Part shown: one piece after another, positions 1-64,000 of the stretch
Layout of the letters: the number at the start of each line of letters is the position of its first letter
Numbering within the stretch: the first letter of the stretch is position 1
Assembly (NCBI GenBank): GCA_905235805.1
Contig: CAJOMV010000016.1
Coordinates: forward strand, 1 to 64,000
DNA: 64,000 nucleotides
Direction of reading: 5' to 3'
Origin: an uncultured Ruminiclostridium sp.
GTDB taxonomy: Bacteria; Bacillota; Clostridia; Oscillospirales; Ruminococcaceae
The notes under the pieces: generated by a model
What the model was told of the DNA's origin: nothing
Seen by the model: only the letters and a program-made list of their open reading frames with translations
Database searches by the model: none
Position numbers and translations under genes: made by a program

Positions 1-46
1 AGTTACAAAAAAGCAGGACGTAACAGACGGTACTCAGTTTAGGCTC

Positions 47-66
47 AAGCCCTTTTTAAAGGGCTT
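47..66. terminator. Perfect stem-loop AAGCCCTTT-TT-AAAGGGCTT downstream of rmuC
   Basis: 9-bp perfect inverted repeat 47-55/58-66, just past the rmuC stop. Confidence 0.5.
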
Positions 67-75
67 GCCGCCGGA

Positions 76-108
76 GGCACTCGAGCGTTAGCGACCAACT
101 CGAGTGCC
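76..108. repeat. Stem-loop GGCACTCGAG-N13-CTCGAGTGCC; minus strand resembles the leader of the hairpin repeat family (GAGTTGGTCGCT..CGCTCGAG)
   Basis: 10-bp perfect arms 76-85/99-108; reverse complement matches the 8800-8820 segment. Confidence 0.55.
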
Positions 109-122
109 AGCGACTCTTAACG

Positions 123-1550
123 CTAATTGGAATCTATGATATTTTGGGCGGTTTCGAGGGAATCTGTCTCGGTAATGTTTTTGAGCACGCGGTTTATGGC
201 GTTGGAGCGTGTAGTGACGAGCTTTTCGAGGTCCTCATCGACCTGCCGCAGGTGCTTTCGGGTGGACTGGAGGGCGGTACTGAAATTACCGAACTCCTTC
301 TTTGCCGCCTCGAGCACCTTCTGAATCTCGACGCTCTTCTCTCTTATACGGAGGGTCTGGAAGCCCATACGCAGGCTGTTCAGCATAGCCGCCATAGTGG
401 AGGGACCGGTGAGGCTGACGCGGTAATTGCGCTGGAGCTCCTCCACCAGTCCGGGAGTGCTCACCGCCTCTGAGTAGAGTCCCTCGGACGACAGGAACAT
501 TATGGCGAAATCCGTTGTGTTCGGCGGGCATATATACTTATCGCGTATACTCTTCGCCTCATCTCTTATGGTGGCGGTGAGGCGCTTGCGGCGCTCTGCC
601 GCTTCATCGGAGTTCCCGCTGTTCAGCGAATCGATAAGCGCGGCGTATGTATCGGCGGGGAACTTCGAGTCTATCGGCAGGTAAACGGGCTCTTCGCCGT
701 TAGCTCCCGGGAGCTTCACCGCGAAATCCACCTTATATGCACCTGTGCCGGTGACATTTGCCTGCGTCTCGTACTGGTCCGGGGAGAGGATATCCTGCAG
801 AATGGATTCGAGCTGCACCTCACCGAAATTGCCGCGTGTCTTTACATTCGACAGCACCTTTTTCAGGTCGGTGATGTTCACCGCGACGCTCTGCATCTCA
901 CCGAGCCCGCGGGACACGTTCATGAGCTGGTCGTTGACGGTGCGGAAGGACTCGCTGATACGCTTGTCGAGGGATTCCTGGAGCTTCTCGTTCACTGTGC
1001 CGTTTATCTTGTCGAGACTGCGGCTGTTCTCCTCCCGGAGCTTGTCCATGCTGCGGTTGATGAGGTCGAGCTGGTTCTTCTGCTCATCGCGCAGTCCCTT
1101 CCCGAGCTCGGAAAGGCTGTTTGTGATAGTGTTGTTCATCGCCTCGAGACGGCTGTTGAGGGTGTCCTGCATTTTGTCGGTGACTATGCCGCGAATGCTG
1201 TCAAGGCTATCCTTGCTCTCCTTTTTCAGCTCCGCCACATCTTCGCCTATCGACTTTACGGCTGACGCGGTGGTTTCCCGCATATTCCGCTGCTCGCTCT
1301 CGAGCCTGTCGCCGAGAAGCCCCACATTCTGCTTCACGGTATCGGAGAGTGTGGAGTTCTGCCTGCCGAGCTGGTCAAGTATCCCCCTGCTGCCGCCGTC
1401 GAAATACTCCTTGAGCCGTTCTGTCTGCTCCTTCAGCTGCGACTTGTTCACCGAGCCGCTCTTTTTGTTCAGCAGCAGTACCAGCACCGTTACGAGCAGT
1501 ATGATGTTGAGCACGCAGCAGATCATTATGATGATATCGGATAATTCCAT
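123..1550 (-). CDS. rmuC: RmuC family DNA recombination protein
   Basis: N-terminal TM, long coiled coil, C-terminal RmuC-like region (VDFAVKLPG..LPIDSKFP..FLSSEGLYSEA). Confidence 0.85.
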   Translation of the reverse strand: MELSDIIIMICCVLNIILLVTVLVLLLNKKSGSVNKSQLKEQTERLKEYFDGGSRGILDQLGRQNSTLSDTVKQNVGLLGDRLESEQRNMRETTASAVKSIGEDVAELKKESKDSLDSIRGIVTDKMQDTLNSRLEAMNNTITNSLSELGKGLRDEQKNQLDLINRSMDKLREENSRSLDKINGTVNEKLQESLDKRISESFRTVNDQLMNVSRGLGEMQSVAVNITDLKKVLSNVKTRGNFGEVQLESILQDILSPDQYETQANVTGTGAYKVDFAVKLPGANGEEPVYLPIDSKFPADTYAALIDSLNSGNSDEAAERRKRLTATIRDEAKSIRDKYICPPNTTDFAIMFLSSEGLYSEAVSTPGLVEELQRNYRVSLTGPSTMAAMLNSLRMGFQTLRIREKSVEIQKVLEAAKKEFGNFSTALQSTRKHLRQVDEDLEKLVTTRSNAINRVLKNITETDSLETAQNIIDSN

Positions 1551-1569
1551 TTTGCAGTTCCTTTCTTTG

Positions 1570-2565
1570 TCATATATACAGCAGGAAGAACGTGAGTATG
1601 AGCGAGCACGCTATCCCGGCTATGACGAGCGGCGAGGTGAATATGACCCCGAACTGCTCCTTGTCCGTCATGAACCACGGCTCCCTGAATACGAACAGGT
1701 GCTTCTTCAGGGCGAGTATCACCGCTATCGCCCCGCCGTACAGTATCACAAGCCCGGATAAATTCGATAACATCGCCAGCGAGTCGAATATGCTGTCAAC
1801 GACCGCGTTCCCGAAGGTCTCGGGCAGATAGGAGGAAAATCCGGCGAGCGCGTTGTTGACCATGTGTATTATCACAGAGGGGATAATGGAGTCTCTGCGT
1901 ATCGCCGCCACCGCCAGCGAAAAGCCGAACAGGAAGGTGTACAGGAACTGGTCGAAGTTGAAATGTCCCAGCCCGAATATCAGCGACGATATCACAGCCG
2001 CCTGCATATCCCCGTACCTTCTCAGGGGACGCAGCAGCAGGTGGCGGTATATGAGCTCCTCGCAGATCGGTGCGACGACAACGCTGAATATCTCGAAGGT
2101 GATGAACTGCACCGTATCCTGCGATATCGAGTCGGAGAACGCCGCCTCAGGCACCGGTACATTGAACAGATCGTTCATAAAGTCGGAAACATACGCGGTG
2201 AAAAGAGCGCCTATCCTCCCGAGACAGCCGCCCGCAAAGAACAGTATTACCAGCTCGCCCGTTTCCTTCGGGTAGGGATACATACTGTTTGTCTCGCTCA
2301 GATCCCGTTTGAAAAGCAGACCGAACACAATGAAAAGCGGCAGATACGAGACGAGGGAATTCAGGAACATAGATTCCGCGTAGCCGATATCCGTCGAGGT
2401 GTCGATAGTCCCGCTTCCCGTGAAGAGCGCAAGCAGAGCCACGAACGCGAAATGCAGCAGGAACGCGAGAAAAATGTAGTTGAATATATTGAAAAGCATC
2501 ACTGCCCCGTATTTGTCGGCGGTGCTGCGGAGTGAAGCCTGCGGCGAGCCTTCGGGGTATCTCAT
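1570..2565 (-). CDS. CPBP family intramembrane metalloprotease
   Basis: Multi-TM with EELIYRHLLLRPLRRYG and FGLGHFNFDQF motifs. Confidence 0.85.
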   Translation of the reverse strand: MRYPEGSPQASLRSTADKYGAVMLFNIFNYIFLAFLLHFAFVALLALFTGSGTIDTSTDIGYAESMFLNSLVSYLPLFIVFGLLFKRDLSETNSMYPYPKETGELVILFFAGGCLGRIGALFTAYVSDFMNDLFNVPVPEAAFSDSISQDTVQFITFEIFSVVVAPICEELIYRHLLLRPLRRYGDMQAAVISSLIFGLGHFNFDQFLYTFLFGFSLAVAAIRRDSIIPSVIIHMVNNALAGFSSYLPETFGNAVVDSIFDSLAMLSNLSGLVILYGGAIAVILALKKHLFVFREPWFMTDKEQFGVIFTSPLVIAGIACSLILTFFLLYI

Positions 2566-2569
2566 TGCG

Positions 2570-3640
2570 TCACGCTCCTTGTATCATTGAGGCGACCAGC
2601 CCCGAGGAAATGCCGAACAGTGTGTCGATGACCATTATCAGTGTGATCACCGCCGGCACCGTCGTAAGCAGCAGCGCCGTCTTTTTCCCGTTTGTTATCT
2701 CCGGGCAGACCTTCTTCACCTTGTATTTCTTTATCTGCTTTATTTTCAGTACGGCGGATATGAAGCCGACTATCATGAAGATGAATATGCTCACCATGAA
2801 TATGCCGAATACAGCCACCCATATCATATCCTCGTCGGGAATGGTGTCGGGGTTGCCGTTCAGAATGAATTCCTGCACTCCGTTCGTGGACATCAGCAGT
2901 ATCATTATGCCGCTGACTCCGTTTACCATAGCGTGTATTATGGTAGTGGAGAATATAGACCCGGTGACGTTCGCGATATACCCGAGGCAGATACCGATGA
3001 CCATGGTATAGAAAAGCTGCTGGAAATTCGCGTGGGCTATGCCGAACATTATGCCCGTTGCGAATATGGCGAGCCCGTTGCCGTACGGCTTCAGCGCGTC
3101 CATGAGCACTCCCCGGTACACGAATTCCTCAAATACCGGAGCTATCACCACAAGCACGAAGAACATATACAGCGACGCCCATATATCTCCCTCAAGCGCG
3201 GGAGACACAGCATTGAGCCGCTTTGTCAGGTCAACGTCCCTGAAGCAGAAGAACATTATTATAAGCGTCACCACATTGACTATCGCCCCCGCGCCGTATA
3301 CGGCGGGGAAATTCCCTATCGCGCGGGTGTTGCTCTTCGGTATCCTGTAATGCACCTTCAGTCCCGTGCCGCCCTTTCCGAGCCAGCCGAACATATACGC
3401 TCCGATAATAGCCGGAGCGACCTGCAGGAACATGAACGAGATCGTGAGCTGTACGATGTACTTCGCGGTATAGGGATGATGGTCGCCTAACAGCGCCGAG
3501 ACAGCGGTTATCGTGTAAGAGCCGACATACCGCAGTATGAATACGATGAGAAAGAACACGCCCACCTTGAGGGCTGTTTTTTTGTAATCCCTTGTTACCT
3601 CCGCCGCGTCGCGGACTGCGGCTGTATTTTCTTCCGGCAT
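2570..3640 (-). CDS. CPBP family intramembrane metalloprotease (second, adjacent)
   Basis: FEEFVYRGVLMDALKPYG and FGIAHANFQQ motifs, multi-TM. Confidence 0.85.
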   Translation of the reverse strand: MPEENTAAVRDAAEVTRDYKKTALKVGVFFLIVFILRYVGSYTITAVSALLGDHHPYTAKYIVQLTISFMFLQVAPAIIGAYMFGWLGKGGTGLKVHYRIPKSNTRAIGNFPAVYGAGAIVNVVTLIIMFFCFRDVDLTKRLNAVSPALEGDIWASLYMFFVLVVIAPVFEEFVYRGVLMDALKPYGNGLAIFATGIMFGIAHANFQQLFYTMVIGICLGYIANVTGSIFSTTIIHAMVNGVSGIMILLMSTNGVQEFILNGNPDTIPDEDMIWVAVFGIFMVSIFIFMIVGFISAVLKIKQIKKYKVKKVCPEITNGKKTALLLTTVPAVITLIMVIDTLFGISSGLVASMIQGA

Positions 3641-3659
3641 TTCATATCTCCTTGCTTGT

Positions 3660-4868
3660 TTACGCTTTCTTTACGCGTTTCGAATTATGCTCCCAGTTCT
3701 CGATTATCTTTGTTTCGGCACGCTGATAAACGAGGCTGTCGGGCGGCACGATATCGTGCTTTGTGACGGTGGAGCCGGCGGCGGTGGCGGCGTTCTCGCC
3801 TATCTCCACGGGAGCTACGAGGTTGGTATTGCAGCCTATGAAGGCATTGTCGCCTATCTTGGTGCGGAACTTGTTCACGCCGTCATAGTTGGCGGTGACG
3901 CAGCCGCAGCCGAAATTCACTCCCTTGCCCACATCGCTGTCGCCGAGGTAGGTCAGGTGCGCCACGGCGGTATTCACGCCGATCTCCGAGTTCTTTATCT
4001 CCACGAAATCCCCTATCTTCACGCCCTCATGGAGCACCGTACCGGGACGAAGCTGTACGAAGGGACCCGCCTTGACGCGGTCTGCGATCTTCGCCTCATA
4101 CGCCTGCACGGAATTGAGGATAACGCCGTTACCCACGGTGCAATTCTCGATGATGGTATTGGGACCTATCACGCATTCCTCGCCTATGACCGTATTTCCG
4201 CGGAGTATAGTCCCCGGAAGTATGACGGTGTCTCTGCCGACCTTCACGTTCTTTTCTATGATGATGCCGTCGGTGGAGACGAATTCCACGCCCTCGTCGA
4301 GAAGCTTTCCTATCACTGCCATTTTCGCGGTGATGTTCAGGCGCAGCAGGTCGGCGCGGCTGTCGGCTGTGAGCAGTATGTTCGGGTCCTGTATGTCGAG
4401 AGCGCCTGTCTTTCCGCCGTTTGCAGCGGCTGCTGCCACTGCGTCCGCGGCACTCTCGGGAAGTGGTCTGCCGAGAGCGCGGGAGCTGAACCAGTATGCC
4501 GCGAAGCCTATGCCGGTCACATCGTTTCCGGAGAAGGTATGCTCGTTGAGCGCGGCGGCGAGGGTGTCGCAGTTCACGAAGGGGGTATTCGCGCTCATTA
4601 TGAGGACATTCCCGCAGTCGGTCAGCTCCTTCGCCTCGCTCATCTTTTTATAGAAGCGTATGCCCTCCCTCCCGGACAGGTATTCCTTCAGTATTTCCGC
4701 GCCGCTGTTTATCACTATCCCGATGTGCTCGTCGTCTATCCCGGCGCCGTTGACGCTTTCGAGCACCCAGTCGATAAGCGGTTCGCCGAGCACCTCCCAC
4801 ATCGCAAGGGGCTTTCTGGAATTTGTCTGTCTGCCGCAGTCGGCAAGTATTATTGCGCTGTAATTCAT
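3660..4868 (-). CDS. GlmU-like protein: degenerate nucleotidyltransferase domain plus left-handed beta-helix acetyltransferase
   Basis: C-terminal hexapeptide repeats and HLTYLGDSDVGKGVNFGCGCVTANYDG; N-terminus LADCGRQTNSRKPLA replaces the canonical LAAGxGTRM signature. Confidence 0.8.
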   Translation of the reverse strand: MNYSAIILADCGRQTNSRKPLAMWEVLGEPLIDWVLESVNGAGIDDEHIGIVINSGAEILKEYLSGREGIRFYKKMSEAKELTDCGNVLIMSANTPFVNCDTLAAALNEHTFSGNDVTGIGFAAYWFSSRALGRPLPESAADAVAAAAANGGKTGALDIQDPNILLTADSRADLLRLNITAKMAVIGKLLDEGVEFVSTDGIIIEKNVKVGRDTVILPGTILRGNTVIGEECVIGPNTIIENCTVGNGVILNSVQAYEAKIADRVKAGPFVQLRPGTVLHEGVKIGDFVEIKNSEIGVNTAVAHLTYLGDSDVGKGVNFGCGCVTANYDGVNKFRTKIGDNAFIGCNTNLVAPVEIGENAATAAGSTVTKHDIVPPDSLVYQRAETKIIENWEHNSKRVKKA

Positions 4869-4960
4869 CTTTATCGCCTTTCTTTATGTACTTATCATCG
4901 TTTTTTCGGATATCGCCTGTACTATTATCGCACATTTCGGAAAAATAATCAATAGGTTTG

Positions 4961-4989
4961 TTGATTTTAATTGAAATTTGTGATATACT
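4961..4989 (+). promoter_or_regulatory. Sigma-A type promoter TTGATT-N17-TATACT for the secA-like gene
   Basis: -35 at 4961-4966, -10 at 4984-4989, CDS start 5019. Confidence 0.55.
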
Positions 4990-5018
4990 TTATTTATTAT
5001 GACTGTAAGGGTGATATT

Positions 5019-7421
5019 ATGATAAAAGGATTTGAAAGAAAACCGAAGGAATTTGCGGAGAATGTGCGGAAGGCTGCGGAGAACTCGACGCTTGCGGAGC
5101 TCACGGCTAAGGCGCGGGAGGAGAAGGATCCGCTGTCCGCGTACGCGGCGGTATACCTTGCGGTGCGGGACGGGATAGGGCTCACGCCCTTCGGTTCGCA
5201 GATAATAGCGGGCGGGTACCTTGACGACGCGAACATAGCGGAGCTTGCCACGGGCGAGGGCAAGACGGTCGCTGCTGTATTTGCGGCGTATATGTCGGTG
5301 TGCAGGGGCGAGCATATCCATATCCTCACCTTCAACGACTACCTTGCCAAGCGCGACAGGGAATGGATGAAGCCCGCCTATGACCTGCTCGGGGTGAGTA
5401 CGGCGTACATCACCGAAAAGACCCCGCGCGAGGAGCGCAGAACCGCTTACAGGGCGGACGTGCTGTATTCCACCGTGAAGGAATGCGGCTTTGATTTCCT
5501 GCGGGATTTCCTTGTGTTCGATCCTGCCGAGGCTGTCGGGAACGGCTATGAGCGGGTGATCGTCGATGAGGCGGATTCACTGCTGATAGACGAGGCGAGG
5601 ATACCGCTGATAGCGGCGGGGATAATGGACATCGAGAAGGATGAGGAGCTGCCCGCCGTGTTTGAGTTCGCAAAGACTCTCGAGGAGGGCGATTACGACA
5701 CCGACGAGGGCTCGGGGAATGCGTTCCTCACCCGCTCAGGCGAGAGGAAGGCGGAGGAGCATTTCGGGATCGACAACATATATTCCGGTAAGAACAACGC
5801 CCTGCTGACGCGGCTGAACGAGTGCCTGAACGCCCTGTTCGTGTACGCGGAGGACAAGGATTATATAGTGCGGGACGGTCAGATACGCATTATCGACGCG
5901 TTCACCGGGCGCACAGCCGAGGACCGCTGCTATCCCGGCTTTTTGCAGCCCGCGATAGAGCTCAAGCACGGTCTGGACGTGTCGGAGCGCGGCGTGGTCA
6001 TGGGGAGCATACCGATACAGTTTTTCATAAGACAGTACAGCCACGTTTCGGGAATGACCGGCACCGCCATGACCGCAAGAGAGGAGTTCGACGAGCTGTA
6101 CGGGCTGGTGGTCAAGCCCGTCGAGCCGAACACCCCCTCCATACGCACCGACCTGCCCATGGCGGTGTACTACGACGAGAACAGCAAGCTGAAAGCCATA
6201 GTCCGCGAGGTGCGGGAAGCCCATGACCGTGAGCAGCCCGTCCTCATCGGCACGGCTAACATAGCGCAGTCCGAGAGGCTGTCGGCGCTTCTGACCGAGG
6301 CGGGGATAGAGCATTCCGTCCTGAACGCGAAGAACGACGAGGAAGAGGCGGAGATAATCAAGGGTGCCGGAATGCCCGGGGCGGTCACGGTCTCCACCAA
6401 TATGGCGGGACGCGGAGTTGACATAAAGCTCGGAGGCTCGGACGAGATGCGCCGCAGTGAGGCAGTCGCGGCAGGCGGTCTGTACGCCATAGGCACCTTC
6501 ATGGCGGAGAGCGCCCGCATAAACGACCAGCTCCGCGGCAGAGCCGCCCGTCAGGGCGACCCGGGGCAGAGCCGATTGTTCGTGTCGCTCGACGAGCCGA
6601 TAATGACGGTCTATAAGCTGAAAAAGCACATTCCCTCCAATAAATACCCCGAGCCGACCGAGGACGAGATAACCGAGAAGTCGGTGGTGAAGGAGGTCGC
6701 CCGCATACAGAAGATATCGCAGGGCAAGAAGCTCGACGAGCGCGTGCGCCTTCTGAAGCTGACGATGATAGGTGAGAAGCACCGCGATCAGGTCTTTGAG
6801 TCCCGTCAGAAGTACCTTACCGGCGAAAAGGCTCCCACGATATGGCAGGACGAGTTCCCGGAGCTGTATGAGAAAGCCGTGGAGAAGTACGGTGAGGAGA
6901 AGGTGGCGGAGAAGCAGCTCGAGTATGTTCTGGCGAAGATAAATATGCGTTGGAGCGCCTATCTCGAGTTCGCGACATGGTTCCGCGAGAGCATACACCT
7001 GCGCGCTATCGGAGGCGAGAACCCCGCGGACGAGTACAATATCGGCTGTGAGCAGTATTACGATGATATGGGCGGCGAGCTGATAAAGGAAATGGGCGAG
7101 GGGCTCGAGGAGCTTATCGGGAAGTCTCCCGACGGTCTGAAAATACCTCGTCCCAAGCGTATCAGCACCTACCTTCTCGAGGATACCGGCGACGAATTCG
7201 AGCGCCGCACCCTTGCGGAGTTTGTCGGTGAGACGATATTCGGCGAGATAGACGAGGAGGAGTTCGAGGAGTACTACGCCGGCGATGCCGAGCTTGAAGA
7301 AGCCGAGGACGATATGGTTCCCGAAAAGAAGAAGAAAGAAGAAAAAGACGGCGCTGAAGATGAAGAAAAGCCCGCAAAACAGGGCTTTTTCAGTAAATTA
7401 TTCGGAAAGAACAAAAAGTGA
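5019..7421 (+). CDS. SecA-family preprotein translocase ATPase (short, SecA2-like)
   Basis: ELATGEGKT Walker A, VDEADSLLIDEARIPLI, GMTGTA, TNMAGRGVDIKLGG, LRGRAARQGDPG; no C-terminal Cys zinc motif; ORF-track start 4971 lies inside the promoter. Confidence 0.88.
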   Translation: MIKGFERKPKEFAENVRKAAENSTLAELTAKAREEKDPLSAYAAVYLAVRDGIGLTPFGSQIIAGGYLDDANIAELATGEGKTVAAVFAAYMSVCRGEHIHILTFNDYLAKRDREWMKPAYDLLGVSTAYITEKTPREERRTAYRADVLYSTVKECGFDFLRDFLVFDPAEAVGNGYERVIVDEADSLLIDEARIPLIAAGIMDIEKDEELPAVFEFAKTLEEGDYDTDEGSGNAFLTRSGERKAEEHFGIDNIYSGKNNALLTRLNECLNALFVYAEDKDYIVRDGQIRIIDAFTGRTAEDRCYPGFLQPAIELKHGLDVSERGVVMGSIPIQFFIRQYSHVSGMTGTAMTAREEFDELYGLVVKPVEPNTPSIRTDLPMAVYYDENSKLKAIVREVREAHDREQPVLIGTANIAQSERLSALLTEAGIEHSVLNAKNDEEEAEIIKGAGMPGAVTVSTNMAGRGVDIKLGGSDEMRRSEAVAAGGLYAIGTFMAESARINDQLRGRAARQGDPGQSRLFVSLDEPIMTVYKLKKHIPSNKYPEPTEDEITEKSVVKEVARIQKISQGKKLDERVRLLKLTMIGEKHRDQVFESRQKYLTGEKAPTIWQDEFPELYEKAVEKYGEEKVAEKQLEYVLAKINMRWSAYLEFATWFRESIHLRAIGGENPADEYNIGCEQYYDDMGGELIKEMGEGLEELIGKSPDGLKIPRPKRISTYLLEDTGDEFERRTLAEFVGETIFGEIDEEEFEEYYAGDAELEEAEDDMVPEKKKKEEKDGAEDEEKPAKQGFFSKLFGKNKK

Positions 7422-8782
7422 TGAATACGATAGCAGCAATAGCGACCCCTCTCGGGGCAGGCGGCGTGGCGATGATACGGGTGTCGGGTGAAGACGCGGT
7501 AAGCATAGCCGGGCGGGTATTTTTCCCGGTGAGCGGCAGGGCGGTATCGGAGATGCGCGGCTACACGGCTTGCTACGGCGAGATACGGGACGGCGGGACG
7601 CGCATAGATGACGGCGTTCTGCTGATATACCGCGCTCCGCACAGCTACACAGGCGAGGACACGGCGGAGATATCCTGTCACGGCGGCACCTACGCGGCGA
7701 AGCGGGTGCTCGCGGCGTGCTTCAATGCGGGCGCTGAACCTGCGCAGGCGGGGGAATTCACCAAGCGAGCCCTGCTGAACGGCAAGCTTTCCCTCACACA
7801 GGCGGAGGCTGTCGCGGACATTATCGCGGCGCAGAACGAGCAGTTCCTCACAGTCAGCAATTCCCAGCGCGAGGGCGCACTTTACCGCAGGATACGCGGC
7901 ATAGCCGACGAGCTTCTGTCCGTGATAACGCTGATACAGGCGTGGATAGACTACCCGGACGAAATGGAGGACGAGTTCGACGGCAACCTCGAGGCTGACA
8001 AGCTCCGCGGTGTAATCCGCGAGCTCGACGAGCTTCTCGCCAGCTACGGTGAGGGGCAGATACTCCGCGACGGCTTGCCCTGTGCGATAGTCGGCAAGCC
8101 CAACGCGGGCAAATCCACGCTCATGAACCTGCTGACAGGCACCGAGCGCAGCATAGTGACCGACATCGAGGGTACGACCCGCGACATCATCGAAGAAACG
8201 GTGACCCTCGGAGGGATAATGCTCCGGCTCGCGGACTGCGCCGGCATACGCGGCACCGACGATATCGTTGAGAGCATAGGCGTAGAGCGAATGCTGAAGA
8301 AGATAGACGAATCGGCGCTGATATTCGCGGTGTTCGATTCGAGCCGTCCCCTCTCCGAAGAGGACGAGCGGCTTATAGCGCATATCAAGAACAAGCGGGT
8401 CATTTGCATAATAAATAAGACCGATCTCCCCGAAGCCGCCGATACCGCGCGCCTTGAGAGCATTTTCCCGGACACTCTGCGAATAAGCGCGAAGGACCCC
8501 GCCGCGTCAGCGGCGATAGCCGAAGCCGCGGCACGTCTCTCGGGAATAGGCGACCTCGACCTGAACTCGGGATTTATCGCCAACGAGCGTCAGCGCCGAT
8601 GCGCAGCGGAGGCGCGTGACTTCACAGAGCAGGCGTGCTCCGCGCTCATGCAGGGCATGACCCTCGACGCGGTCGGCATTATGTGCGAGAACGCCCTCGA
8701 CCGTCTCTACGAGCTCTCCGGCGAGCAGGTCGGCGAGAACGTCATAGATCAGGTCTTTTCCCGCTTCTGCGTGGGGAAGTGA
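7421..8782 (+). CDS. mnmE: tRNA uridine-5-carboxymethylaminomethyl modification GTPase MnmE
   Basis: IAAIATPLGAGGVAMIRVSG start, GKPNAGKST, DIEGTTRD, NKTD, C-terminal FCVGK. Confidence 0.95.
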   Translation: MNTIAAIATPLGAGGVAMIRVSGEDAVSIAGRVFFPVSGRAVSEMRGYTACYGEIRDGGTRIDDGVLLIYRAPHSYTGEDTAEISCHGGTYAAKRVLAACFNAGAEPAQAGEFTKRALLNGKLSLTQAEAVADIIAAQNEQFLTVSNSQREGALYRRIRGIADELLSVITLIQAWIDYPDEMEDEFDGNLEADKLRGVIRELDELLASYGEGQILRDGLPCAIVGKPNAGKSTLMNLLTGTERSIVTDIEGTTRDIIEETVTLGGIMLRLADCAGIRGTDDIVESIGVERMLKKIDESALIFAVFDSSRPLSEEDERLIAHIKNKRVICIINKTDLPEAADTARLESIFPDTLRISAKDPAASAAIAEAAARLSGIGDLDLNSGFIANERQRRCAAEARDFTEQACSALMQGMTLDAVGIMCENALDRLYELSGEQVGENVIDQVFSRFCVGK

Positions 8783-8795
8783 GGGGCGCCTGCGG

Positions 8796-9014
8796 GCGCG
8801 AGTTGGTCGCTTCGCTCGAGACTGGGGGAAAACTTTTGTGAACAAAAGTTTGTCTGTCGGTCAGCCCCTCTGGCGCCTTCGTCGCCACCTCCCCAGCGGG
8901 GAGACCACCCCAGACCCCCTTTCACGCAGCACGAGGCTGCGGTAGGCTCCCCCAAAAGCGCTGCACGACGCAGCGCAACAGAGGGAGCCGAAAAAACTTT
9001 AATTGCATTCGCGC
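8796..9014. repeat. Composite intergenic repeat: hairpin module A interrupted by module B and a GGCTCCC/GGGAGCC hairpin module C
   Basis: Shared segments with 24622-24700, 40899-40976, 20037-20094 and 14432-14457. Confidence 0.7.
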
Positions 9015-9062
9015 TAAGAGGTTAAATCGGTGCGTTCTAACCAAGAAAGTCGGGGTGATACA

Positions 9063-10112
9063 GTGACAGAACGTGATAACATGGACGGCGAGCTTGAACA
9101 GATCTTCCGCTTGTTTTTTGATGAGGTGCCAAGCTCATTTTGGAATATCAATACAAGCAGGGGAGACGGTGATTTCAGAGAAACGGTCATTGTTAAGACC
9201 GTGTCGGGCAATAAATATGTGATAAAGCTCGCGGATAATGATTTTACATTCCCCGATAAGATAAAAGTGTGGCAAAGAACAGTGCGGGAGTATATCGACC
9301 TCGGATATTACTGCCCTCGGATATACTGTGACAGGAACGGGAGCTTCCCGTATGCAGAGTATGGCGGGCACAGATGCGCTGTGTATGCGGAGGAATTCTC
9401 ACCGTACGCGTCAATTGAAGACAGGGACACCGATGAAGGCGAATGGGACACCGCCGCCTATGACAAATACAGACCCGATATCTGGAGAATGACCGCGAGA
9501 ATAGCGGCAAAATACCTTGACTATACGGGATATCCGTCGGGGTACTGTCTGTTTGAGACCTTCTGCCCGAGCGATAAGACCGATGAAGTGCTCGAAGAGG
9601 CGCTGAAATGGAGGGAGTACACAAGAACGCTGCCCGACGGATTTCAGGAGCAGGTACAAAGGATATGGGAGAAGTGGGCGGAAAACAGAGCGGAGCTTGA
9701 GCCGCTGTATAAAAAGCTGCCGACCTCTGTGTTCCAGGCGGATCTGAATTCCACAAATGTACTTGTTGACGGAAACGACAGGTTTGTCGGGATATACGAC
9801 TTCAATCTCTGCGGGAAAGATGTTTTTCTGAATTATCTGATGCGTGAGAACGGCGGCGCCGACTTTGAGAAAGAGAGAAATACGATATGTGAAATGCTGA
9901 GGGTCGCGAGCGGGTATTATCATTTCTCGGAGCTTGAAAAAGAAGCGGCTTTGAAGCTGTACCGCTGCCTGAAGCCTTTATGGAACGGGGAGGAGCGTCT
10001 AAGGAAGCTGAAGGGATATGATGAGATAAAGGCGTTGCTTGATAAAACGGAGCACTGCCTTACCGCGGACATAGATTTCAGAAAATATATGGAACAGAAA
10101 AGTTATCGCTAA
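9063..10112 (+). CDS. Aminoglycoside phosphotransferase (APH)-like kinase-fold protein
   Basis: FQADLNSTNVLVDGNDRFVGIYDFNLCG catalytic/metal-binding loops; GTG start after GGGGTGA. Confidence 0.65.
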   Translation: MTERDNMDGELEQIFRLFFDEVPSSFWNINTSRGDGDFRETVIVKTVSGNKYVIKLADNDFTFPDKIKVWQRTVREYIDLGYYCPRIYCDRNGSFPYAEYGGHRCAVYAEEFSPYASIEDRDTDEGEWDTAAYDKYRPDIWRMTARIAAKYLDYTGYPSGYCLFETFCPSDKTDEVLEEALKWREYTRTLPDGFQEQVQRIWEKWAENRAELEPLYKKLPTSVFQADLNSTNVLVDGNDRFVGIYDFNLCGKDVFLNYLMRENGGADFEKERNTICEMLRVASGYYHFSELEKEAALKLYRCLKPLWNGEERLRKLKGYDEIKALLDKTEHCLTADIDFRKYMEQKSYR

Positions 10113-10136
10113 AGTTTTCGGGATTTCTGCCGATAT
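10110..10136 (+). promoter_or_regulatory. Sigma-28 (FliA/SigD) type promoter TAAAGTTT-N11-GCCGATAT
   Basis: Exact -35 octamer 10110-10117, 11-nt spacer, -10 at 10129-10136; -35 overlaps the preceding stop codon. Confidence 0.8.
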
Positions 10137-10177
10137 AATATACGGAAGGTTTTGGCTTTACGGGAAAGGAAATCACA

Positions 10178-11053
10178 ATGAATATTTCAAGGATAGGAAG
10201 CGCCGCGGCGGAGATGACCGCGCACAAGGCGAAGGAGCAGGCGCGATATCTCAACGCCGGCGGCGAAACTACGGAGATAACAAGGATATCGGCAGGAAAT
10301 GACGCGTTCTCGCAGAAGCTCGCAGACGTGTTCAAAAGGGAGAACTCCGACCTGATACAGGGCTTGAGCGAGCTGTCGGACGAGGACAGAATGGAGATAG
10401 CGATGAATTCCTATTTTCAGATGCAGGGACGTGTCTATCAGGCGATAAACCGTGAGGAAGCCGATCTGAAAACCTTCAGCTCACTGTCGGACGAGAAGGC
10501 GCGCATCAGCTCCATGCTCGAAAAGGCTCAGGCGAACGGCGGCGGTATAGATACGTCCGACGGCGTGGAGCTCACCACCGAGGACATCTCGAAGCAGCTC
10601 GATGACGTGCAGAGCCGCATGGACGTGTTCCTCGCTCCCTACGGACGCGACGGGGAGGGTGCCGCAAAGTCGAGCGCCTTCAACGAGAGCGTCAGGAAGG
10701 ATTTCGCGGCGTATGCGAGCGTTTTCGAGGGAGTCACGGGACTGCGCAGCGAAGCGCTCGACGCTACCGCCGACCTGACCCTTCACAAGACCGACCGCGA
10801 CGAGAGCAACTACGCGCAGAAGGCGCAGGCTTCCATAAATGCCCTTAAGGAGCAGTCCGAGGGCTTGTCGTCGCTGAAAAAGGATCTCCTCTCGAGCTTC
10901 GGCAAGGATCCCGAGACCGAGAGGCTAAGCGACGAGGCTATGGTCAAGCTCGCGGTGTTTGAGTTCTTCCGCGAGAAATTCTCCTACGGCGGTACGCAGG
11001 AGGAGCTTGAGGAGCAGCTGAAGAGAATGTCGCTGCTCGACGCGAGAGCGTAA
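10178..11053 (+). CDS. Uncharacterised protein, 291 aa, predicted sigma-28 dependent
   Basis: ORF with SD GAAAGGAAATCACA-ATG, no recognised domain or signal peptide. Confidence 0.8.
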   Translation: MNISRIGSAAAEMTAHKAKEQARYLNAGGETTEITRISAGNDAFSQKLADVFKRENSDLIQGLSELSDEDRMEIAMNSYFQMQGRVYQAINREEADLKTFSSLSDEKARISSMLEKAQANGGGIDTSDGVELTTEDISKQLDDVQSRMDVFLAPYGRDGEGAAKSSAFNESVRKDFAAYASVFEGVTGLRSEALDATADLTLHKTDRDESNYAQKAQASINALKEQSEGLSSLKKDLLSSFGKDPETERLSDEAMVKLAVFEFFREKFSYGGTQEELEEQLKRMSLLDARA

Positions 11054-11109
11054 TAACATATCAAGAATGGACGGAAGTCCCCGGAAATTCTTTATAAAGA
11101 AGGTTTTTT

Positions 11110-14100
11110 ATGCTGAAACTTATTTGCGGAGAAGCAGGAACAGGGAAATCGGCACGGCTGTATGAAGCCGTTTCGGAGAGTGCGCAGGCACGGAGGAGGG
11201 TAATACTGTTCGTGCCGGATCAGTTCTCGTTTGAAGCGGAGAAGATGATATACAGGACGGTACCGCACGAATTCTCGCGGTACTGTCGCGTTTCCATGTT
11301 CTCGCGTGAGGCGCAGAGGATACTCCGGGAGCACGGACAGACAAAGGAATACGCCGACGATATCTCAAAGCGTATCGTGATGAAGGGCGTGCTCGACAGA
11401 GTGAAGGGCTCACTGGTGCACTACGGTATGCTCGCGGGGAAGAGCGATTTTATCGCGTTCGCGCTGAGCATGGTGAGCGAGCTGCGCGGAGCGGGACTTT
11501 CCCCCTCGGAGCTGAAAAAGAAGCTCTCCGCCGAGAACGAGCTGTCCGACGTGCTTTCCGACAAAATGAGTGATATACTCACGATATATGAAGCGTACGA
11601 CACCGAGCTGAAAATATCGTTCGACGACAGGCTCGATGATATCAGGCGCGCGTCCGAGCTGATACTTAACTGCGGCGAGGATAATTTTTTCGCGGGGTGT
11701 GATGTATATTTCGATGAGTTCGACCATTTCTCGGGCAACCAGCTTCTTTTCGTGAAGGCGCTCATCGAGAAGGCGGACAGCGTTACCGCCGCGCTTACAT
11801 ATCGCTTCCCGCAGGGGAAAGAGGACGACCCGAAGTACTCCGCTGTCCGCAAGCTTATAGGGCAGCTAAAGGAAGTAAGCGGGCTCAATGATGAGGATAT
11901 CGTGAAGCTGTACGAGTCCCACCGCCGCCCGGAGCCTCCGCGTATCATAGAAGCGCGGGATATATGGCAGGAATGCGACTGGATATGCGCGGAGATATGC
12001 TCGCTCATGGAAAGCGGGACGCGCTGCCGCGACATTGCGGTGATCACCCCGTCGTCAGCTTACGCGCCCGTGCTCGACAGTTCGATGAAGAAATACGGCA
12101 TACCCGCCTTCGCGGATATCCCCGAGTCGCTCATGTCCAAGTCCTTCGTGAAATTCGCGATATATGCGCTGCGGGCGCTGTCGTTCGGGACGAACGACCT
12201 GCTCCGCTATGTGAAGAGCGGCTTTGTGAGATACGATATCCCCGACCCGGACGGCGGCAGCCGTCCCAAGTCCGTGCTTCTGCAGAAGAGGGACATCAAC
12301 CGTCTCGAGGCTATGTGCCGCAGGTATGAGCCCCGCGAGCGCGACTGGCACAAGCCCTTCCCGGTCGGCATAGACAATACCGGAAGGCTCGAGGAGCTGC
12401 GGAAGTTAGTGATCGGACCGCTCGAGGCGCTGAAAAAGGCGCTTATGGGCGCTGACGGCGCGGAGATGACCCGCTGTCTGTGCGAGTTCCTTACCGGTAC
12501 TATGAAAATAGAAAAGACCATACGCGGCAAATGCTACCGTGCGGGCGGCGAGTTCGACAGCGAGCTGTTCGATGAGTACGACGGACTGTGGGAGGACGCT
12601 GTGACCGTGTTCGAGTCGGCGTACAAGGCTCTCGGCGGGCATACCGTAACGCTTGAGGAATACATTTCGGTGCTGACGGACGCGTTCACGGCTGTAACGG
12701 TCGCGAGACCTCCGAAATTCCTCGATTCCGTGACTGTCGGAGACACCGACAGGAGCCGCTTCGGAGACAAGGACTATGTATTCCTGTGCGGCTTCAACGA
12801 CGGTATCATGCCGCCTCCCGCGAAGGTCCCGCAGGCATTCTCCGCGGCTGAGAGCGAAGCGCTTGCGGAAATCGACATACCGCTTGCGCAGGACAGGCGT
12901 TCGCGCTATTCGGAAGAGCTTTTCACGGTCTATCGCTGCATGAATATCCCGAAAAAGCGCCTTTACATGACGTATCCGCTGCAGGGGAGCGACGGGGCGC
13001 TGTCAGATGCTGCGCCCGTGCTCCGCGCGTATTCGGTAAAGCACGGGATAACCGTGGAGGGTGCCGACAGATTTGACGCGACCCATTACTGCCGCACCGT
13101 AAGCTCGGCGCAGCAGTATCTCGCGCACATCTACCGAGACTACGGGCATTACGCGGACAAGGTATCTCTCAAGAGCCTTCCCGAGCTGACGGAACGCTTC
13201 AAGGCGATGCTCGCTTCTGCCGCGGGTGAGGATACCTGCCGCGACAGGCAGCGCATTCCCGCCGATATCGCTGTACTGTTGATGTCAAGGCGCGACTTCT
13301 CCCCGACCGCGATAGAGCAGCTCGTAAAGTGCAAGTTCTCGTATTTCTGTAAATACGGTCTCGATCTCCGCGAGGAAATGTCTCGTGAGACGAGCGCAGC
13401 CCTCACGGGAAATGTGGTGCACTACTGTCTCGAGCAGCTTCTGAAGGACCCCGGGTTCCACAGCATGTCCGAGGCGCAGATACTTTCAGCGGCAAACGCA
13501 TATATCGTGAAGTACGAATGCGAAACGTTCTTCAGCGATTTCGGCGGCTCGAACCGTTTCTCATATCTTCTGAAAAATCTCGCGAAGTATGTGGTGAACG
13601 CCGCGCTCAGCATACAGCTTGAAATGAGTAACAGCGGCTTCCGCCCCATCGAATTCGAGCGTGAGCTCGAGGTCAGGCTCGGCAGCGTGACAGTCCGCGG
13701 ACGCTGCGACCGTATAGACGGGCTGAACGACGATCCCACCGGCAAAGCGTATGTGCGTGTAGTTGACTATAAGCACAAAAAGAAGCAGGAATTCAGTCTG
13801 AATAACGTATTCAACGGATACAATCTCCAGATGCTTCTCTACCTGTATGGTATCTGCTCCGACCCGAAGCTGCTCAGTCCGCAGGCGCAGAGCTTTTTCA
13901 GGAATGGTGCCGCAAAGCTCGACCCTTCCTCGGTATCGTATTTCAAATATGCGGAACTGCCGTACACCGAGGCGAAAAACACTGCGGAGGACAAGGCAAA
14001 CAAGGAAAAGACCAGCATACGCGAATATTATAGGAAAAACGCCCCGCAGGGACTTGTCGTTCAGAGCTCGCCGGAGGTAGCGACAATGGATAAGCTCAAC

Positions 14101-14358
14101 GATGCCCTCACAAAGCAATTCTATACGAAGCCCCCGGATAAAACGCCTTTGCCCGGAGCGAATGAGCACCGTTTTTTCAGAGGCTTTATAGAATCCGTGG
14201 TAGTGCCGGATAACGAGTTTGCTGCTGTCCGCAGCTATTGCGCGTCGCTCCTCGATACAAAGGTGAAGGAGATCTACGCCGGCATGTCCGGTGCCTGCCC
14301 CTCCGACAGCGACGCCTGCAAATTCTGCTCCTATAAGCTCTTCTGCGGTCATTCCTGA
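11110..14358 (+). CDS. addB: ATP-dependent helicase/deoxyribonuclease subunit B (AddB family)
   Basis: LICGEAGTGKS N-terminus, PD-(D/E)XK-like VVDYKHKKK, C-terminal CPSDSDACKFCSYKLFCGHS Cys cluster. Confidence 0.88.
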   Translation: MLKLICGEAGTGKSARLYEAVSESAQARRRVILFVPDQFSFEAEKMIYRTVPHEFSRYCRVSMFSREAQRILREHGQTKEYADDISKRIVMKGVLDRVKGSLVHYGMLAGKSDFIAFALSMVSELRGAGLSPSELKKKLSAENELSDVLSDKMSDILTIYEAYDTELKISFDDRLDDIRRASELILNCGEDNFFAGCDVYFDEFDHFSGNQLLFVKALIEKADSVTAALTYRFPQGKEDDPKYSAVRKLIGQLKEVSGLNDEDIVKLYESHRRPEPPRIIEARDIWQECDWICAEICSLMESGTRCRDIAVITPSSAYAPVLDSSMKKYGIPAFADIPESLMSKSFVKFAIYALRALSFGTNDLLRYVKSGFVRYDIPDPDGGSRPKSVLLQKRDINRLEAMCRRYEPRERDWHKPFPVGIDNTGRLEELRKLVIGPLEALKKALMGADGAEMTRCLCEFLTGTMKIEKTIRGKCYRAGGEFDSELFDEYDGLWEDAVTVFESAYKALGGHTVTLEEYISVLTDAFTAVTVARPPKFLDSVTVGDTDRSRFGDKDYVFLCGFNDGIMPPPAKVPQAFSAAESEALAEIDIPLAQDRRSRYSEELFTVYRCMNIPKKRLYMTYPLQGSDGALSDAAPVLRAYSVKHGITVEGADRFDATHYCRTVSSAQQYLAHIYRDYGHYADKVSLKSLPELTERFKAMLASAAGEDTCRDRQRIPADIAVLLMSRRDFSPTAIEQLVKCKFSYFCKYGLDLREEMSRETSAALTGNVVHYCLEQLLKDPGFHSMSEAQILSAANAYIVKYECETFFSDFGGSNRFSYLLKNLAKYVVNAALSIQLEMSNSGFRPIEFERELEVRLGSVTVRGRCDRIDGLNDDPTGKAYVRVVDYKHKKKQEFSLNNVFNGYNLQMLLYLYGICSDPKLLSPQAQSFFRNGAAKLDPSSVSYFKYAELPYTEAKNTAEDKANKEKTSIREYYRKNAPQGLVVQSSPEVATMDKLNDALTKQFYTKPPDKTPLPGANEHRFFRGFIESVVVPDNEFAAVRSYCASLLDTKVKEIYAGMSGACPSDSDACKFCSYKLFCGHS

Positions 14359-14431
14359 CATGGTCGCCGGCGCTGACGCGCTTTGGCCGCTTGTTTTTCG
14401 CTTATACGCGCGCGTCCATACGCGCTTTTGG

Positions 14432-14457
14432 GGAGCCGAAAAAGACTTTTAATTGCT
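14432..14457 (+). repeat. Short copy of repeat-family tail GGGGAGCCGAAAAAGACTTTTAATTGC
   Basis: Matches 8983-9006 (GGGAGCCGAAAAAACTTTAATTGC). Confidence 0.5.
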
Positions 14458-14505
14458 GCGCCTGCAACGGGGAGAGGTGGTACTCCTTTTGAAAGGTAAG
14501 ACAGT

Positions 14506-14545
14506 AAAAAGCCTGTCATTTCGCACTTGAGATGGCAGGCTTTTT
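14506..14545. terminator. Hairpin terminator AAAAAGCCTGTCAT..ATGGCAGGCTTTTT
   Basis: Inverted repeat flanked by A/T runs. Confidence 0.7.
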
Positions 14546-14668
14546 GTATCGGCTCAACGTTCGATATCCTTGAGACCTTGTTCCCGAATTCAAAGCTCGA
14601 CAAGGTGTCCTCCGAATATTAGCAGGCTGTCTCTGCCGGCATACATATCCATACATAAAAGCAAAAGA

Positions 14669-14698
14669 AAAGCTCCCGCTAGGGGGAGCTTTTTTTAT
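14669..14698. terminator. Terminator AAAGCTCCC-GCTAGGG-GGGAGCTTTTTTT
   Basis: Inverted repeat plus T/A runs, just past the histidine kinase stop. Confidence 0.75.
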
Positions 14699-16104
14699 TG
14701 ACTTTTCACAACAAGCGGCAGCGTGATGCTTACCGTGGTACCCTCGCCGAGCTTGCTGCTCACATCGAGAGCGCCTCCGTGTATGCGGACTATCTCGTCC
14801 GCCACGGCAAGCCCGATCCCGGAACCGCGGACGGTATTGTTCGCCTTGTAGAATTTTTCCTTGATGCGCGGCAGGTCGTCCTCCGCGATACCTACGCCGT
14901 CGTCCCTGAACGATATGCGAATGCTGTCGCCGCTGACGGCGGTGGTGACGGTGGTATGCCCGCCCTTGCGTCCGTACTTGACGGAGTTGTCGATGATGTT
15001 GATGAACACCTGACGCAGGCGGTTCTTGTCGCCGTAGACTATCGCGAGCTCGTCGCTCTCCTCTATCGTGAGGGTGATGCCCTCGGCGCGTGCGCGCTCC
15101 TCATACACGAGCACGGCATCGGAAACCTCGGCGATGACATCGAGATTTGCGCGCTGGAGGGAGAAATGTCCGTTCTGTATGCGGGAGAAATCGAGGAGCT
15201 CCTCCACCATTTCCGAAAGGCGCTCCGTCTCCTTGTTGATGATCTTCATGCCCTTTTTGCGGGTCTCGGGATCGTCTATCTCGTCTATCGTTTCGCTCCA
15301 GCCCTTTATCGCGGTGAGCGGTGTGCGCAGCTCATGCGATACGGAGGAGATGAACTCGTTCTTGATGTTCTCCGATGTTTCGAGCTCGTCCGCCATATAG
15401 TTGAAGATATCGCAGAGCTCGCCTATCTCGTCCGACTGCTCGTTGCGTATGCGCACCGAGAAATCCCCTGCCGCGAGCTTGCGGGCAGTGGTACCGACGC
15501 GCCGGATCGGTTGGACGATGCTTCGTATGAAGGTTATGCCGAGCACGAGCAGGAGCAGCAGTATCACCGCGCTAACCGCGAGTATCTCCAGCGAGAGTCG
15601 TATGATGCGGGCGTCTGTCTTGTCGAGGGAGGTCACTATGCGTATGCCTATGCCAGTGGCGGCGTGTATGACTGTGAACGCCATGAACTTCTCTCCGCTC
15701 GGCAGATCGCCGACGTAGCTTCCCGTCAGGTCGTTCGCGAGCCGTGCCGCGAGATAGTCGGGCATATCGTAGCTCTCGGCGGGAGTGAAGCCGCTGCTGG
15801 AGAGGTAAACTCTGCCGTCGCGGTTTATCGCCATGAGCTCGGCGTAGTTTTTCTTCTCAAACTGCTCGACAGAGTTGATTATCTCGTCGGAATAGTCGCT
15901 GCCAGACTGCTCGTAGAAGCGGTCAACCACGCCCGCGATTATGTTCGCCTGCGTTTCGATGTACTGCCGCACCGCGTTGTAGTAGTAGCTGCGGACGATG
16001 AAGTAGCAGGCGACATCTATTATCACCAGCAGCACCGCCACGATACTGAAGCTGTTCAGGAACCATCGGACGGCGATACTGCTTCTGCCGCGAGTTTTTT
16101 TCAC
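14695..16104 (-). CDS. Membrane sensor histidine kinase (HAMP-HisKA-HATPase)
   Basis: SSVSHELRTPLTAIKGWSE H-box, IIDNSVKYG, FRDDGVGI, GSGIGLAVADEIV; GTG start. Confidence 0.92.
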   Translation of the reverse strand: MKKTRGRSSIAVRWFLNSFSIVAVLLVIIDVACYFIVRSYYYNAVRQYIETQANIIAGVVDRFYEQSGSDYSDEIINSVEQFEKKNYAELMAINRDGRVYLSSSGFTPAESYDMPDYLAARLANDLTGSYVGDLPSGEKFMAFTVIHAATGIGIRIVTSLDKTDARIIRLSLEILAVSAVILLLLLVLGITFIRSIVQPIRRVGTTARKLAAGDFSVRIRNEQSDEIGELCDIFNYMADELETSENIKNEFISSVSHELRTPLTAIKGWSETIDEIDDPETRKKGMKIINKETERLSEMVEELLDFSRIQNGHFSLQRANLDVIAEVSDAVLVYEERARAEGITLTIEESDELAIVYGDKNRLRQVFINIIDNSVKYGRKGGHTTVTTAVSGDSIRISFRDDGVGIAEDDLPRIKEKFYKANNTVRGSGIGLAVADEIVRIHGGALDVSSKLGEGTTVSITLPLVVKSQ

Positions 16105-16105
16105 C

Positions 16106-16684
16106 TCATTGAGCCTCTCTGCCGAGTGCGAATGCCTTCTTGTTGATATCTACCGCCTTTTTGGGTACGCAGGCGTCGAGGGCGTTCTGCCATGCCTCCT
16201 CCGGGAATCCCGCGGTCTTGGACACAAGTCCCATGAGCACCACGTTCACGGCACGGGAGCTGCCCGCCTGCTCGGCGAGAGCGAGAGCGTCTATCGCGGT
16301 GATATCCACGCCCTTTGCGCGCATCTTCTCCGTAAGGTTCTGCGGATACTCCTGCACGCCCATGATAACGGGCATGGGGTTCACCTGCTGGGAGTTGGTG
16401 ATTATCTTGCCGCCCTTTTTGAGATAGGGGAGCCACCTCGCCGCCTCCAGCTCCTCGAAGGAAATTATCACATCAGCCTCGCCCTTTTCGATGACGGGGG
16501 AGAATATCTTGTCACCGTACTTGATGTAGGTCACTACGGAGCCGCCGCGCTGCGACATTCCGTGCACCTCGCTCACCTTTACGTCATAGCCCGCGGAGAG
16601 CAGTACATTTCCGAGTATGCGGCTCGCGAGAAGTGTTCCCTGTCCGCCTACTCCGACCAGCATTATTGATTTAGTCTCAGCCAT
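16106..16684 (-). CDS. iorB: Indolepyruvate:ferredoxin oxidoreductase beta subunit
   Basis: MLVGVGGQGTLLASRILGNVLL and adjacency to iorA. Confidence 0.9.
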   Translation of the reverse strand: MAETKSIMLVGVGGQGTLLASRILGNVLLSAGYDVKVSEVHGMSQRGGSVVTYIKYGDKIFSPVIEKGEADVIISFEELEAARWLPYLKKGGKIITNSQQVNPMPVIMGVQEYPQNLTEKMRAKGVDITAIDALALAEQAGSSRAVNVVLMGLVSKTAGFPEEAWQNALDACVPKKAVDINKKAFALGREAQ

Positions 16685-16702
16685 TTTCTTTACTCTCCTT
16701 TC

Positions 16703-18433
16703 TTATTCCTTTATCGCGTCGAAGCGGCACATCTGCTCACACAGACCGCAGCCCACGCAAAGGGTATTGTCGATAGCAGCCTTGCCGGCCTTCATCGAGA
16801 TAGCGGGGCAGCCTATCTTCATGCACGCCTTGCAGCTCCTGCACTTGTCGGTGTCCACGCTGAACGGGGGCTTGTGCTTGACTGTCTTGAGGAGAGCGCA
16901 GGGTCTGCGGCATATCACCACAGCAGGCTCGTCCGCCGCCAGCGCTGCCTTTATGACCCGCTCGGTCTCCGCGAGGTCGCCGGGGTCAACGACGGTCACG
17001 TTGTCGATGCCCACAGCCTTGCACAGCGCCTCGAGGTCGACCGCAGCCGCCGGGTCGCCGTATATGTTCTTGCCGTTGGCGGGGTTGTTCTGGTGACCGG
17101 TCATGCCGGTGATGCTGTTGTCGAGGATAAGCACGGTGGAATTCGTGCGGTTGTACGCGATGTTGATGAGCCCGGTGATACCGGAGTGGATAAAGGTCGA
17201 GTCGCCTATGACCGCGACAGCCTTGCCCTCGTATTCACCCTTCATTGCCTTGTTGAAGCCGTGCAGCCCGCTCACCGAGGCACCCATACAGACGGTGGTG
17301 TCCATAGCGCCGAGAGGTGCTGCGGAGCCGAGGGTATAGCAGCCGATATCGCCGCTCACGAACACTCCGAGCTTCTTGAGAGTATAGAACACCCCTCTGT
17401 GCGGGCAGCCCGCGCACATTACCGGAGGACGTACCGGGATAGTGTCCTCGAGCTCGACATATTCGTTCTTCTCGCCGAGTATCTTTTCGCGTATGTAGGT
17501 CTGGGAGTATTCGCCGACAAAGGTGAACAGCTCCTTGCCTATCGGGTCGAGCCCTATCTTGCGGCAGTGGGTCTCGATAACGTCGTCGAGCTCCTCGACC
17601 ACATAGAGCTTCTTCACCTTCGCCGCGAAGTCCTTTATGAGCTTCACGGGAAGCGGGTTCACCATACCGAGCTTTAAGTAGCTCGCCTTCTCGCCGAGAG
17701 CCTCGCGCGCGTACTGATAGGCGGCACCGTTGGCGATTATGCCTATCTCATCGCTGAACATCTCCACGCGGTTGAGGGGCGAGGTCTCCGCGTACTCACG
17801 GAGCTTCTTCGTGCGCTCCTCGACTATGGGGTGCTTGACCTTCGCATTGGCGGGGACCATTATATTCTTGTTCGGCTGCTTTGTATACTCATATCTGACG
17901 GTCTTTCTCTCCTCCGCCTCAACGACGCTCTGGGAGTGTGCCACACGGGTCGAGAGCCGCAGGATAACGGGGGTATCGAACTGCTCCGATATCTCGTAGG
18001 CTATCTTGGTGAACTCCTTGCACTCGCCGGAATCCGACGGCTCGAGCATAGGCACCTTCGCGCCGACAGCGTGATTTCGGGAATCCTGCTCATTCTGGGA
18101 GGAGTGCATTCCCTGGTCGTCGGCAACAGCGAGGACGAAGCCTCCGTTCACGCCGATGTAGGACGCGGTATAGAGCGGGTCGGCAGCCACATTGAGCCCG
18201 ACGTGCTTCATGGCGCAGAAGGAGCGTCTCCCCGCGAAGCTTGCTCCGATAGCCGCTTCACAGGCGACCTTCTCGTTGGGTGCCCATTCGGTGTACATTT
18301 CATCTTTGTCGTAAGTGGACGCAAATTCGGTGATCTCGGTGCTGGGGGTACCGGGGTAGCTTGAAACGAACTCAACGCCCGCCTCGTACAGACCTCTTGC
18401 CACAGCCTGATTTCCAAGCATCAAGCTTGCCAT
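16703..18433 (-). CDS. iorA: Indolepyruvate:ferredoxin oxidoreductase alpha subunit
   Basis: LMLGNQAVARGLYEAG, CAGCPHRG, GDIGCYTLG, C-terminal ferredoxin Cys motifs; likely ATG at 18433. Confidence 0.93.
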   Translation of the reverse strand: MASLMLGNQAVARGLYEAGVEFVSSYPGTPSTEITEFASTYDKDEMYTEWAPNEKVACEAAIGASFAGRRSFCAMKHVGLNVAADPLYTASYIGVNGGFVLAVADDQGMHSSQNEQDSRNHAVGAKVPMLEPSDSGECKEFTKIAYEISEQFDTPVILRLSTRVAHSQSVVEAEERKTVRYEYTKQPNKNIMVPANAKVKHPIVEERTKKLREYAETSPLNRVEMFSDEIGIIANGAAYQYAREALGEKASYLKLGMVNPLPVKLIKDFAAKVKKLYVVEELDDVIETHCRKIGLDPIGKELFTFVGEYSQTYIREKILGEKNEYVELEDTIPVRPPVMCAGCPHRGVFYTLKKLGVFVSGDIGCYTLGSAAPLGAMDTTVCMGASVSGLHGFNKAMKGEYEGKAVAVIGDSTFIHSGITGLINIAYNRTNSTVLILDNSITGMTGHQNNPANGKNIYGDPAAAVDLEALCKAVGIDNVTVVDPGDLAETERVIKAALAADEPAVVICRRPCALLKTVKHKPPFSVDTDKCRSCKACMKIGCPAISMKAGKAAIDNTLCVGCGLCEQMCRFDAIKE

Positions 18434-18572
18434 TGTGATCAATCCTTTCGTATAACAATATTTAAATAATTATAGCACATTTCATCGGATTTTGCAACAA
18501 AAAATTATTTGAAACGCAGGAAATGTTTATCGAAAATAAAATGCAATTGTTTGTAATTCGTCAAAACCGCTT

Positions 18573-18601
18573 GCAATGCGGCTTTGCGGGTGTTATAATG
18601 T
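18573..18601 (+). promoter_or_regulatory. Sigma-A type promoter TTGCAA-N17-TATAAT
   Basis: ttgcaatgcggctttgcgggtgttataat upstream of the CAP gene. Confidence 0.5.
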
Positions 18602-18654
18602 CGATATGCGGGAGGGAGCTCACTCCCGCGAAGTCCATTAAGGAGGAAACGATA

Positions 18655-19329
18655 ATGAAAAGAAGAACAAGAAAACTCACCGGACTGCTTGTTGCAGCCG
18701 TTACAGCAGTATCCGCACTGACAGCGGGCTCATCGGCGCTCACGCTCTGCATAGGCGGCAAGTGCTTTGATATCCCTCTCTCGTCGGGCTGCGCACGCAT
18801 AGTACAGCTCACGCCCGACTGCCTGCGCAGCGGGAACTGCGGTACGGCACAGACCAAGCCGCAGTCTGCCGCGCCTGACTGCGTCGGCATAAACTGCGGC
18901 ACCCCGTCACAGACGACTGCGGCTCCCGCGGTACCGACAGGCGGTGACGCGGCGGCATCTACCGAGGTCGCGGACGTGCTTGCCCTTGTGAACAGCGAGA
19001 GAGCAGCCGCGGGCTTGTCGGTGCTCGCCCTCGACAGCAAGCTCTGTGCTCTCGCGGATATCCGCGCCAAGGAGATCGTGCAGTCCTTCTCCCACACCCG
19101 CCCGAACGGCACCTCCTGCTTCACCGTGTTCAAGGAGAACGGCGTAAGCTACCGCAGCGCGGGAGAAAATCTCGCCTACGGTCAGACCTCCGCGAAGGCT
19201 GTAATGAACGCTTGGATGAATTCCTCCGGGCATCGTGCGAACATACTCGGGAAGAATTTCGGCAAGATAGGCATATCCTGCTACATCGCGAACGGCAGGA
19301 GATACTGGGTACAGCTCTTCACGAATTAA
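18655..19329 (+). CDS. Secreted CAP/SCP-domain protein with Cys-rich linker
   Basis: Signal peptide, LVNSERAAAGLSVL, FSHTRPNG, GENLAYG, WMNSSGHRANIL; SD AGGAGG. Confidence 0.85.
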   Translation: MKRRTRKLTGLLVAAVTAVSALTAGSSALTLCIGGKCFDIPLSSGCARIVQLTPDCLRSGNCGTAQTKPQSAAPDCVGINCGTPSQTTAAPAVPTGGDAAASTEVADVLALVNSERAAAGLSVLALDSKLCALADIRAKEIVQSFSHTRPNGTSCFTVFKENGVSYRSAGENLAYGQTSAKAVMNAWMNSSGHRANILGKNFGKIGISCYIANGRRYWVQLFTN

Positions 19330-19345
19330 AAAAAGAAATTCCCGC

Positions 19346-19372
19346 TAAAGTTTTTCCCATATCTGACGATAT
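19346..19372 (+). promoter_or_regulatory. Sigma-28 type promoter TAAAGTTT-N11-GACGATAT
   Basis: -35 19346-19353, spacer 11, -10 19365-19372 (one mismatch to the other two). Confidence 0.7.
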
Positions 19373-19409
19373 TATAAAAAAGAGATAACAGAGATAAGGG
19401 GGAAAAGGT

Positions 19410-20003
19410 ATGGATATGGGAAACATCGGCGGGAGCTTTGCGCGCCCGCAGTACACCTCGCAGAAGCCCGCTAAGCGCACGGATGCCATGAAGCTCGCGG
19501 AGGCTCTGAACGCTCAGGCGGGACAGGCTGCCGAAACTCCGGAGGAGATGAGGCTCCGCGAACAGCAGGAGAGGGAAGCCCGCAAGGCTGCCGAAGAGGA
19601 GGAGCGCCGCAAGAAGCTCCAACAGAAGCAGCAGGAGAAGCAGGAACAGCTCGCAATGCTGAAACAGGAGCTCGAGAATTCCAACGAACAGGCGGAGGCG
19701 ATCGGAGACGAGTTCAAGGTCTACGCCCGATGCCTTACCATCGCTTCGCGCATTTCCCGCGGCGACACTGTCCCTCTCAAGGATATGAAGTACCTCGCGG
19801 AGAACGAGCCCGACCTGTTCAAGCAGGCAATTCTGCTCCGTATGCCCAACGACCACCCGAAAAAGCATAAAAGCGTCCTCGACGATGACGAGGAGCAGCA
19901 GACCGAGCAAACGTCGGAAAGCGGCGAGAGCGCGGCTCCAGAGGTGTCGCAGCCCACGGAACAGGCTCCCGGGATCCCCGAGGAGATAGCGGCAGAGGAA
20001 TAG
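19410..20003 (+). CDS. Uncharacterised coiled-coil protein, predicted sigma-28 dependent
   Basis: Charged helical region EEMRLREQQEREARKAAEEEERRKKLQQKQQEKQEQ; no signal peptide. Confidence 0.75.
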   Translation: MDMGNIGGSFARPQYTSQKPAKRTDAMKLAEALNAQAGQAAETPEEMRLREQQEREARKAAEEEERRKKLQQKQQEKQEQLAMLKQELENSNEQAEAIGDEFKVYARCLTIASRISRGDTVPLKDMKYLAENEPDLFKQAILLRMPNDHPKKHKSVLDDDEEQQTEQTSESGESAAPEVSQPTEQAPGIPEEIAAEE

Positions 20004-20036
20004 CAGACTCCGCCAGCGCTTAAGCGCATGAGGCTT

Positions 20037-20094
20037 GTCTGTCGGTCAGCCCCCTCTGGCTCCTTCGTCGCCACCTCCCCCAGTGGGGGAGACA
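20037..20094 (+). repeat. Intergenic repeat module B (GTCTGTCGGTCAGCCCCCTCTGGCTCCTTCGTCGCCACCTCCCCCAGTGGGGGAGACA)
   Basis: Near-identical to about 8852-8906. Confidence 0.8.
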
Positions 20095-20202
20095 CCTCAA
20101 ACTCCGCCCGGGCTAACGCCGCCCGGGACCCGCGGCAGCGCGCGGCGTTGCATCCGATCCGCTATGCCTTGCAGCCGGCAGAGGTAATGCGTAAAGAATG
20201 AG

Positions 20203-20238
20203 AAAAGACAGTCATATCCCGATTTATGGCTGTCTTTT
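20203..20238. terminator. Hairpin terminator AAAAGACAGTCATA..TATGGCTGTCTTTT
   Basis: Inverted repeat with T run. Confidence 0.7.
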
Positions 20239-20362
20239 TATTTTATGTCACAAAATCCTTGCATTTTTTCTGAAAGTATGATATAATATTAAAATATATA
20301 TAATGGGGAGTGTGTCCCCGCCCGCAATATCTAAGGAAATCAGAAAAGGAGGACTTATTCCT

Positions 20363-21745
20363 ATGGCTTCGCATTATCCTTTTTCAAAAGTCACACCCGA
20401 GCTTGAAGCTCTGGCGGCGCTCTGCACAGAGAGCGGAAATATCTCCCCCGAGCTTTACCGTGAACACAATGTTTATTTAGGGCTCCGTGACCTGAACGGC
20501 AAGGGCGTTCTCACGGGACTTACGGAAATTTCGGAAATAGTCTCCAAAAAGCTCGTTGACGGAAAGGAGATCCCCTGCGACGGCGAGCTCTACTACCGCG
20601 GCATTAACGTCCGGGATATAATAAAGGGATTTATGAGGGACGACCGCTTCGGCTTCGAGGAGACCACCTACCTGCTGCTCTTCGGGAACCTGCCGGATAA
20701 ACAGCAGCTCGACGATTTTATTAAGATGATAGGCAATTTCAGACGGCTCCCGTCCTCCTTTGTGCGGGATATCGTGCTGAAATCCCCGAGCGAGGATATC
20801 ATGAACACACTCGCGCGGTGCGTGCTGTTCCTGTATGCCTACGACGACTACCCGAACGACCTGTCCGTGCCAAACGTGCTGCGGCAGTCCCTCGAGCTTA
20901 TCGCGCTCTTTCCCATGCTTCTGGTGTACAGCTACAACGCAAAGCGCTACTATATAGATGGCGACGGTCTTATCATACACCGCCCGAAGAAAAACCTCTC
21001 CACCGCGGAGAATATCCTCTATATGCTCCGCGACGACCGCAAATATACCCAGCTCGAGGCGAGAGTCCTCGACGTTGCGCTGGTGCTCCACGCAGAGCAC
21101 GGCGGCGGAAACAATTCGACCTTCACCACCCACGTTGTCACCTCCTCCGGCACCGACACCTACTCAGCGATAACCGCGGCGCTCTGCTCCCTCAAGGGTC
21201 CCAAGCACGGCGGCGCGAACCTGAAGGTCATGGGAATGTTCGAGGAGTTAAAGCGCGAGGTAAAGGACTGGAACAACGATGACGAGATAACCGCATACCT
21301 CCAGAAGCTTCTCGACAAGGAAGCTTTCGACAGAAGCGGGCTCATATACGGTATGGGTCACGCGGTGTACTCCATTTCCGACCCGAGAGCGCAGATATTC
21401 AAGCAGTACGTCGAGAAGCTCGCGGCGGAGAAGCAGATGGAGCGGGAATTCGCGCTGTACAGCTCCGTCGAGCGCCTTGCCGCGGAGCTTATCGCCAAGA
21501 AGCGCCGCATATACAAGGGGGTCAGCGCGAACATAGATTTTTACAGCGGCTTCTGCTATTCCATGCTCGGACTGCCGCTGGAGCTGTACACTCCGCTGTT
21601 CGCGGCTGCGAGAATGTCGGGCTGGTCGGCTCACCGCATCGAGGAGCTCATCAACGCCAACAAGATAATCCGTCCCGCGTACCTCAACGTACACCCGAGG
21701 ACCGATTATATACCGCTTTCCGAAAGGGATAACAGCAAGAAGTGA
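20363..21745 (+). CDS. Citrate synthase family protein
   Basis: ELYYRGINVRDII, LHAEHGGGNNSTF, KGPKHGGAN, GMGHAVY..DPRA, NIDFYSGF. Confidence 0.9.
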   Translation: MASHYPFSKVTPELEALAALCTESGNISPELYREHNVYLGLRDLNGKGVLTGLTEISEIVSKKLVDGKEIPCDGELYYRGINVRDIIKGFMRDDRFGFEETTYLLLFGNLPDKQQLDDFIKMIGNFRRLPSSFVRDIVLKSPSEDIMNTLARCVLFLYAYDDYPNDLSVPNVLRQSLELIALFPMLLVYSYNAKRYYIDGDGLIIHRPKKNLSTAENILYMLRDDRKYTQLEARVLDVALVLHAEHGGGNNSTFTTHVVTSSGTDTYSAITAALCSLKGPKHGGANLKVMGMFEELKREVKDWNNDDEITAYLQKLLDKEAFDRSGLIYGMGHAVYSISDPRAQIFKQYVEKLAAEKQMEREFALYSSVERLAAELIAKKRRIYKGVSANIDFYSGFCYSMLGLPLELYTPLFAAARMSGWSAHRIEELINANKIIRPAYLNVHPRTDYIPLSERDNSKK

Positions 21746-21793
21746 TTTCCGCAGAAACAGCAGCGGGGAGGTAATGACACGGTAACAGAAGAA

Positions 21794-22681
21794 ATGCTGT
21801 CCGATATTTCGGACTACGCTAACTGGATAGAGATAGAGCCGATCGAGACGGGGCTTTCGGAAGACAGCAAATTCCACATCACCCGTAACAACGGCACCGA
21901 GCTGATACTGCGCGTATCGGACATATCGCACTACAAACGCCACTGCGAAAGCGCGCGTTTTTCGGAGTACGTCCACAATCGGCTCGGGCTTAACATGAAT
22001 ATGCCCATTGAGGTGGCGGCGTGCTGCGGGGATACGCTGGTCTATACGCTCTATACATGGGTGGACGGCGTTGAGGCGGAGACAAAGGTCTGCAATCTCC
22101 ACACTCCCGAGCAGGCGAAATACGGCGAGGCTGCCGGTGCACTGCTGCGGAGGATACACACTATCACCGCCCCGGAGGACATTCTCCCTTGGGACGAGTA
22201 CTTCAACCAGCATCTCGACGAGCTGCTGGACATGTTCAGGTACAGGATAAACGGCTCCTTCAAAGGCGACGGGCAGACAATAGACTTCATAGAGCAGAAC
22301 CGCTCCCTCCTTGCGGGACGTCCCCAGACTGCCCTGCACGGTGATTTCCGCTCCGGCAACCTCATCGTCACGAAGGGCGGAGAGCTCGGCATAATCGACT
22401 TCGGGCGCTGGTGCTGGGGGGACCCGTACATGGACTTCCAGTGCGTCGGACGCTCCTGCAGCGCCCCATTTGCCCGCGGACAGATAAACGGCTACTTCGA
22501 GGGGGATATCCCGGGGGACTTCTTCGCTCTGATGTCGTTCTACACTGCCGTTGACAGCATAAAGCGCATAGTCCTCGCTCACGCGCGCGGAAAGGAAGAG
22601 TACGCGGAGGCGGTGAAGTCCGCCGAAAAGACTGCCCGGGAGTATGACAACTTTACGGGGCATGTTCCGAATTGGTATTGA
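21794..22681 (+). CDS. APH-family phosphotransferase
   Basis: LHGDFRSGNLIVTKGGELGIIDFGRWCWGDPYMD; exact start uncertain. Confidence 0.8.
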   Translation: MLSDISDYANWIEIEPIETGLSEDSKFHITRNNGTELILRVSDISHYKRHCESARFSEYVHNRLGLNMNMPIEVAACCGDTLVYTLYTWVDGVEAETKVCNLHTPEQAKYGEAAGALLRRIHTITAPEDILPWDEYFNQHLDELLDMFRYRINGSFKGDGQTIDFIEQNRSLLAGRPQTALHGDFRSGNLIVTKGGELGIIDFGRWCWGDPYMDFQCVGRSCSAPFARGQINGYFEGDIPGDFFALMSFYTAVDSIKRIVLAHARGKEEYAEAVKSAEKTAREYDNFTGHVPNWY

Positions 22682-22684
22682 TAT

Positions 22685-23191
22685 ATGAAGAACATTATTC
22701 TGACAGGAATGCCCGGCTGCGGCAAAAGCACCGTCGGCGTAGTCCTTGCTAAAACTCTCGGTATGCGGTTCGTCGATACCGACCTGATAATCCAGCAGCA
22801 GAACCATGACCTGCTGTGGCGTCTTATAGACCGCTACGGTGTGAAGCGGTTCGAGGAGATGGAGGAGGAAGCCCTCCTGTCGGTTCCCGACACCGAAGAC
22901 ACCGTGATAGCCACCGGCGGCAGCGCCGTATTCTGCGAGAGGGGAATGAATTTCCTCAAACAGACGGGGCTGTGTATCTACCTGAAGGTCCCCTGTGACG
23001 AGCTGGTGCGCAGGTTAAGCAATATAAAGACCCGCGGTATCGCCGCGGCAAAGGGAATGACGGTGGAGGATATATTCGCGGAAAGAAGTCCGTACTACGA
23101 AAAATACTCGGACTTTACGATAGAATGCGGTGATATGCACATTGAGGATATAACCGCGCTGATAGCAAAACGGACGGAAAAGGAAGCATGA
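22685..23191 (+). CDS. aroK: Shikimate kinase family protein
   Basis: MKNIILTGMPGCGKSTVGVVLAKTLGMRFVDTD, TGGSAVF. Confidence 0.82.
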   Translation: MKNIILTGMPGCGKSTVGVVLAKTLGMRFVDTDLIIQQQNHDLLWRLIDRYGVKRFEEMEEEALLSVPDTEDTVIATGGSAVFCERGMNFLKQTGLCIYLKVPCDELVRRLSNIKTRGIAAAKGMTVEDIFAERSPYYEKYSDFTIECGDMHIEDITALIAKRTEKEA

Positions 23192-23904
23192 GCGACAAGA
23201 TACAGTACCGCCACGAGCTGAAATACCGCATAAACGGCGGCACTTACCACATACTGCGGCAGCGGCTGAATGCCGTTATGATGCCCGACACCCATACCGA
23301 GGGCGGAATGTACCGCGTCACGAGCCTGTACTTCGACGATATATACCGTTCGGCGTACAACGACAAGGTGAACGGCGCTCTGCACCGCAAGAAATACCGC
23401 GTCCGGGTGTACGGTCTCGGGAGAGATGTCATAAATCTCGAGGAGAAGGTAAAGGACAGGGACGTGGGCTACAAGAAAAGCGACCGGATAACCGAGGAGG
23501 AGTACCGGAAGCTCCTGACGGGAGACTGCGCGTTCCTCGCGGACGAGAAGTATGCCGACAGCGCGGGCGGGGATTTCTTCGCCTCAAGCTCGGCGGTGAG
23601 GCTCTCCCCCTCCGTCATCGTGGACTATATCCGCGAGCCGTATGTCTGCAGCGCGGGAAATGTCCGCGTCACCTTCGATATGAAGATAGCGGCGTGCACG
23701 AACGGGCTCGACCTGTTCTCACCCGATAATATATACGAAACGGTAATGCCGGAGAACGAGATAGTTCTCGAGATAAAGTATGACAACTACCTGCCCGGGC
23801 ATATACGGCAGGTGCTCACGGGTTTCACGTCAAGTGAGGAAGCCGTTTCAAAATTCGTTCTGTGTTCCGACAGGCTCGGCGACCACCGCCGGCTTTACTG
23901 CTGA
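23188..23904 (+). CDS. VTC-domain (polyphosphate polymerase-like) protein
   Basis: RHELKYRI, RVTSLYFDD, HRKKYRVRVYG, NLEEKVKDRD, VLEIKYDNYLP; overlaps aroK by 4 bp. Confidence 0.82.
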   Translation: MSDKIQYRHELKYRINGGTYHILRQRLNAVMMPDTHTEGGMYRVTSLYFDDIYRSAYNDKVNGALHRKKYRVRVYGLGRDVINLEEKVKDRDVGYKKSDRITEEEYRKLLTGDCAFLADEKYADSAGGDFFASSSAVRLSPSVIVDYIREPYVCSAGNVRVTFDMKIAACTNGLDLFSPDNIYETVMPENEIVLEIKYDNYLPGHIRQVLTGFTSSEEAVSKFVLCSDRLGDHRRLYC

Positions 23905-23930
23905 TACTTACTTTCGGAGGAAATAACACT

Positions 23931-24614
23931 ATGCAGCCTAAACTTATGAGCATTGTTGACGAAGCTATCGCCCTTTTCGGCGACGATCTGAAATTCTCCG
24001 CGCTGACTCCCGCGGCTATCCTCACGGCAATGGCTACCTCACTCGTCTGCGGAGTCATCATCTATCTTGTGTACCGCTTCTGCTACCGCGGAGTGGTATA
24101 CAGCGACAACTTCAATATCCTGCTCGTGATGATAACCTCGATAACCGGCTTCATCATCATGACCATAAGCTCGAACGTCGTGCTCTCCCTCGGTATGGTG
24201 GGCGCGCTCTCTATCGTGAGATTTCGTTCCGCTATCAAGGACCCCCTCGACATCGGGTTCCTGTTCTGGGCGATAGCCGCGGGCATAACCGCGGGCGCGG
24301 GACTGTATTTCGTGGCGCTCCTCGGCACGGTGGTCATAGCTGTCATTTACATAGTGTTCTCCATGCTGAAAAAGACGAAGAGGAATTATCTTCTTATAGT
24401 GCATTACACCGACGCGGCTGACGACAATGTGAACGCTGTCCTCGGCGGAATGAAGTACAGACTCAAAAACAAGACGAAAACCGGCGACAATAACGAGATC
24501 ACTATCGAGATAAAGGTAAAGAACAACGACACCTCCGGACTGTCCCGCTTCAAGGGGATAGAGGGCGTTACCTCCGTGACCCTGCTGGAATACAACGGGG
24601 AGTATATGAACTGA
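23931..24614 (+). CDS. DUF4956-like membrane protein
   Basis: Multi-TM with NVVLSLGMVGALSIVRFRSAIKDPLD; adjacency to VTC gene. Confidence 0.78.
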   Translation: MQPKLMSIVDEAIALFGDDLKFSALTPAAILTAMATSLVCGVIIYLVYRFCYRGVVYSDNFNILLVMITSITGFIIMTISSNVVLSLGMVGALSIVRFRSAIKDPLDIGFLFWAIAAGITAGAGLYFVALLGTVVIAVIYIVFSMLKKTKRNYLLIVHYTDAADDNVNAVLGGMKYRLKNKTKTGDNNEITIEIKVKNNDTSGLSRFKGIEGVTSVTLLEYNGEYMN

Positions 24615-24621
24615 TTGCTTT

Positions 24622-24700
24622 TGCTCGAGACTGGGGGGAACTTTTCTGAAGAAAAGTTCCCCCCAGACCCCCTTCAAAAGACTTTTTAATTGCTTCGCGT
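24622..24700 (+). repeat. Intergenic hairpin repeat module A, 17-bp perfect stem
   Basis: CTGGGGGGAACTTTTCT (24631-24647) / AGAAAAGTTCCCCCCAG (24650-24666); flanks shared with 40899-40976. Confidence 0.85.
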
Positions 24701-24748
24701 TCTCTTTTCAGAGTTGTCGAAAAGATTTCCCCTTATGCAAAATACCTA

Positions 24749-24777
24749 TTGACAAACCGGAAAAAAAGGTTTATAAT
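24749..24777 (+). promoter_or_regulatory. Consensus sigma-A promoter TTGACA-N17-TATAAT
   Basis: -35 24749-24754, -10 24772-24777. Confidence 0.8.
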
Positions 24778-24853
24778 GTACTTTAGCGCAAAAAAGCACC
24801 ATTACAAAAAAGTGTGACTGCGAAAAAGCAGCTATACTTTAAAGGAGTACATC

Positions 24854-26524
24854 ATGCCACTGATAATCACGATTCTCGTACTGTACATCGCACTTGCGGT
24901 CGGTATAGGAGTATACTTCAACAGGAAAGCAAACACCGTAAACGAGTATGTCCTCGGCGGACGCAGCGTCGGTCCGTGGATCACCGCCTTCGCGTATGGT
25001 ACAAGCTACTTCTCCGCCGTTATCTTTGTCGGCTATGCCGGAAAGTTCGGCTGGAACTTCGGTATCTCGTCCACTTGGATAGGTATAGGCAACTGCCTTA
25101 TCGGCTCCCTCATGGCGTGGGCGCTCATGGGCAGACGCACCCGCGTTATGTCGAAGCACCTCGAGAGCTCCACAATGCCGGAATTTTTCGAGAAGCGCTA
25201 CATGAGCAAGACCCTCAAGATCGTAGCGGCGATCATCGTGTTCATCTTCCTTATCCCTTACACCGCTTCCGTGTACAACGGTCTTTCGAGACTGTTCGAA
25301 ATGGTATTCCATATCGACTACTCTATCTGCGTAATCGCCATGGCGGTAGTCACCGCGGTATATGTGATCCTCGGCGGCTATAAGGCGACCGCGTACAATG
25401 ACTTCATTCAGGGCATAATAATGCTGATAGGTATATGTGCCGTAGTCATCGCGACCCTCGCAAACAAGGGCGGCTTCTACGAGGCGCTCAACCAGATGTC
25501 GCAGATACCAAATGACAAGGGCGTTCTCGCGGGCATGCAGGGCGCGTACGCGAGCTTCTTCGGTCCCGACCCGATAAACCTGCTGGGCGTTATCATACTT
25601 ACCTCTCTCGGTACATGGGGACTTCCGCAGATGGTCACAAAGTTCTATACCATAAAGGACGAGCGTTCCATTAAGTCCGGGACTATCGTCTCCACAGCCT
25701 TCGCGCTTATCGTGGCGGGCGGCTGCTACTTCCTCGGCGGCTTCGGACGCATCTTCGTCGAGAATGTCGACGGACAGCCCGCAAGCGGCTTTGACGGTAT
25801 TATCCCCGCAATGCTCGAAACTCTCCCCGACCTGCTTATCGGTATTGTCGTGGTACTGGTGCTCTCCGCGTCCATGTCCACGCTCTCTTCGCTGGTGCTC
25901 ACCTCCAGCTCCTCGATAACGCTCGACCTCATCGCCCCGATGATGAAGGGCAAGCTCGACGAGAAGAAGAAGGTCCTCGTTCTGCGCATATTCGTCGCGT
26001 TGTTCCTCGTGGTCTCCGTGATCATAGCGCTCAACAAGAACGCCCTCATCTCCGACCTTATGGGCTATTCGTGGGGCGCACTCGCGGGAGCGTTCTTAGC
26101 GCCGTTCCTGTACGGTCTGTTCTGGAAGAAGACCACCCGCGCTTCCGTATGGGTAAGCTTCATCTTCGGTATCGGTCTTACACTGCTCCACTTCATACTC
26201 GCGTCGCTGGGTCAGCTTTCCGGCACGTTCCTCGGCTTCACGGTCGCTTCGCCTGTCAACCTCGGCGCGTTCACCATGGTAGGCTCGCTGATAATAGTAC
26301 CGATAGTGAGCCTTATCACCCCGAAGATGCAGAACAAAGACCTCGACTACATCTTCAGCTGCTACAGCAAGAGGGTGACCGTCAGCCAGAGCGAGGCTAT
26401 AACGTCCGGCGCGGAGGTAATTGAGACCTCTGCCGGCGAAGCTCCCGTTCAGAAGCAGAAGATAGCTCCCGGCGAGCCCAGACCCGCAAGCAGCATAAAG
26501 AAAAAGAAGAAAAAGAGAAAATAA
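24854..26524 (+). CDS. Sodium:solute symporter (SSS) family protein
   Basis: NEYVLGGRSVGPWITAFAYGTSYFSAVIFVGYAG, multi-TM; lysine-rich C-tail. Confidence 0.9.
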   Translation: MPLIITILVLYIALAVGIGVYFNRKANTVNEYVLGGRSVGPWITAFAYGTSYFSAVIFVGYAGKFGWNFGISSTWIGIGNCLIGSLMAWALMGRRTRVMSKHLESSTMPEFFEKRYMSKTLKIVAAIIVFIFLIPYTASVYNGLSRLFEMVFHIDYSICVIAMAVVTAVYVILGGYKATAYNDFIQGIIMLIGICAVVIATLANKGGFYEALNQMSQIPNDKGVLAGMQGAYASFFGPDPINLLGVIILTSLGTWGLPQMVTKFYTIKDERSIKSGTIVSTAFALIVAGGCYFLGGFGRIFVENVDGQPASGFDGIIPAMLETLPDLLIGIVVVLVLSASMSTLSSLVLTSSSSITLDLIAPMMKGKLDEKKKVLVLRIFVALFLVVSVIIALNKNALISDLMGYSWGALAGAFLAPFLYGLFWKKTTRASVWVSFIFGIGLTLLHFILASLGQLSGTFLGFTVASPVNLGAFTMVGSLIIVPIVSLITPKMQNKDLDYIFSCYSKRVTVSQSEAITSGAEVIETSAGEAPVQKQKIAPGEPRPASSIKKKKKKRK

Positions 26525-26563
26525 AAACCGATATTACCGATAAACAACAGGAGGAAATGAAAA

Positions 26564-27889
26564 ATGTTTTTTGACAAAGACGCGGAAACGATGCCGCGCG
26601 CAGAGCTTGAGAAGATACAGCTCGAAAAGCTGAAAAAGACGGCTGTGTATTGCTATGAGAATGTGAAGCTGTACAAGGACAAATTCGACAAGGCGGGGTT
26701 TGACCCGCGTTCCATAAAGGAGCTGAAGGACTTACAGCGCATTCCGTTCACCACGAAGGAGGACTTCCGCGACAACTACCCCTTCGGTATGTTCGCGGTG
26801 CCGATGAAGAAGATCGTGAGAATGCACGCTTCCTCCGGCACTACGGGTAAGCCCACGGTAGTCGGCTACACGAAGGCTGACCTCGAGATGTGGAGCGACT
26901 GCATGGCGAGAATTGTCGCGGCGGCGGGAGCTACCGAGGACGATATCGTGCAGATATGCTTCGGGTACGGTCTGTTCACCGGCGCTCTCGGTCTGCACTA
27001 CGGGCTAGAGAAGCTCGGCGCGGCTGTAGTTCCCAGCTCGTCTGGCAATACCGAAAAGACCGTTATGATGATGCGCGACTTCGGCACGACAGCCCTCGTT
27101 TCCACGCCTTCCTACGCTCTGCGTATCGGCGAGGTAATGCAGGAGGTCGGCATAAAGCCGGAGGAGATAAAGCTGCGTCTCGGACTGCTGGGCTCGGAGG
27201 GGGCTACTCCCGAGATGCGCGACCAGATCGAGAAGAGCTTACACATGTTCGTCACCGACAACTACGGCATGAGCGAGCTTATGGGACCGGGCGTGTCGGG
27301 CGAATGCACGGAGCGCTGCGGTATGCACTTCAACGAGGACCACTTCCTTCCCGAGATAATCGACCCCGCTACCGGGGAAGTCCTCCCCGAGGGACAGAGC
27401 GGCGAGCTGGTAGTCACCACCCTCGACAAGGAGGGGCTGCCGGTGCTCCGCTACAAGACCCACGACATCACCTCGATAACCTACGAGAAGTGCCGCTGCG
27501 GTCGTACCCACGCGAGAATGATGAAGCCCACCGGAAGAACCGACGATATGCTGAAGATCCGCGGCGTCAACATCTTCCCGTCGCAGATAGAGAGCGTTAT
27601 CATGGTAATACCCGAGATAGCCCCCTACTATCAGCTTGTAGTCGGCAGAGAGGGCTCCGCCGATAACCTCGAGGTAAAGGTCGAGCTTCAGGACGCGTCG
27701 CTGCTCACGGATTACAGAAATCTCGAGGAGCTCCGTTCCCGTATACATCACAATCTAAAGACCGTACTCGGTATCAGCACAAAGGTTTCCCTTGTTGAGC
27801 CCAAGTCGATAGAACGTACAGCCGGCAAGGCAAAGCGCGTCATCGACAACCGCCCGAAGGAGACTGCCACATTCTCCGTGGAGCAGTAA
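26564..27889 (+). CDS. paaK: Phenylacetate-CoA ligase family protein
   Basis: MHASSGTTGKPTVVGYT, YGMSELMGPGVSGEC, GRTDDMLKIRGVNIFPSQIE. Confidence 0.9.
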   Translation: MFFDKDAETMPRAELEKIQLEKLKKTAVYCYENVKLYKDKFDKAGFDPRSIKELKDLQRIPFTTKEDFRDNYPFGMFAVPMKKIVRMHASSGTTGKPTVVGYTKADLEMWSDCMARIVAAAGATEDDIVQICFGYGLFTGALGLHYGLEKLGAAVVPSSSGNTEKTVMMMRDFGTTALVSTPSYALRIGEVMQEVGIKPEEIKLRLGLLGSEGATPEMRDQIEKSLHMFVTDNYGMSELMGPGVSGECTERCGMHFNEDHFLPEIIDPATGEVLPEGQSGELVVTTLDKEGLPVLRYKTHDITSITYEKCRCGRTHARMMKPTGRTDDMLKIRGVNIFPSQIESVIMVIPEIAPYYQLVVGREGSADNLEVKVELQDASLLTDYRNLEELRSRIHHNLKTVLGISTKVSLVEPKSIERTAGKAKRVIDNRPKETATFSVEQ

Positions 27890-27901
27890 GGAGGGACGGC
27901 A

Positions 27902-28144
27902 ATGGACAGCATCTATGAGCGTCTCAACGCTGTATTCAGGGATTTCTTCGACGATGAGGACATCGAGCTCGACGCGGATACCACCGCGGACGATATCGAC
28001 GACTGGGACAGTCTCAGCCACATCACGCTGATGTCAGCGGTGGAGGAGGAATTCGGACTTACCTTCACCATGGGAGAAGTGTCCGGCATGAAAAATGTCG
28101 GCGAAATGGCGGAGATAATCAAAAAGCGCGGCAAGAAGGTCTGA
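27902..28144 (+). CDS. Acyl carrier protein-like
   Basis: IDDWDSLSHITLMSAVEEEFGL phosphopantetheine site (DSL). Confidence 0.85.
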   Translation: MDSIYERLNAVFRDFFDDEDIELDADTTADDIDDWDSLSHITLMSAVEEEFGLTFTMGEVSGMKNVGEMAEIIKKRGKKV

Positions 28145-28163
28145 TTTTTAGGCAAATTGTCGG

Positions 28164-28192
28164 TTGACTTTTTCCCGCGTATCGAATATAAT
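28164..28192 (+). promoter_or_regulatory. Sigma-A promoter TTGACT-N17-TATAAT for glnA
   Basis: -35 28164-28169, -10 28187-28192. Confidence 0.75.
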
Positions 28193-28210
28193 ATAGTAAA
28201 TGGAACAAAG

Positions 28211-28254
28211 AAGTTCCGGCATGCTTTTTTGGTATGCCGGAACTTTTATTTTGT
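28211..28254 (+). promoter_or_regulatory. Terminator-like hairpin in the glnA leader
   Basis: AAGTTCCGGCAT (28211-28222)/ATGCCGGAACTT (28234-28245) followed by TTATTTTGT, between promoter and CDS. Confidence 0.65.
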
Positions 28255-28272
28255 CTTATGGAGGAAACAACT

Positions 28273-30396
28273 ATGAACGACACTTATGATGTATCGCGTA
28301 TCTTCGGCGAGGACGTATTCGATGAGTCCACAATGCGTCAGAGACTGCCGAAGGAGGTATTCAAAAAGCTCAAAGCCACAATGAACACCAACAGGGAGCT
28401 CGACAGCTCCATAGCGGAGAGCGTCGCGGCGGCTATGAAGGACTGGGCGGTCGAGCGTGGCGCGACCCACTACACCCACTGGTTCCAGCCCATGACCAAT
28501 ATCACCGCCGAGAAGCACGACAGCTTCATCGCTCCCACAGGCGACGGCACCGTGATAATGGAATTCTCCGGCAAGGAGCTGATAAAGGGTGAACCGGACG
28601 CTTCGTCGTTCCCCTCGGGCGGCATTCGCGCCACCTTCGAGGCGAGAGGCTATACCGCGTGGGATCCGACCTCCTGCGCCTTCATAAAAGACGGCACCCT
28701 CTATATCCCGACGGCGTTCTGCTCCTACACCGGCGAGGCTCTTGACAAGAAGACGCCTCTCCTGCGCTCAATGGACGCTCTCTCCGACCAGGCGGTGCGC
28801 ATACTGCGGCTTTTCGGCAACTCGACGGTAAAGCGCGTGAACGCCACCGTCGGCGCGGAGCAGGAATACTTTCTCATCGACAAGAGCGTATATGAGAAGA
28901 GAAAAGACCTTGTATATACCGGAAGAACGCTGTTCGGCGCCCCTCCGCTCAAAGGTCAGGAAATGGACGACCACTACTACGGCGCGATAAACTCCCGGGT
29001 GCACGCGTTCATGCGCGACCTTGACATCGCACTCTGGAAGCTCGGAGTCACCTCCAAGACCGAGCACAACGAGGTAGCTCCCGCACAGCACGAAATGGCA
29101 CCGATATACTCCGGCGCCAACGCTGCCGCCGACCAGAACCAGCTCACCATGGAGGTCATGCAGAAGACCGCCCGCAAGCACGGTATGGTCTGCCTGCTGC
29201 ACGAAAAGCCCTTCAATGGCGTGAACGGCTCCGGCAAGCACGACAACTGGGGGCTTTCCACCGACGACGGGCAGAACCTGCTCTATCCCGGGAAATCCCC
29301 GACAGAGAATATGCAGTTCCTCACCTTCCTCGCCGCCGTCATCAAGGCTGTGGACGACTACCCGGAGCTCCTGCGCCTTTCCGTGGCGACTGCCGGCAAC
29401 GACCACCGTCTCGGCGGCAACGAGGCTCCGCCCGCTGTGGTGTCGGTATTCCTCGGGGAGGAGTTGGACGCTGTGGTGAACTCCATAATCAGCGGAGAGA
29501 AAATGGATAAGAAATCCTCCGAATTCGACCTCGGCGTGCTCGCGCTCCCGCGCTTCAAGAAGGATTCCACCGACAGGAACAGGACCTCCCCCTTCGCCTT
29601 CACCGGCAACAAGTTCGAGTTCAGAATGGTCGGCTCGTCGCAGAACGTAGCCACCGCCAACATCATACTCAACACCATAGTTGCGGAGGAGCTCCGCCAG
29701 TTCTCCGACGAGCTGGAGTTCAAGGCTGCCGCCGACGGGGAGGCGTTCAGCAGGAACGCCTTCGATGTCGCGCTGCACGACCTGCTTGTCCGCACCTTCC
29801 GCGACCACAAGCGCATAATCTTCAACGGCAACGCCTACGACGAGGCATGGCTCGAGGAGGCAAAGCGCCGCGGGCTCCCGAACCTCGTGTCCTCCGTTGA
29901 CGCTATCCCGCATTTCGAGGACGCGAAGAGCATCGAGGTATTCACAAAGCACAAGGTATTCACCGAGCGCGAGATACACGCGCGCACCGAGATACTCCTC
30001 GAGAACTACTACAAGACTGTCAGCATAGAAGCTCACACCGCGATAGATATGGTGCAGCACCAGTACGCTCCCGCGGTAATGGCGTTCCAGAAATTCCTCT
30101 GCGATACAGCTTTCTCGAAGAAGAACGTCGGTATCGACGCCTCGATAGAGCTGGGAGCCGCACAGACAGTCTCCGCTCTCGCCGCCGCTATGGATACAAA
30201 GCGCCGCGAGCTTGCCGAGCTGCTCGAGGAAGTCACCTCGATAGCCGATGTCAAGGACACCGCGGTATTCTACCACGACAAGGTGCTCGCGAAGATGAAC
30301 GAGCTGCGCTCTGTCGTCGATGAGCTCCAGACCTATGTCGGCGATGACTTCTGGCCCGTTCCCACTTACGGCGATATACTTTTCAGCGTTCAGTAA
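28273..30396 (+). CDS. glnN: Glutamine synthetase type III
   Basis: [79 protein letters not shown] before ATG 28273. Confidence 0.93.
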
Positions 30397-30412
30397 GATA
30401 AAACAAAACAAC

Positions 30413-30458
30413 GGCGAACTGCACCGCGTCATTTCTTTACGACGTCATACAGTTCGCC
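30413..30458. terminator. Bidirectional terminator between convergent glnN and mscS
   Basis: GGCGAACTG/CAGTTCGCC arms with A-run and T-run flanks. Confidence 0.7.
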
Positions 30459-30464
30459 ATTTTT

Positions 30465-31367
30465 TTATTTCTTCATGTGTACATCAAGCTGCTGATACGG
30501 TATCTCGATATTCTCCTCGATGAACTGCATACGCACTCCCTCGATAACATCGAAATACACGTCCCAGTAATTTTCGGTCTTGCACCATACGCGCACCACA
30601 ATGTCAATACTGCTGGCATTGTGCTTGCACATACGCACGAAGGGCTGTTCTCCTTCTCCGTGAAGGATCTTCGGTATCTTCTCCAATGCCTTGTTGATAG
30701 CTGTGACAGCCTTTCTGAAATCCGCGTCGTAGGAAATGCTGAAAACGTGATCGACGCGGCGCTTGTCGGCTTGGGTGACGTTGGTGAGCACTGCGTTGGA
30801 GGCTACGCCGTTGGGGATATAGATAGCCTGATTGTCGTAGGTCATGAGCTTGGTATAGAGAATATTGATATCCGTGACAAATCCCTCGACCCCGCTGACG
30901 CTGATATAGCTGCCTACCTTGAAGGGCTTGGAGAACAGTATCAGAAAGCCGCCCGCAAGGTTTGACAGGCTGTTCTGGAGAGCTAAGCCCACTGCCACGC
31001 CCGCCGTGCCTATAACGGTGATTATGGAGGTCGTGGGAACTCCGAGCAGCGTGAGAACTACGGTTATCAGTACCACATACAGGATTATCTTGACTATGGA
31101 GCGCAGAAACTTGGTTATCGTGAGATCGAGCTTCGACCTGTCAAGTGCCTTTCCCATAAGCTTTACGGTGAGCTTTGACAGAATGACGCCGAGAATGAGA
31201 ATGATTATCGCAAAGATTATGGTCGGGAGCTTGTCAAGAAAACCCTGCCACACGTCGTTCAGAAATTTCTGGAGTGCGCTGACATTTTCGACCAGCTCAT
31301 CGCCGAGCACCTCGCTGACAGTCTCGGCGATGTCCGAGGTCTCGGCTTCGAGCAGGAGATTTATCAT
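30465..31367 (-). CDS. MscS-family mechanosensitive channel
   Basis: GTAGVAVGLALQNSLSNLAGGFLILFSKPFKVGSYI. Confidence 0.93.
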   Translation of the reverse strand: MINLLLEAETSDIAETVSEVLGDELVENVSALQKFLNDVWQGFLDKLPTIIFAIIILILGVILSKLTVKLMGKALDRSKLDLTITKFLRSIVKIILYVVLITVVLTLLGVPTTSIITVIGTAGVAVGLALQNSLSNLAGGFLILFSKPFKVGSYISVSGVEGFVTDINILYTKLMTYDNQAIYIPNGVASNAVLTNVTQADKRRVDHVFSISYDADFRKAVTAINKALEKIPKILHGEGEQPFVRMCKHNASSIDIVVRVWCKTENYWDVYFDVIEGVRMQFIEENIEIPYQQLDVHMKK

Positions 31368-31386
31368 AAGCAATTCCCTCCGTTAT

Positions 31387-32664
31387 TTACAGCAGGTCGA
31401 TGCCGCCGGCATTGCGGATACGGAGCTTGCGGCAGCTGCCCTCGCCGAACAGGCTGTCCATACCGGCGCGGTATTTCTCCGCGGCAGCCTTCGGGACGAA
31501 TGCCTGTATAGTACCCGCAAAGCCGCCGCCGTGTACTCTTGTGGCACCCTCGCCGCCGAGGAGCTTTTCGCTCATCATCAGCGCCACAGGGATACCCTGT
31601 TCCTGCGGTGTCTTGCAGGCGTAGAGGTTCTGTAAGAGTTTAGCGGAGGATTCACCGGATTCTCTTATCGTTTTAAGGAAGGTATCCATATCGCCCTGCT
31701 CGATAGCCTTCGCGGCAGCCTGCGCACGCTTGTTTTCCGCGAAGAAGTGCGCCGCGCGGAGCACCGATCTGTCGCCGCAGACTCTCCGCAGCTCGGGGAG
31801 CTTCGAGTAGAACTCGTCCTCGTCCGCCGCGCGCAGCCAGTCCTTGCCGAGCTGCTTCGCCACGCTTATCATCTCGGATGGAATAGCCGAGTATTCGTCC
31901 GACAGGTCGGCATGGCTGCCCTTGGTGTCAGTGATGAACAGCACATAGCCGTTCGCGTCGAGGTCGCATTTTGCCGAAACTACCTTTGGAGCCGCGGTGT
32001 TCTCGAAATCTATGAATACCGAGCTGCCCACAGAGCTTGCGGTCTGGTCCATAAGCCCGCTCTTCTTGCCGAAGTATGCGTTTTCCGCGAGCTGTCCCAT
32101 TTTTGCTATCTCGATAGCGCCCGCCTTGCCGTTGTTGTAGTGCTTGTCGATTATCGTGCCGATAAGTACCTCAAACGCTGCCGAGGACGACAGCCCGCTC
32201 CCGCCGAGGACATTGGAGGTGGTGTACGCGTCAAAGCCGCCCACATTTAAGCCTCGGCTCTTGAAGCCCGCCGCCACTCCGCGTATGAGCGAGTCGGAGG
32301 TGCCCTCCTCCTTCTTCTGCGGTGCGAGGTCGTTTAAGTTGACCACGTTCATGTTGTGTCCCTCCGACTGCACGCGGATAACGTTCTCGTCGTTGAACGC
32401 GACTATGCCGATTATATCGAGGTCTACCGCCGCCGCCAGCACGCAGCCGTGCTGATGATCGGTGTGGTTGCCGCAGATCTCCGTCCGTCCGGGGGCAGAA
32501 TACAGCGCCACATTGTGGTGCTCGGGGAAGAAGGTCTCGAACCCGTCGCAGGCGCGGATGTACCTTGCACGCTGCTGTTCGATGTTCTCCGCGCCGTACA
32601 GTTCGGTGAACCGTCCGTCAAGTCCGCCTTCCTTAATAAGTTCCTTTAAGCCCATTACATTCAT
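31387..32664 (-). CDS. galK: Galactokinase
   Basis: YSAPGRTEICGNHTDHQHG, GGSGLSSSAAFEVL, GLMDQTAS, VHGGGFAGTIQAF. Confidence 0.93.
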   Translation of the reverse strand: MNVMGLKELIKEGGLDGRFTELYGAENIEQQRARYIRACDGFETFFPEHHNVALYSAPGRTEICGNHTDHQHGCVLAAAVDLDIIGIVAFNDENVIRVQSEGHNMNVVNLNDLAPQKKEEGTSDSLIRGVAAGFKSRGLNVGGFDAYTTSNVLGGSGLSSSAAFEVLIGTIIDKHYNNGKAGAIEIAKMGQLAENAYFGKKSGLMDQTASSVGSSVFIDFENTAAPKVVSAKCDLDANGYVLFITDTKGSHADLSDEYSAIPSEMISVAKQLGKDWLRAADEDEFYSKLPELRRVCGDRSVLRAAHFFAENKRAQAAAKAIEQGDMDTFLKTIRESGESSAKLLQNLYACKTPQEQGIPVALMMSEKLLGGEGATRVHGGGFAGTIQAFVPKAAAEKYRAGMDSLFGEGSCRKLRIRNAGGIDLL

Positions 32665-32679
32665 ATTTTTACGCTCCTT

Positions 32680-35600
32680 TCACGCAAATCTTACCGACCT
32701 TATATCGAAATCACAGCCCGGGAGGAATATCAGCGATACTCTCACCCTGCCGCTTATGCCCTCAAGCGGGAATTCTCTGGCAATATACTCCTCACTCCGT
32801 GCGAAGTCGCACAGCACCGTGCGCTTTTCGCTGCCCTCGAACGCCGCCTGTATACTGTTGAACGGGAGCTTTGTGCGCCCCGTTATTATCAGCTTTGCGG
32901 GAGTGAACGCCGAGAAATCGTACTCCCCGAGGTCGAGTATCACGTTGTTGCCGATACCCGTCACAGCGTCCTTGCCGACGGTATAGCTGTCACCGTATAT
33001 GCGGGCATCTGTCGCCGCGAATTCGGCAGTTTCCTTTGCCCGCTTCTCAAACACGAAGCCCTTCACATCGAACTTCTGCCCGCCCGCAATGCTCACCGTG
33101 TGTATGCCCCTGAGCGGCTTTTTCAGCCTGTATGTCTCCGGCTTGTACACCAGCCACTCCGACGGCTCGCAGTACTCGAATTCTCCGATCAGCTCTCCAC
33201 TTTCGGGAGTGCCGTCGTACATTCTGAGAGCAATAGGGGTGCTCACCTCCGCGAACACGGGGATAGTCACCGTGTCGCTCCCGGTCTCGCCGAAGTCGAT
33301 GTTTTCGACCCCGAACCAGCCGCCTGTCAGCCCGAACCTCATGCCGTGCTCGATGCCGTTCTTCACGTCGCCGCCGGTGAGAGTGCAGAGACCCGCCTCC
33401 ACAAGCTCGTACGGGTCGTGGAACGCGCTCCCCAGCCCCTCGCCGCACAGTCTCATAACATTCATCAGCCGCACCTTGTCGGTGCCGTTCTTCGAGAGAG
33501 CCCGCAGACAGAATTCCCCGTCCCCGAGGCATTCCACCGTCACGCCGTCGGAGTCCTGCTCCGTTATCCGCGCAAGCTTGCTCTCTATGCCGTTGACGCT
33601 GGTTATGCGGTATTCGATGTCCGGGTATGAGGTGTTCGCGGGGTACAGCTTCTTTGTGAAGCGTATCGTCCGCCGCTCCGGGGTGAAGGTGCGGCTCTCG
33701 GCGAGCAGCTCTATCCGCCGCACTGGAATGTCATTGTCCCTGTCGGGGATATCCGCGCCTGTGTCGGTGTTCTCCTCAATGCAGGAGATACCCTCCGGCA
33801 CCTCGGCGGGTACCGCCTCAAGGAATATCTCGTCGCCCTCCGCGGACGGTGATGTTATCCGCACCTTTATCTCCCCGGGCACGTCCTTCGCCGCAATTAT
33901 CGCCAGCAGCCTTCCCGAGAACAGTCTCCGGGAAATACCCTTGTACTGCTCGAAATCCGCGGAGTCGCCGTTGTCGAGCCCTATGAGCCTTCCCGCGCCC
34001 GTTACCTCCACGGTCACGCGGTCGGCGGCGTTGTGAACTGTGCGCCCCTTGCTGTCAACGGCGTGTATCGCAACGAACACAAGGTCGCGCCCGTCGGCTC
34101 TTAATTCCGACTTATCGGGGACGGCATACAGCTTTGCGGTGTCCCCGAAGCTCTCCTGTGTACAGAGCGCGCGTTGTACGCCCTGCTCATTATAACCGAC
34201 AGCCTTGAGTTTTCCGGGTTCATAGGGCACTTTCACGTCCAGCAGCAGCTCCCTGCCGCGCTCCCGGTCAAACTCCTGCGTCTTTATCAGCCTGTCGTTT
34301 AAGTACAGCTCTACCTTAGCGAGGTTTGAGGCTACCCGGATATCTATGATCTCGCCCTCGGTAAAATCCCAGTGCGGGAAGATATGCACGAATGGCGCGG
34401 AAAGCGAGCTGTCCGGGTCTGTCCACGCCCCACGGAACACATACGCGCCGTCCTTCTCGAAGCCGGCGGTGTCGAACTGACCGAAGTAGCTGTTCTTGCT
34501 GTCGTAGGGGGTGGGCTCGCCGATGTAGTCGAAGCCCGTCCAGATAAACTGCCCCGCGCAGTACTCCGCGTCACGGTCGGGGATTATGCACGCCTCCCAG
34601 TTCCTCGCCGCCCATATCGGGGAGCCGTTGCCGAGAGCCGAGCACTGCCCGTCGTCGTCGCCGAGGTTAGCCTGCTCGAGCGGGAAGTGGTATATCCCGC
34701 GGCTCGTCACTACCGAGGAGGTCTCGCTGCCGTATATGCAGCGGTCGGGGTTTTTCGCATGGTCGCGCTCGTAGAGCTCCTCCGCGTAGTTGTAGCCCGC
34801 AATTTTCAGGATATCCGCGCACTTCTGTCCGTTCTCTGTCCTCATCTGATTTGAGCCGATAGTCACTGCTCCATTGCCGCGGGGGTCGTTCTGCCGCACC
34901 AGCCGCCTCATCAGCGTGGTGAGCTCCTGCCCGTGCTCGTCGGCTCCGGTATCGGGTATCTCGTTTCCGATGCTCCAGCCGATAAGACAGGGGTGGTTCC
35001 TGTCGCGGCGCACCCATGAGGCGATATCCCGCTCCCGCCAGTCCTTCGCGAACCTTACATAGTCGAACTCGGTCTTTGCTATCTCCCACACGTCGGTAAA
35101 CTCCGACAGCACCAGAAACCCCATTTCGTCGCAGAGCTCCATGAGCTCCGGGGCAGGGGGATTGTGGGAGGTGCGTATGGCGTTTATGCCGACAGTCCGC
35201 AGCTTTGTCAGCTTGCGGCGGAGTGCGTTTATGTTCATCGCCGCTCCGAGAGCCCCCAGGTCGTGGTGCTCGCAGCAGCCGTGTATTTTCAGATGTCTGC
35301 CGTTTAAGAAGAAGCCCCGGTCGGGGGTAAACTCCATATTCCTGAAGCCGAACCGTGTCACGGCACTGTCGATGACCGAGCCGTCCTTCTTAAGTTCCGT
35401 GCGGCACTCGTACAGCTTCGGGTCGCTTATGTCCCAGCGCCGGAGGTCGTCTATCCGCAGTGTCTGCATATTTACCGCGTATTTGCAGCCCTCTCGCACG
35501 ACCGGCGCGGGGAGCTCCCCGCTGTCCGCCGCGGTGCAGGGACTTTCGGTTTCCGCGAGAAGTCTGTCCCCGTCGTATATCGCCGTACGGATAGTGAGCC

Positions 35601-36114
35601 CGTCCACGGTCTCGCCTTCCGGGCGTTTTGTCTCCGTCGTTACGATGACGTCCTCGTCGGCTGTGATATACACGCCGTCGGGCAGTATGTGGGTCTGTGG
35701 GTATCTGCAAAGCCACACGTTCCTGTAAATACCCGCGCCCGAATACCAGCGGGAGTTCGGGGACCGATGATCAACCCGCACCGAGATGACGTTCTCGCCC
35801 TCGGTAAGATAGTCGGTGATATCCGCGTCGAAGGTGGTGTAGCCGTTCTTCCACTCGAACGCCTGCACGCCGTTCACATACACCCGGCTGTCCATATACA
35901 CCCCGTCGAACCGCAGCACAGTGCGCAGCCTGTCGTTCTTATGGATATAGCTTTTCCTGTACCAGCCTGTGGAATCGCGGTACAGCGCCTTTGTGTTATA
36001 TATCAGCCAGTCATGGGGAACATCGACCCGCTTCCAGCCCGTTACGGCATCGTACTCAGTCCCGAGCGGGGTCTCCGCGAATTCCCACTTGTCGCAAAAC
36101 AGTGTTTTTGTCAT
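32680..36114 (-). CDS. Glycoside hydrolase family 2 (beta-galactosidase-like)
   Basis: VDVPHDWLI, DRNHPCLIGWSIGNEI, QFIWTGFDYIGEPTPY. Confidence 0.9.
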   Translation of the reverse strand: MTKTLFCDKWEFAETPLGTEYDAVTGWKRVDVPHDWLIYNTKALYRDSTGWYRKSYIHKNDRLRTVLRFDGVYMDSRVYVNGVQAFEWKNGYTTFDADITDYLTEGENVISVRVDHRSPNSRWYSGAGIYRNVWLCRYPQTHILPDGVYITADEDVIVTTETKRPEGETVDGLTIRTAIYDGDRLLAETESPCTAADSGELPAPVVREGCKYAVNMQTLRIDDLRRWDISDPKLYECRTELKKDGSVIDSAVTRFGFRNMEFTPDRGFFLNGRHLKIHGCCEHHDLGALGAAMNINALRRKLTKLRTVGINAIRTSHNPPAPELMELCDEMGFLVLSEFTDVWEIAKTEFDYVRFAKDWRERDIASWVRRDRNHPCLIGWSIGNEIPDTGADEHGQELTTLMRRLVRQNDPRGNGAVTIGSNQMRTENGQKCADILKIAGYNYAEELYERDHAKNPDRCIYGSETSSVVTSRGIYHFPLEQANLGDDDGQCSALGNGSPIWAARNWEACIIPDRDAEYCAGQFIWTGFDYIGEPTPYDSKNSYFGQFDTAGFEKDGAYVFRGAWTDPDSSLSAPFVHIFPHWDFTEGEIIDIRVASNLAKVELYLNDRLIKTQEFDRERGRELLLDVKVPYEPGKLKAVGYNEQGVQRALCTQESFGDTAKLYAVPDKSELRADGRDLVFVAIHAVDSKGRTVHNAADRVTVEVTGAGRLIGLDNGDSADFEQYKGISRRLFSGRLLAIIAAKDVPGEIKVRITSPSAEGDEIFLEAVPAEVPEGISCIEENTDTGADIPDRDNDIPVRRIELLAESRTFTPERRTIRFTKKLYPANTSYPDIEYRITSVNGIESKLARITEQDSDGVTVECLGDGEFCLRALSKNGTDKVRLMNVMRLCGEGLGSAFHDPYELVEAGLCTLTGGDVKNGIEHGMRFGLTGGWFGVENIDFGETGSDTVTIPVFAEVSTPIALRMYDGTPESGELIGEFEYCEPSEWLVYKPETYRLKKPLRGIHTVSIAGGQKFDVKGFVFEKRAKETAEFAATDARIYGDSYTVGKDAVTGIGNNVILDLGEYDFSAFTPAKLIITGRTKLPFNSIQAAFEGSEKRTVLCDFARSEEYIAREFPLEGISGRVRVSLIFLPGCDFDIRSVRFA

Positions 36115-36174
36115 ATATCTCCTTACAAAATCAGCGGCTGCCGTGAAATATTCGACGCAGCCGCCGGTATTATC

Positions 36175-37191
36175 TTACATTGTCGAGCGCCTTATCAGCA
36201 TCTCAAACCCGAGTATCGTCTCGGCGGGAGCGTTTCTGCCCTCTATGATATCGAGCATCAGCGCCGCCGTGGTGGTGCCGAGCTCGCCCGCCTTGAATTT
36301 GAGGGCGGTTATGGGGGGCGAGTACATATCAAGGTAGAGGCTGTCGTAGAACGAGGCTATCCTAATATCCTGCGGAACGCTCTTGCCGAGGGAGGACAGC
36401 ACATTGACCACCGCCATGCAGATCATATCGTCGCCGCAGATAATGCAGCCGCAGTCCGCGCGCAGCAGCTCGTCCACCGTTCTCCGAAGCTGTATGTCGC
36501 TCTTCACGCCGAGGAACACGTTCTTTGCGGGGATAAGGGCGCCGGAGTTCTCAAAAGCCTTGGAGAAGCCCTCATAGCGGCTGCGGTTGACGGTCTGCTC
36601 CATGCCGCCGAGGATAAGTCCGATATCCGCGGGGCGGTTGTTCATCAGCAGGTATGCCGTGAGCTCGCAGCAGCCCTCCTTGTGTGCGCTGTCAACGCGT
36701 ACAGCGTCGGGCTCGGTGCTCTCACCTATCGTGACGTATGGCACGTTCTTCCCGGCTATCAGCTGCTCCATGCTCCCGTCCTGAAGCGGGCGGGTGATGA
36801 TGATGCCGTCCGCCTTGCGGCTTTCCAGCACTCTGCGGAGCTGTGACAGGTCGCTGCCCTCCGCGCCTATCACCACGGTATCGTAATTGCGCAGCGCGCA
36901 GCATTTCGAAATGCTCATGAGGCAGGTCTGGAAGAACGGAGCCTCCGTCCCGACATTGTCCATAGGCACGACCACGCCGATATTGTATGTCTTACTTTCC
37001 GAGAAGCTCTTGGCTATCATATTCGGAGAATAATTCAGTTCTTTTATGCAGTCGAGCACCCTTTGTCGGGTAGCCGCGCTCACTCGCCCTTTTCCCGATA
37101 TCGCGCGGGAGACTGTGGTCTTTGAGATACCGAGAGCCTTTGCGATATCCTCGAGCTGAGCTGTTTTGCCCTGCGCAGTGATCCTTGTCAT
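36175..37191 (-). CDS. LacI family transcriptional regulator
   Basis: TAQLEDIAKALGISKTTVSRAISGKGRVSAATRQRVLDCIKELNYSPN HTH. Confidence 0.95.
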   Translation of the reverse strand: MTRITAQGKTAQLEDIAKALGISKTTVSRAISGKGRVSAATRQRVLDCIKELNYSPNMIAKSFSESKTYNIGVVVPMDNVGTEAPFFQTCLMSISKCCALRNYDTVVIGAEGSDLSQLRRVLESRKADGIIITRPLQDGSMEQLIAGKNVPYVTIGESTEPDAVRVDSAHKEGCCELTAYLLMNNRPADIGLILGGMEQTVNRSRYEGFSKAFENSGALIPAKNVFLGVKSDIQLRRTVDELLRADCGCIICGDDMICMAVVNVLSSLGKSVPQDIRIASFYDSLYLDMYSPPITALKFKAGELGTTTAALMLDIIEGRNAPAETILGFEMLIRRSTM

Positions 37192-37209
37192 TTTTTCCTT
37201 TTCAGTTGA

Positions 37210-38427
37210 TTATTTCTTGCTTTTCTTATCCTTTTTCTTTTTCTTGTCAAACTCGTCGGCATCAACGGCAGTCTCCGCCTTTTTCGGCACGGGAACCGCG
37301 TTTTCGACTGCGAGATTTCTGCCGTCCTCGGGGTCGAAGATGTTGACGGTGCGCTCACGGAGAGTGAAGGAGAACGTCTTGCGCTTTATCAGATCAAGCT
37401 GCTCCTCGTCGCTCATATCCGCGATCTGCACGCGCAGTATCACGTCCTTGCCCTCCGCGCTTGCCGCGTGGATATGTATTTCGCTGCCCATCATTTCCGT
37501 TACCTTTATCTCGGCGGCGATAGAGTTTGCTGTACCGTCCGCGCAGAGAATGAGGTTTTCCGGGCGAACACCGAGCGTCACCTTTTCCGGGACGCTGCCC
37601 CTCTTTGCGAGGGCGTCGTTGATATGCTGCGGGAGCTCTATCCTCGCGTTCTCGACTGTCGCGTAGTACTTCCCGCCGTCCTTTTTGAGCTGCGCGTCGA
37701 AGAAATTCATCTGCGGCGTGCCGATAAAGCCCGCGACGAACAGGTTAGCCGGGTGGTTGAACAGCTCCTGCGGAGTGCCGACCTGCATCACATAGCCGTC
37801 CTTCATTATGACTATGCGGTCGCCGAGGGTCATAGCCTCCGTCTGGTCATGGGTCACATATACGAAGGTGGTCTGTATCTTCTCGCGCAGCAGGATTATC
37901 TCCGCGCGCATCTGATTACGGAGCTTAGCGTCGAGGTTGGAGAGCGGTTCGTCCATGAGGAACACCTTCGGTATTCTCACGATAGCGCGTCCGATAGCCA
38001 CACGCTGTCTCTGACCGCCGGAGAGCTGCTTCGGCTTGCGCCCGAGAAGCTCTGTGATACCGAGTATCTCCGCCGCTTCAACGACCTTCTGGTGTATCTC
38101 GTCATTCGGCAGTCTGCGAAGCCGCAGACCGAACGCGATATTTTCATACACGCTCATGTGCGGATAAAGGGCATAGTTCTGGAATACCATAGCTATATCC
38201 CTGTCCTTGGGCTCCATATCGTTGACGACATTCTCGCCTATCATTATCTCGCCGCCGCTTATATCCTCCAGTCCCGCGATCATACGCAGGGTGGTGGATT
38301 TTCCGCAGCCCGAGGGACCTACGAGCACTATGAATTCCTTGTCCTTTATCTCGAGGTTGAAGTCATGCACGGCAACGAAGCCGTTTTCATACTGTTTCTT
38401 TACGTTTCTGAGTTTTACCTCTGCCAT
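37210..38427 (-). CDS. MsmK/UgpC-type carbohydrate ABC transporter ATPase
   Basis: GPSGCGKSTTLRMIAGLE, LSGGQRQRVAIGRAIVR, TOBE-like C-terminus; poly-K tail. Confidence 0.93.
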   Translation of the reverse strand: MAEVKLRNVKKQYENGFVAVHDFNLEIKDKEFIVLVGPSGCGKSTTLRMIAGLEDISGGEIMIGENVVNDMEPKDRDIAMVFQNYALYPHMSVYENIAFGLRLRRLPNDEIHQKVVEAAEILGITELLGRKPKQLSGGQRQRVAIGRAIVRIPKVFLMDEPLSNLDAKLRNQMRAEIILLREKIQTTFVYVTHDQTEAMTLGDRIVIMKDGYVMQVGTPQELFNHPANLFVAGFIGTPQMNFFDAQLKKDGGKYYATVENARIELPQHINDALAKRGSVPEKVTLGVRPENLILCADGTANSIAAEIKVTEMMGSEIHIHAASAEGKDVILRVQIADMSDEEQLDLIKRKTFSFTLRERTVNIFDPEDGRNLAVENAVPVPKKAETAVDADEFDKKKKKDKKSKK

Positions 38428-38467
38428 AATATGCTGCTCCCTTATATCAATTCATTCAAGCTGTTGC

Positions 38468-39331
38468 TTAACCCTTTACGGCACCGCCGGTAACGCCCTC
38501 GACGTAGTACTTCTGGAGGGACATGAACAGTGCGGTTATGGGTATGGAAACGAGCAGACCGCCCGCGCAGAATATCGTGAAGTAGTTGCTTATGTGCTCC
38601 TTATCGAGCCATTTGTACAAGCCGACGGCGACGTTGTACGCCTCCTCGTGTCCGAAGGTTATCAGCGACGCGTACATGAAGTCTCCCCACGGAGCTATGA
38701 ACGCCATCATTATCGTGTAGATGATTATCGGCTTTGCCATAGGCATGATTATGCGGAAGAACACTCTCGCTCTCGAAGCGCCGTCGATACGCGCAGCCTC
38801 GTCCAGCGACTTCGGTATGGTGTCGAAGAAGCCCTTCGCGATGTAGTAGCCCATTCCGGAGCTTGCGGCATAGATGAGGATAAGTCCCGGCACCGCGTTC
38901 TCGCTGGTGAGACCGAACAGCTTCAGAATGAAGTAGGTCGCGATCATCGAGAGAAATCCGGGGAACATTCCGAGCACGAGCATGAGGTTCATTATCAGCT
39001 TGCGCCCTTTAAATCTCATTCTCGACAGCGCGTAGGCAACGCACAGCACGATGACTGTCTGGAGTACCGCGTTGAACAGCGCGATTATAAGGGTATTGAG
39101 GTACCAATGCCCGAAATTTGTCTTCTCAAAGAGGAATATGAAGTTGTCGAAGGTCCACTGCTTGGGTATCACATACGTTACCATAGATGTGGACTCACCG
39201 CGGAATGCCTGGAATATCAGGTAAATGAACGGTATCAGCCATATAACGCACAGCAGCGTAAGGAATATGTATATGATGATACGGACAGTGCGCTCCTTGC
39301 CGGATTTGCTGGTGTATTTCTTCTTGCTCAC
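38468..39331 (-). CDS. Carbohydrate ABC transporter permease (MalG type)
   Basis: EAARIDGASRARVFFRIIMPMAKP EAA loop. Confidence 0.92.
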   Translation of the reverse strand: MSKKKYTSKSGKERTVRIIIYIFLTLLCVIWLIPFIYLIFQAFRGESTSMVTYVIPKQWTFDNFIFLFEKTNFGHWYLNTLIIALFNAVLQTVIVLCVAYALSRMRFKGRKLIMNLMLVLGMFPGFLSMIATYFILKLFGLTSENAVPGLILIYAASSGMGYYIAKGFFDTIPKSLDEAARIDGASRARVFFRIIMPMAKPIIIYTIMMAFIAPWGDFMYASLITFGHEEAYNVAVGLYKWLDKEHISNYFTIFCAGGLLVSIPITALFMSLQKYYVEGVTGGAVKG

Positions 39332-40845
39332 TGGAAATCCTCCTCATTCTTCATGGCGGGAGATACGTTATAGACGATGAGCGAGATGACCGCCACGACA
39401 ACGAATACGAGTATACCGATAACGGCGGCGATCTTGTAGTCGTTGTTGGTTATCGTCAGCGTATAGAGCCATGTGATAAGCAGATCCGTACCGCCTGCGC
39501 CGCCCTGATAGTCCATGGTCTTGGGCGCGCCCGCGGTCAGCAGGTAGATGACGTTGAAGTTGTTGATATTTGCCGTGAAGCTTGTCAGCAGGTAGGGTCC
39601 CGTAACGAACAGCATATACGGCAGGGTTATCTTGGTGAACTGCTTCATTCCCGAAGCGCCGTCTATCTTGGCGCTCTCGTAGAGGTCGGCGGGGATATTC
39701 ATGAGTACGCCGGTAGCGATCAGCATAAGGTAGGGGATACCGACCCACAGGTTGACGACGAGCACCATTATCCTCGCCATATCCTGCGTTGTCCAGAAGC
39801 CTATGGCTTCACTTATCCAGTGCAGCTGATCCTTCAGCAGTCCGTTGACGATACCCTCGGTAGCGAACATCTTCGATACCAGCAGCAGCGAAACGAACTG
39901 CGGCACGGCGATAGTCATGACGAGTATAGTGCGGAATACTTTCTTGAACTTGATACCCTTGCGGTTTATGCAGATAGCGACGAACATACCGAGGAAGTAG
40001 TTGGAGAATGTCGCCACAAGTGCCCATATCAGCGTCCAGATCAGTATCTCGCGGAAGGTATATGCGAACTTGTCGTTGCCGGAAGCGTCGGTCGCGAGAA
40101 TGGTCTGGAAGTTTTCGAGACCTACCCAGCCGAACAGCTTGTCGGGCGGCAAATGCGAGTAGTCGTAGTTCGTGAACGCAATAAGTATCATGAAGAAGAT
40201 AGGAAGGACGGTGAATATCGTGATACCCAGCAGCGGCACGGCAAGCAGGGTCTTGTAGTACTGCTCATCAGCCAGCGACTTGATGTCGTTCTTGAAGGAC
40301 TTCGGACGAACGCCCTTCTCGATGAGCTTCTGCGCGGTGTAGTTCTGCCGAATGTTGATGACCCATGTGATGATGAAGCCTACGATTATGAATATGGTCA
40401 GAACGCCGTACAGCAGTATCTTCAAGCTGTTGTCCTTGTATGTGACGACCTCGAGCCCGTAGTCGTTGAGCGTCTTAACGGTAGCCTCCGTGCCGAGATC
40501 CTTCAGTCCATAGAGGTACCCTCCTCCCATAGAAGCCATGAACCATATAAACAGCGCTTCCATAGCAAGGAAGAGTATGCCCCTGCCTATCTGGCGGCGG
40601 AAGAACTGCCCGAAGCCCATAATGATGAACGACAGCTTCGTCTTCCAGTCCCCGTCCGCGAAAATGTGACCTATCCCCGCGAAGAACCTCCCCACGGCAC
40701 ATATACCCTTCCATATCCCCAGCGGGATCTTTTTCAGAAAGTTCAGTATATTGCCGGGCAGCCTCACAAAGAATTGCCCCACATTATACAGCTTCCGCTT
40801 CATCGGCGGCAGCCCGAGATATTCGAGTTCCGTCAGCTTGCTCAT
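39328..40845 (-). CDS. Carbohydrate ABC transporter permease (MalF type)
   Basis: ESAKIDGASGMKQFTKITLPYML EAA loop, multi-TM. Confidence 0.92.
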   Translation of the reverse strand: MSKLTELEYLGLPPMKRKLYNVGQFFVRLPGNILNFLKKIPLGIWKGICAVGRFFAGIGHIFADGDWKTKLSFIIMGFGQFFRRQIGRGILFLAMEALFIWFMASMGGGYLYGLKDLGTEATVKTLNDYGLEVVTYKDNSLKILLYGVLTIFIIVGFIITWVINIRQNYTAQKLIEKGVRPKSFKNDIKSLADEQYYKTLLAVPLLGITIFTVLPIFFMILIAFTNYDYSHLPPDKLFGWVGLENFQTILATDASGNDKFAYTFREILIWTLIWALVATFSNYFLGMFVAICINRKGIKFKKVFRTILVMTIAVPQFVSLLLVSKMFATEGIVNGLLKDQLHWISEAIGFWTTQDMARIMVLVVNLWVGIPYLMLIATGVLMNIPADLYESAKIDGASGMKQFTKITLPYMLFVTGPYLLTSFTANINNFNVIYLLTAGAPKTMDYQGGAGGTDLLITWLYTLTITNNDYKIAAVIGILVFVVVAVISLIVYNVSPAMKNEEDFQ

Positions 40846-40898
40846 ACATCACTCTTCCTTCCATTTTCCGGCGCTTGCGCGCTTTTAGTCGCTTACGC

Positions 40899-40976
40899 TT
40901 GAGTCTTGGGGGAAAACTTTTTGAAAAAAGTTTTCCCCCAAACCCCTTTTCAAAAACTTTTTATTAGCTTCGCGCT
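40899..40976 (-). repeat. Intergenic hairpin repeat module A inside the transporter operon, 17-bp perfect stem
   Basis: TTGGGGGAAAACTTTTT (40906-40922)/AAAAAGTTTTCCCCCAA (40925-40941); shares flanks with 24622-24700 (orientation assigned arbitrarily). Confidence 0.85.
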
Positions 40977-41010
40977 TTTCGGGAGAGCTTTCCGCCGCTC
41001 CTGAAATGAT

Positions 41011-41071
41011 CTGCCGTTGCCGCAGTGTATTACTCTGAACGTTCCGGAGCAATACATTCCGAAAACGGCAG
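41011..41071 (-). promoter_or_regulatory. Nested hairpin between SBP gene and malF-type permease gene
   Basis: Outer arms CTGCCGTT/AACGGCAG (41011-41018/41064-41071), inner TGTATTACTC/GAGCAATACA (41026-41035/41047-41056). Confidence 0.6.
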
Positions 41072-41116
41072 GTCGGGGCAGTTTCCCGCCCCGCTTACCT
41101 TGCCGTGAAAAAGTGC

Positions 41117-42487
41117 TTACTTTGCAGCCTTGATGGAGTCTTCGAGATCCTTGAGAGCCGCTGTCAGTGTAGCGTCGTCAGCGTCAGCATACTTGCCGCT
41201 GTTGATGTCTGTACCGAACGCTGTGGTGAGATCCCAGTAAGCACCGGGGTACTGACCCTGACCGGGGCAGAATGCGAGCTGCTCTGCGAGAGCTGCGAGA
41301 GCCTCGTTAGCCTGCACTGCGTCGGACTTCTGAGCGTTCAGGTTGGACGGACCCCAGCCCTTTTCGGTGAATCTTGTCATCTGCATTTCCTCGGAGGTGA
41401 TGTAGTCAGCTACGAGGTGGCAGAATGTGAGCTTGTCGGAATCTGTCTGGGGCTTAACGCCTACGAGCTTGAAGCCGCCGAAGCCGCTCATCTGATAGGT
41501 CTGACCGTCAACTGTGAAGGTAGGCATCTTGGCTGCGCCGAAGTTGTCGCCGAGGTAGCCCTTGACTGTAGCATAGTCCCATGTACCGGATACGAGTGCG
41601 CCTGCTGTGCCGCCCTCGGGGTTGAAGAGCGCTGCCGCACCGTCGGGAGTCTGCTCATAGCCCTTGCCCTTGTACTTAGCCATTTCAACCATAGCCTTCA
41701 TGGCAGCAAGACCCTTGTCGCTGCTGTAATCGCATGTGCAGCCTGTTACGAGACCCTCTGTGTCGTAGTCATAGTAGCACTGTGCGCCTGTACCGAAGAA
41801 GAACGCAACGTCATACCAGCCGGACTGGATATCCATGTAGAAGTTCTTGCCCGCTGCCGCGCACTGGTCGATAACGCCCTGGAGTGTGGAGGGGTCGGTA
41901 ACTACGGACTTGTCATAGTAGAGGAAGTAGCCGTTATCGGAAGTCTCCGGGTAAGCGTAAACGTCGCCGTTCAGTGTGACCGCGCCCACGGAGCCCGCGT
42001 CGTTGTTCTCGGTAACGTGTGTGAGGAATACTCCGCCGGGCTTGGAAAGAGCTCCGGCAGCAACAAGTCTTGCGAGCTGGTCCTGTGCAAAGCCGAATAC
42101 ATCAGCGCCTGCCTCAACGTCTGTGAGCATCTGTGTTGTAGCGTCGCCCTCGCCCATAGCCGATACGGTGATGCTGTACTTGCCGTTCCAGTCAGCCTGA
42201 CCTGCCAGCCAGCTGTCGAGATTGGACTGTGTCAGCTCAACGACCTCCTCCGGTGCCCAGACTGTGATAGTCTGCTTGTCGCCGGAAGCTGTGTTGTCGG
42301 CAGCAGCCGCGGGAGCAGCGGTAGTTGTCTCTGCCGCAGCGTCAGCAGCCTTGTTTTCCGCCGCGGCTGTAGCAGCTGTTGTCGTGGTGTCGGCGGAAGA
42401 GCTGCCGCTGTTGCTGCTGCAGGCGCCCGCTGTCGCGATGAGTGATAATGCGAGCATTATCGGAAGTGCTTTTTTCATTGTTTTCAT
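41117..42487 (-). CDS. Extracellular carbohydrate-binding lipoprotein (SBP)
   Basis: Lipobox LIATAGAC, Ala/Thr-rich linker, ITVWAPEEVVELTQSNLDSWLAGQADWNGKYSI. Confidence 0.9.
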   Translation of the reverse strand: MKTMKKALPIMLALSLIATAGACSSNSGSSSADTTTTAATAAAENKAADAAAETTTAAPAAAADNTASGDKQTITVWAPEEVVELTQSNLDSWLAGQADWNGKYSITVSAMGEGDATTQMLTDVEAGADVFGFAQDQLARLVAAGALSKPGGVFLTHVTENNDAGSVGAVTLNGDVYAYPETSDNGYFLYYDKSVVTDPSTLQGVIDQCAAAGKNFYMDIQSGWYDVAFFFGTGAQCYYDYDTEGLVTGCTCDYSSDKGLAAMKAMVEMAKYKGKGYEQTPDGAAALFNPEGGTAGALVSGTWDYATVKGYLGDNFGAAKMPTFTVDGQTYQMSGFGGFKLVGVKPQTDSDKLTFCHLVADYITSEEMQMTRFTEKGWGPSNLNAQKSDAVQANEALAALAEQLAFCPGQGQYPGAYWDLTTAFGTDINSGKYADADDATLTAALKDLEDSIKAAK

Positions 42488-42563
42488 CAAATTTGTCCTC
42501 CTGATTTGATTTTTTACTTTCTGATCTTATATATCGAACGGTATCTCCAAACCGTTTGATAAC

Positions 42564-44633
<2,070 letters not shown>

Positions 44634-44674
44634 TTATCTCCCGTAGGTCGTTACATACGCTTTTTCGCAAACGC

Positions 44675-44686
44675 GCAATCGGTTGC
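44675..44686. promoter_or_regulatory. Candidate LacI-family operator GCAATCGGTTGC
   Basis: Half-sites GCAA/TTGC around a central CG, next to the GH53 promoter. Confidence 0.6.
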
Positions 44687-44696
44687 TCACAAACTT

Positions 44697-44725
44697 ATGA
44701 TATCACAAACCTATTATTGTGTCAA
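44697..44725 (-). promoter_or_regulatory. Sigma-A promoter TTGACA-N17-TATCAT for the GH53 operon
   Basis: TGTCAA 44720-44725 and ATGATA 44697-44702 on + strand. Confidence 0.7.
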
Positions 44726-44907
44726 TCGACATTTTTTATAAATATCGTCAAAACTTTTTGGCTTATATCACCATATTATTATTGATTTACCGCACACCGG
44801 CATATAAAATGCGCAACACCGTTGCCCACTTTCTTATATTATATCACATTTTTTGCGCGATTTCAATTACAAACCGGTTACAATTTTATTACAAAACGGT
44901 AACAAAA

Positions 44908-44954
44908 AAGCCCGGTCAGCAAAACGACATACTGTCGTTTTGCTGACCGGGCTT
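44908..44954. terminator. 22-bp perfect stem terminator AAGCCCGGTCAGCAAAACGACA-TAC-TGTCGTTTTGCTGACCGGGCTT
   Basis: Perfect inverted repeat following the 3' end of the paralogue operon, A-run (U-run on - strand). Confidence 0.85.
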
Positions 44955-44961
44955 CTCATAT

Positions 44962-45969
44962 TCATATTTCAAGCTCTGAAAACTCCTCCGCTTTCTTGTC
45001 GGTCACCTTCGCAGCGATCACCGCCGTCATTGCGTCATAGCCCGCCTTGCCGCTGTCTGCGGGCTCAGCCGTGCCGGAAGCGCCTCCCTCGCGCTCCTCC
45101 TCCGCTTTCAGGTGCTCGGCGTACAGCTTCACAAGCGCCTCTATCATCGACTTGTAATCCTTGCCTCCGTCCTCTGCCCGGAGGCGCTCCCAGTTCATTG
45201 CGTACCACTCCATGCTGCCGCGGCGGTTGTTGTATTTTGCTTCGTACCGCTCGGTGCTGTACTTTGTGGAGCGCTCCGCAACTCCCTTCAGCAGCCGCTC
45301 GACGTTTATGCCGTTGTCGCCGTCCTCACGGAAATAGCTGTACCGGAGCACCGTGGCGATATCGTCCGCCATAGCCAGCGCGGTGTGGTAATCCATCATT
45401 TTCTGTTCCTCATACGGACACTGGACCCTTCCCTTGACCTGTGAGTAAGCCACTTCGCCGGTATCGGGGTCTATGGTGAACATATCGTAGTCCAGCGCGC
45501 AGGGTGCGCACCACTCGCCGCCCTCCCACCGGGAATAGCGGTCTATCTGCTGTTCAAGTGCCTGTCGGAGAGGGATCCCTTCTTCGAGAGACGTCCGTAT
45601 ATATCCGACAAACTCATCGAGCCCGCCCTCGGCTATCGGGACTTCCAGATACTTCCCCGATTTCTCCATTTCTACATGGGACATTATGATATCATGGAAC
45701 TTACTGCTGTATTCCTCGTCCGGGAGCTGCCCCAGCATAGTTATCGGCTGCTGCAGCTTATGCGCCGCCGACACGACATACATGGCTTCGAGCTCCGGGT
45801 CTATCGACAGGTCGTATTCCGCAGCCGCCATGAGTGAGTTCGCGCCCCTCACCTCGCTGTACGAGAACGCCGCCTGCAAAGCCATACCGAAATTCCCGCC
45901 GCTGCTGTCTGTGCGCGCAGCCGGGGTGTAGCCTGTGTTCAATGATGTGTTGAGTGTTACCGCGTCCAT
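44962..45969 (-). CDS. Uncharacterised protein, paralogue 3 of sigma-28 operon
   Basis: FGMALQAAFSYSEVRGANS, SAAHKLQ, LRYSYFREDGDN, YSTERYE; SD GGGAGGAAAC. Confidence 0.8.
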   Translation of the reverse strand: MDAVTLNTSLNTGYTPAARTDSSGGNFGMALQAAFSYSEVRGANSLMAAAEYDLSIDPELEAMYVVSAAHKLQQPITMLGQLPDEEYSSKFHDIIMSHVEMEKSGKYLEVPIAEGGLDEFVGYIRTSLEEGIPLRQALEQQIDRYSRWEGGEWCAPCALDYDMFTIDPDTGEVAYSQVKGRVQCPYEEQKMMDYHTALAMADDIATVLRYSYFREDGDNGINVERLLKGVAERSTKYSTERYEAKYNNRRGSMEWYAMNWERLRAEDGGKDYKSMIEALVKLYAEHLKAEEEREGGASGTAEPADSGKAGYDAMTAVIAAKVTDKKAEEFSELEI

Positions 45970-45980
45970 GTTTCCTCCCG

Positions 45981-46955
45981 TCATACCGCCATTTCCGTTA
46001 TCCCGTCCGTGATGTTCATCGACAGTCTCGCGGCAATGCCGTCCGCTGTCAGAGGGGACTCTTCGATATTGTCCGGCGTTTCGTCCTCCCGCAGGTCAAG
46101 CCCCTCATCAACAAGCCCGCAGTGCTTATCTATCATATCGAGCAGGGTGTCCAGCGCGTCCTCGGCTTTTCTCTCCAGCATTTCAAAATAACTCTTCCAG
46201 GCGTCATTCTCATGTGCCTCGATCTCCGCGTCGTTCAGCGGAATAAACCGGTCGGTATTGTAGTTCATCTGCTTTATCTCGCCGAGTACGGCGTTGACTG
46301 CTGCCGGGTCATCGCTGTCCTGACGGAAGTATGTGTATCGCATGAAGGTAGCAAGGTCATCGGCTAACGCCAGTGTCGCGGTGATATCGAGGTCATGCTC
46401 CGCGGGTGTTGCGCCGCAGTATACCTGTCCCCGGCGCTGCCTTGTGGTAACGTGCTCGATATCGCCGGTCTCGGTATTGACCCACATCGAGTCACAGATG
46501 TTGATATCCACGAATTTCCCCACATGACCGGACGTGTATCTGCGGGACTGCTCCAGAAGCGCGTCCTTCAGCGACACACCGTTGCGCTGCGCCTCCGAGA
46601 GTCTGTCAAGCAGCTCCGGCAGCTCGTTCATGCCGACCGGGACATTCACATATTTGTCATCCGTGTAGAATTCCCGCTTATCGCCCGAAAGGTCGAGCTT
46701 CTCCTCCGCCTCCCAGTACGCGTCCACGCCCATAGCCTGACGGGTAGAGCGCGGGAGATGATATTGATGCGCGGAGACGTGGACATACATGCTCCTCAGG
46801 TCGGTGTCGCCGAGAGAGCCTACCGCCTTTTCTATGCCCTTCGGCGCGTACAGGCTCTGCAGGGCAATGCCGAAATCGGCTGTTTCTTTTGCCGGTGTTG
46901 TTCTGCGGTTTGCTGTAATATTCTGCGTTGTGCTGTTGATCGTTATTGTGTTCAT
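45981..46955 (-). CDS. Uncharacterised protein, paralogue 2 of sigma-28 operon
   Basis: FGIALQSLYAPKG, VSAHQYHL, MRYTYFRQDSDDPA, YNTDRF. Confidence 0.8.
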   Translation of the reverse strand: MNTITINSTTQNITANRRTTPAKETADFGIALQSLYAPKGIEKAVGSLGDTDLRSMYVHVSAHQYHLPRSTRQAMGVDAYWEAEEKLDLSGDKREFYTDDKYVNVPVGMNELPELLDRLSEAQRNGVSLKDALLEQSRRYTSGHVGKFVDINICDSMWVNTETGDIEHVTTRQRRGQVYCGATPAEHDLDITATLALADDLATFMRYTYFRQDSDDPAAVNAVLGEIKQMNYNTDRFIPLNDAEIEAHENDAWKSYFEMLERKAEDALDTLLDMIDKHCGLVDEGLDLREDETPDNIEESPLTADGIAARLSMNITDGITEMAV

Positions 46956-46966
46956 ATTTCCTCCCG

Positions 46967-47929
46967 TTATATTGCAATTTCAGCCAGCTCCGTCTCATTT
47001 GTTTTACTTACAGCTATCTTTGCTGCCATAGCCGCGACGGTGAGCGACGAGCTGCCAAAATCATCGTTCTCCGTTTCACGCTGCTGTTCAGCCTTGAAAT
47101 GGCGGTCAAGAAGTTCGAGAAGTGAATCAACCATATCATTACGAGGTTCATCATCAGAACCAAGCTTTTCCTGCATCATAACATACCATTCGTCCGAATG
47201 TATTACCGAGTCGTCCCACATCGGATCAAAGCGTTCAGTATTATAACAGTTTGAACGTTCACATATCCCGTTGATAAGTGCCTGAACCTTTGCGGGATCA
47301 TCTGATTTCTCTTTAAAATAAGTATATCTCATTACCGTGGTAAGGTCATCTGCTATCGCCAAAGACGTAAGTATATCCATATTACTGTCGGCTACAGAAC
47401 CATAAGCATTACGGTTTTTTGTATGTGCGACCTCGACCATACCGGTATCAGGGTCAATAGTGAAGAACTCACCGTGATTTAGGTGTGTAACATCGCCATA
47501 ACTGTCGAAATGTTTTTGCAGTACATCTCTGAGCGAATCGCCGTTTGCAAGTCCGTTTTGCAGCTCTTCGACAAATTCACTGAATTTCCCCGGGTCGATA
47601 CGCACGTTGATACAGTCACCCTTCTGAGAAAGTTCAAGATATTTTTCTCTTTTTTCATCAAATGCTTTATCGTATTCGTTCATCGATGCAATGCCAGATT
47701 GACCTGTCACAAGTTGCAGCTTATGCGCGTTTGACACAACATACATATCCTCAAGCTCGTCGTCGAGCATTTCCAAAGCATTTGACGATATGGCATTAAC
47801 GCCCCGCACCTCGCTGTACGAGAACGCACTCTGCAAAGCTATGCCGAAATCGGCTGAGCTGCCCGGCTGTTCGGTTCTGCGGCTTAACGCGATACTCTGT
47901 GCGGTACCGTTTATCATAACAGTATTCAT
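46967..47929 (-). CDS. Uncharacterised protein, paralogue 1 of sigma-28 operon
   Basis: FGIALQSAFSYSEVRGVNAI, VSNAHKLQ, MRYTYFKEKSDDPA, YNTERF; start 47929 with SD GGAGGG. Confidence 0.8.
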   Translation of the reverse strand: MNTVMINGTAQSIALSRRTEQPGSSADFGIALQSAFSYSEVRGVNAISSNALEMLDDELEDMYVVSNAHKLQLVTGQSGIASMNEYDKAFDEKREKYLELSQKGDCINVRIDPGKFSEFVEELQNGLANGDSLRDVLQKHFDSYGDVTHLNHGEFFTIDPDTGMVEVAHTKNRNAYGSVADSNMDILTSLAIADDLTTVMRYTYFKEKSDDPAKVQALINGICERSNCYNTERFDPMWDDSVIHSDEWYVMMQEKLGSDDEPRNDMVDSLLELLDRHFKAEQQRETENDDFGSSSLTVAAMAAKIAVSKTNETELAEIAI

Positions 47930-47970
47930 ATTTACCCTCCCTTTTTCTGTATAAATACCTATTATATAAT

Positions 47971-47997
47971 ATATCGGCAGAAATCGTGAAAACTTTA
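47971..47997 (-). promoter_or_regulatory. Sigma-28 type promoter TAAAGTTT-N11-GCCGATAT
   Basis: AAACTTTA 47990-47997 and ATATCGGC 47971-47978 on + strand, 11-nt spacer. Confidence 0.8.
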
Positions 47998-48024
47998 GCG
48001 TTTTCGCAAAATTTACAGTCAACT

Positions 48025-48053
48025 ATTGACAAAAACAAAGTATTGTAGTATAA
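48025..48053 (+). promoter_or_regulatory. Sigma-A promoter TTGACA-N17-TATAAT for suf operon
   Basis: ttgacaaaaacaaagtattgtagtataat. Confidence 0.8.
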
Positions 48054-48102
48054 TATACCATACTATTTTAATAGATATTATGGATATAATAGGAGAACTG
48101 CT

Positions 48103-48840
48103 ATGTCAGAACTGCTGAAAATAACCGATCTGCACACTGCCGCGGACGGAAAAGAGATACTGCACGGCGTTTCCCTCGCGGTAAACGAGGGCGAGACGCA
48201 CATCATAATGGGACCGAACGGCGCGGGAAAATCCACCCTCGGCTCGGCTATCATGGGGAGCCCTGAGTACACCGTGACCGGGGGTCGTATAGAATTCCTC
48301 GGCGGGGATATCACCGAGGAGGCCCCCGACAAGCGCGCAAAGCTCGGCATTTTCCTCTCATTCCAGAACCCCGTGGAGATACCGGGTATCACCCTGTCAT
48401 CGTTCCTGCGGAGCGCCTATGAGCAGGTGACCGGGGAGCGGATAAAGCTGTTCGAGTTCAAGAAGAAGCTGAAAGCCGCCATGGAGGTGCTGCAAATGGA
48501 CGCGGCATACGCGGACAGAGAGCTGAATGTGGGATTTTCCGGCGGCGAGAAGAAGAAAGCCGAGATACTCCAGCTGCTGGTGCTCAAGCCCAAGCTCGCA
48601 ATACTCGACGAGACGGACTCCGGGCTCGACGTGGACGCGGTGAAGACAGTCTCCGCGGGCATAAAGGCGTACAAGGAGCAGACCGGCGGCTCACTGCTGA
48701 TAATCACGCACAACACAAAGATACTCGAAGCCCTCACGGTGGACCGCACTCACATAATCGCGGACGGAAGGCTTGTCGCGGAGGGCGGTGCGGAGCTCGT
48801 TGACGAGGTCATCGCCAACGGATTTGAGAAATATATCTGA
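48103..48840 (+). CDS. sufC: Fe-S cluster assembly ATPase SufC
   Basis: GPNGAGKSTLGSAIMG, FSGGEKKKAEILQ, LDETDSGLDVDA. Confidence 0.95.
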   Translation: MSELLKITDLHTAADGKEILHGVSLAVNEGETHIIMGPNGAGKSTLGSAIMGSPEYTVTGGRIEFLGGDITEEAPDKRAKLGIFLSFQNPVEIPGITLSSFLRSAYEQVTGERIKLFEFKKKLKAAMEVLQMDAAYADRELNVGFSGGEKKKAEILQLLVLKPKLAILDETDSGLDVDAVKTVSAGIKAYKEQTGGSLLIITHNTKILEALTVDRTHIIADGRLVAEGGAELVDEVIANGFEKYI

Positions 48841-48854
48841 ACAAAGGAACGGAA

Positions 48855-50264
48855 ATGAAAGAAAAAACACAGGTAGCGGACATAAACCGCTCGCTATATG
48901 ATTTCCGCTACGAGGAGGACGAAAGCAGCTTCCTTGACAGCGGTATCACCCCCGATATAATCAGCGAGATATCCGCGGAAAAGGGCGACCCGGAGTGGAT
49001 GACGGAATTCCGTCTGCACTCGCTGGAAATATTCAATAAGCTGAAAATGCCGCAGTGGGGTCCTTCGATCGAGGGGCTCGACATGAACAATATAGTCACC
49101 TATATCCGCCCCAAGGCGCGTATGAAGGACGACTGGAACGAGGTGCCGGACGACATCAAGGAGACCTTTGAAAAGCTCGGCATACCGCAGGCGGAGCGGG
49201 AATCCCTCGCGGGCGTGGGCGCGCAGTACGACAGTGAGCTGGTGTACCACAACGTCCGCAAGGAGGTCGCGGAGTCGGGCGTAGTCTATACAGACCTCGA
49301 GAGCGCAATGCACGATGAACGGTACGCGGAGATGATACGCTCCCACTTCATGAAGCTCGTCCCGCCCACAGACCATAAGTTCGCGGCTCTGCACGGCGCG
49401 GTGTGGTCGGGGGGCTCGTTCGTGTACGTCCCCGCGGGCGTGAAGCTCGAGATACCGCTCCAGTCCTACTTCCGCCTCAACGCGAGGGGCGCGGGGCAGT
49501 TCGAGCATACTCTCATAATAGTGGAGGACAACGCGTACCTGCACTTCATCGAGGGCTGCTCGGCTCCGAAATACTACGAGGCGGGACTGCACGCGGGCTG
49601 CGTGGAGCTGTACGTCGGGAACAACTCGACTCTGCGCTACTCGACCATCGAGAACTGGTCGAAGAATATGTACAACCTGAACACCAAGCGTGCCACGGTG
49701 GGGGAGAACGCAAAGGTCGAGTGGGTCTCCGGCTCATTCGGGTCGCACGTTTCCTACCTCTACCCCATGAGCATACTGAACGGTCGCGGCGCGAGAGCGG
49801 AGTTCACGGGCATAACCTTCGCGGGGGAGGGGCAGAACCTCGATACCGGCGCGAAGATAGTCCACAATGCCCCCGACACCTCATCGTATATGAATACCCG
49901 CTCGATATCCAAAAGCGGCGGGGTAAGCACCTTCCGCAGCTCCGTGGTGATAAATGAGAACGCCGTGGGCAGCAAGTCCGCGGTCTCCTGCGAATCCCTC
50001 ATGCTCGACAGCATCTCCCGCTCCGACACTATCCCCTCAATGGTCGTCAAGACCGACAAGGCGGACGTGGGGCATGAGGCGAGGATAGGACGCATAAGCG
50101 ACGAGGCGGTTTTCTACCTGATGTCGCGCGGACTGGACGAGAATTCCGCAAAGGCTCTCATAGTAAGCGGCTTCGCGGAGAATGTGTCGAAGGAGCTTCC
50201 GCTGGAGTACGCGGCGGAAATGAACAATTTGATAAATATTGAAATGAAGGGGAGTATAGGATAA
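48855..50264 (+). CDS. sufB: Fe-S cluster assembly protein SufB
   Basis: SFVYVPAGVKLEIPLQSYFRLN, GCSAPKY, position after sufC. Confidence 0.95.
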   Translation: MKEKTQVADINRSLYDFRYEEDESSFLDSGITPDIISEISAEKGDPEWMTEFRLHSLEIFNKLKMPQWGPSIEGLDMNNIVTYIRPKARMKDDWNEVPDDIKETFEKLGIPQAERESLAGVGAQYDSELVYHNVRKEVAESGVVYTDLESAMHDERYAEMIRSHFMKLVPPTDHKFAALHGAVWSGGSFVYVPAGVKLEIPLQSYFRLNARGAGQFEHTLIIVEDNAYLHFIEGCSAPKYYEAGLHAGCVELYVGNNSTLRYSTIENWSKNMYNLNTKRATVGENAKVEWVSGSFGSHVSYLYPMSILNGRGARAEFTGITFAGEGQNLDTGAKIVHNAPDTSSYMNTRSISKSGGVSTFRSSVVINENAVGSKSAVSCESLMLDSISRSDTIPSMVVKTDKADVGHEARIGRISDEAVFYLMSRGLDENSAKALIVSGFAENVSKELPLEYAAEMNNLINIEMKGSIG

Positions 50265-50265
50265 T

Positions 50266-51069
50266 ATGGCAAAACTGAACATTCTCCCCGTGCCGACCTT
50301 CGCAAGGCTCGGTGTGAACTTTGCCGAGCGTGAGGTCGGAGCGTCAGAGACGGAAAGCATCACTGTTCCCGATAATACGGAACAGCGTCTCATACAGTAC
50401 AGGACATCGGACAGCGAAACTCGGGTCAGAGTCGAAAAAAACGCGGCGCTGAAGCTTGTGCGGATATTCGCGGGAAAGCAAGGCTGTGTGTCAAGGCTCT
50501 CGGTCACGCTGGCGGACAATGCGAGAATTGAGCTTATCGAGCTGTATATCGGCGGTGATACCGTGAGCGAGATCGTAACGGAGCTGGAGGGATACAAAGC
50601 AGGCTTCAAGGCTGATATCGGCTATGAGCTCGGTTCGGAAAATGAGCTGGATATTAATCTCATTGCCGATCACCATGGCAAAAAAAGCACCTCGGATATC
50701 ACAGTGAACGGGGTGCTGCGCGATAAGGCAAGGAAGGTTTTCAAAGGAACGATAGATTTCAAGAACGGCGCGGCAGGTGCCAAAGGCAGTGAGAAGGAGG
50801 ACGTTGTCCTGATAGGCGGCGAGGTCGTCAACAAGACCGTTCCCGTAATTCTCTGCGCCGAGGAGGACGTTGACGGCAGCCACGGCGCGACGATAGGGCG
50901 TATAGACGAACAGCACATTTATTATATGCGGTCGCGCGGTATTCCCGAAGATAAGATATACGAACTGATAACGCGGGCAAGGCTTACGCGTCTGATACGG
51001 AAGATCGGGGATGAACAGGCTGAAAAACGCGTTTACGGAGCGCTTGGGTGGAGTGATGACGATGTATGA
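50266..51069 (+). CDS. sufD: Fe-S cluster assembly protein SufD (SufB/D family)
   Basis: EDVDGSHGATIGRIDEQHIYYMRSRGI. Confidence 0.9.
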   Translation: MAKLNILPVPTFARLGVNFAEREVGASETESITVPDNTEQRLIQYRTSDSETRVRVEKNAALKLVRIFAGKQGCVSRLSVTLADNARIELIELYIGGDTVSEIVTELEGYKAGFKADIGYELGSENELDINLIADHHGKKSTSDITVNGVLRDKARKVFKGTIDFKNGAAGAKGSEKEDVVLIGGEVVNKTVPVILCAEEDVDGSHGATIGRIDEQHIYYMRSRGIPEDKIYELITRARLTRLIRKIGDEQAEKRVYGALGWSDDDV

Positions 51070-52276
51070 TTACAAGCGGGATTTTCCCGTTTTTGAGAAA
51101 TATCCGGGGCTCGCGTACCTCGACAATTCCGCGACTACCCAGAAGCCGGTACAGGTGCTCGAAGCCGTGGAAAAATACTACCGCGAGGAGAACGCGAACC
51201 CCCTGCGTGGATTGTACGGGCTTGCGGTGAAGGCTACCGACGTGTATGAGAACGCGCGGACGGCGGTGAAGGGCTTCATCGGCGCCGACAGCGAGCGTGA
51301 GATAATATTCACCCGCAATGCCACCGAGAGCCTGAACCTTGTCGCGTACAGCTACGGGCGGACAAGCATAGGCAAGGGCGACGAGGTGCTCATCACCATA
51401 TCCGAGCACCACAGCAATATGCTCCCGTGGCAGCTGCTGACCGAGGAGCGGGGCGCGAAGCTGAGATACCTGAAGTGCACCGAGACGGGAGAATACACTC
51501 CCGAGGCTCTGAAAGCCGCCCTCACGCCCCGCACGAAGCTGTTCGCCTGCGCGCAGATATCGAACGTGTTCGGTCGGCTGAACCCGATAAAGGAATTCGC
51601 GGATATCTGTCACGCGAACGGTACCGTGATAGTCTGTGACGGTGCGCAGAGCGTGCCGCACATTCCCGTGAATGTGCGGGAGCTCGGCGTGGATTTTCTT
51701 GCGTTCTCCGGGCATAAGATGCTCGCTCCCATGGGCATAGGCGTGCTGTACGGACGGGAGGAGCTGCTCGAGAAAATGCCGCCGTTCCTGTCGGGCGGAG
51801 AGATGATAGAGTATGTCACCCTCTGCGGCGCGACCTACGCGGAGCTGCCACACAAGTTCGAGGCAGGCACAGTCAATGCCGGCGGCGCTGTGGGACTTCA
51901 CGCGGCGATAGACTATATGAGCGGGCTCGGCTTCGCGGAGATAGAGCGCCGCGAGAACGCGCTTACACGGCTGCTGGTCGATGAGATGCGCTCGATACCG
52001 CACGTCAGCATGATCGGCGCCGATGACCCCGACGACCACCACGGGATAGTGACCTTCACGATAGATGATGTGCACCCCCACGACATCGCCGCCATATTCG
52101 ACGAGGGGAATGTCGCGATACGCGCGGGGCATCACTGCGCACAGCCGCTGCACAAGTTCCTGCGCACTCCCTCCACCTCCCGCGCGAGCATAGCGTTCTA
52201 TAACACGGAGGAGGATATAATGCGGTTCATCGGCTGCCTGAAAACGATAAGAAGGAGAATGGGTTACAGTGAATAG
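51062..52276 (+). CDS. sufS: Cysteine desulfurase SufS
   Basis: YLDNSATTQKP, TISEHHSNMLPW, FSGHKMLAPMGIGVLYG, RAGHHCAQPLH. Confidence 0.95.
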   Translation: MYDYKRDFPVFEKYPGLAYLDNSATTQKPVQVLEAVEKYYREENANPLRGLYGLAVKATDVYENARTAVKGFIGADSEREIIFTRNATESLNLVAYSYGRTSIGKGDEVLITISEHHSNMLPWQLLTEERGAKLRYLKCTETGEYTPEALKAALTPRTKLFACAQISNVFGRLNPIKEFADICHANGTVIVCDGAQSVPHIPVNVRELGVDFLAFSGHKMLAPMGIGVLYGREELLEKMPPFLSGGEMIEYVTLCGATYAELPHKFEAGTVNAGGAVGLHAAIDYMSGLGFAEIERRENALTRLLVDEMRSIPHVSMIGADDPDDHHGIVTFTIDDVHPHDIAAIFDEGNVAIRAGHHCAQPLHKFLRTPSTSRASIAFYNTEEDIMRFIGCLKTIRRRMGYSE

Positions 52277-52682
52277 CTTCTACAATGAGATCCTTACCGA
52301 CCACAATATGCACCCGGTTCACAAGCATGAGCTTTCAGCCTGTACCTGCTCTAAGGACGGGATAAACCCCACCTGCGGGGACGAGATAACCCTCAATCTG
52401 AAGATAGACGACGGAGTGATAACCGACGGCTCCTTCACCGGGAGCGGCTGCGCGGTGTCGCAGGCTTCTGCGGACATAATGCTCGACCTTGTCATCGGGA
52501 AGAGCGTGGACGAGGCAAAGCGGCTCCGGGAGCTGTTTATGAAGATGATACGCGGAGAATGCGGCGAGGAAGAGCTCGAGGAGCTCGAGGAAGCCGGAGC
52601 TCTCGCGGACATCTCCCACATGCCGGCGCGTGTGAAGTGCGCGCTGCTGGGCTGGAGGACGCTCGGCGAAATGGTGGAATAA
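52269..52682 (+). CDS. sufU: Fe-S scaffold/sulfurtransferase SufU
   Basis: NPTCGDEITL, GSGCAVSQASADIM, RVKCALLGWRTL. Confidence 0.93.
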   Translation: MNSFYNEILTDHNMHPVHKHELSACTCSKDGINPTCGDEITLNLKIDDGVITDGSFTGSGCAVSQASADIMLDLVIGKSVDEAKRLRELFMKMIRGECGEEELEELEEAGALADISHMPARVKCALLGWRTLGEMVE

Positions 52683-52685
52683 AAA

Positions 52686-52722
52686 ATCCCCGCCGTTTTC
52701 CGTTACGGAAAACGACGGGGAT
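52686..52722. terminator. Bidirectional terminator between sufU and the AAA/M41 gene
   Basis: ATCCCCGCCGTTTTCCGT/ACGGAAAACGACGGGGAT with A and T runs. Confidence 0.85.
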
Positions 52723-52727
52723 ATATT

Positions 52728-55700
52728 TTATTTGCGGGATTCTTCGTATAGATCCATCACCTCCTTACCCGATAAACGGTCATTCTCAAGCAGCTCGCGG
52801 GCAATTCGGTCGAGCAGCGCTCTGTTTGCCGCAAGCAGCTCTTCCGCGCGTCGCATCTGCTCCGCCAGTATGCCGTTCACCGCGGTATTGACCTTTACCG
52901 CGAGCTCTCCCTGTATCTCTCTCTCCGACAGTGCCGCAAGCCCGAAGTCATCGCGCATCGCGTATCTGCATACCATATCGGAAGCCAGCTGCGTCGCGGC
53001 AGCGATATCGGAGGCGATGCTGGAGGAGCAGCCGTTCAAGGCTCCGAGCAGGGCGCGTTCCCCGGCTCTCCCGCCGAGATACATACATATCTTATCGTAC
53101 ATTCCCTCTGCCGTCATGGTGCCGGGACATTCCTTTTCCTCTTCCTGAACGTAACCACCGAACGAATCGCGCGCGATTATCGTCACATAGCTGGGTCTGC
53201 CGCCTGTCAGCAGACTGATGACGGTATGCCCGGCTTCGTGGTAGGCTGTACGCTCACGCTGAACATCGTCACGTTTCTTTTCCGAACCGGCATTGTAGCA
53301 CTCGAACGCCTCGTCGAAAAGCTCATCGCTTACGGGCAGGCTGTTTCTGCGGAGAGCCATGCGTCTCGCAAGAGCGCAGAATTTCCCGAGATGCGCAAGG
53401 CTCATACCGACTGAACGCGCAGCGATGTTTTTCAGCATTTCACCGCTGACGCCGAATTTTGTGCTGTCGGCGACTGCAAGCTCAAGGAACCTCTCGCGCT
53501 CAGCCCTCTTCGGCAGTCCGACGGTGACGGATTTGTCAAATCTTCTGATAAATGCCGGGTCAAGCTTGTTCGTAGGGAAGTTTGTCGCAGCAACCACATA
53601 GACCGGTCTGTCCGGGTCATTGCCAAAGCCGTTCATCTCTGTCAGCAGCGCTGTGAGCACTTCCTCGCGGACATGAGTGAACTCCGAGCCGGTACGGCTT
53701 CTTGCTATACATTCGACCTCGTCGATGAACAGCACACAGGGTGCGTATTTTCGCGCTTTTCGGAAGATCTCGTGTACGCTCTCGGAGCTGTCGCCCACAT
53801 ATCTTTTCAGGAAGCGGTTGCCCTCCGTGGCGATGAACGGTACTCCCGACTCGCTTGCGAGAGCCTTTGCGAGCATGGTCTTTCCGGTGCCGGGAGGACC
53901 GTTCATCAGTATCCCGCTGAACAGCTCCGGGTCGAGTCCCGAGCCGCCGGGGTCCTTCAGGAACGTCACCGCCTGCCGCAGCTCTTCCTTGACCTCTTCA
54001 CCGCCGATAACGTCGTCGAACCTCACGTCCGGCATGGTCACGGGACCCAGGAAGATATCCATATCCTCCGCCTGCATAGCTGTACGGAGCTTTAGCTCTG
54101 TCATTCGTATCTCCGCCGATCTGCCCTCGGTGTCGATGCTGCATTCGATACTGAAGCAAAGCTCCTTGCCGGAACAGAACAGCTTTCTCACGGAGATGCC
54201 GATATCCTTGCCGAACAGCTCCGCTATCTCGCCCTTCGGAGGCACGTCAACAGTAACGTTTATGCTGTCGAGCGCGAATACCTCTTCCTCATTCCTGCCG
54301 CAGGTGAGGGAATAGGTGCTCTTAGCGAAGAATTCACCCGCGGCGCCTATGACCGCTCTTGCGCCCGAGCTGCCAGCGGTGCTGAAGATGAGTGCTCTGA
54401 ACACGCTGTCATCTGCGTTTACGCTGCATCTCATCTGTCCCGAAAGCTCCGACATCTTCTCCATATATCTTGTGCTCGCTATGGATAGGAGAGACTGCGG
54501 GTCGAGCATACGGAACATCACTATATTCCCCGTTGACAGGCGGGAGATGAGCTCCGGCGGGAACAGCTTCATGCGCATCGCGCCGTCGCTGTCCTTCTCC
54601 ACCGCGTCGAGCAGTACGCTCTTCGGCAGCTCCGACAGGTCGGGTATGCTTTCGTTCTCGTACAGGCTTCGTCCGGCATTTGTGGTGAATATCATCGTGA
54701 GGCCGCCGCACGGCACGCCGCGGTAATATCCGCTGTCAAGCACGGGCAGGAATGACTCGAGGGTGCTCGGTCCCGCCTTCTCTATCTCATCGAAGATCAC
54801 CATGCCCTCCGGCTCGTTCTCCGCGTAGGACATCAGTGCCTTCGCATCGAAGCCCTCGCTCATGTTGTACAGCAGAGGAGAGATGCCGAGGACGTCCGCC
54901 GCCAGCTTGGCGAGCATGGTCTTTCCCACTCCCGGAGCCCCCGCGAACACGAAGGTCATGGGAGTGCCGGGACGGGCGTTATTGCTGCTGTACGGTTCTA
55001 TGAGCCTGTCGAGCTTGCTGCGGAAATATCCGTCGGCAAAGCTCTTTACTGCGTTGTCCTGTCCGAGTATCCGCTTCGAGAGCTCGGCACGCATACGCTC
55101 GGCGCTGTCAGCGAGCTCCGCTACCTGCTTTCTGCCGTTCTCGTCGAGCTTTCTTATCACCTCTTCGACAGTGGTGGTCTGCTGTTCCTGCGCAGTGTCG
55201 TCATCGTCCGTGTATTCTTCGGTCTCATCGACGTATTCATCATCACAGTAATACACGTCCTCGTCGTCGAAGCAATCATCATAATCGTCGTATACTATAT
55301 TACGGATACCGCATTTGAAGCGATCCGAGCCGAACACCTCCCGCATATCCGCTGTGGGTGTACGCAGCACGGCGTTGATGAAGCTGCTGAGGCTGACCGA
55401 GGAACGGTGCTGCTCCGCGGATTCGACCTCCGCAGCCTCCAGAGCCGCCGCAAGGTATTCCCCGGACCGCTCCGCCGTCAGCTGTCCTTCGTATGTCTCC
55501 TCGAAGTGACGGCGTACCGCGTTAAGATCGAGGCGCTCCTCGTAGCTCATTATGATGAACGGCGCGAGCTCGATATCATGCTCCTCCGCAAACTCGGGAG
55601 AGTCCGTACAGAACTCGCAGAGCACCGCTATGAACTTCTCTGGCAGAAAGCCGCAGCCTGTGCCGCGGCTTTTTACCTTTGTACGGAATAATGTATATTC

Positions 55701-55739
55701 CAGAAGATCGCTTTTCTTTAATGTCTTTGTCTCAGTCAT
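52728..55739 (-). CDS. Soluble chimeric AAA+ protease: Clp-like AAA, FtsH-like AAA, M41 zinc peptidase
   Basis: GAPGVGKT + VIFDEIEKAG; GPPGTGKT + LFIDEVECIA + FIRRFDK; HEAGH..SSIASDIAAATQLASDMV; no TM; start 55739 with SD GGAGGA. Confidence 0.85.
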   Translation of the reverse strand: MTETKTLKKSDLLEYTLFRTKVKSRGTGCGFLPEKFIAVLCEFCTDSPEFAEEHDIELAPFIIMSYEERLDLNAVRRHFEETYEGQLTAERSGEYLAAALEAAEVESAEQHRSSVSLSSFINAVLRTPTADMREVFGSDRFKCGIRNIVYDDYDDCFDDEDVYYCDDEYVDETEEYTDDDDTAQEQQTTTVEEVIRKLDENGRKQVAELADSAERMRAELSKRILGQDNAVKSFADGYFRSKLDRLIEPYSSNNARPGTPMTFVFAGAPGVGKTMLAKLAADVLGISPLLYNMSEGFDAKALMSYAENEPEGMVIFDEIEKAGPSTLESFLPVLDSGYYRGVPCGGLTMIFTTNAGRSLYENESIPDLSELPKSVLLDAVEKDSDGAMRMKLFPPELISRLSTGNIVMFRMLDPQSLLSIASTRYMEKMSELSGQMRCSVNADDSVFRALIFSTAGSSGARAVIGAAGEFFAKSTYSLTCGRNEEEVFALDSINVTVDVPPKGEIAELFGKDIGISVRKLFCSGKELCFSIECSIDTEGRSAEIRMTELKLRTAMQAEDMDIFLGPVTMPDVRFDDVIGGEEVKEELRQAVTFLKDPGGSGLDPELFSGILMNGPPGTGKTMLAKALASESGVPFIATEGNRFLKRYVGDSSESVHEIFRKARKYAPCVLFIDEVECIARSRTGSEFTHVREEVLTALLTEMNGFGNDPDRPVYVVAATNFPTNKLDPAFIRRFDKSVTVGLPKRAERERFLELAVADSTKFGVSGEMLKNIAARSVGMSLAHLGKFCALARRMALRRNSLPVSDELFDEAFECYNAGSEKKRDDVQRERTAYHEAGHTVISLLTGGRPSYVTIIARDSFGGYVQEEEKECPGTMTAEGMYDKICMYLGGRAGERALLGALNGCSSSIASDIAAATQLASDMVCRYAMRDDFGLAALSEREIQGELAVKVNTAVNGILAEQMRRAEELLAANRALLDRIARELLENDRLSGKEVMDLYEESRK

Positions 55740-56130
55740 GGTCAACTTCCTCCTTTTTGTTATTGTCTGCCATTGCTTCTTCCTCCGTCTGCACGGCACG
55801 GATAAGGTATTTATTCGCCAGCTCCGCCATGCCCTCGTCGGAGAGAAATCTTCCGAGCCTGCTCATCGCTGCCGGGCTGCCCTTTTCTGCCGCGATGAAC
55901 CACATATCCGCCGCAAGGTACTCATCTCCTCTTGCGAAGAGCAGATCTCCCAGAGCAAGGTATGCGCCTGTGTGACCGCGGCGGGCGGCTTTGCGGTAGA
56001 AACGCTCAGCCTGCCACATACCGTTGTCCTCCTTATGCTCGGTCTCCCATATCACGCCCATTCTGTACAGCGCCTCGGGGTCGCCCTGTTTTGCACTCTC
56101 ATAGAGCGCCGAATATTCATTGATGTTCAT
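55732..56130 (-). CDS. Sel1-like (TPR-related) repeat protein
   Basis: AKQGDPEALYRMGVIWE..AERFYRKAARRGHTGAYLALGDLL..AAEKGSPAAMSRLGRFL. Confidence 0.8.
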   Translation of the reverse strand: MNINEYSALYESAKQGDPEALYRMGVIWETEHKEDNGMWQAERFYRKAARRGHTGAYLALGDLLFARGDEYLAADMWFIAAEKGSPAAMSRLGRFLSDEGMAELANKYLIRAVQTEEEAMADNNKKEEVDHD

Positions 56131-56173
56131 ATTACAGTCCTCCTTCTTTGTTGTTCGGACAGCTTGTAAGCCG

Positions 56174-56353
56174 TCATTTTTTTCCTGTGAATTTAAGGAG
56201 CATTTCCGCGTATTGTTTCATCGTCACGGCTATCGCCGCGCAGTGCGCGAGTGAGACCCGCACACGGAACGGCAGCCGCACGATGAGCATGAGAGCGGCT
56301 GATGCTGCCGCCATCACGCCTAACGTTTTCATCAGCTCCGGTATCGGCTTCAT
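56174..56353 (-). CDS. Small 59-aa protein with one predicted membrane segment
   Basis: SD GGAGGTGACGCG-ATG; MKPIPELMKTLGVMAAASAALMLIVRLPFRVRVSLAHCAAIAVTMKQYAEMLLKFTGKK; absent from ORF track (below 60 aa). Confidence 0.6.
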   Translation of the reverse strand: MKPIPELMKTLGVMAAASAALMLIVRLPFRVRVSLAHCAAIAVTMKQYAEMLLKFTGKK

Positions 56354-56384
56354 CGCGTCACCTCCATATCGTAGTCCTCACGGC

Positions 56385-58019
56385 TCAATCATCGGTCGTG
56401 AACAGCAGACCGTTCAGGAACGCGTAGTCCATCTCTTCCTCGCTTAGCTCACCGTCCTCGTCATTTTCATCAACGTCCTCGGTCACTTCTGTTAACCAGC
56501 TGTTGAAGAAGTTGATCAGAGTATGTATGCCGAACACGGTGCCTACCTTTCCCGATTTGCCGCCCGCGCTTTCCGGCGCTTCATTCTCCTGCGCCGGAGC
56601 ACAGCGTTTCAGGAACTCATAGCTGTCGATATCGGGGAGCTCTGTGAAGAATACCGTATTTCCGTCGATGAACACTGCCTCCTTATAGTCGCGTTCCTTG
56701 CGAAGCTCACGGAGCATATCGGGTCTGACGAAATTATGCGGTCTTCCGTCCTCATTGATGAAGGTCTCTCCGCAGAGGTCGCAGATGTAGTTCACCAGAT
56801 CCTTGTCGGAGCTTTGCAGGAACAGTGTGTTACGACAGTTGCCGATTATTGTGCCGGCATGATCAACGTATGTCGTTTCGAGCTGATTTTTGGACTGACA
56901 TACCAGAAACCAGCGCATACAGCGGCTTCGGGAAGCCGATATCTTAGACTTCATATCGTTTATGTGCAGATTGCAGAATTCATCACAGATGAAGTTCACT
57001 CTGCACGGCGGCTCGCTCCTTCCCATATACGTCCTGCCATACTCCTCGATAAGGCGGGTGTAGAATGTATCCGTAAGAAGTCCCGAGACCATATCGTAAG
57101 CCGAGGTCTCATCGGGTATGATGAGGAACACGCAGGTCGGTTCCTTGTAGATATCGGTCACCTTGAAGCTCGACACCGACAGCATTTCCGACAGGGAAGG
57201 CTCCGAAGCGAAGGGCTTGATGAGCGAATGAACAAAGCCGAGTATCGAGCCTGTCATTTTGTCCGCCGGATTGAGCGCAACATTCTCCAATGCGGCGAAA
57301 TTTTCCGGGCTTAGCTTCTCACGGAAGAAATCCAGACTGTTTTCCGCGCATTCAGCTATCTTACGCAGCGAGTGCATATTTGCGAACTCCGCCAGCGACA
57401 GCATATTCACCCCGTCGGGCTTGCCGAACTCGATACCCATAATGAATATCATCTCAATTATAGCCGACAGATAAGATACCGCCTGGTCAGCCCATATAGG
57501 CTCGTCATCGTGCTCGAATTTCGTCCCGAGTGCCGCCAGCAGTCTGGATATCTCCGTTGCCGCTTTTCGCTTCTGCCCGCTGCGGTACAGCGTGAACGGG
57601 TGCTCCAGAATGCTGAAGCAATCCTTGTCGAAGGTCCTGAAATCGAGGTACACCGTATGTATGCCCTTCTTTTCCAGAAATCCCCGAAGAGCCGGGTTGG
57701 CGGACAGCTCCCCCTTGACATCGGTGACGAACGCGGATTCACCCGCGCCCGTCGTCATCGCTATCAGAGGAGCTATAACGCATCTCGATTTCTTGCACCC
57801 GGTCTCACCGAAGATGAGAGTGTTCTCGGTGAGATCGTTGACGTATACCTCCGAACCCCTTTTTAACAGCGGGATACCGCTTGCGGGGAATTTGCCCGCA
57901 GCCGACAGCTCCACCGCCCTGTACTTCCTCATGATGTCATCTGCCGACGCGGCTTCGGCACCTGCCGGATAGGCATACGGTCCCCAGTCGGAGTAGTAAT
58001 CATAGTTGTTGTTTCTCAT
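56385..58019 (-). CDS. Soluble VirD4/TraG-like coupling ATPase homologue
   Basis: LIFGETGCKKSRCVIAPLI, FVTDVKGEL, VNFICDEFCNL, LVCQSKNQLETTYVDHAGTIIGNCRNTLFLQSSDKD. Confidence 0.75.
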   Translation of the reverse strand: MRNNNYDYYSDWGPYAYPAGAEAASADDIMRKYRAVELSAAGKFPASGIPLLKRGSEVYVNDLTENTLIFGETGCKKSRCVIAPLIAMTTGAGESAFVTDVKGELSANPALRGFLEKKGIHTVYLDFRTFDKDCFSILEHPFTLYRSGQKRKAATEISRLLAALGTKFEHDDEPIWADQAVSYLSAIIEMIFIMGIEFGKPDGVNMLSLAEFANMHSLRKIAECAENSLDFFREKLSPENFAALENVALNPADKMTGSILGFVHSLIKPFASEPSLSEMLSVSSFKVTDIYKEPTCVFLIIPDETSAYDMVSGLLTDTFYTRLIEEYGRTYMGRSEPPCRVNFICDEFCNLHINDMKSKISASRSRCMRWFLVCQSKNQLETTYVDHAGTIIGNCRNTLFLQSSDKDLVNYICDLCGETFINEDGRPHNFVRPDMLRELRKERDYKEAVFIDGNTVFFTELPDIDSYEFLKRCAPAQENEAPESAGGKSGKVGTVFGIHTLINFFNSWLTEVTEDVDENDEDGELSEEEMDYAFLNGLLFTTDD

Positions 58020-58048
58020 ATTTATTCCCCCTTTACGGCTTCTGCATT

Positions 58049-58762
58049 TTATGGGCTGATGCCTTCATTCTCTTGTATGAGCTCTTTGTCCGCGATATGT
58101 GCGAATTCAAGCGCTGTTTTCGCATCGGTCACATAAGGGAGCGAATACTCGCTCTTCAGATAAGCCGACACGTCCTGCGGTCTTATCACACCGACCGACG
58201 ACAGATCCAGCATCTCATCGCACATATCATTTATCATCATTATGTTCAGCAGCGGATCCATCCTCGGAGCTCGAAGCATAGCGGCGATAAGCTTTGCTGC
58301 TTCCTGCGTGGCACACCTCCGTTCAATGTAGCAGACAAGCGCCGCAGTATCTGTGAGAGTGCAGTCCTCCGTAAACGTTCCTCGCATATATTTTCTTGCC
58401 GCGCTGAACAGCTTTGCCGAGTCTGCTCTCGAATGGTTCCCCACCGTGAATATGTAATCTGCGCGGTGCTGCATATCGTGGAAGAATTTCATTGCTATCG
58501 TCAGATACTCATCTTTCTCATGCCCTATCCATTCCGACAGGTCAATTACCATAGTGATACGTTTGCCCTTTACCGCGGACGAGAGCTGCATTGCGCGCAG
58601 CATGGTCTTCAGCTCATTGAAATCCTTAAAGAGCGGTACATACTGCATGTGGTAATGCAGGATCTCCTGTCCCACGGCGGCAATTCTGTCGGCAGCGTAC
58701 TCATTGTCGGTCGCGCCGGTGATAAGTATTGTGAAAGCGTTCATTTTTTTGATTTTTGTCAT
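58049..58762 (-). CDS. Uncharacterised protein, first gene of the AAA/M41-TraG-like operon
   Basis: ORF; ITMVIDLSEW resembles a Walker-B-like strand but no Walker A. Confidence 0.7.
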   Translation of the reverse strand: MTKIKKMNAFTILITGATDNEYAADRIAAVGQEILHYHMQYVPLFKDFNELKTMLRAMQLSSAVKGKRITMVIDLSEWIGHEKDEYLTIAMKFFHDMQHRADYIFTVGNHSRADSAKLFSAARKYMRGTFTEDCTLTDTAALVCYIERRCATQEAAKLIAAMLRAPRMDPLLNIMMINDMCDEMLDLSSVGVIRPQDVSAYLKSEYSLPYVTDAKTALEFAHIADKELIQENEGISP

Positions 58763-58924
58763 GTGATCAAGTCCTTTCTATTTTTTAGTTTACGAAAGCG
58801 CGTTGCCGCTTTCATGTCCTTTTTGCGCAAGCATTTTTCAGTTCTTTTTTACTACACAAATCAAGTTTTGCGCACATGCGCATGACCAATATCATATCTG
58901 ACAGTCTGTGCAGAACACATACCG

Positions 58925-59120
58925 TCAAAGGTGATACAACCTTATATTCTTTCAATACCTCCCTTCAAAATTTCTCCGAGCACGCCTTGCGTACAAGCAC
59001 ACAGGATATCTGAGATCCGTAAGGAATACATACTTTTTCATGTGTTACAGCCTTATATCCCTTCAGATACCATCTTCCCCAAAATTTCAAGTCAGCGACC
59101 TTGTCGCATGAATCAGACTC
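58925..59120 (-). repeat. Degenerate tandem repeat (about 110-nt unit) upstream of the operon
   Basis: TACAACCTTATATTCTTTCAATACC..AAAATTTC vs TACAGCCTTATATCCCTTCAGATACC..AAAATTTC. Confidence 0.5.
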
Positions 59121-59350
59121 TTAAGAATGCCACAGGCAAAAATGAATCGTCATATATCATGATATTAGTTGTTCTAAGTGCTTATGCAATTTTAATATAA
59201 TACATTTTCTATAATAATCTTAAATAATAATAAAATGCTTTTATAAAAGTATTTATATGAAGTTATTAATGTCCGCACGCCGAGATAGATAAGATATAAT
59301 AAGTAATGCGCAAGAAACTATAAGCAAAAATGGCTATGCCGCATAAAAAA

Positions 59351-59385
59351 AACGCCTCGCAGCGTATGATACGCTGCGGGGCGTT
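59351..59385. terminator. Hairpin AACGCCTCGCAGCGTAT-G-ATACGCTGCGGGGCGTT
   Basis: Near-perfect 17-bp stem, A-run on left. Confidence 0.8.
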
Positions 59386-59409
59386 GTCAATATATGAAAT
59401 TAATGTGAT

Positions 59410-60096
59410 CTATAGCTCAATGATATCGTCATACAGACAGAAATACTTCTCTTCGATGACATTGTCCTCATGGAAATGCCCGAAAAACCATGCCCGGAAC
59501 TCGGTGCTTTCAGCGACCCGCTGTAAATACTGCCGCAGCTCGAGCTCGCTGTCCGAGATCAGATAATATCCCATATCGTCAACTATCTCACGGGGACCTG
59601 TGTGTGTCAGGATATAATCGACTTTAAAGCCGTGCGCCTCAAGGTTCTGCCAGCCCTCGGCATATTCCTCCCTGTTCGGGAGCTCCTCGGGAAACCATGA
59701 GCGCCCTTTTACCCGGTGTATTCTGTCGATGCTGTAAGCTCCCCCGAACGTGAAGAAGGTCGTCCCGCCGATATCAAAAAACTGTCCGCGCATGAGGTGT
59801 ATGATATCGTCATAGATGAAATGCACCTTTCCGCCGTTCCATTCACTGACAGGATATTCTCCGAGCATGTCGAAATTCTCGTGATTGCCGTCTATCCACA
59901 GCACAGTAACGGGAAGGCTGCGCAGAATGCGGCGGGTCTCGGCTTCCTCCGCCGCGGTGAAGCCGCACACTCCCACATCTCCGCATATTATCAGGAAGTC
60001 GTCCTTCGAGAACTCGTCCTCTCTGCCCTCAAAGAAGCGCTCCGTCTTACCGATATCCAAAGTTCCGTGTGTGTCACCCGTAACCCAAAATCTCAA
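59410..60096 (-). CDS. Metallophosphoesterase (probable TTG start)
   Basis: VTGDTHG, ICGDVGV, GNHENF, HTGP, GHFH; TTG preceded by GGGAGGTGACGGA. Confidence 0.85.
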   Translation of the reverse strand: MRFWVTGDTHGTLDIGKTERFFEGREDEFSKDDFLIICGDVGVCGFTAAEEAETRRILRSLPVTVLWIDGNHENFDMLGEYPVSEWNGGKVHFIYDDIIHLMRGQFFDIGGTTFFTFGGAYSIDRIHRVKGRSWFPEELPNREEYAEGWQNLEAHGFKVDYILTHTGPREIVDDMGYYLISDSELELRQYLQRVAESTEFRAWFFGHFHEDNVIEEKYFCLYDDIIEL

Positions 60097-60125
60097 TCCG
60101 TCACCTCCCGGCTCATGCCGCTCGC

Positions 60126-60830
60126 TTAAACATAGAATTCCTCCATAGTATCGAGGCACAGGCAGGCAAGTCTGCCGCCGTCATACCATGCCCCGCAGTC
60201 TATGAAGATGTTCCCGCTGCTGTGTATTATGGAATTCTCACCGTTGATAAGCTCTGTGGGTGTATGCCCGGCGACGACGTATATGCTCTCGTCCGCGAAA
60301 TACCTGAAAGCAGGGTCGGGTCTGTGCCACACAAGGTCATTCACCGTATAATCGGACAGCTTCTTGTCGGGACTGAAATGATCAAAGCCTGAGTGTACCA
60401 TTATGAAGGTCTTGTCTCCGACATCGACAGCCTCGCACAGCAGAAATTCCGACATATAATCAAGGACATCTATCCTGTCGGGATATGACAGCTTTGCGAA
60501 GCCCTCTATGGTGTATGCCCCGCCGTTCACCAGCCAATCCTCCATTGCCGCTTCCACAGCGTTTTCCGTTTCTTCGCCGTTCTCACTGCCGAACATCATA
60601 TCGAGAACGTCCAGCGCCATAAGCTCATGGTTGCCGATTATGGGGTGTACATTCGGGCGCTTCATCATATCGAGCAGCACCTCGACAGGCTTTTCCCCGC
60701 GGTCAACCACATCTCCGAGGATATAGAGCTCATCGTCGTCCGAGAACTCTATGAGCTCCAGCATTTTCATATATTTATCATACATTCCGTGTATATCTGA
60801 CATTGCGTAGATCATTGCAGTTCCCCACAC
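60126..60830 (-). CDS. Serine/threonine-phosphatase-like metallophosphoesterase
   Basis: MSDIHGMYD, LGDVVDRGEKP, GNHELMA, GHTPTE. Confidence 0.88.
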   Translation of the reverse strand: MWGTAMIYAMSDIHGMYDKYMKMLELIEFSDDDELYILGDVVDRGEKPVEVLLDMMKRPNVHPIIGNHELMALDVLDMMFGSENGEETENAVEAAMEDWLVNGGAYTIEGFAKLSYPDRIDVLDYMSEFLLCEAVDVGDKTFIMVHSGFDHFSPDKKLSDYTVNDLVWHRPDPAFRYFADESIYVVAGHTPTELINGENSIIHSSGNIFIDCGAWYDGGRLACLCLDTMEEFYV

Positions 60831-60950
60831 AAAAACTATGTATCTTGCTATAATTATAGCTTATTTATTTATAAAAGTCAAGGAAATACATAATCCCGGG
60901 GAGCTGTCAGTGTTCTGTAAAGTCAAGATATTCCCAAGGGCAGCGAGACA

Positions 60951-60991
60951 GAAAAAATACCGCCTCAGGTAAGACCCCGAGACGGTATTGG
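60951..60991 (-). terminator. Terminator downstream of tRNA-Arg
   Basis: AATACCGCCTC..GAGACGGTATT, U-run on - strand. Confidence 0.7.
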
Positions 60992-61008
60992 AACCGGCGG
61001 CTCGCCGG

Positions 61009-61085
61009 TGGCGCGCCACAAGGGATTCGAACCCCTGACCCCTTGGTTCGTAGCCAAGTACTCTATCCAGCTGAGCTAGTGGCGC
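61009..61085 (-). tRNA. tRNA-Arg(ACG), CCA encoded
   Basis: GCGCCACTAGCTCAGCTGGATAGAGTACTTGGCTACGAACCAAGGGGTCAGGGGTTCGAATCCCTTGTGGCGCGCCA. Confidence 0.95.
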
Positions 61086-61189
61086 ATACAAAAATCTCCT
61101 CTTTGAGATTTGCTTGTTATATTATACACTATTGAACATGATTTGTCAAGCATTTTTTTAATTTTGTGAGAAATATATGAAAATAGTCC

Positions 61190-61218
61190 TTGACCGTGGT
61201 GTAAAAATATGGTATAAT
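61190..61218 (+). promoter_or_regulatory. Sigma-A promoter TTGACC-N17-TATAAT
   Basis: -35 61190-61195, -10 61213-61218. Confidence 0.75.
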
Positions 61219-61247
61219 AAATCATTAAATTGTTAAAGGAGAAGAAC

Positions 61248-62780
61248 ATGACTATCATAATAATAACCATTGTTTGCTATCTGGCGCTTATGGTCGGGAT
61301 AGGCATTGCGTTCTCGCGGAAGAACAAGGATGTAGGTGACTTCTATCTCGGCGGCAGGCGCTTGGGACCTATCGTCACCGCAATGAGTGCGGAGGCGTCG
61401 GATATGAGCAGCTGGCTGCTCATGGGCTTGCCGGGACTGGCGTATCTGTGCGGCTGCGCCGAGGTAGGCTGGACAGCTATCGGGCTTGCGATAGGCACAT
61501 ACCTCAACTGGCTGATAGTTGCCAAAAGGCTTCGCCTGTATTCTCACAGATGCGGTGCCATCACTATCCCTGATTTCTTCGCAAAGCGCTACCGCGAGGA
61601 CAAGAACATACTCCTCGGTGTTTCGGCGCTCATAATCCTCATATTTTTCATTCCCTACACAGCGTCGGGCTTCTCGGCGTGCGGAAAGCTGTTTGAGCAG
61701 CTCTTCGGGTGGGACTACCACCTTGCCATGCTCATAAGCGCGGGCATAATCATTCTCTATACGAGCATCGGCGGCTTCCTCGCGGCAAGCACCACCGACC
61801 TTATCCAGAGTATCGTAATGACCGCGGCGCTCATTATAGTCGTTGTTTTCGGCGTGGGCAACGCAGGCGGCATCGACAACGTCATAGAGAACGCAAAGGG
61901 CTTGAACGGCTACCTCACCCTGTTCGAGAACCACAACGCGGCGGACAACTCCTCGTCGCCGTATGATGCTCTTACGATAGCCTCTACTCTCGCGTGGGGG
62001 CTCGGCTACTTCGGTATGCCCCATATCCTCCTGCGCTTCATGGCGATAAAGGATCACACCAAGATCAAGATCTCCCGCCGCATAGCTTCGGTATGGGTAG
62101 TAATCTCCATGTCCATCGCGATATTCATAGGCATAATCGGCAATGCTCTCAGCAATAGCGGTATCATTGAAACATTCACCAAGAGCTCCGAATCCGAGAC
62201 CGTGATAATCAAGATCGCGTTCCTGATGAACGAGAACGGTCCGCTGCTCGCGATATTCGCGGGACTTATCTTCGCGGGCATACTTGCCTGCACGATGTCC
62301 ACCGCGGACTCACAGCTCCTTGCCGCTTCCTCCAGCGCCTCGGAGAATATCCTCAAGGGTGTGTTTCGGATCAAGCTCTCCGATAAGCAGTCAATGCTTG
62401 TCGCAAGAGGTATCCTTCTCATCATAGCGGTCATAGCGGCAATCATCGCTTGGGACAAGGACAGCTCCATATTCAGGATCGTATCCTTCGCTTGGGCAGG
62501 CTTCGGCGCCACCTTCGGTCCCGTTATGCTGCTCGCGCTGTTCTGGAAGCGCTCCAATAAGTGGGGAGCCGTTGCGGGAATGGCAGTCGGCGGCGTAATG
62601 GTATTCGTCTGGAAGTTCGTTCTCAATCCGATAGGCGGTCTGTTCTCGATATACGAGCTCCTTCCCGCGTTCCTGCTCGCTCTCGCAGCCGATATCATGG
62701 TATCGCTGCTTACAGACGCCCCCGAAAAGGCTGTCGAAACCGAGTTCGACTCTGTTATGGCAGAGGTCAGACAGAAATAA
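61248..62780 (+). CDS. putP: Sodium/proline symporter-like SSS protein
   Basis: VGDFYLGGRRLGPIVTAMSAEASDMSSWLLMGLPG, STADSQLLAASSSASENIL. Confidence 0.9.
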   Translation: MTIIIITIVCYLALMVGIGIAFSRKNKDVGDFYLGGRRLGPIVTAMSAEASDMSSWLLMGLPGLAYLCGCAEVGWTAIGLAIGTYLNWLIVAKRLRLYSHRCGAITIPDFFAKRYREDKNILLGVSALIILIFFIPYTASGFSACGKLFEQLFGWDYHLAMLISAGIIILYTSIGGFLAASTTDLIQSIVMTAALIIVVVFGVGNAGGIDNVIENAKGLNGYLTLFENHNAADNSSSPYDALTIASTLAWGLGYFGMPHILLRFMAIKDHTKIKISRRIASVWVVISMSIAIFIGIIGNALSNSGIIETFTKSSESETVIIKIAFLMNENGPLLAIFAGLIFAGILACTMSTADSQLLAASSSASENILKGVFRIKLSDKQSMLVARGILLIIAVIAAIIAWDKDSSIFRIVSFAWAGFGATFGPVMLLALFWKRSNKWGAVAGMAVGGVMVFVWKFVLNPIGGLFSIYELLPAFLLALAADIMVSLLTDAPEKAVETEFDSVMAEVRQK

Positions 62781-62796
62781 TTGCGGATATAAGTCA

Positions 62797-62833
62797 AGCC
62801 AGGAAGCGGTCACGCCGTTTCCTGGCTCTTTTG
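62797..62833. terminator. Terminator AGCCAGGAAGCGG..CCGTTTCCTGGCTCTTTTG
   Basis: Inverted repeat with T-run. Confidence 0.75.
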
Positions 62834-62845
62834 TTATCTCATTCG

Positions 62846-63472
62846 TCAGAACAGCTGTCCCGGGAGTTTAAGCTTCTCCCGCGGCGGGAAGCTCTCGTCG
62901 AAGCGCTCCGCGTCAGCGTCGTCCACATAGTAGCCCTGCGGGGTCAGATAGACGCCGGTTATCCCGTCGAGGAAGCCGGGAATAAGCTCCTTACAGAGGA
63001 AGAATGACGTGTCCGCGCCCTCCGGAAGGTCGTGGTACCTTATGCCGAAGAGGCTCGCATAGTCGAAGCCGCTCTTGCCGTAGAATCCGATATTCCCTTC
63101 AAACAGCACAGCTCCGAAGCCCATTTCCGCAGCCTTTTCAAGCGAGAAGTCCAGCAGAGCCTTGCCATACCCCTTTCGCTGCAGCTCCGGGGCGATGCAG
63201 ACAGGTCCCATGGTCAGCACGCCGATATCCCTGCCGTCGTCGGATCTGATGACAGTCCTCATGAACATATTCTGACCTATGAGACTGCCGCCGCGCTCCA
63301 TTACAAAGTCGAGCTCCTTCACAAACGCCGGGTCATCGCGGAGCCGATGCATCACATAATGCTCGCTGCACCCGGGGCGGTATACGTTCCAGAATGCCCG
63401 TCTTATAAGCTCCTCGACCGGTCTGTGGTCGTTATTCGTTTCGGGACGAATGATATAGTCATTTTTATTCAT
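62846..63472 (-). CDS. GNAT family N-acetyltransferase
   Basis: VLTMGPVCIAPELQRKGYGKALLDFSLEKAAEMGF. Confidence 0.9.
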   Translation of the reverse strand: MNKNDYIIRPETNNDHRPVEELIRRAFWNVYRPGCSEHYVMHRLRDDPAFVKELDFVMERGGSLIGQNMFMRTVIRSDDGRDIGVLTMGPVCIAPELQRKGYGKALLDFSLEKAAEMGFGAVLFEGNIGFYGKSGFDYASLFGIRYHDLPEGADTSFFLCKELIPGFLDGITGVYLTPQGYYVDDADAERFDESFPPREKLKLPGQLF

Positions 63473-63515
63473 TATTTAACCTCCTGAAAATTGCTGACTT
63501 CAATTGCCTTTCAGC

Positions 63516-63547
63516 GGGAGGTTTGTCCGACAGCGCGCAAACCTCCC
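63516..63547. terminator. Hairpin GGGAGGTTTG-N12-CAAACCTCCC
   Basis: 10-bp perfect arms. Confidence 0.5.
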
Positions 63548-63642
63548 GGTCAGCCTGCTATCTCCGATGTGTTGTACTTTCTCAAACAGTACTCTCCTGT
63601 AAATCAAATTCTATAATAATCGCCCCGCGGCGTTATTACCGT

Positions 63643-64000
63643 TCAGCTTCTCTTCATTATCTCAAGGCACATTCTGCCGTTGTGGTAGGGGCATTTCCAC
63701 GGGTCAACCGTCGGCTTTGCGCTGTCGGGCTTACCGTCCTCGAGTATCTGCGAATACCATTCGCCGCCCTCGCGCTTGTCCGTTATCTCTGCCTTGATGT
63801 TGTCCCAGAGGGCGTTCGCTATGTCCAGATAGCGCTGCTCGCCGTACTTCTGCCAGCCGTTGGTGAAGCCCACGACGCCTTCCGCCTGCACCCACCAGAT
63901 GTGCATTCTGCTTATCTTGTCGTTCTCACGCTCGTTGTTCAGTGCGCCGTTCTCGAAGGCTATATCCGCGATATTGCGCACCACGGCTTCGTTCATCTCC
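63643..64000 (-). CDS. AGE/cellobiose 2-epimerase family protein, C-terminal part (cut by window edge)
   Basis: MHIWWVQAEGVVGFTNGWQKYGEQRYLD..GGEWY..DPWKCPYHNGRMCLEI. Confidence 0.82.
   Translation of the reverse strand, partial: EMNEAVVRNIADIAFENGALNNERENDKISRMHIWWVQAEGVVGFTNGWQKYGEQRYLDIANALWDNIKAEITDKREGGEWYSQILEDGKPDSAKPTVDPWKCPYHNGRMCLEIMKRS

What the first reader, a model, noticed from the sequence alone, without database searches (positions are those of the whole stretch)
44962..47929. Tandem family of three divergent paralogues, possible flagellar-export substrates or motility-linked effectors
Seen: shared N-terminal F-G-(I/M)-A-L-Q-(S/A) after a disordered polar leader, central (M/L)RY(T/S)YF(R/K), Y(N/S)T(E/D)R(F/Y), and a similar C-terminal tail (A..A..I/L..E.I/V). 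Strong divergence between copies suggests diversification. Inference: polar unstructured N-termini plus sigma-28 control fit flagellar type III secreted proteins, but this is speculative.
Basis: partly seen in the sequence, partly recalled or inferred. Interest (0 to 1): 0.7.

Follow-up and report, generated by a model that had tools for sequence, protein, structure and literature searches.

The report
Sigma-28 proteins with flagellar export leader
Three neighbouring, long-diverged sister genes of a gut bacterium are switched on by the flagellum-building switch and begin with the same kind of sequence as the bacterium's own flagellar hook-ruler protein, so they are probably proteins sent out through the flagellum, with an unknown job outside the cell.

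Summary
Genes A (47929-46967), B (46955-45981) and C (45969-44962), minus strand, are real paralogues at 32-39% identity. A strict sigma-28 promoter lies 41 bp before A and a strong terminator directly after C, so they form one operon. No Pfam, NCBIfam or PDB relative was found. The family occurs in 18 of 71 genomes of its genus and in no other genus among 394 genomes sampled from the order. All 18 carriers have flagellar genes; none of 9 apparently aflagellate genomes carries it (p about 0.06). The new evidence is the leader: small non-polar residues among 2-7, a polar unstructured linker, then F-x-x-x-hydrophobic at residue 27-28. This matches the two-part signal of rod/hook export substrates (PMC8983047) and this genome's own FliK (F29). 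Most divergent relatives keep the phenylalanine near residue 23-32 although their leaders are not alignable. I conclude: a lineage-specific family of probable flagellar type III substrates. Sigma-28 control is near certain in the window clade, export likely but unproven, extracellular role unknown. Orthologues are under purifying selection (dN/dS about 0.12), so 'diversification' means old duplication, not current positive selection. Several distant copies lack a sigma-28 site.

The parts
47971..47997 (-). sigma-28 promoter TAAA-N15-GCCGATAT; TAAA 47997-47994, GCCGATAT 47978-47971
   Evidence: same form precedes the flagellins of this genome
46967..47929 (-). gene A, 320 aa, first gene of the operon; RBS GGGAGGG
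47834..47848 (-). A: FGIAL (residues 28-32), gate-recognition-like F-x-x-x-hydrophobic
   Evidence: predicted helix 26-38 after a disordered 1-26
47252..47752 (-). A: conserved core, residues 60-226, predicted mixed alpha/beta domain (block pLDDT mostly 66-91), no known fold found
45981..46955 (-). gene B, 324 aa, RBS GGGAGG
46860..46874 (-). B: FGIAL (residues 28-32)
44962..45969 (-). gene C, 335 aa (the ORF list gives a longer start at 45984 that overlaps the stop of B; 45969 has the ribosome site)
45877..45891 (-). C: FGMAL (residues 27-31)
44909..44953 (-). intrinsic terminator directly after C (20-bp stem followed by a T run)
48026..48054 (+). divergent sigma-70-type promoter (12 of 12 matches), probably of the sufC-like gene at 48103; marks the other side of the intergenic region

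Best explanation
A, B and C are one sigma-28-driven operon of lineage-specific proteins that leave the cell through the flagellar type III export channel. SHOWN: one operon layout with a sigma-28 promoter sequence and a terminator; three long-diverged paralogues; a leader with small non-polar residues within the first six to seven residues, a polar linker of about 20 residues and F-x-x-x-L; a conserved core at 60-226. INFERRED: F-x-x-x-L docks on the FlhB pocket and the N-terminal non-polar residues open the gate, as for FlgD and FliK, so the unfolded protein is exported. The core then refolds and acts outside the cell or at the tip of the growing organelle. What it does there is not known; an accessory role in surface or host/fibre contact of swimming cells, like the Fed proteins of Campylobacter, is the most likely guess but weakly supported.
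For: The sigma-28 site is identical in form to the flagellin promoters of the same genome. The same promoter precedes the orthologous operons of G002, G077 and G090, which begin with a 386-aa partner gene, and in G023 a homologue sits right behind a sigma-28-driven flagellin. Leader: F-x-x-x-hydrophobic lies at residues 13-70 in 17 of 18 representatives, against 46% of background proteins and 6.5 expected in shuffles. With the F at 23-34, a polar linker and a non-polar N-terminus, 8 of 13 divergent clusters match against 8% of 289 background proteins (p = 5e-6, criteria set after inspection). FliK of this genome reads MVTKAVSMDVKLGSSNRTRPQDGGGDSGFSDVL, F at 29; FliK of G002, G033, G008 and G035 has F at 25-34; FlgD has it at 37. 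The spacing fits the 19-24 residues needed between the two signals in Salmonella FlgD (PMC8983047). AlphaFold gives disorder at 1-26, a helix at 26-38, then the core. No Sec-like hydrophobic N-terminus. All 18 carrier genomes have flagellar genes.
Against: No secretion data. F-x-x-x-hydrophobic is a short motif, and the criteria were tightened after seeing the family. Leader type and promoter disagree with the Salmonella scheme: a rod/hook-class signal on a sigma-28 (late) gene. Other sigma-28 orphans of the genus lack the motif, so it is not a general mark of that regulon. Copies next to secA, dnaC-like, zinc-transporter or trk genes have no sigma-28 site, and the secA-linked ones have the F at 32-43. 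Each protein has about three cysteines, unusual for flagellar axial proteins. The link to flagella within the genus is not significant alone (0 of 9 aflagellate against 18 of 62, p about 0.06) and is confounded by ancestry.
Confidence: 0.55

Rival explanations
1. Cytosolic proteins of the sigma-28 regulon: they are made with the flagellum and act on motility, chemotaxis or the cell surface from inside, and the leader is only a flexible docking tail (for example for FlhB, FliW or a chaperone), not an export signal.
For: Sigma-28 regulons also hold cytosolic proteins (general knowledge). The core is well conserved (dN/dS 0.11) and the proteins have cysteines. No secretion data.
Against: The FliK-like two-part leader is kept in copies whose leaders are otherwise not alignable; residues 1-26 are predicted disordered.
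Confidence: 0.27
2. Accessory structural or assembly proteins of the hook or filament (cap, length or tip proteins), exported but staying on the organelle.
For: Hook-class leader like FliK; a homologue directly behind a flagellin in G023; FliD_C-like proteins occur near related loci.
Against: Absent from 53 of 71 genomes of the genus, most of them flagellated, so not needed for the flagellum. No Flg_hook or FliD match, no fold match. Cysteines present.
Confidence: 0.1
3. Regulators coupled to export, FlgM-like, acting on the ECF sigma factors encoded nearby in several relatives.
For: ECF sigma genes lie next to the homologues in G090/L007, G002 and G021, and a related one upstream in G023.
Against: No ECF gene next to the window operon or next to the secA-, dnaC- or zinc-transporter-linked copies. 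In L007 and G002 the ECF gene is followed by its own anti-sigma-like partner. No resemblance to FlgM.
Confidence: 0.05
4. Promoter coincidence: the genes are ordinary fast-evolving orphans without functional tie to the flagellum, and only this clade has acquired a sigma-28 site.
For: Most divergent copies lack a sigma-28 site.
Against: All carriers are flagellated; the leader is conserved; the sigma-28 site is shared by four genomes (window, G002, G077, G090) at different operon heads.
Confidence: 0.1

Closest known systems
FliK, hook-length control protein, N-terminal export region (this genome, L101:5544-7223)
   Same: non-polar N-terminus, polar linker, F-x-x-x-L at residue about 29
   Different: no Flg_hook (PF02120) C-terminal domain in A-C; sigma-28 promoter; unrelated core
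Fed proteins (flagellar co-expressed determinants) of Campylobacter jejuni
   Same: works-like analogy: sigma-28-dependent non-structural proteins reported to depend on sigma-28 for production and secretion (PMC5223770)
   Different: no sequence comparison was made here; another phylum; the secretion of A-C is unproven
DUF6033 (PF19498) proteins
   Same: sigma-28-driven orphans with polar N-termini in the same genus
   Different: no DUF6033 match in A-C; F-x-x-x-L leader absent in the DUF6033 proteins of the promoter survey
FlgM
   Same: small flagellar regulon protein exported by the same machinery (general knowledge)
   Different: A-C are about three times longer, with no FlgM match

Membership tests
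sigma-28 (FliA/SigD) regulon | TAAA-N15-GCCGATAT promoter close upstream | tested here: met
   47997-47971, spacer 15, 41 bp before A
sigma-28 (FliA/SigD) regulon | same element at the flagellins of the genome | tested here: met
   C79 and C4 flagellins
sigma-28 (FliA/SigD) regulon | transcript depends on sigma-28 | not testable with these tools
   needs a mutant
rod/hook-class flagellar export substrate | F-x-x-x-hydrophobic gate recognition motif about 30 residues from the N-terminus | tested here: met
   F28/F28/F27; own FliK F29, own FlgD F37
rod/hook-class flagellar export substrate | small non-polar residues at the extreme N-terminus, at least 19 and optimally 24 residues before the motif | tested here: met
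   A: V4, I6, 21-23 residues before F28; B: I4, I6; C: A3, V4, L6
rod/hook-class flagellar export substrate | C-terminal targeting signal (PMC10936197) | tested here: inconclusive
   tail conserved between clades while the middle diverges in some paralogue pairs, but no comparison with the FlgE signal was made
rod/hook-class flagellar export substrate | secretion that depends on FlhA/FlhB | not testable with these tools
   needs secretome of an export mutant
FliK | Flg_hook domain PF02120 | tested here: not met
   no Pfam match in A-C; present in FliK of the same genome
DUF6033 | PF19498 match | tested here: not met
   against E=2e-34 for L109
Fed proteins | sequence homology | not tested
   functional analogy only

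The most novel reading that the evidence does not exclude
A gut commensal lineage has coupled hook-class (FliK-type) export signals to a sigma-28 promoter, giving a class of flagellar-secreted, non-structural proteins that use the early-substrate gate at the late stage. That would mean the early/late export switch is leaky or different here, and that the flagellum of a commensal serves as a protein secretion device.
Probability: 0.25. Interest if true: 0.7.

Novelty: new variant of a known kind. Interest (0 to 1): 0.46.

Why it matters
Flagellar secretion of non-flagellar proteins is known mainly from pathogens. A family in motile gut or rumen Clostridia with a readable export signal would show the flagellum as a general secretion route in commensals. 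It would also test whether the hook-to-filament specificity switch is as strict as in Salmonella, because these genes pair a late promoter with an early-type leader. The family is unnamed in Pfam and NCBIfam.

Tried and rejected
Known domain: Pfam and NCBIfam give nothing above cut-off; a sub-threshold Colicin_D hit in one relative (L081, 20.9 bits against cut-off 25) was not pursued, as no other member shows it. Fold: single-sequence AlphaFold failed (pLDDT 34); with six sequences the core is fair (block pLDDT mostly 66-91) but the best PDB matches are Foldseek E=1.4 and VIA Z 4.5, helical-bundle noise. Profile against PDB sequences: antibody and other chance hits only. Plasmids: none. Viral contigs: the alignment was too divergent to search, so phage relatives are not excluded. 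Positive selection: rejected for orthologues, dN/dS 0.11-0.13. Sigma-28 as a rule for the whole family: rejected. G016 as a carrier without flagella: rejected, it has rod/hook genes and only its FlhA and flagellin are missing in a 76% complete assembly. Recent gene conversion: nucleotide identity of 0.98 at the C-terminal end of L008 copies a and b (0.86 in their leaders) suggests it there, but the window copies do not show it.

Full report
1. The observation. Three minus-strand genes lie at 47929-46967 (A, 320 aa), 46955-45981 (B, 324 aa) and 45969-44962 (C, 335 aa; the longer start at 45984 lacks the ribosome site that precedes 45969). They are paralogues: identity to A is 33-38% over the whole length, with more than 50 invariant columns, including F-G-x-A-L-Q near residue 28, R-Y-x-Y-F and Y-x-T-x-R. 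In its own genome A finds C at 2.5e-50 and B at 1.8e-36 and no fourth copy.

2. Operon and promoter. A strict sigma-28 site, TAAAGTTTTCACGATTTCTGCCGATAT, ends 41 bp before A. The pattern occurs twice in 64 kb where 0.0003 are expected. In the genome the same TAAAGTTTT form stands before two flagellin genes, the 291-aa gene at 10178 of the window, this operon, and a 214/237-aa gene pair on C97. A 20-bp hairpin with a T run follows C at once, so the operon is A-B-C. In related genomes (G002, G077 = L008, G090 = L007) the sigma-28 site heads an operon that starts with a 386-aa partner gene and continues with one to three copies of the family.

3. Distribution. With a 16-sequence profile the family is found in 18 of 71 genomes of the genus and in no other genus among 394 genomes sampled from the order. 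FlhA is present in 60 of 71; 17 of 18 carriers have it, and the last, G016, 76% complete, has rod/hook genes on one contig. One of the 11 FlhA-less genomes, G017, has flagellins. That leaves nine apparently aflagellate genomes with no copy, p about 0.06 by hypergeometric count (my arithmetic). Consistent, but not strong alone, and not corrected for ancestry. Copies sit in unrelated places: next to secA (G001, G008, G016, G033, G091), after a dnaC-like gene (G035), beside zinc-transporter (G061, G092) or trk-like genes (G069), near ECF sigma genes (G021), and behind a flagellin (G023) (the gene names of these neighbours are my reading of the sequences, except where Pfam is cited). Apart from the window clade and G023 these copies have no recognisable sigma-28 site, although almost all of those genomes carry the same consensus elsewhere.

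4. The leader. Residues 1-26 of A are predicted disordered, 26-38 helical, 60-226 folded with block pLDDT mostly 66-91. Leaders of the divergent copies cannot be aligned, yet nearly all keep F-x-x-x-hydrophobic: 17 of 18 within residues 13-70 (shuffle mean 6.5, none of 2000 as high; background proteins 46%). A narrower rule (F at 23-34, polar linker, non-polar residue among 2-7) is met by 8 of 13 divergent clusters and 8% of 289 background proteins (p = 5e-6; rule set after inspection). This is the layout of early flagellar export substrates: in Salmonella FlgD, residues 2-5 (SIAV) and 36-40 (FLTLL) are the gate-opening and gate-recognition signals and need 19-24 residues between them (PMC8983047). 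In the present genome FliK (identified by Flg_hook, E=6e-14) begins MVTKAVSMDVKLGSSNRTRPQDGGGDSGFSDVL, F at 29, FlgD has F37, and FliK of four relatives has F at 25-34. A, B and C have F at 28, 28 and 27. No Sec-type hydrophobic stretch is seen. Other sigma-28-driven orphans of the genus, among them DUF6033 and FlxA-like proteins, do not carry this motif, so the FliK-like leader is a trait of this family and not of the regulon.

5. Evolution. The tree puts A with single copies of three other genomes and C with a copy of G073, so the duplications are older than the species. Orthologue pairs give dN/dS 0.11-0.13. So the large distance between A, B and C reflects age, not current diversifying selection. 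In L008 (G077) copies a and b the middle has diverged while the two ends are much more alike, and nucleotide identity at the C-terminal end reaches 0.98, which suggests local gene conversion there.

6. Function. No family, fold or sequence relative with known function. The best reading is a flagellar type III substrate made with the filament and released or displayed outside. Sigma-28 control of the window operon I hold at about 0.95, export at about 0.55 to 0.65, and an extracellular accessory role at lower odds. The tension between a late promoter and an early-type leader is the most interesting point and is directly testable. The closest works-like case is the Fed group of Campylobacter jejuni, sigma-28-dependent secreted proteins needed in colonisation (PMC5223770); no homology is claimed.

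7. Limits. No expression or secretion data; most genomes are draft assemblies from metagenomes; the motif is short; the survey reached one genus in depth and its order by sampling; phage relatives could not be searched.

Noticed in passing
window 10110-11053 (+): A second perfect sigma-28 site 41 bp before a 291-aa orphan gene (10178-11053) with no Pfam match; its leader also holds F44-SQKL after a polar stretch.
   Followed up: partly
L035 (G000:C97) 3998-5666; relatives at L114, L115: Sigma-28 site before a 214-aa Ala/Lys/Thr-rich protein and a 237-aa protein with a weak FliD_C match (E=3e-5); the 214-aa protein is also sigma-28-led in G002 and G077. A 231-aa FliD_C-like protein (E=1e-5) lies upstream of the family operon in G002 (L046:15113-15808).
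   Followed up: partly
L109, L119, L120, L088:1917-2786: DUF6033 (PF19498) proteins stand behind sigma-28 sites in several genomes of the genus, and one lies next to an FlxA-like gene in the flagellar cluster; DUF6033 may be a flagellar-regulon family.
   Followed up: partly
L007:784-1944, L008:2848-4002, L078: A 386-aa partner protein without known domain heads the sigma-28 operon of the family in related genomes and is not seen beside the window operon.
   Followed up: no
L045 (G023:C55) 777-4106: A sigma-28-driven flagellin appears as two ORFs (500 aa, then 336 aa with Flagellin_C), directly followed by a 210-aa family member; frameshift, split gene or assembly error not resolved.
   Followed up: no
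L042 (G021) 7367-12490: Three tandem family members plus an 84-aa leader-like ORF lie between two sigma-factor-like genes (the first confirmed by Pfam Sigma70_r4_2).
   Followed up: no
L008:4014-6413: Copies a and b share similar leaders (0.86 nt identity) and near-identical C-terminal ends (0.98) around a diverged middle: a cassette-like pattern that suggests gene conversion.
   Followed up: partly
L081:5430-6452 (-): One divergent relative has a sub-threshold Colicin_D match (20.9 bits, cut-off 25) over residues 153-206; probably chance.
   Followed up: no

What the first reader, a model, noticed from the sequence alone, without database searches (positions are those of the whole stretch)
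47971..47997. Sigma-28 (FliA/SigD) consensus promoter driving the three-paralogue operon
Seen: TAAAGTTT-N11-GCCGATAT on the minus strand, essentially the textbook sigma-28 consensus (TAAAGTTT-N11-GCCGATAA). It is followed by three unknown genes and a 22-bp terminator, and lies back-to-back with the suf promoter. Established: sigma-28 controls late flagellar/chemotaxis genes. No flagellar or chemotaxis gene is in this window, so the regulon appears to include non-structural unknowns.
Basis: partly seen in the sequence, partly recalled or inferred. Interest (0 to 1): 0.75.

Follow-up and report, generated by a model that had tools for sequence, protein, structure and literature searches.

The report
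Flagellar promoter for unknown protein operon
A gut or rumen bacterium switches on three related proteins of unknown function with the same genetic switch it uses to build the tail of its flagellum, and every genome searched that has these proteins also has a flagellar export machine, so they are probably flagellum-linked accessory proteins that may leave the cell.

Summary
A perfect sigma-28 site, TAAAGTTT-N11-GCCGATAT, lies at 47997-47971 (minus strand), 41 nt before the ATG of a three-gene paralogous operon that ends in a 22-bp terminator. About 1e-4 such sites are expected per window by chance. There are three in this window and ten in the genome, against none in the reversed control. All ten lie upstream of and in line with a gene; three head flagellar genes (two flagellins; flgM-flgN-flgK-flgL). 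A matrix trained only on flagellin and flgM promoters ranks the three window sites first. Six of the ten promoters drive genes with no full match to a known family. The three paralogues belong to a small new family; all 12 searched genomes that bear it have FlhA (33% background). The proteins have a disordered, acid-poor, polar N-terminal tail and a confidently predicted core with no match in Pfam, NCBIfam, the PDB or viral models. Relatives use sigma-28 in two separate branches and sigma-A in others. Best reading: a real SigD/FliA promoter for flagellum-linked accessory proteins, possibly exported through the flagellar type III apparatus (inferred).

The parts
47971..47997 (-). sigma-28 (SigD/FliA) promoter: -35 TAAAGTTT 47997-47990, 11-nt spacer, -10 GCCGATAT 47978-47971; GC directly before the -35, as in 33 of 43 such sites
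   Evidence: exact consensus; score 37.2 with a matrix trained only on flagellin/flgM promoters, next non-sigma-28 position in the window 9.1; flanks match the clade's extended motif
46967..47929 (-). first paralogue of the operon (320 aa); ATG 41 nt after the -10
   Evidence: orthologues about 80% identical in rumen MAGs; no Pfam or NCBIfam match
45981..46955 (-). second paralogue (324 aa), 33% identical to the first
44962..45969 (-). third paralogue (335 aa from the ATG with a GGGAGG site), 38% identical to the first; the ORF can also be read from 45984
44908..44954 (-). intrinsic terminator, 22-bp stem, 3-nt loop, T-run
   Evidence: and sequence
10110..10136 (+). second exact sigma-28 site, TAAAGTTTTCGGGATTTCTGCCGATAT, 41 nt before the gene at 10178
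   Evidence: a 79% identical orthologue with an exact site at the same 41-nt distance in another genome (L074)
10178..11053 (+). 291-aa protein of unknown function under sigma-28
   Evidence: no Pfam or NCBIfam match
19346..19372 (+). third exact sigma-28 site, TAAAGTTTTTCCCATATCTGACGATAT, 37 nt before the gene at 19410
19410..20003 (+). 197-aa highly charged protein of unknown function under sigma-28
48026..48054 (+). sigma-A promoter TTGACA-17-TATAAT of the divergent suf genes (starting 48103)
   Evidence: 12 of 12 matches

Best explanation
The site is a working SigD/FliA (sigma-28) promoter. When the hook is complete and FliA is freed from its anti-sigma factor FlgM, FliA-RNA polymerase transcribes this three-gene operon together with flagellin and flgM-flgN-flgK-flgL. 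The products are flagellum-linked accessory proteins of a small new family: a disordered, polar, acid-poor N-terminal tail followed by a compact mixed helix/strand core. Their likely use is outside the cytoplasm, as late substrates of the flagellar type III export gate (secreted, or lodged at the filament or cap), by analogy with the Fed proteins of Campylobacter. Shown here by sequence: the site, the sigma factor, the shared promoter class with flagellin and flgM, the co-occurrence with FlhA, and the absence of known family or fold matches. Inferred from established biology: transcription and its timing. Inferred and less certain (about 0.4): export. The confidence given is for the promoter and the flagellar co-expression, not for export.
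For: Ten exact sites, none in the reversed control, all upstream of and in line with a gene, 27-232 nt away. The same motif heads two flagellins and the flgM-flgN-flgK-flgL operon. A matrix from flagellin/flgM promoters only scores the three window sites 36.7-37.7; simulated windows peak at 19.6. FliA is over its cut-off. In the genus, exact sites occur in the three genomes with FlhA and not in the two without. All 12 searched genomes bearing the family have FlhA, against 100 of 299 in the taxonomic family. Orthologues in five rumen MAG loci keep a one-mismatch site at the head of their operon, and a distant member (L062) has an exact one 46 nt upstream. In L054 a FliD_C-like gene (25.5 bits, cut-off 25.4) lies just upstream of the family operon. 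The N-terminal 20 residues of the sigma-28 unknowns are richer in S/T/N/Q than window controls (7.8 against 3.9, p = 4e-5) and poorer in acid (1.0 against 2.5, p = 0.014), like the FlgM of this genome. The model has residues 1-55 disordered and the core 57-235 mostly confident.
Against: No expression data exist. A weak sigma-A-like element overlaps the site (TTCACG-18-TATAAT, 10 of 12), and several family members in other flagellates have sigma-A-type promoters and no sigma-28 site (L058-L061, L064, L065), so sigma-28 control is not essential to the family's function. Disordered polar N-termini are not specific to export. The FlhA co-occurrence rests on a few related lineages, and the three paralogues are not independent points in the N-terminal test. 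The FlgM of this genome is identified by gene order and finds no match in Pfam at E 0.01.
Confidence: 0.85

Rival explanations
1. The operon is sigma-28 controlled, but the proteins act inside the cell (for example as regulators, chaperones or signalling proteins of the motile state) and are not exported. This is a variant of the best explanation and shares its promoter part.
For: Mostly confident globular core with no secretion-system family match; members under sigma-A-type promoters in other flagellates suit a role not tied to late assembly.
Against: FlgM-like polar N-terminal tails shared with the other sigma-28 unknowns; linkage in L054 to a FliD_C-like gene.
Confidence: 0.4
2. The operon is transcribed mainly from an overlapping sigma-A promoter (TTCACG-18-TATAAT at 47990-47961), and sigma-28 adds little.
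For: 10 of 12 matches; relatives use sigma-A-type promoters.
Against: The -35 is poor; the full sigma-28 site has the clade's extended flanks, and in the relatives L053-L057 the sigma-28 site is kept at 15 of 16 while the overlapping sigma-A-like match falls to 9 of 12 or is absent.
Confidence: 0.1
3. The match is a chance or non-functional site, as for intragenic FliA sites described in E. coli.
For: FliA is known to bind sites without a clear role in E. coli (own knowledge; the mapping paper PMC4183435 was listed but not read).
Against: Expected 9.5e-5 per window; all ten genomic sites precede a gene in the right orientation; the site is kept in relatives.
Confidence: 0.03

Closest known systems
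SigD regulon of Clostridioides difficile and Bacillus subtilis (PMC3865298)
   Same: A FliA-type sigma factor drives flagellin, flgM and some non-flagellar genes from TAAA...CCGATA-type promoters.
   Different: In C. difficile the consensus is loose (TAAA and CG separated by 15-18 bases, 11 genes and operons). Here ten promoters are near-identical (TAAAGTTT-N11-GMCGATAW) and most drive unknown, lineage-specific genes.
Fed proteins (flagellar co-expressed determinants) and the flagellar-dependent secretome of Campylobacter jejuni (PMC5223770)
   Same: Non-flagellar proteins under sigma-28, co-expressed with flagellin; the paper says the Feds depend on sigma-28 for production and secretion.
   Different: No homology was sought or is claimed; secretion is not shown here; the host is an uncultured gut/rumen member of the Clostridia.
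Sigma-28 flagellin promoters of Eubacterium siraeum, Roseburia and E. rectale (PMC3720852)
   Same: Predicted taaa-17-ccgatat promoters in front of the E. siraeum flagellin gene; the fliA, flgF, flgG, cheC, cheD order of this genome (flgF, flgG and cheC by inspection) resembles the arrangement described for E. siraeum.
   Different: The promoter analysis in the passages read covers flagellin genes only; non-flagellar targets are not described there.

Membership tests
sigma-28 (SigD/FliA) promoter | -35 TAAAGTTT, spacer 11, -10 GMCGATAW | tested here: met
   16 of 16 positions
sigma-28 (SigD/FliA) promoter | genome encodes a FliA-type sigma factor | tested here: met
   C58:8698-9345, 207.1 bits, cut-off 189.6; sigma-70 regions 2, 3 and 4
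sigma-28 (SigD/FliA) promoter | same motif in front of late flagellar genes of the same genome | tested here: met
   two flagellins and flgM-flgN-flgK-flgL
sigma-28 (SigD/FliA) promoter | anti-sigma factor FlgM present | tested here: inconclusive
   First gene of the sigma-28-flgN-flgK-flgL operon, 92 aa, no Pfam match at E 0.01; a near-identical orthologue scores 13.2 bits against FlgM (cut-off 25) and the G133 relative passes with 32.9; NCBIfam gives nothing for the own protein
sigma-28 (SigD/FliA) promoter | FliA-dependent transcript starting 7-10 nt after the -10 | not testable with these tools
   needs RNA
Fed-type exported, sigma-28 co-expressed proteins | sigma-28 promoter | tested here: met
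   as above
Fed-type exported, sigma-28 co-expressed proteins | found together with a flagellar export apparatus | tested here: met
   FlhA in 12 of 12 searched family-bearing genomes, background 100 of 299; few independent lineages
Fed-type exported, sigma-28 co-expressed proteins | secretion through the flagellar export apparatus | not testable with these tools
   needs culture; the N-terminal composition fits but is not specific

The most novel reading that the evidence does not exclude
The sigma-28 regulon of this rumen/gut clade is dominated by several lineage-specific families (the three paralogues, the genes at 10178 and 19410, the related C97 and C132 genes, FliD_C-like proteins) that use the flagellum as a secretion device, with the paralogue family as a new fold whose control by sigma-28 has been gained or lost more than once.
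Probability: 0.3. Interest if true: 0.72.

Novelty: new member of a known kind. Interest (0 to 1): 0.47.

Why it matters
It turns a single promoter motif into a short, testable list of late-flagellar genes of unknown function in uncultured rumen and gut Clostridia. If the proteins are exported, the flagellum in these commensals would be a secretion system as well as a motor, as reported for Campylobacter.

Tried and rejected
Pfam, NCBIfam and PDB sequence searches gave no family for the paralogues; a lone Colicin_D hit in one distant member (E 4.7e-4, 20.9 bits, cut-off 25; 1 of 16 members) was set aside as chance. Foldseek against the PDB and viral models gave nothing with E below 0.001. The first structure run with four sequences was poor (mean pLDDT 56); the second with sixteen is better (67.6). 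A relaxed genome scan for weaker sigma-28 sites found only background. The 1-mismatch site at C113:17872, in front of a response-regulator-like gene, remains ambiguous. A search for papers on DUF6033 found none.

Full report
Observation. The minus strand of 47971-47997 is TAAAGTTTTCACGATTTCTGCCGATAT: a -35 TAAAGTTT, an 11-nt spacer and a -10 GCCGATAT. The first gene starts 41 nt further on with a GGGAGG ribosome site. Three genes follow closely (47929-46967, 46955-45981, 45969-44962) and end at a 22-bp hairpin with a T-run at 44954-44908. The suf genes start on the other strand from a perfect TTGACA-17-TATAAT at 48026-48054 (suf named by inspection of the proteins, not by a family search).

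Chance. A third-order Markov model of the window expects 9.5e-5 exact sites per window and 0.0036 per genome. There are three in the window and ten in the 2.43-Mb, 80.7% complete genome, with none for the reversed pattern. A relaxed pattern with one mismatch adds only background: 26 matches, of which 11 without mismatch are the exact set plus one ambiguous site, against 18 in the control. A matrix trained only on thirteen flagellin and flgM promoters of this and related genomes ranks the three window sites first (36.7-37.7); the next position scores 9.1 and the maximum over twenty simulated windows is 19.6. Bases outside the pattern are also conserved among 43 distinct exact sites of the clade: GC just before the -35 in 33, T after it in 35, C and T before the -10 in 34 each. 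The site in question has all of them. These flanks were not used to find the sites, so they are independent support.

The sigma factor and its regulon. FliA is present and over its curated cut-off (C58, 207 bits). On that contig it is followed by two rod-type genes, a cheC-like gene, cheD, a FapA-family gene, then a sigma-28 site and a DUF6033 gene. FlhA is present. The ten sites head: two flagellins; an operon of a FlgM by position, FlgN, FlgK and a flagellin-domain FlgL-like protein; the DUF6033 gene; and six genes or operons with no full match to a known family (window 10178, 19410 and the three-gene operon; C97; C124; C132). C124 and the second gene at C97 resemble the C-terminal part of the filament cap protein FliD just below the Pfam cut-off; two relatives of that family pass it (C113 at 33.9 and L054 at 25.5 bits, cut-off 25.4). 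The first gene at C97 and the C132 gene are related to each other (43% over 117 residues). The own FlgM finds no Pfam match at E 0.01, while the relative in G133 passes the FlgM cut-off.

Conservation. In the genus, exact sites occur in the three genomes with FlhA (own 10, G015 9, G133 1) and in neither genome without it. The 10178 gene has a 79% identical orthologue with an exact site at the same 41-nt distance; the C97 gene has three such orthologues at 145-153 nt, as here. Those loci were fetched because they carry the site, so they show conservation where it exists, not its frequency.

The paralogue family. The second and third proteins are 33% and 38% identical to the first. Only the own genome and G015 have the family among 299 genomes of the taxonomic family. 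A scan of 85,462 species genomes gave 13 loci, all from metagenome-assembled Clostridia, most with titles naming rumen or gut samples. All 12 searched genomes with the family have FlhA, against 100 of 299 in the taxonomic family. The lineages are few, so this is suggestive, not independent, evidence. Promoters differ. L053-L057 have a one-mismatch sigma-28 site in front of an operon that holds the family gene or genes; L062 has an exact site 46 nt before the gene; L058-L061, L064 and L065 have no sigma-28 site and sigma-A-type matches of 9 to 12 out of 12; L063 has neither. On the tree L062 groups with sigma-A members at 100/100 support, apart from the window's clade, and the labels need two changes.

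Protein anatomy. AlphaFold with 16 sequences gives a disordered N-terminus (1-55), a mostly confident core (about 57-235) and a loose C-terminus. No match was found in Pfam, NCBIfam, PDB sequences, PDB folds or viral models. The first 20 residues of the nine sigma-28 unknowns (the DUF6033 protein counted with them) carry 7.8 S/T/N/Q on average against 3.9 in 35 window proteins (p = 4e-5) and fewer acids (1.0 against 2.5, p = 0.014), like the FlgM of this genome. One of the 35 controls was in fact the 19410 protein read from a later start, which works against the difference; three of the nine are paralogues and so not independent.

Mechanism. Established for FliA systems and assumed here: FlgM holds FliA until the hook is finished, then leaves through the export gate, and FliA transcribes the late genes. 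On that model the operon is a late-flagellar operon. The proteins may follow flagellin out of the cell; the tail composition, the FlhA co-occurrence and the neighbouring FliD_C-like gene in L054 fit this, and nothing shows it. The sigma-A-driven relatives mean that late timing is not essential to the family.

Comparison. The promoter meets the sequence features of the sigma-28 class; FlgM alone is inconclusive, and the transcript is untested. The idea of sigma-28 co-expressed, flagellum-exported non-flagellar proteins is known from Campylobacter (Feds; PMC5223770), and SigD regulons with non-flagellar targets are known from C. difficile (PMC3865298). Sigma-28 flagellin promoters were predicted in E. 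siraeum (PMC3720852). What is new is the protein family and the size of the unknown share of the regulon.

Noticed in passing
10110-10136 (+) and 19346-19372 (+): Two more exact sigma-28 sites in the window, each 37-41 nt before a gene of unknown function (10178-11053, 19410-20003).
   Followed up: yes
43 exact sites in loci of the clade; in the window 47998-47999 before the -35: An extended sigma-28 motif: GC directly before TAAAGTTT (33 of 43; own genome 9 of 10), T after it, CT before GMCGATAW, and A/T tracts upstream.
   Followed up: partly
L026:12000-12710, L028:7475-8485, L030:11854-12534, L054:33-725: A family of short proteins resembling the C-terminal part of the filament cap protein FliD; the first two lie behind sigma-28 sites, the last just upstream of the paralogue operon of L054.
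   Followed up: partly
L058-L065: Members of the same protein family have sigma-A-type promoters in some flagellates and sigma-28 sites in others, with two changes needed on the tree.
   Followed up: partly
L030:7873 (G000:C113:17872): A one-mismatch sigma-28-like site 17 nt before a response-regulator-like gene; may be chance.
   Followed up: no
L036:8852-9208: In G015 a shortened family copy (118 aa) sits directly before the full-length one.
   Followed up: no

Follow-up and report, generated by a model that had tools for sequence, protein, structure and literature searches.

The protease gene and its operon

The window analysed here, a 64,000-nucleotide stretch of DNA from an uncultured Ruminiclostridium sp., carries a gene for a double-AAA M41 metalloprotease of 1003 residues on its minus strand (52728..55739), on which all of the protein and operon features described below also lie. 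The open reading frame is intact, it is preceded by a strong Shine-Dalgarno sequence (AAGGAGG) positioned 9 nt 5' of the ATG, and its start and the stop of the gene upstream overlap by 8 nt. Matches to three Pfam domains, AAA_2, AAA and Peptidase_M41, each exceed the curated cut-offs. These occur in the order that a preliminary description of the sequence had proposed, which is Clp-type AAA, FtsH-type AAA and M41 peptidase, with the first AAA detected by the domain scan as AAA_2. The motifs quoted there (GAPGVGKT, FDEIEKA, GPPGTGKT, FIDEVECIA, RRFDK, HEAGH and SSSIASDIAAATQLASDMV, together with an acidic stretch) are all present in the translation of 55739..52728.

The N-terminal region belongs to no family recognised by the domain scan or the profile search. 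A weak Clp_N match was seen in one relative alone (L039, E 0.068), and the profile search led to one ClpB chain with an E of 0.55. Between this region and AAA1 is an acidic linker spanning residues about 151–181 (55197..55289), in which 18 of 30 residues are acidic. An acidic stretch preceding AAA1 recurs in relatives (16/30 in L033 and 23/30 in L042) and is extreme in L034:8138-12118, where D and E account for 28 of 30 residues.

AAA1 comprises residues 262–402 (54534..54956) and was assigned to the Clp/Cdc48-type AAA_2 group by Pfam (E 2.6e-14) and by alignment. When compared to the D2 domain of Clp proteins, it keeps the Walker A motif, the Walker B motif (DEIEKA), sensor 1 (TTN), the arginine finger and a sensor-2-like arginine. 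Within the family, Walker A, Walker B, sensor 1, the arginine finger and Arg461 are invariant in 12 of 12 members. AAA1 is followed by a short inter-AAA linker (54057..54212) in which, as alignments show, a receiver-like domain of approximately 130 residues found in relatives is missing. AAA2 (residues 610–741; 53517..53912) is of the FtsH type (Pfam E 3.1e-44), with a YVG pore motif and the RRF arginines. The Peptidase_M41 domain (residues 825–996; 52752..53267; Pfam E 3e-27) contains HEAGH and the distal Asp911, and the zinc ligands H834, H838 and D911 as well as the catalytic E835 are invariant in all 12 aligned members. FtsH provides both the best fold matches and the best whole-half profile match of this half of the protein. 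Domain scans found no SAVED or CARF domain inside the protease. An AlphaFold model of the whole protein, built from a three-row alignment, is of low confidence, with a mean pLDDT of 51; FtsH-like folds are recognisable in it, and it is uninformative on the rings.

The protease is the last gene of an operon which, like the small gene that overlaps it, the preliminary description had passed over in silence. The order is a 237-residue protein, a VirD4-like ATPase, a TPR/Sel1-like protein and the protease. The TPR/Sel1-like protein (132 residues; 55732..56130) is encoded by the gene that overlaps the protease start, and its homologues are found at the corresponding place in L037 and L187; from the sequence, the two genes are probably translationally coupled. 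The VirD4/TraG-like P-loop ATPase (544 residues; 56385..58019) matches T4SS-DNA_transf with an E of 2.9e-24 and is 50% identical to its partner in L037. It has no obvious transmembrane anchor, and the members of its family share an altered Walker A motif, GxTGxKK[ST]. The conserved 237-residue protein (58049..58762), which matches nothing in Pfam or the PDB, adjoins the VirD4-like gene at each of the six loci compared, where identity is 31–37%.

This arrangement is conserved in other genomes. Genome G038 (L037) has the same gene set as the window with a ClpP gene inserted; in G1104 this set, again with ClpP, is divided between the ends of two contigs (L188 then L187). Three further loci, L189, L190 and L191, have the core of 237-residue protein, VirD4-like ATPase and ClpP but no protease; L190 is a second locus in the window's own genome. 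In the window, no ClpP remnant is present between the VirD4-like and TPR genes. The pairing of a VirD4-like motor with ClpP (L037 and L188–L191) is unusual in itself. At L191, a 1044-residue protein with SLOG-like and STAND/NACHT-like matches is encoded directly downstream of the core (L191:3426-6560), and the VirD4-like protein (L191:7293-9272) has, by eye only, the look of a C-terminal RNA polymerase alpha C-terminal (HhH-like) domain.

Relationship to FtsH and other AAA+ proteins

Eleven proteins that contain both halves, the one in the window and ten others, were found among 80 relatives searched, and about 27 relatives with the identical domain order are distributed patchily in the Clostridia, an Acetatifactor MAG (L044) and a Christensenella MAG (L045) being among their sources. 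The best homologues are 43–46% identical to the window protein over the FtsH half and 29–37% over the Clp half. By searches with an AAA1-specific profile, 13 of 394 genomes from the order (about 3%) have a member, as do 2 more of the 391 class genomes and 1 more of the 300 phylum genomes that were sampled. Within the genus, 9 of 71 genomes carry a member, the window's included.

The existence of homologues with the same architecture excludes chance as the origin of the fusion. A frameshift is ruled out as well, by the intact reading frame, by the relatives and by a split version in a Lachnospiraceae MAG (L046, 9107-13258), where AAA1 (475 residues) and a receiver-like-AAA2-M41 protein (879 residues) are encoded by adjacent reading frames. 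The adjacency of these split halves suggests that they act together as one functional unit. Larger forms exist too: L042:478-5142 and L193:7591-12258 encode relatives of 1554–1555 residues that group together in the tree, and in the L042 protein a protein-kinase domain was detected at the N-terminus (Pkinase E 3.2e-13), together with a long acidic stretch.

The AAA2-M41 half is like that of FtsH, m-AAA and i-AAA proteases in its YVG pore motif, its RRF arginines and its HEXXH motif with distal Asp. The remainder of the protein differs. FtsH has an N-terminal transmembrane anchor, whereas the window protease was claimed at the outset to have no transmembrane segment, and this holds: its highest 19-residue hydropathy window scores 1.15, compared to 3.1 for the anchor of the genome's own FtsH. 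Hydropathy shows no transmembrane helix, and the proposed cytosolic location is also supported. FtsH has an extracellular or periplasmic domain, whereas the N-terminal 206 residues of the window protein give no FtsH_ext match at E values up to 10. Conversely, FtsH, m-AAA and i-AAA proteases have neither the extra Clp-type AAA nor the receiver-like domain of the relatives. The canonical FtsH of the host genome is encoded by a separate gene of 658 residues on another contig (C23).

In a maximum likelihood tree of the FtsH half only, canonical FtsH (n = 25) forms its own clade on a long branch with 100/100 support and the double-AAA family lies outside. The window copy clusters with L037 and L187 (93/76), the two relatives that have its operon, on a branch of its own with a length of 1.33. 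In addition, the protein scores 299 bits with the NCBIfam FtsH equivalog model, for which the cut-off is 600, so the concern that an automated FtsH label would hide this architecture was well founded. The protein is named by no curated family model, and NCBIfam contains none that fits it. Because the anchor, the extracellular domain, the curated score and the position in the tree all separate it from FtsH, the protein appears by sequence to be an AAA+ M41 protease by mechanism and not an FtsH by membership, in a distinct and apparently undescribed family. Literature searches with incomplete full-text coverage, on FtsH/M41 with ClpB, CARF or YbjN and on soluble homologues, gave no description of this architecture, and a review of FtsH evolution (PMC9020784) contains no passage about two-AAA versions.

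Like the D2 domains of ClpA, ClpB and ClpC and like ClpX, AAA1 is an AAA_2 module with a Clp-type Walker B, sensor 1 and arginine finger, but unlike these Clp/Hsp100 proteins the window protease has its own fused peptidase and lacks pore loop 1 in AAA1. The ClpP-docking tripeptide [LIVM]G[FLY] was absent between sensor 1 and the arginine finger in 20 of 20 members examined, which is consistent with M41, and not ClpP, as the peptidase. As this tripeptide was not found, the ClpP encoded in the sister operons is probably the partner of a different ATPase, perhaps of the VirD4-like protein. Cdc48/p97 is similar in having two AAA modules per chain, and AAA2 gives a strong profile match to this group; the window protease differs in that its two AAAs come from different AAA+ branches and that a peptidase is attached.

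Losses in the window copy and the proposed mechanism

The window copy has lost two elements. First, the pore loop 1 segment of AAA1, approximately 18 residues, is deleted. The same segment is deleted in L045, shortened in L041 and present in most relatives, and most members have an aromatic residue at the pore-loop position. Second, the inter-AAA linker is 50 residues long, compared to 163–207 residues in 19 other members measured, and from this difference it follows that the window copy has lost the receiver-like middle domain, which is present in the other full-length relatives measured and has an Asp that is invariant in the alignment. Most of the best PDB matches of the middle-domain profile are response-regulator receivers, each individually weak. 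The middle-domain alignment shows neither the acidic pair nor the Lys that are typical of receivers able to be phosphorylated, so this domain is probably a pseudo-receiver. An AlphaFold model of the middle domain from L044 has a pLDDT of 44. Owing to its long branch and the two lost elements, the window copy could, as an individual protein, be partly decayed.

These losses bear on the original proposal of a two-ring AAA+ metalloprotease. For the window copy this term has to be qualified: its AAA1 keeps the ATPase residues but not pore loop 1, and the receiver-like domain is missing. With the pore loop lost and the ATPase residues kept, two rings here probably means one threading ring, of the FtsH type, and one ATP-dependent platform ring.

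The reading that we consider probable is that the protein belongs to a distinct AAA+/M41 family and acts in the cytosol as a zinc protease driven by ATP, in which an FtsH-type ring threads the substrate, a Clp-type ring is stacked upon it and recognition is fed by partners. Here, the chains would form a soluble hexamer with the Clp-type ring on top of the FtsH-type ring. The FtsH-type ring, with its intact YVG motif, would thread substrate into the fused M41 chamber, and the AAA1 ring would control assembly, entry or ATP-dependent gating. Most relatives would also be able to grip the substrate with AAA1. AAA1 of the window copy is predicted to bind and hydrolyse ATP, but because the pore-loop segment with which it would grip is gone it would most likely act as an ATP-controlled platform. 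Where FtsH has its membrane anchor and its periplasmic domain, this protein has the N-terminal region and the acidic linker. Substrates would be selected by small partners, the TPR/Sel1 protein in this operon and YbjN in other branches; both are candidate adaptors, as judged by the position of their genes.

The textbook architectures of bacterial energy-dependent proteases are ClpXP/ClpAP/ClpCP, HslUV, Lon, FtsH and the proteasome. If the proposal is correct, a soluble enzyme whose Clp-type ring sits above an FtsH-type one, with the zinc peptidase fused to them, would be an additional one. It would allow one to ask what role the membrane has for FtsH and how a foreign second ring affects unfolding. 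The family offers a natural deletion series, with and without the receiver-like domain, with and without pore loop 1, and fused or split, which makes the architecture testable.

Neighbouring genes and alternative roles

The neighbours of the protease in other branches are non-random. YbjN-like genes adjoin it in 10 of about 27 loci; at L039 and L192 the YbjN gene follows the protease instead of preceding it, a point against an adaptor role. In two loci (L040 and L158) a CARF-PDDEXK nuclease gene is immediately upstream, and RyR, TrkA-like and TIR genes occur at L036, L038 and L159, the TrkA-like ones encoding membrane proteins. In the genomes that carry the family these genes are rare, and 6 of 11 YbjN matches (Pfam; 0–2 per genome) and 3 of 12 RyR genes (in G063, G068 and G1107) lie beside the protease or within about 5 kb of it, as 2 of the 6 CARF-PDDEXK genes in 21 such genomes lie near it, these being counts for categories picked after the neighbours had been seen and from genomes some of which are related. 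A random gene would be expected near the protease in roughly half a percent of cases (an estimate, from about 13.5 kb of 2.4 Mb).

Such gene surroundings point to a role that is regulated and may be linked to defence, which is plausible from gene context, and the CARF, TIR/RyR and YbjN genes hint at a regulated function in gut Clostridia that is unexplored. A tentative alternative to the partner-fed protease is an inducible immunity or conflict module, in which the protease would be switched on, by a nucleotide that nearby CARF, TIR/RyR or SLOG-STAND proteins detect or through the receiver-like domain, to degrade a phage or host protein. The CARF-PDDEXK and RyR genes with their TIR and TrkA-like companions are in line with this, as are the SLOG/STAND-like protein beside the ClpP-containing core at L191, the patchy distribution of the family and the protein-kinase domain of one relative. 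A precedent for what CARF and TIR neighbours might suggest is CalpL (CRISPR-associated Lon-SAVED), a protease that, according to PMC11417357, an immune second messenger activates; it is unrelated to the window protease. Against this, the window operon contains no recognised defence gene, the neighbours vary by branch and were chosen after inspection, and no phage or plasmid carrier is present among the matches listed. The window protease matched no specific defence-protein model in PADLOC-DB, where its matches reflect generic AAA similarity. The more elaborate form of this alternative is doubtful: a switchable protease with Clp and FtsH motors, a receiver-like sensor between them and TPR or YbjN adaptors, deployed in immune or conflict modules, some of which would have a VirD4-like motor and ClpP.

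It is unlikely that the protein has a general function in stress or quality control, in which it would support FtsH or ClpCP as a soluble reserve protease with no dedicated partners. The FtsH catalytic machinery is intact and a canonical FtsH is kept in the genome, so a paralogous accessory role is conceivable, but presence in about 3% of the order's genomes and in 9 of 71 of the genus is unlike that of housekeeping proteases, and dedicated partner genes are conserved.

We likewise regard as improbable that the protein is a degenerating family relic or the cargo of a decayed conjugative element, a reading prompted by three losses (of the receiver-like domain, of pore loop 1 in AAA1 and of ClpP from the operon) and by the adjacent VirD4-like gene. 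The long branch and the want of any ClpP remnant would fit a relic, but the reading frame is full length, all catalytic residues are kept, the ribosome-binding site is strong and the gene start overlaps its neighbour. As for conjugative cargo, no relaxase or VirB4 match was found among those neighbours of VirD4-like copies that were scanned, which are a part of the total, and the VirD4-like family, with its altered GxTGxKK Walker A motif, mostly travels with ClpP.

Two other affiliations can be dismissed. Membership of the IetA/TRIP13 defence ATPases was rejected, as IetA scores 113 bits compared to 299 for FtsH, and an origin in phages or plasmids is unsupported, since the matches listed from phage, plasmid and viral-contig collections include no family member and only Clp-like proteins. 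Among the matches listed from genome contigs and viral contigs, most were Clp ATPases.

Elsewhere in the window, at 44962-48022, three tandem paralogues of 324–351 residues, which are 26–36% identical, lie beside the suf operon; the two that were scanned have no NCBIfam match. Just upstream of the protease operon, 59410-61085 holds two consecutive metallophosphoesterase genes and a tRNA-Arg (ACG), and relatives of the second metallophosphoesterase are also found near L039 and L189.
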